Assembly (NCBI GenBank): GCA_003149835.1
Contig: QAMX01000078.1
Location: 1 to 7,941 of the forward strand
Reading direction: 5' to 3'
DNA length: 7,941 nucleotides
Origin: Clostridiales bacterium
GTDB taxonomy: Bacteria > Bacillota > Clostridia > Oscillospirales > QAMX01
Under the pieces are notes generated by a model. The model saw nothing but the letters and a program-made list of their open reading frames with translations. It made no database searches and was not told where the DNA came from. Numbering within the stretch: position 1 is the first letter of the stretch; the number at the start of each line of letters is the position of its first letter. The position numbers were made by a program, and so were the translations under genes. This document shows positions 1 through 7,941 of the stretch, piece after piece.

Positions 1-92
1 CCGACGTCGCCCGAGAGCGAACGGTTGACACGGTCGCCCGCCTTGGATTTAAAGAAGAAAAATCGCTTCTTCGGCTTTTCCAATTTTTCCAT
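1..92 (-). CDS. Carbohydrate ABC transporter permease, MalG-type (N-terminal fragment)
   Basis: Only the first 30 codons lie in the window; the gene continues beyond the left edge. The ATG (90-92) lies 4 nt after the stop codon of the upstream permease, and an AGGTGG ribosome binding site sits inside the end of that gene, so the two are probably translationally coupled. The visible protein starts MEKLEKPKKRFFFFKSKAG and then has DRVNRSLSGDV. A lysine-rich, phenylalanine-rich tail followed by an NRS-x-GD stretch is what I know from second inner-membrane permeases (MalG/UgpE-like) of clostridial sugar ABC importers, just before the first membrane helix. The position behind a MalF-type permease and a solute-binding protein supports this. 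No membrane segment or EAA loop can be checked here, so the family call rests on context and the short N-terminus. Confidence 0.75.
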   Translation of the reverse strand, partial: MEKLEKPKKRFFFFKSKAGDRVNRSLSGDV

Positions 93-96
93 AAGA

Positions 97-1062
97 TCAG
101 GTGCCCACCTTTCTGAGGAACTTCTGAACGAGCTGGTTCGCGCCGACCATCAGCAGGAACAGCAGGGTTGCGATCGCCGAGGCGTATCCCATCTCAAAGC
201 GCAGGTTGCCGTAGTCCTCCAAATGGTGGACGATGGTGTGCGCGGCGTAGTTCGGGCTCGGGAAGCCGACGAGCTGCGTGATCATCGCGCCCATGCCGAA
301 GGATCCGGTGATGCTCATGACCGCCGCGAACATCAGATGTTCCTTCATAGAAGGCAGCGTGATAAACCACAGCTCCTGCCAGCGGTTTTTGATTCCGTCG
401 ATCGCGCCCGCTTCATACAGCTCGCGGTCAACGCTCTGCAAACCGGCGATCAGAGAAAGGAAGCCGGTACCCAGCGACATCCACAGGATCACGACGATCA
501 CGCAGGCGGGAATCGTCGCTTCATTTTTCAGCCACGGAATCGCCTCATTGATGAAGCCCCAGTCCAGAAGCCGGGAGTTCAGGAACCCGTACTCGTCGGC
601 GGAGAACAGGAAGGTGAAAATCACGTAGCTGTTGCCGGAGATCGCCGGCGCGTAGAAGAGCAGCGTCATGACCGCACGGATTTTCGGCGGCATTTCGTTG
701 ATCAGCCACGCAAACCCCAGACACATCAGGTAACCGACCGGTCCGGTAATCGCCGAGAAGACGATGGTGTTTTTGACCGCCGTCAGGAACAGGTCGTCTA
801 CCATGAAAAGCTGATAGTAGTTGTCGATGAATATGAACCTTGGGGACTGGATCATGTTAAACGACGTAAAGCTCAGTCCGATGGAAACGATAACGGGGAT
901 TACGATAAACGTCGTGAAGATCAAAGCATACGGCAAAAGAAAGAGATAGTAGGCGCGCGCTTTCTTCATTTCGCCGAATTTGAACTTAAAATACTTCCCG
1001 ATGTTTTGCAGGGCCGTATTCCGCGCCGGAACATCGCCCGCGGTTTTGTTGAGTTCTGCCAA
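97..1062 (-). CDS. Carbohydrate ABC transporter permease, MalF/UgpA-type
   Basis: This 321-aa integral membrane protein is one of two permease subunits of a CUT1-type sugar importer. About six hydrophobic segments are visible, near residues 38-61, 97-122, 130-155, 183-208, 243-267 and 292-315. The cytoplasmic EAA loop that docks the ATPase is EAGAIDG at residues 217-223, ending in ITLP at 234-237, which fits the family pattern EAA-x3-G-x9-I-x-LP. The start is a TTG (1060-1062): it lies just after a strong AGGAGGAGGAG ribosome binding site that abuts the stop codon of the solute-binding protein gene 14 nt upstream, and no ATG precedes the first helix. The weak TTG may lower permease output relative to the binding protein. 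No ATPase gene is visible; in Bacillota such importers often share a housekeeping MsmK/UgpC ATPase (inference). The substrate cannot be read from the sequence. Confidence 0.93.
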   Translation of the reverse strand: MAELNKTAGDVPARNTALQNIGKYFKFKFGEMKKARAYYLFLLPYALIFTTFIVIPVIVSIGLSFTSFNMIQSPRFIFIDNYYQLFMVDDLFLTAVKNTIVFSAITGPVGYLMCLGFAWLINEMPPKIRAVMTLLFYAPAISGNSYVIFTFLFSADEYGFLNSRLLDWGFINEAIPWLKNEATIPACVIVVILWMSLGTGFLSLIAGLQSVDRELYEAGAIDGIKNRWQELWFITLPSMKEHLMFAAVMSITGSFGMGAMITQLVGFPSPNYAAHTIVHHLEDYGNLRFEMGYASAIATLLFLLMVGANQLVQKFLRKVGT

Positions 1063-1076
1063 GGTCTCCTCCTCCT

Positions 1077-4000
1077 TTACTCAGTGATATCGTCGGCCGT
1101 GATGATGCCCATCTCCGTGCGCTTTTTGGTCAGCTCAGAGTTGATGTCGTCGATATAATCGAGCAGCGTTTCGCGCGGGTCGGTCATCTTCGTATAGGTC
1201 CGGTTGAAAGCGTTGTCCATGTGCCGCGTGGTGTAGTAACCGCCCGGCACCTCGGGGATTCCCTGCGCCCAGGAGCGCTGCGTCATCAGCAGCTTGTATT
1301 CGTCCATCGACCACGCCTGCTGGTACATGACGTTAATGTTCGCCGACGGAATACGCGCCGCGATACCCATCGTCGCTTCGACTTCGAGGCAGTACCGGGT
1401 CTGCGATTCGTCTGACGTCCACCATTTCAGGAATTCCCATGCGTTCTCCTTGTTGGTGGATTTTTGGAGAATAATACAGCCGTTGCCGCTCGTCGCCACA
1501 GAACGGTCGATGACCGTGTTGCCGTTCTCGTCGGTGCGCTCTACCCCGGGGACAAGCGCAAAGCTCCACAGGCCGCGGATTTCCGGGGCGGTGACGCTCA
1601 GGGCGTTCATCGTCGTGAAGTCCGCAATGCCGATCGGCACCTCACCGGTTCTGAAACGGTTCTGGAAGTCGATCTGCAACTCGATTTTATAGCTGCGGTA
1701 CAGATCGACATAGGCGATAAAGGCTTCGATCGCCGTCGGCGAGTCGAGATTCGTCGCATAGCCGAGCGTCTCGCCTTCGCCGCGGTACACGCTGCCGCCG
1801 CGCTGATAGAGCAGCGTATAGAAGTTGTTGACATTGGCCGGGAAACCGAAGTTCATGTAGTTGTTTTGCAGCTCTGGGATGATGTCGTAGACGTCGGCCC
1901 ATGTCTGCGGGACTTCAAGGCCAAGCTCTTCCATAATGTCTGTTCTGTAAAACATCACTTGGAAGTTCTGCGTTTCCGGCAGCGCATATACGCCGTTCAG
2001 ATACTGATACTGCACAAGCGAGCTGTCAAAGAAGCGCTGGGCTACCTCTTCATAATCGTCAAACTCAGCGAGATCGACAACGGCTCCGCGCATCGCGTAC
2101 TGAACCGGGTTGGTGCCCACGACTTGCAGCGCGACGTCCGGTCCCTTGCCGGCCAGCGTCGCCGGCAGCAGAGCGTTCAGATCGATCAGCTGGAGGTTGA
2201 CGGGAATATCCGGATGCTGGGTCATGAAGCTGTCGTCGATCATCTGCTTCAAGATCTGCGCCTGCTCGCGGCCGCCGCCGACGACCTGCCCGGCGACATT
2301 GCCCGGCGCAAACCAAACGGTAATCGCATCGTCGGAGGCGTTCTCCGCGCCGACGGACGTATAGTCGGTCGTAAACGACGACCAGAACAATTTCAGTTCA
2401 TGGCCGATCCCGGCGAAGAAACCGGCGTTGGCCTTGGGCAGCTCGACATCCGGCGAGGTGATGAGGAAATAGTCGAGCTCCAACGGCTGATAGTTGAGGT
2501 CGAGGATCCACTCAGCGATCGCCGAGACGTCGCTCTTAAACTGGGTAAAGTTCTTGGCGATTGTGTGGTCGCGGCTCGACATCGTATAGAGGCGGTCGGC
2601 CGCGCGTTCAAGCGTCGCCATGTCGGAGTTGCGCTCGCCGGTCAGCTCGAGCATATCGTTCATAATATCCATCAGCTCGTCGGCCTGCTCCTTCATCGTC
2701 ACAAGCTCGTTGGGCATGACTTCTTTGAAGTTATAGTCGCGCTCCTTATCCGGCTCGGTGCCGATGAGCATCAGCAGGCGGCGGTATACCGTCATCAGCT
2801 CGGTAACCGAGCTGTCGAGCCGCCGCGCCAGATCTTCGATAATGCCGAGGTTGACCTGCATCGTCATCGTATACGTCTTTCCCGCTTCAAAATAGAACAG
2901 GAACGGCTCTCCGATTTCCTCATCGCCCAGCGTATAGAAGCGGAAATCGGCATCGTAATAAAAGCCGCAGTTTTTCGCCTCCGCAAACGGGATCTCCCCG
3001 TCAATGCGCAGGCAGCGGCCCGAGGTCATGCTTTTATTGACGCTTTGGCGGCCGCGCATGGAAATACGGTACAGCCCGCTTTCCGGCACGGTAAGCTGCC
3101 AGGAAATCCACTGTCCGGCCGACTCCCACCGTTCGCCGCCGATCACGTTGACCTGCGTATGGTCATAGGTAAACTTGCCGCTGACGCCTGTCGTGCTCAC
3201 CGACGCGCGGCTGTGATACGGATACAGCGAGGAGGCGCTCTTCTGGTAGGTATCCTCCGCCTCGACCTTCACCGTCTGTCCGCTCGTCTCGGTATAGCCG
3301 TTGGCGGCGTATTCAGCCTGAACCTCTGCGTACGACTTCAATTCATCCTGCATGCCCAGACCGATCTCAGCAAGAAGCATCGGCTCTTTGACCGAGATCA
3401 CTTTGATCTCATGCTCGCCCGCTTCGAGGTAGAAGCGGAACGAATCGAAGTAATAGCCGCGGTCGTCGTTCAGGTATTTGGTCCGCCATTCCGGCGCTTC
3501 GACGGTCGTGGGCCGGATCTCATTGCCCGCGGTGTCAAAGACCGTTCCGACTTTTTCCGTATCCTGCCAGATACGGGAGAAAGCCAAATAAGACGCCTCT
3601 ATGAACGGATAATCGCCGTCAATTTGGATCTCGCGTTCAATGTCGGAACCCTTGCCCTCGATCGGGTAGTACTTGAAATAGATCTCGTACATCGCCGATT
3701 CGGGGACCGTCACCTTATAGGTGACATACGCCGCGTCGTACTCAACCAGCTCCATGTTGCTCTCGTTGCCGGTGATCTCGCCGGAATCCGCCTCTTGTTC
3801 CGCCGACATGTCCTTCATCAGCACCGCGTTCTTGACGCCTTCATACTCGTCGAACGTGGTGAGATTCATGTTCGTGTCGACATAATCAGCGGCGGGGACG
3901 ACGATATCCTCTCCATTATAGAGCGGCTTATCGGCGTGCTCGTTTATGTACCAGCTGTAAGAACCCTCTTTGAAATTGCTCGAGGTCGCGGTCTTGTCAA

Positions 4001-4163
4001 CCGCGCCGATCTCCTCCGTCTCGTCTGCGCTGACCGTCAAAGCGCCCGCCATGACGGACATAAGCATGACTACCGCGAGAAGAAGCTCCACGCTGCGCGT
4101 GAGTTTTCTCCTCGTTCCGCCGAAGACTTGCCGGCTGTCGCCGTTTCTGGTAAACCTCCGCAT
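1077..4163 (-). CDS. Large extracellular sugar-binding protein with two N-terminal carbohydrate-binding-like modules
   Basis: This 1028-aa protein is more than twice the length of a usual type 1 solute-binding protein (about 400-450 aa). Residues 1-24 are basic, 25-44 form a hydrophobic signal segment, and a likely cleavage site follows VSA at 46. There is no lipobox cysteine. Two related beta-rich modules follow: module A (about 145-258) and module B (about 340-437). Both carry TVPES, then IDGD/EYPF or IDGEIPF with EA, then F-x-FY-x-EAG. Residues 440-560 are helical, charged and heptad-like. The binding domain runs from about 613 to the end, with the family signature GVYALPETQNFQVMFYR (724-740), PQTWADV (752-758) and WEFLKWW (909-915). 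The ATG follows an AGGGTGG site. The gene heads the transporter operon and presumably captures oligosaccharide outside the membrane. Solute-binding function is well supported; the sugar-binding role of the modules is inferred from their pattern. Confidence 0.9.
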   Translation of the reverse strand: MRRFTRNGDSRQVFGGTRRKLTRSVELLLAVVMLMSVMAGALTVSADETEEIGAVDKTATSSNFKEGSYSWYINEHADKPLYNGEDIVVPAADYVDTNMNLTTFDEYEGVKNAVLMKDMSAEQEADSGEITGNESNMELVEYDAAYVTYKVTVPESAMYEIYFKYYPIEGKGSDIEREIQIDGDYPFIEASYLAFSRIWQDTEKVGTVFDTAGNEIRPTTVEAPEWRTKYLNDDRGYYFDSFRFYLEAGEHEIKVISVKEPMLLAEIGLGMQDELKSYAEVQAEYAANGYTETSGQTVKVEAEDTYQKSASSLYPYHSRASVSTTGVSGKFTYDHTQVNVIGGERWESAGQWISWQLTVPESGLYRISMRGRQSVNKSMTSGRCLRIDGEIPFAEAKNCGFYYDADFRFYTLGDEEIGEPFLFYFEAGKTYTMTMQVNLGIIEDLARRLDSSVTELMTVYRRLLMLIGTEPDKERDYNFKEVMPNELVTMKEQADELMDIMNDMLELTGERNSDMATLERAADRLYTMSSRDHTIAKNFTQFKSDVSAIAEWILDLNYQPLELDYFLITSPDVELPKANAGFFAGIGHELKLFWSSFTTDYTSVGAENASDDAITVWFAPGNVAGQVVGGGREQAQILKQMIDDSFMTQHPDIPVNLQLIDLNALLPATLAGKGPDVALQVVGTNPVQYAMRGAVVDLAEFDDYEEVAQRFFDSSLVQYQYLNGVYALPETQNFQVMFYRTDIMEELGLEVPQTWADVYDIIPELQNNYMNFGFPANVNNFYTLLYQRGGSVYRGEGETLGYATNLDSPTAIEAFIAYVDLYRSYKIELQIDFQNRFRTGEVPIGIADFTTMNALSVTAPEIRGLWSFALVPGVERTDENGNTVIDRSVATSGNGCIILQKSTNKENAWEFLKWWTSDESQTRYCLEVEATMGIAARIPSANINVMYQQAWSMDEYKLLMTQRSWAQGIPEVPGGYYTTRHMDNAFNRTYTKMTDPRETLLDYIDDINSELTKKRTEMGIITADDITE
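2853..3146 (-). other. Carbohydrate-binding-like module B of the solute-binding protein
   Basis: Residues about 340-437, the second copy of the internal duplication. It contains WISWQLTVPES, then LRIDGEIPFAEA, then FLFYFEAGKTYTMTM. It is preceded by VKVEAED (298-304), a start typical of CBM6/35-like modules, so the true module may begin near residue 297. Aromatic residues (W346, W352, W355, Y402, Y403) could form a sugar-stacking face; that is inference. Confidence 0.55.
3390..3731 (-). other. Carbohydrate-binding-like module A of the solute-binding protein
   Basis: Residues about 145-258. It aligns by eye with module B: YVTYKVTVPES, then IQIDGDYPFIEA, then FRFYLEAGEHEIKV. The strand pattern and the EAG-x-H/Y-x-I/M ending resemble CBM6/CBM35-type beta-sandwich modules, but I cannot assign a family. 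It carries an insertion (about residues 200-240) that module B lacks at the same place. Confidence 0.55.
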
Positions 4164-4218
4164 GCTTCCACCCTTTCCTTACAGGATAACTTTTGCTAAG
4201 ACTGTTTCCGATCTCTGC

Positions 4219-4315
4219 CGAAATGCGGTTTCGAAAAAACGTTTGTGTATTTTGCCCTACGGCAAAAAAGGACAAATCAAAGAATTACACCTCGAAATCG
4301 GGCGTAAATCTTTGA
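4219..4315 (-). promoter_or_regulatory. Structured 5' leader of the transporter operon (three hairpins)
   Basis: Between the promoter and the ATG three inverted repeats follow each other. The largest has 12-nt arms TCAAAGAATTAC (4277-4288) and GTAAATCTTTGA (4304-4315) with one mismatch and a 15-nt loop. The next has TTTTGCC (4250-4256) and GGCAAAA (4261-4267) with a 4-nt loop, and the third has CGAAA (4219-4223) and TTTCG (4229-4233). On the minus-strand RNA a U-rich stretch (TTTGTCCTTTTTT) follows the first hairpin, giving an attenuator-like look. I recognise no known riboswitch family. The structures are visible; a regulatory role is inference. Confidence 0.35.
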
Positions 4316-4390
4316 AAAGGCATTTATTTCATCACAATAACCGCATGATTCGACATTCCATCGTAAAATAGCCCAATAGACTCTACCTAT

Positions 4391-4419
4391 ATGATATTTT
4401 ATTTGTGGTAATTTGTCAA
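4391..4419 (-). promoter_or_regulatory. Sigma-A promoter of the sugar transporter operon
   Basis: Read on the minus strand, a perfect -35 box TTGACA (4414-4419) and a -10 box TATCAT (4391-4396, one mismatch to TATAAT) are separated by exactly 17 bp. Transcription would start near 4384, giving a leader of about 220 nt before the ATG at 4163. The spacer carries one copy of a 10-bp inverted repeat, a candidate operator. Confidence 0.8.
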
Positions 4420-4484
4420 GAGCCGCAACACTCTTGCAGATATTAAACTTTTATGAAACGTGTTCATATTGTCACTTCTGCCAC
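4399..4484 (-). other. Candidate pair of tiny upstream ORFs with a strong ribosome binding site
   Basis: On the minus strand a perfect AGGAGG (4491-4496) is followed after 6 nt by GTG (4482-4484), which opens a 6-codon ORF (MAEVTI) ending in TGA at 4464-4466. That stop overlaps an ATG (4465-4467) as ATGA, the arrangement of coupled genes; the second ORF runs 22 codons (begins MNTFHKSLISARVLRLL) and stops at 4399-4401. A -10-like TATACT (4505-4510) lies just upstream but has no clear -35 box. The second ORF runs through the -35 box of the operon promoter, which argues for chance or for a decayed gene start. Low confidence. Confidence 0.2.
4452..4468. promoter_or_regulatory. 17-bp palindrome, candidate operator upstream of the transporter promoter
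   Basis: TATGAA and TTCATA form perfect 6-bp arms around the central ACGTG. It lies about 33 bp upstream of the -35 box, a position that suits an activator, or a second site for a repressor. It resembles operators of LacI-type sugar regulators in general form but does not fit the CcpA cre consensus spacing. Confidence 0.3.
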
Positions 4485-4602
4485 AAATAACCTCCTATAT
4501 TTTTAGTATATTGGGTAAGATTGGATGATATGTTTTTTGCTGCATAAACATTTGTCGCGCCGGTTTTCTCTCGCCCGCCCTTCCTTTCCTGTCCCATACT
4601 GC

Positions 4603-4635
4603 AAAAAAGCGGCGTTTCAACACGCCGCTTTTTTT
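4603..4635 (-). terminator. Rho-independent terminator after the acyl-CoA synthetase gene
   Basis: A 7-bp GC-rich stem, GCGGCGT (4609-4615) and ACGCCGC (4622-4628), has a 6-nt loop and is flanked by six A and seven T on the plus strand. On the minus strand the stem is followed by six U, so it ends the synthetase transcript about 110 nt after its stop codon. The symmetric A and T runs would also let it work in the other direction, but no plus-strand gene leads into it. Confidence 0.9.
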
Positions 4636-4742
4636 CATAAGCCAAGGATAACCGTCATTATGCACAACGTTCAAAAGTGACGATTACTTTTTGTATTTTT
4701 GTTTTCAACCAGTACAACTTCCGGTATACTAAAAGATGGAAA

Positions 4743-6401
4743 TCATGTGCGGTCGTTTTTGCGGATCTCCGCCCGTTTGATTTTTCCGCTGAATGTCTTG
4801 GGAATTTCCTCCACAAACTCGATAATCCGCGGGTATTTATAAGGCGCTGTCGTCCGTTTGACGTGATCCTGCAACTCTTTTTTCAGCGCGTCGGAGGGAA
4901 CCGCGCCTTTGACCAGCACGACCGTCGCTTTGACGATCTGCCCGCGCTCGTCGTCGGGCACGGCCGTGATCGCAGCCTCCATAACGCTCGGATGCTCCAA
5001 CAGCGCGCTTTCGACCTCAAACGGCCCGATCCGATAGCCCGAGCTTTTGATCACGTCGTCGGCGCGGCCGACAAACCACAGATACCCGTCCTCGTCCATC
5101 CACGCCATGTCGCCGGTGTGGTACCAGCCGCCGTACATAATCTCCGCGGTTTTCGCTTCGTCCCGGTAGTAGCCGCAGGTCAGCCCGGCCGGCCGGCCGT
5201 GCGAAATGTCGATACAGATCTCGCCTTCGTCGCCCGGTTCGACCTCCGTGCCGTCGTCGCCGATCAGCTTGATGTTGAAATGCGGGCTCGGCTTGCCCGT
5301 TGAGCCCGGCTTGGCCGGAATCCACGGGAACGTCGCAATCAGAACCGCCGTCTCCGACTGTCCAAACCCCTCCCGGAGCTCCAAGCCCGTGAGCTGCTTC
5401 CATTTATTGTAAACCTCTGCGTTCAGCGGCTCGCCGGCGATGCAGCAGTGGCGCAGGCTGGAAAGATCGTAGTGCTCGATATCGGCTTTGATCAGGAAGC
5501 GGAATACCGTCGGCGGCGCGCAGAAAACCGTCACCTTATGCTGCTCGATGACATGCAGCAGGTCCGTGGGGTTAAACTTGCTGTCGTAATCGTAGACAAA
5601 GATCGCCGCCTCGCAGATCCATTGGCCGTAGATCTTTCCCCACGAGGTCTTGGCCCAGCCCGTGTCGGCGTGGGTAAAGTGCAGGTCGCCGGGATGCAGA
5701 TCCTGCCAGAACTTCGCGGTCAGAATATGGCCGAGCGGATAGCGGCAATCGTGGACGACCATCTTCGGCAGCCCCGTGGTGCCGGAGGTGAAGTACATCA
5801 GCAGCAGGTCGTCGTTGCAGGCGGCGTCTTTGCCGGTCGGGCGCTGAAAATCGTCCGGCGCCGCGTCGAGCGCCGCGTCAAAGTCGATATAGCCCTTATG
5901 CGCCTCTCCGACGACGAACTTGCAGCGCAGCGACGGCGCTTTTTGTTGCGCGTCGTCGATCGCCGCCAGCAGCCGCGGATCGTCGATGGCGACGACCGCC
6001 GCCACAGACGCGGCGGTAAAGCGGTATTCGAGATCCTTCTCCATCAGCTGATGGGTCGCCGGCAGCAGCACCGCGCCGATCTTGTGCAGCGCCAGCGCGC
6101 AGATCCAGTACTGGTATTTGCTGCGCAGCAGCGTCATAACGACGTCGCCCTTCCGAATGCCGTAAGACACAAGCATCGACGCCGCTTTGTCGGACAGCCG
6201 CTTCATATCGGCAAACGTAAAGGTCGCCTCGTTGCCCTTGTCGTCGCACCAGACGAGCGCGCGCGCCTCCGGTTTTGTGCGCGCCAGCTCGTCTACGACG
6301 TCGTAGGCAAAATTGAAATTTTCGGGGACATGGATTTGAAATCTGTCGCGGAAATCCTCATAAGAAGAAAATTCCGTCTCGCAAAACTTAGATATCAGCA
6401 T
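4743..6401 (-). CDS. Acyl-CoA synthetase (AMP-forming), acetyl/medium-chain/benzoate-CoA ligase type
   Basis: This 552-aa cytoplasmic enzyme activates a carboxylic acid with ATP to an acyl-adenylate and then transfers it to CoA. The ANL-family motifs are complete: the P-loop TSGTTGLPK (205-213), GEP (323-325), GFGQSET (345-351), YHTGD (427-431), GRADDVIKSSGYRIGP (445-460) and the C-terminal SGKIKR with the adenylation lysine K540. The stretch DTGWAKTSWGKIYGQW (246-261) followed by CAPPTVFRFLI (294-304) resembles the medium-chain and benzoate-CoA ligase branch more than classical Acs, which is longer (about 650 aa). Substrate choice cannot be read directly. The ATG follows GAGG at a 6-nt spacing. 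It is the second gene after a valine-type T-box, 116 nt behind the XRE/cupin gene, with no convincing promoter of its own. A branched short-chain acid such as isobutyrate is the substrate I infer from that context; acetate, propionate or an aryl acid remain possible. Confidence 0.93.
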   Translation of the reverse strand: MLISKFCETEFSSYEDFRDRFQIHVPENFNFAYDVVDELARTKPEARALVWCDDKGNEATFTFADMKRLSDKAASMLVSYGIRKGDVVMTLLRSKYQYWICALALHKIGAVLLPATHQLMEKDLEYRFTAASVAAVVAIDDPRLLAAIDDAQQKAPSLRCKFVVGEAHKGYIDFDAALDAAPDDFQRPTGKDAACNDDLLLMYFTSGTTGLPKMVVHDCRYPLGHILTAKFWQDLHPGDLHFTHADTGWAKTSWGKIYGQWICEAAIFVYDYDSKFNPTDLLHVIEQHKVTVFCAPPTVFRFLIKADIEHYDLSSLRHCCIAGEPLNAEVYNKWKQLTGLELREGFGQSETAVLIATFPWIPAKPGSTGKPSPHFNIKLIGDDGTEVEPGDEGEICIDISHGRPAGLTCGYYRDEAKTAEIMYGGWYHTGDMAWMDEDGYLWFVGRADDVIKSSGYRIGPFEVESALLEHPSVMEAAITAVPDDERGQIVKATVVLVKGAVPSDALKKELQDHVKRTTAPYKYPRIIEFVEEIPKTFSGKIKRAEIRKNDRT

Positions 6402-6428
6402 ATTCAGCCTCGCCTATATAGAGTCGTT

Positions 6429-6496
6429 CCGTTCCCTTTCGGAAACGCTTTTTTGAATATTGTGCCGCCCGCCGCCGCGCCGCTGTCACAGCGGCG
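6429..6496 (-). other. Intergenic hairpins between the regulator and synthetase genes
   Basis: Two perfect hairpins lie in the 116-nt gap. CGCCGCTG (6478-6485) and CAGCGGCG (6489-6496) form an 8-bp stem with a 3-nt loop. On the minus-strand RNA, CGTTTCC and GGGAACG (6430-6447) form a 7-bp stem (one G-U pair) closed by a GAAA tetraloop. Neither is followed by a U run on the minus strand, so they are unlikely to terminate this operon. They could protect or separate the two messages (inference). Confidence 0.4.
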
Positions 6497-6517
6497 GTTC
6501 AGCCGGACAAGCGGATT

Positions 6518-7075
6518 TTATTTGATGACAATCACGATCAGTTTTACCGGCCGGTTGTTCAGCGCGCGCATCGCGTGCGGGTATTTGGAATCAAAGTAAA
6601 CGGAGTCGCCCTCGCGGATCGTCAGCTCGTGGCCGCCGATATAGAGGCGCATCTCGCCTTCGAGACAGTAGTGAAATTCGTGACCGCCGTGCGTATTCAT
6701 GTGCAGCTCGGCGCTCTCATCCTTGGGCTCAATCGTCACCAGCAGCGGCTCGACGCGCCGCTCCGCAAACCCGTGCGCGAGCGCGGCGTAATTGTAGCCG
6801 GCCGTCCGCTCGACGCCGATGCCGCGCCCCTTGCGGACCACGGAGTACATTTTCAGCTTCGCGCGGTCGCCCGTCAGCAGTTCCGTCACCGAAATACCAA
6901 AAATGTCGGCCGCCTCGCAGAGCACGCTGACCGGGATATCGACGTTTCCGGTCTCCATCTCAGCGTACTCCTGGGCCGAAATCGTCAGGCGCGCGCCCAG
7001 CTCTTCTACCGTCATGCCTGAAATTTCACGCATCGCCCTCAGCCGCACGGCAATTTCTCTGACATGTTCAGACAC
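6518..7075 (-). CDS. XRE-family transcriptional regulator with C-terminal cupin domain
   Basis: This 185-aa protein has an N-terminal helix-turn-helix (about residues 5-66: REIAVRLRAMREISGMTVEELG, split by the turn, then SAQEYAEMETG) and a C-terminal cupin barrel (about 105-183). Cupin signatures are H129-x2-H132-E133-F, CLEGE (137-141), REGDSVYFD (154-162) and PH at 166-167, so a metal or small-molecule pocket is likely. I chose the GTG at 7073-7075: AAGGGGGA lies about 10 nt upstream and the HTH begins at once. An open frame extends to an ATG at 7249, but it would translate the T-box and its terminator, so it is rejected. Such proteins often control the metabolic gene beside them; here that would be the acyl-CoA synthetase, and perhaps its own promoter. 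The effector is unknown; an acyl-CoA or the free acid is a guess. Confidence 0.9.
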   Translation of the reverse strand: MSEHVREIAVRLRAMREISGMTVEELGARLTISAQEYAEMETGNVDIPVSVLCEAADIFGISVTELLTGDRAKLKMYSVVRKGRGIGVERTAGYNYAALAHGFAERRVEPLLVTIEPKDESAELHMNTHGGHEFHYCLEGEMRLYIGGHELTIREGDSVYFDSKYPHAMRALNNRPVKLIVIVIK

Positions 7076-7083
7076 AAAAATCA

Positions 7084-7092
7084 ATCCCCCTT
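7084..7092 (-). promoter_or_regulatory. Ribosome binding site deciding the GTG start of the XRE/cupin gene
   Basis: Minus-strand AAGGGGGAT lies about 10 nt before GTG at 7075 and downstream of the T-box terminator. An in-frame TTG (7082-7084) is too close to it to be used. This fixes the start after the riboswitch and not inside it. Confidence 0.7.
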
Positions 7093-7162
7093 CAAAATCC
7101 TGCGCTCCGCTTTTTTCGGCGCGCAAATCGTTTTCGACCAACCGCAGGCAGATCCCGGAAAA

Positions 7163-7200
7163 GAAAAAAACGCCCGTCCACGATTGCTCGGGACGGGCGT
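7163..7200 (-). terminator. T-box-controlled intrinsic terminator
   Basis: A perfect 10-bp stem, ACGCCCGTCC on the minus strand at 7200-7191 with GGACGGGCGT at 7179-7170, has an 11-nt loop and is followed by a run of seven U. Its 5' arm overlaps the 3' arm of the antiterminator, so the two folds exclude each other, the hallmark of a transcriptional T-box. Confidence 0.93.
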
Positions 7201-7441
7201 TCAAAAACTTACCCGCGGTACCACCCAAATTTGCGGCCATGCCGCACACTTCACAAGGTCAAAAAACCTCTGCTCAATAACGGGAGCCCCCGTCCCGCGC
7301 TTACTCCCATGCTTTCAGCGCGAAATGCTCGCAAGCGACCTTCACCGTCTCTCCCAATAGGGCGGCTCACACCCGGCCAAACGCCGACCGCACCTTCTCT
7401 GAATTGTTCCCGACAGCTACTCCTCTTGTTCACAGCATCCA
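7163..7441 (-). promoter_or_regulatory. T-box riboswitch, valine specifier (GUC)
   Basis: Minus-strand RNA. The T-box core GGGTGGTACCGCGGG (7226-7212) matches the family consensus, and the four bases UGGU (7223-7220) would pair with a tRNA end ACCA. Stem I is complete: basal GCT/AGC (7436-7434 with 7329-7327), a GTGAA/CG internal loop, CAAG/CTTG, then a specifier loop with AGTA on the 5' side (7421-7418) and GAA-G-GTC-G on the 3' side (7343-7336), closed by GCTGTC/GACGGT. Counting as in the glyQS T-box (GAA, one base, codon, purine), the codon is GTC at 7339-7337, valine. Frames shifted by one base give Gly or Ser, whose tRNAs usually lack A73. A TGCGGC/GCCGCA hairpin (7246-7232) fits Stem III. 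Antiterminator arms GGG and GCGGG pair with CCCGT and CCC at 7197-7190, which overlap the terminator. Uncharged tRNA-Val should allow read-through into the regulator and synthetase genes. Confidence 0.93.
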
Positions 7442-7450
7442 ATATGATTC

Positions 7451-7470
7451 ATATACTTTTTATAGTATAT
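7451..7470. promoter_or_regulatory. Inverted repeat over the -10 box and start site, candidate operator
   Basis: ATATACT (7451-7457) and AGTATAT (7464-7470) form perfect 7-bp arms around a 6-nt AT-rich centre. It covers the -10 box and the predicted start of transcription. The XRE/cupin protein encoded by this operon is the natural candidate to bind here, giving autoregulation on top of the T-box. AT-rich palindromes over -10 boxes can arise by chance. Confidence 0.4.
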
Positions 7471-7492
7471 CATCCTCACGCCCCGTTGTCAA
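7464..7492 (-). promoter_or_regulatory. Sigma-A promoter of the T-box operon
   Basis: On the minus strand TTGACA (7487-7492) and TATACT (7464-7469) are separated by 17 bp. This is a near-perfect consensus promoter with a start near 7457, about 20 nt before Stem I of the T-box. Such a strong promoter fits control by termination downstream. The -35 box lies about 40 nt after the stop codon of the GH4 gene. Confidence 0.9.
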
Positions 7493-7532
7493 GAGCAAGA
7501 GAAAACTTTTTTTCGCACCTCCGCGGATTCAT

Positions 7533-7941
7533 TCAGATACATTTGCGGATATAGGGTCTGTTGATTTCAAACAGCTCGTCGACGATGCGCTCCGCCGCAT
7601 AGCTGCTCTGAATCACCGGATCGCAGAGCAGCGCCTGCAACGCAAGCTCCCGGCTGCCATAGGCGGCCGCGCGGACGGAAAGGCGCTGTGCGGAAACCTG
7701 CATGTTCAGCAGACCCACTACGCCGTCGGGCAGCCCGCGCACCGCGATCTTGTGCACGCCGCCGCCGTCTACGAGGATCGGAGACTCTACCGCCACGTCC
7801 GCGGGCAGCTGCGAAATCGTATCGTCGTTATAGACGATGGCGGAGGGGATATATTTTTGTTCATTAAAGAAAATTCCGGTAATGACCTCGACGGCCTGCT
7901 CGCCGGACGGGACGAGCCAGTCGCGCGCGTCGCGCCTGCCG
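7533..7941 (-). CDS. Glycoside hydrolase family 4 enzyme (C-terminal part)
   Basis: The reading frame is open from the right edge (first full codon at 7940) to the TGA at 7533-7535, giving about 135 aa of the C-terminus. The stretch begins with PSGEQAVEVITGIFFNE, continues with PADVAVESPILVDGGGVHK, and ends with ALLCDPVIQSSYAAERIVDE and LFEINRPYI. This order (E-x-A-hydrophobic stretch, then VE-P-x-xVD-x-G, then QAL-x-DP, then DELFE-N-x-x-Y) is the C-terminal pattern of GH4 alpha-glucosidases, alpha-galactosidases and alpha-galacturonidases. These cytoplasmic enzymes use NAD+ and a divalent metal. The NAD-binding and metal-binding residues lie upstream, outside the window, so substrate specificity cannot be judged. 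A GTG at 7794-7796 is internal and not a start. The gene could process a sugar imported by the transporter encoded downstream, but the two are separated by the T-box operon. Confidence 0.85.
   Translation of the reverse strand, partial: GRRDARDWLVPSGEQAVEVITGIFFNEQKYIPSAIVYNDDTISQLPADVAVESPILVDGGGVHKIAVRGLPDGVVGLLNMQVSAQRLSVRAAAYGSRELALQALLCDPVIQSSYAAERIVDELFEINRPYIRKCI

Follow-up and report, generated by a model that had tools for sequence, protein, structure and literature searches.

Why should a T-box that appears to read valine stand before a putative transcription factor and an acid-activating enzyme? This question is raised by the minus strand of the window (the whole analysed stretch of 7,941 nucleotides), where the first-pass annotation had marked positions 6518-7492 as a T-box unit controlling an XRE/cupin regulator and an acyl-CoA synthetase. 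That span is bounded by the promoter on one side and the end of the XRE/cupin gene on the other, and the synthetase (6401-4743) lies outside it. The parts of the leader were located as follows.

7492-7464, minus strand: sigma-70-like promoter, TTGACA-17-TATACT, with 11 of 12 consensus bases.
7442-7186, minus strand: T-box leader covering the complete RF00230 model (1-219), 101.8 bits against a gathering cut-off of 93, E 3.1e-22 (Rfam).
7428-7425 / 7335-7332, minus strand: lower helix of Stem I, CAAG/CUUG, from the Rfam alignment and the sequence.
7424-7418, minus strand: 5′ side of the Stem I specifier loop, AGGAGUA, from the sequence and the Rfam alignment.
7343-7336, minus strand: 3′ side of the specifier loop, GAAGGUCG, 8 nt, from the Rfam alignment.
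7339-7337, minus strand: predicted valine specifier GUC, in the Rfam specifier columns.
7190-7226, minus strand: antiterminator, with the T-box bulge UGGU at 7223-7220.
About 7202-7168, minus strand: intrinsic terminator, a hairpin with a U run behind it (-27 kcal/mol, z -7.2).

The covariance check with RF00230 that had been proposed gave a match over the gathering cut-off, and the earlier description of a complete T-box with promoter, antiterminator and terminator was borne out. The AGUA/GAA specifier loop of Stem I (AGGAGUA/GAAGGUCG) lies between two helices, GCUGUC/GACGGU and CAAG/CUUG in the Rfam alignment, and an antiterminator with a UGGN bulge competes with the terminator. A consensus scan of positions 6400-7600 found two promoter-like sites against a mean of 0.3 in shuffled sequences, the second one on the plus strand. 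The scan listed no other minus-strand promoter-like sites and no minus-strand terminator-like sites in 6400-7600, a weak negative because the same scan missed the strong terminator at 7202-7168. By energy alone the antiterminator stretch, which overlaps the terminator, was unremarkable (-13.3 kcal/mol, z -0.2). Its helix was paired in 94.3% of the cells over 14 T-boxes, in a structure drawn from the same alignment.

The priority rule of TBDB (PMC7778990) favours bases 2-4 of the bulge, counted from its 3′ end. Applied to the window loop, this rule gave GUC, the same triplet as the Rfam columns (+0 frame), in which the position after GUC is a G. The closest relative among the matches listed, L001, had a specifier loop identical to that of the window, again with GUC, and differed in the lower helix by swapped pairs (CUUG/CAAG vs CAAG/CUUG in the window). 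The L001 leader scored 74.9 bits (E 1.8e-14), below the Rfam cut-off; at the gathering threshold Rfam reported no T-box in ten loci including L001, whose T-box is seen only in E-value mode. The window specifier is predicted by rule to read GUC, valine, in agreement with the first-pass annotation. Its gene assignments, too, were supported by Pfam matches for the two genes that follow.

7075-6518, minus strand: XRE/cupin regulator gene, 185 aa, GTG start; Cupin_2 64.5 bits, HTH_31 37.3 bits.
6401-4743, minus strand: acyl-CoA synthetase (AMP-forming), 552 aa; AMP-binding 221.2 bits, AMP-binding_C 77.3 bits.

The GTG at 7075 is the most likely start of the regulator gene, as it aligns with the ATG of L001. 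Between the window and L001, identity was 74% for the XRE/cupin protein and 65% for the synthetase. Elsewhere in the window, positions 1077-4163 (minus strand) encode a 1028-aa protein with a C-terminal solute-binding domain and a long N-terminal part that matches Golvesin_C only weakly, and this gene is followed by an ABC permease gene (97-1062).

The best solved relative of the synthetase was PDB 3etc (732 bits, residues 2-551), a close homologue over the full length. 3etc is here taken as MacsMa, an acyl-CoA synthetase from M. acetivorans; in keeping with this, the published YHTGD 431-435 and Trp259 can both be placed on the 3etc chain with the same offset, 23. MacsMa prefers 2-methylbutyrate, and Trp259 is critical in its substrate binding; the title of the 3etc structure paper, found in the reference list of the same article, names an alternate pocket for small branched substrates (both from PMC10455477). 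The methanosarcinal relatives of the synthetase likewise have an upstream XRE/cupin ORF, whereas the archaeal loci among the best 80 described below were without a detected T-box. The best NCBIfam model was MbcS (NF047394), with 456.4 bits under a cut-off of 850, and judged by this likeness the window synthetase may work like MbcS, though it is not filed as MbcS. According to the accessible text of PMC10026030, MbcS of S. aureus selects 2-methylbutyrate and isobutyrate, with butyrate and isovalerate as poor substrates. This selectivity fits Ile and Val, not Leu, and isobutyrate is the likely substrate of the window synthetase. MbcS differs in serving branched fatty acids, and the word T-box is absent from PMC10026030.

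The distribution of the gene pair and of its T-box was followed in the best 80 loci with synthetase relatives, from bacteria and archaea. An XRE/cupin ORF lay upstream of the synthetase in 75 of the 80, and a T-box was present in two, L001 and L016. The L016 T-box (AUC; 94.7 bits with Rfam, E 0.012 in the first scan) is situated 3′ of the XRE gene and directly 5′ of the synthetase. The XRE/cupin and synthetase pair is old; its T-box is not. In the family to which the genome of L001 belongs, 135 of 300 genomes had an XRE/cupin match at E <= 1e-30. The best of these matches made up 88 distinct regions (30 loci and 60 more, with 2 repeats; lower-ranked matches are outside the set), with a same-strand synthetase as a strong match in 83, a weak one in 2 and none in 3, and with a T-box upstream in 31.

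The family regions, second copies within them, the window and L016 gave 42 T-boxes in total. The first-pass annotation had suggested that related genomes be surveyed for T-boxes before such pairs, and here they were, all with Ile or Val specifiers where readable: 28 AUC (Ile), 9 GUA and 4 GUC (Val) among 41, and none other. The specifiers were read by a constrained script and checked against the Rfam columns, for part of the set, and against printed sequences. Those of L148_3202 (GUA), L145_3462 (GUA) and L016 were taken from the printed sequence or the Rfam columns, and that of L232_8903, added later, from both; L177, at a contig end, gave no reading, and L163 and L165 are near-copies. A synthetase was in reach of 41 of the 42 T-boxes, the exception (L181_372) lying at a contig end. 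An XRE/cupin gene or domain came first after the T-box in 41 of 42, and regulator and synthetase formed a single reading frame in 29 of 41. TBDB holds 23,535 T-boxes with downstream targets, according to the part of PMC7778990 at hand. No description of T-box control of these synthetases was found in the open-licence papers searched, which agrees with the earlier impression that the pair was undescribed as a T-box class, but the pair is much wider as a T-box target than the single locus on which that impression was formed.

Two T-boxes were left out of the class, L176_4159 (CUC) because it lies on the opposite strand and L082 because it stands before another kind of gene. The latter (L244:2543-2788 and 2874-4631, genome G004) reads UUC (Phe, by eye) and precedes phenylacetate-CoA ligase-like and ACT-domain-like genes, both by eye; it is perhaps an aromatic counterpart, from phenylacetate to phenylalanine. 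At L243:1672-1927 and 1969-3636 (genome G002; T-box L091), a CUC specifier (Leu, by eye) stands before an AMP-binding synthetase-like ORF (by eye), perhaps a counterpart from isovalerate to leucine. The GUA T-box at L225:3059-3572 has an enlarged middle part, with about 282 additional nt separating Stem I from the antiterminator. At L234:8059-8168 (plus strand) a divergent second T-box, CUC (Leu), was seen back to back with the Ile T-box, and precedes an ORF that is LeuA-like by eye.

Twelve loci, mostly tandem ones, were extended downstream. In ten of them (L225-L234, of which L227 ends at a contig end) the synthetase was followed by a P-loop NTPase gene and then by a VorB gene; the two unfused Ile types, L235 and L236, did not continue into NTPase and VorB. 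The order of genes was T-box(Ile)-fusion, T-box(Val)-fusion, NTPase, VorB, beta and gamma, in some loci with a branched-chain aminotransferase added, the first fusion gene of the tandem loci being under an Ile T-box and the second under a Val T-box. In L225-L232 the XRE/cupin regulator and the synthetase were fused into proteins of roughly 755-795 aa; the copies stood in tandem, and every one had a T-box to itself. Both fusion genes of L226 encode, by Pfam, a single chain with HTH, cupin and AMP-binding domains. With NCBIfam models, the L226 VorB scored 539.7 bits (cut-off 399) and the L231 branched-chain aminotransferase 391.7 bits (cut-off 307); L226 shows the start of such an aminotransferase. 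The NTPase between the second synthetase and VorB (L226:5659-6330 and equivalents) is CbiA/ParA-like. Beside the pair, VorB was also detected in L002 (545.8 bits) and L009 (521.9 bits; cut-off 399), with beta- and gamma-type subunits, and L011 had a beta-subunit gene and a gamma-like ORF; L066 had oxidoreductase-type ORFs by eye. Among the ORFs of the window no oxidoreductase lies beside the synthetase, and none was seen beside that of L001.

The genomes of the family were compared for the same genes. VorB lay within 8 kb of the T-box gene, by coordinates, in 15 of the 31 genomes with a T-box. The p values of this comparison are just indicative, because the genomes are mutually related drafts whose completeness is not established: a VorB match was found in 29 of the 31 (27 over the cut-off) vs 6 of 20 listed family genomes without an XRE hit (5 over the cut-off; Fisher p 2.6e-6), and an ilvC match in 8 of 31 vs 13 of 20 (Fisher p 0.009). 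A further 145 genomes without an XRE hit are outside the comparison set, and the ilvC model matched all 14 control genomes. Since relatives have the synthetase beside VorB, and in some cases an aminotransferase, under Ile/Val T-boxes, an alternative route to Ile/Val most likely begins with this acid activation. The earlier placement of acid activation outside amino-acid biosynthesis is, by the same context, probably wrong. On our reading, the T-boxes of this class govern the formation of Ile/Val from 2-methylbutyrate/isobutyrate via reductive carboxylation, a route already familiar from the rumen.

In the genome of L001 (G001), an ilvC match was present, and a second T-box (C162; 114.6 bits, specifier GUC by eye) precedes ilvB-ilvH-ilvC-ilvD-like ORFs, all but ilvC assigned by eye. 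No VorB match was obtained in G001, a fragmented 1.3 Mb MAG that does encode two other POR_N proteins. Its 7 genus mates had no XRE match at E 1e-30 and no VorB over the cut-off. In the lineage of the window, the pair clearly carries a valine T-box, whereas the step that would use isobutyryl-CoA is a putative one.

A synthetase tree of 86 rows was made by a quick method; of the 80 loci it includes those up to L050, together with the T-box set. The enzymes under T-boxes occupied three places: a large Ile/Val clade, the window with L001 (support 99), and L016. At the minimum, the T-box state changes three times on this tree, and the well-supported branches force at least two changes. Because of these three places, T-box control of this enzyme is likely to have more than one origin, with a branched-chain specifier in every case. 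The window and L001 grouped with L002, L009 and L011 at a support of 92, under the starred level, and L001 and L011 had long end branches. These three nearest synthetases in the tree all adjoin oxidoreductase genes.

At residue 250 the window has an Ala (GWAKTSW), as opposed to the aligned Gly of 3etc (GWGKCVW), four residues ahead of Trp259. With two short synthetases (L174 and L186) excluded from the count and from the tree, all 11 Val-type T-box enzymes had Ala here, vs Gly in 23, Ala in 2 and Met in 1 of the 26 Ile-type enzymes. L225_3462, which reads GUA and stands outside the 11, also has Ala. The association with specifier type (Fisher 9e-8) comprises, where branches are supported, just 3 independent pairs. 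Of 47 enzymes without a T-box, 46 also had Ala. That residue 250 by itself would set the substrate is no more than suggestive; with Ala as the common state also outside the T-box enzymes and so few independent pairs, the Ala250 of the window agrees with a valine role but does not prove it.

Based on these observations, we consider it likely that the window T-box passes transcription only at uncharged tRNA-Val, so that isobutyrate would be activated as a precursor of valine. By analogy with the T-box family, uncharged tRNA-Val(GAC) would make two contacts, pairing with the GUC of Stem I and, by its free NCCA end, with the bulge UGGU, and would in this way stabilise the antiterminator at the expense of the terminator at 7202-7168. 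The synthetase would convert scavenged isobutyrate into isobutyryl-CoA, a 2-oxoacid:ferredoxin oxidoreductase would carboxylate this to 2-oxoisovalerate, and a branched-chain aminotransferase would form valine. The genes for the predicted oxidoreductase and aminotransferase steps adjoin the synthetase in relatives, not in the window. The XRE/cupin protein would probably provide a second layer of control, linked to the acid or to the CoA ester formed from it.

For the class as a whole, we favour with some reserve a wider reading: it would run Ile/Val synthesis from scavenged branched volatile fatty acids, with an own T-box for each synthetase copy (AUC where the substrate is 2-methylbutyrate, GUA/GUC where it is isobutyrate) and a regulator that is often fused. 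In many Clostridia belonging to a single large family, the operon would have taken the place of the acetohydroxyacid (ilvC) pathway, and the window would be an independently evolved valine-only instance.

It is unlikely that the synthetase instead feeds membrane lipids, with isobutyryl-CoA priming FabH for branched fatty acids and the valine T-box reporting the loss of a valine-derived primer. The S. aureus enzyme behind the best NCBIfam model has that role, by the text of PMC10026030 that was at hand, and the missing VorB match in G001 points the same way; yet the window synthetase falls short of the MbcS cut-off, the T-box genes of relatives lead into a VorB-type oxidoreductase and in some into a branched-chain aminotransferase, which are enzymes of amino-acid synthesis, and 23 of the 31 T-box genomes are without an ilvC match. 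The XRE/cupin regulator might likewise be the main output, valine starvation raising a factor that controls other genes while the synthetase rides along. Its first place after nearly every T-box agrees with this, but the L016 T-box follows the XRE gene and directly precedes the synthetase, and the frequent joining of regulator and enzyme in one frame, confirmed with Pfam for the two L226 genes, also speaks against it; we regard it as very improbable. Scarcely credible is a glycine specifier (GGU), which the 8-nt loop permits in frame -1 and which belongs to the alternative frames considered by the TBDB authors, or a decayed leader without function, for the +0 frame gives GUC in both the window and L001 and Ile or Val in the remaining 39 readable class members, a matching tRNA was found for just 8.6% of T-boxes with 3′-U specifiers (both TBDB statements from the available part of PMC7778990), and the window leader covers the whole RF00230 model.

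The preferred reading, T-box control of valine synthesis from isobutyrate, places the locus close to known systems. With class I transcriptional T-boxes (RF00230), such as those of the ilv type, it shares all sequence elements, the +0 specifier frame and the occurrence of branched-chain specifiers on branched-chain amino-acid genes; it differs in its target, an XRE/cupin regulator and an acid-activating synthetase, not a tRNA synthetase, a transporter or ilvBHCD. In the rumen, isobutyrate is a precursor of Val and 2-methylbutyrate of Ile (PMC7356843, in the part available here, citing Allison and Peel 1971 and Robinson and Allison). The precursors predicted here are the same, but the rumen evidence is physiological, whereas here genes and gene order are assigned, together with a tRNA-based control that is predicted.

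The locus and its relatives supply likely genes for the old rumen observation that Val and Ile are made from branched acids, and the T-box specifier gives each synthetase a predicted substrate. The old physiology is thereby turned into testable pairs of gene, enzyme and switch, and the XRE/cupin and synthetase pair, which is found from Clostridia to methanogens, gains a likely function.
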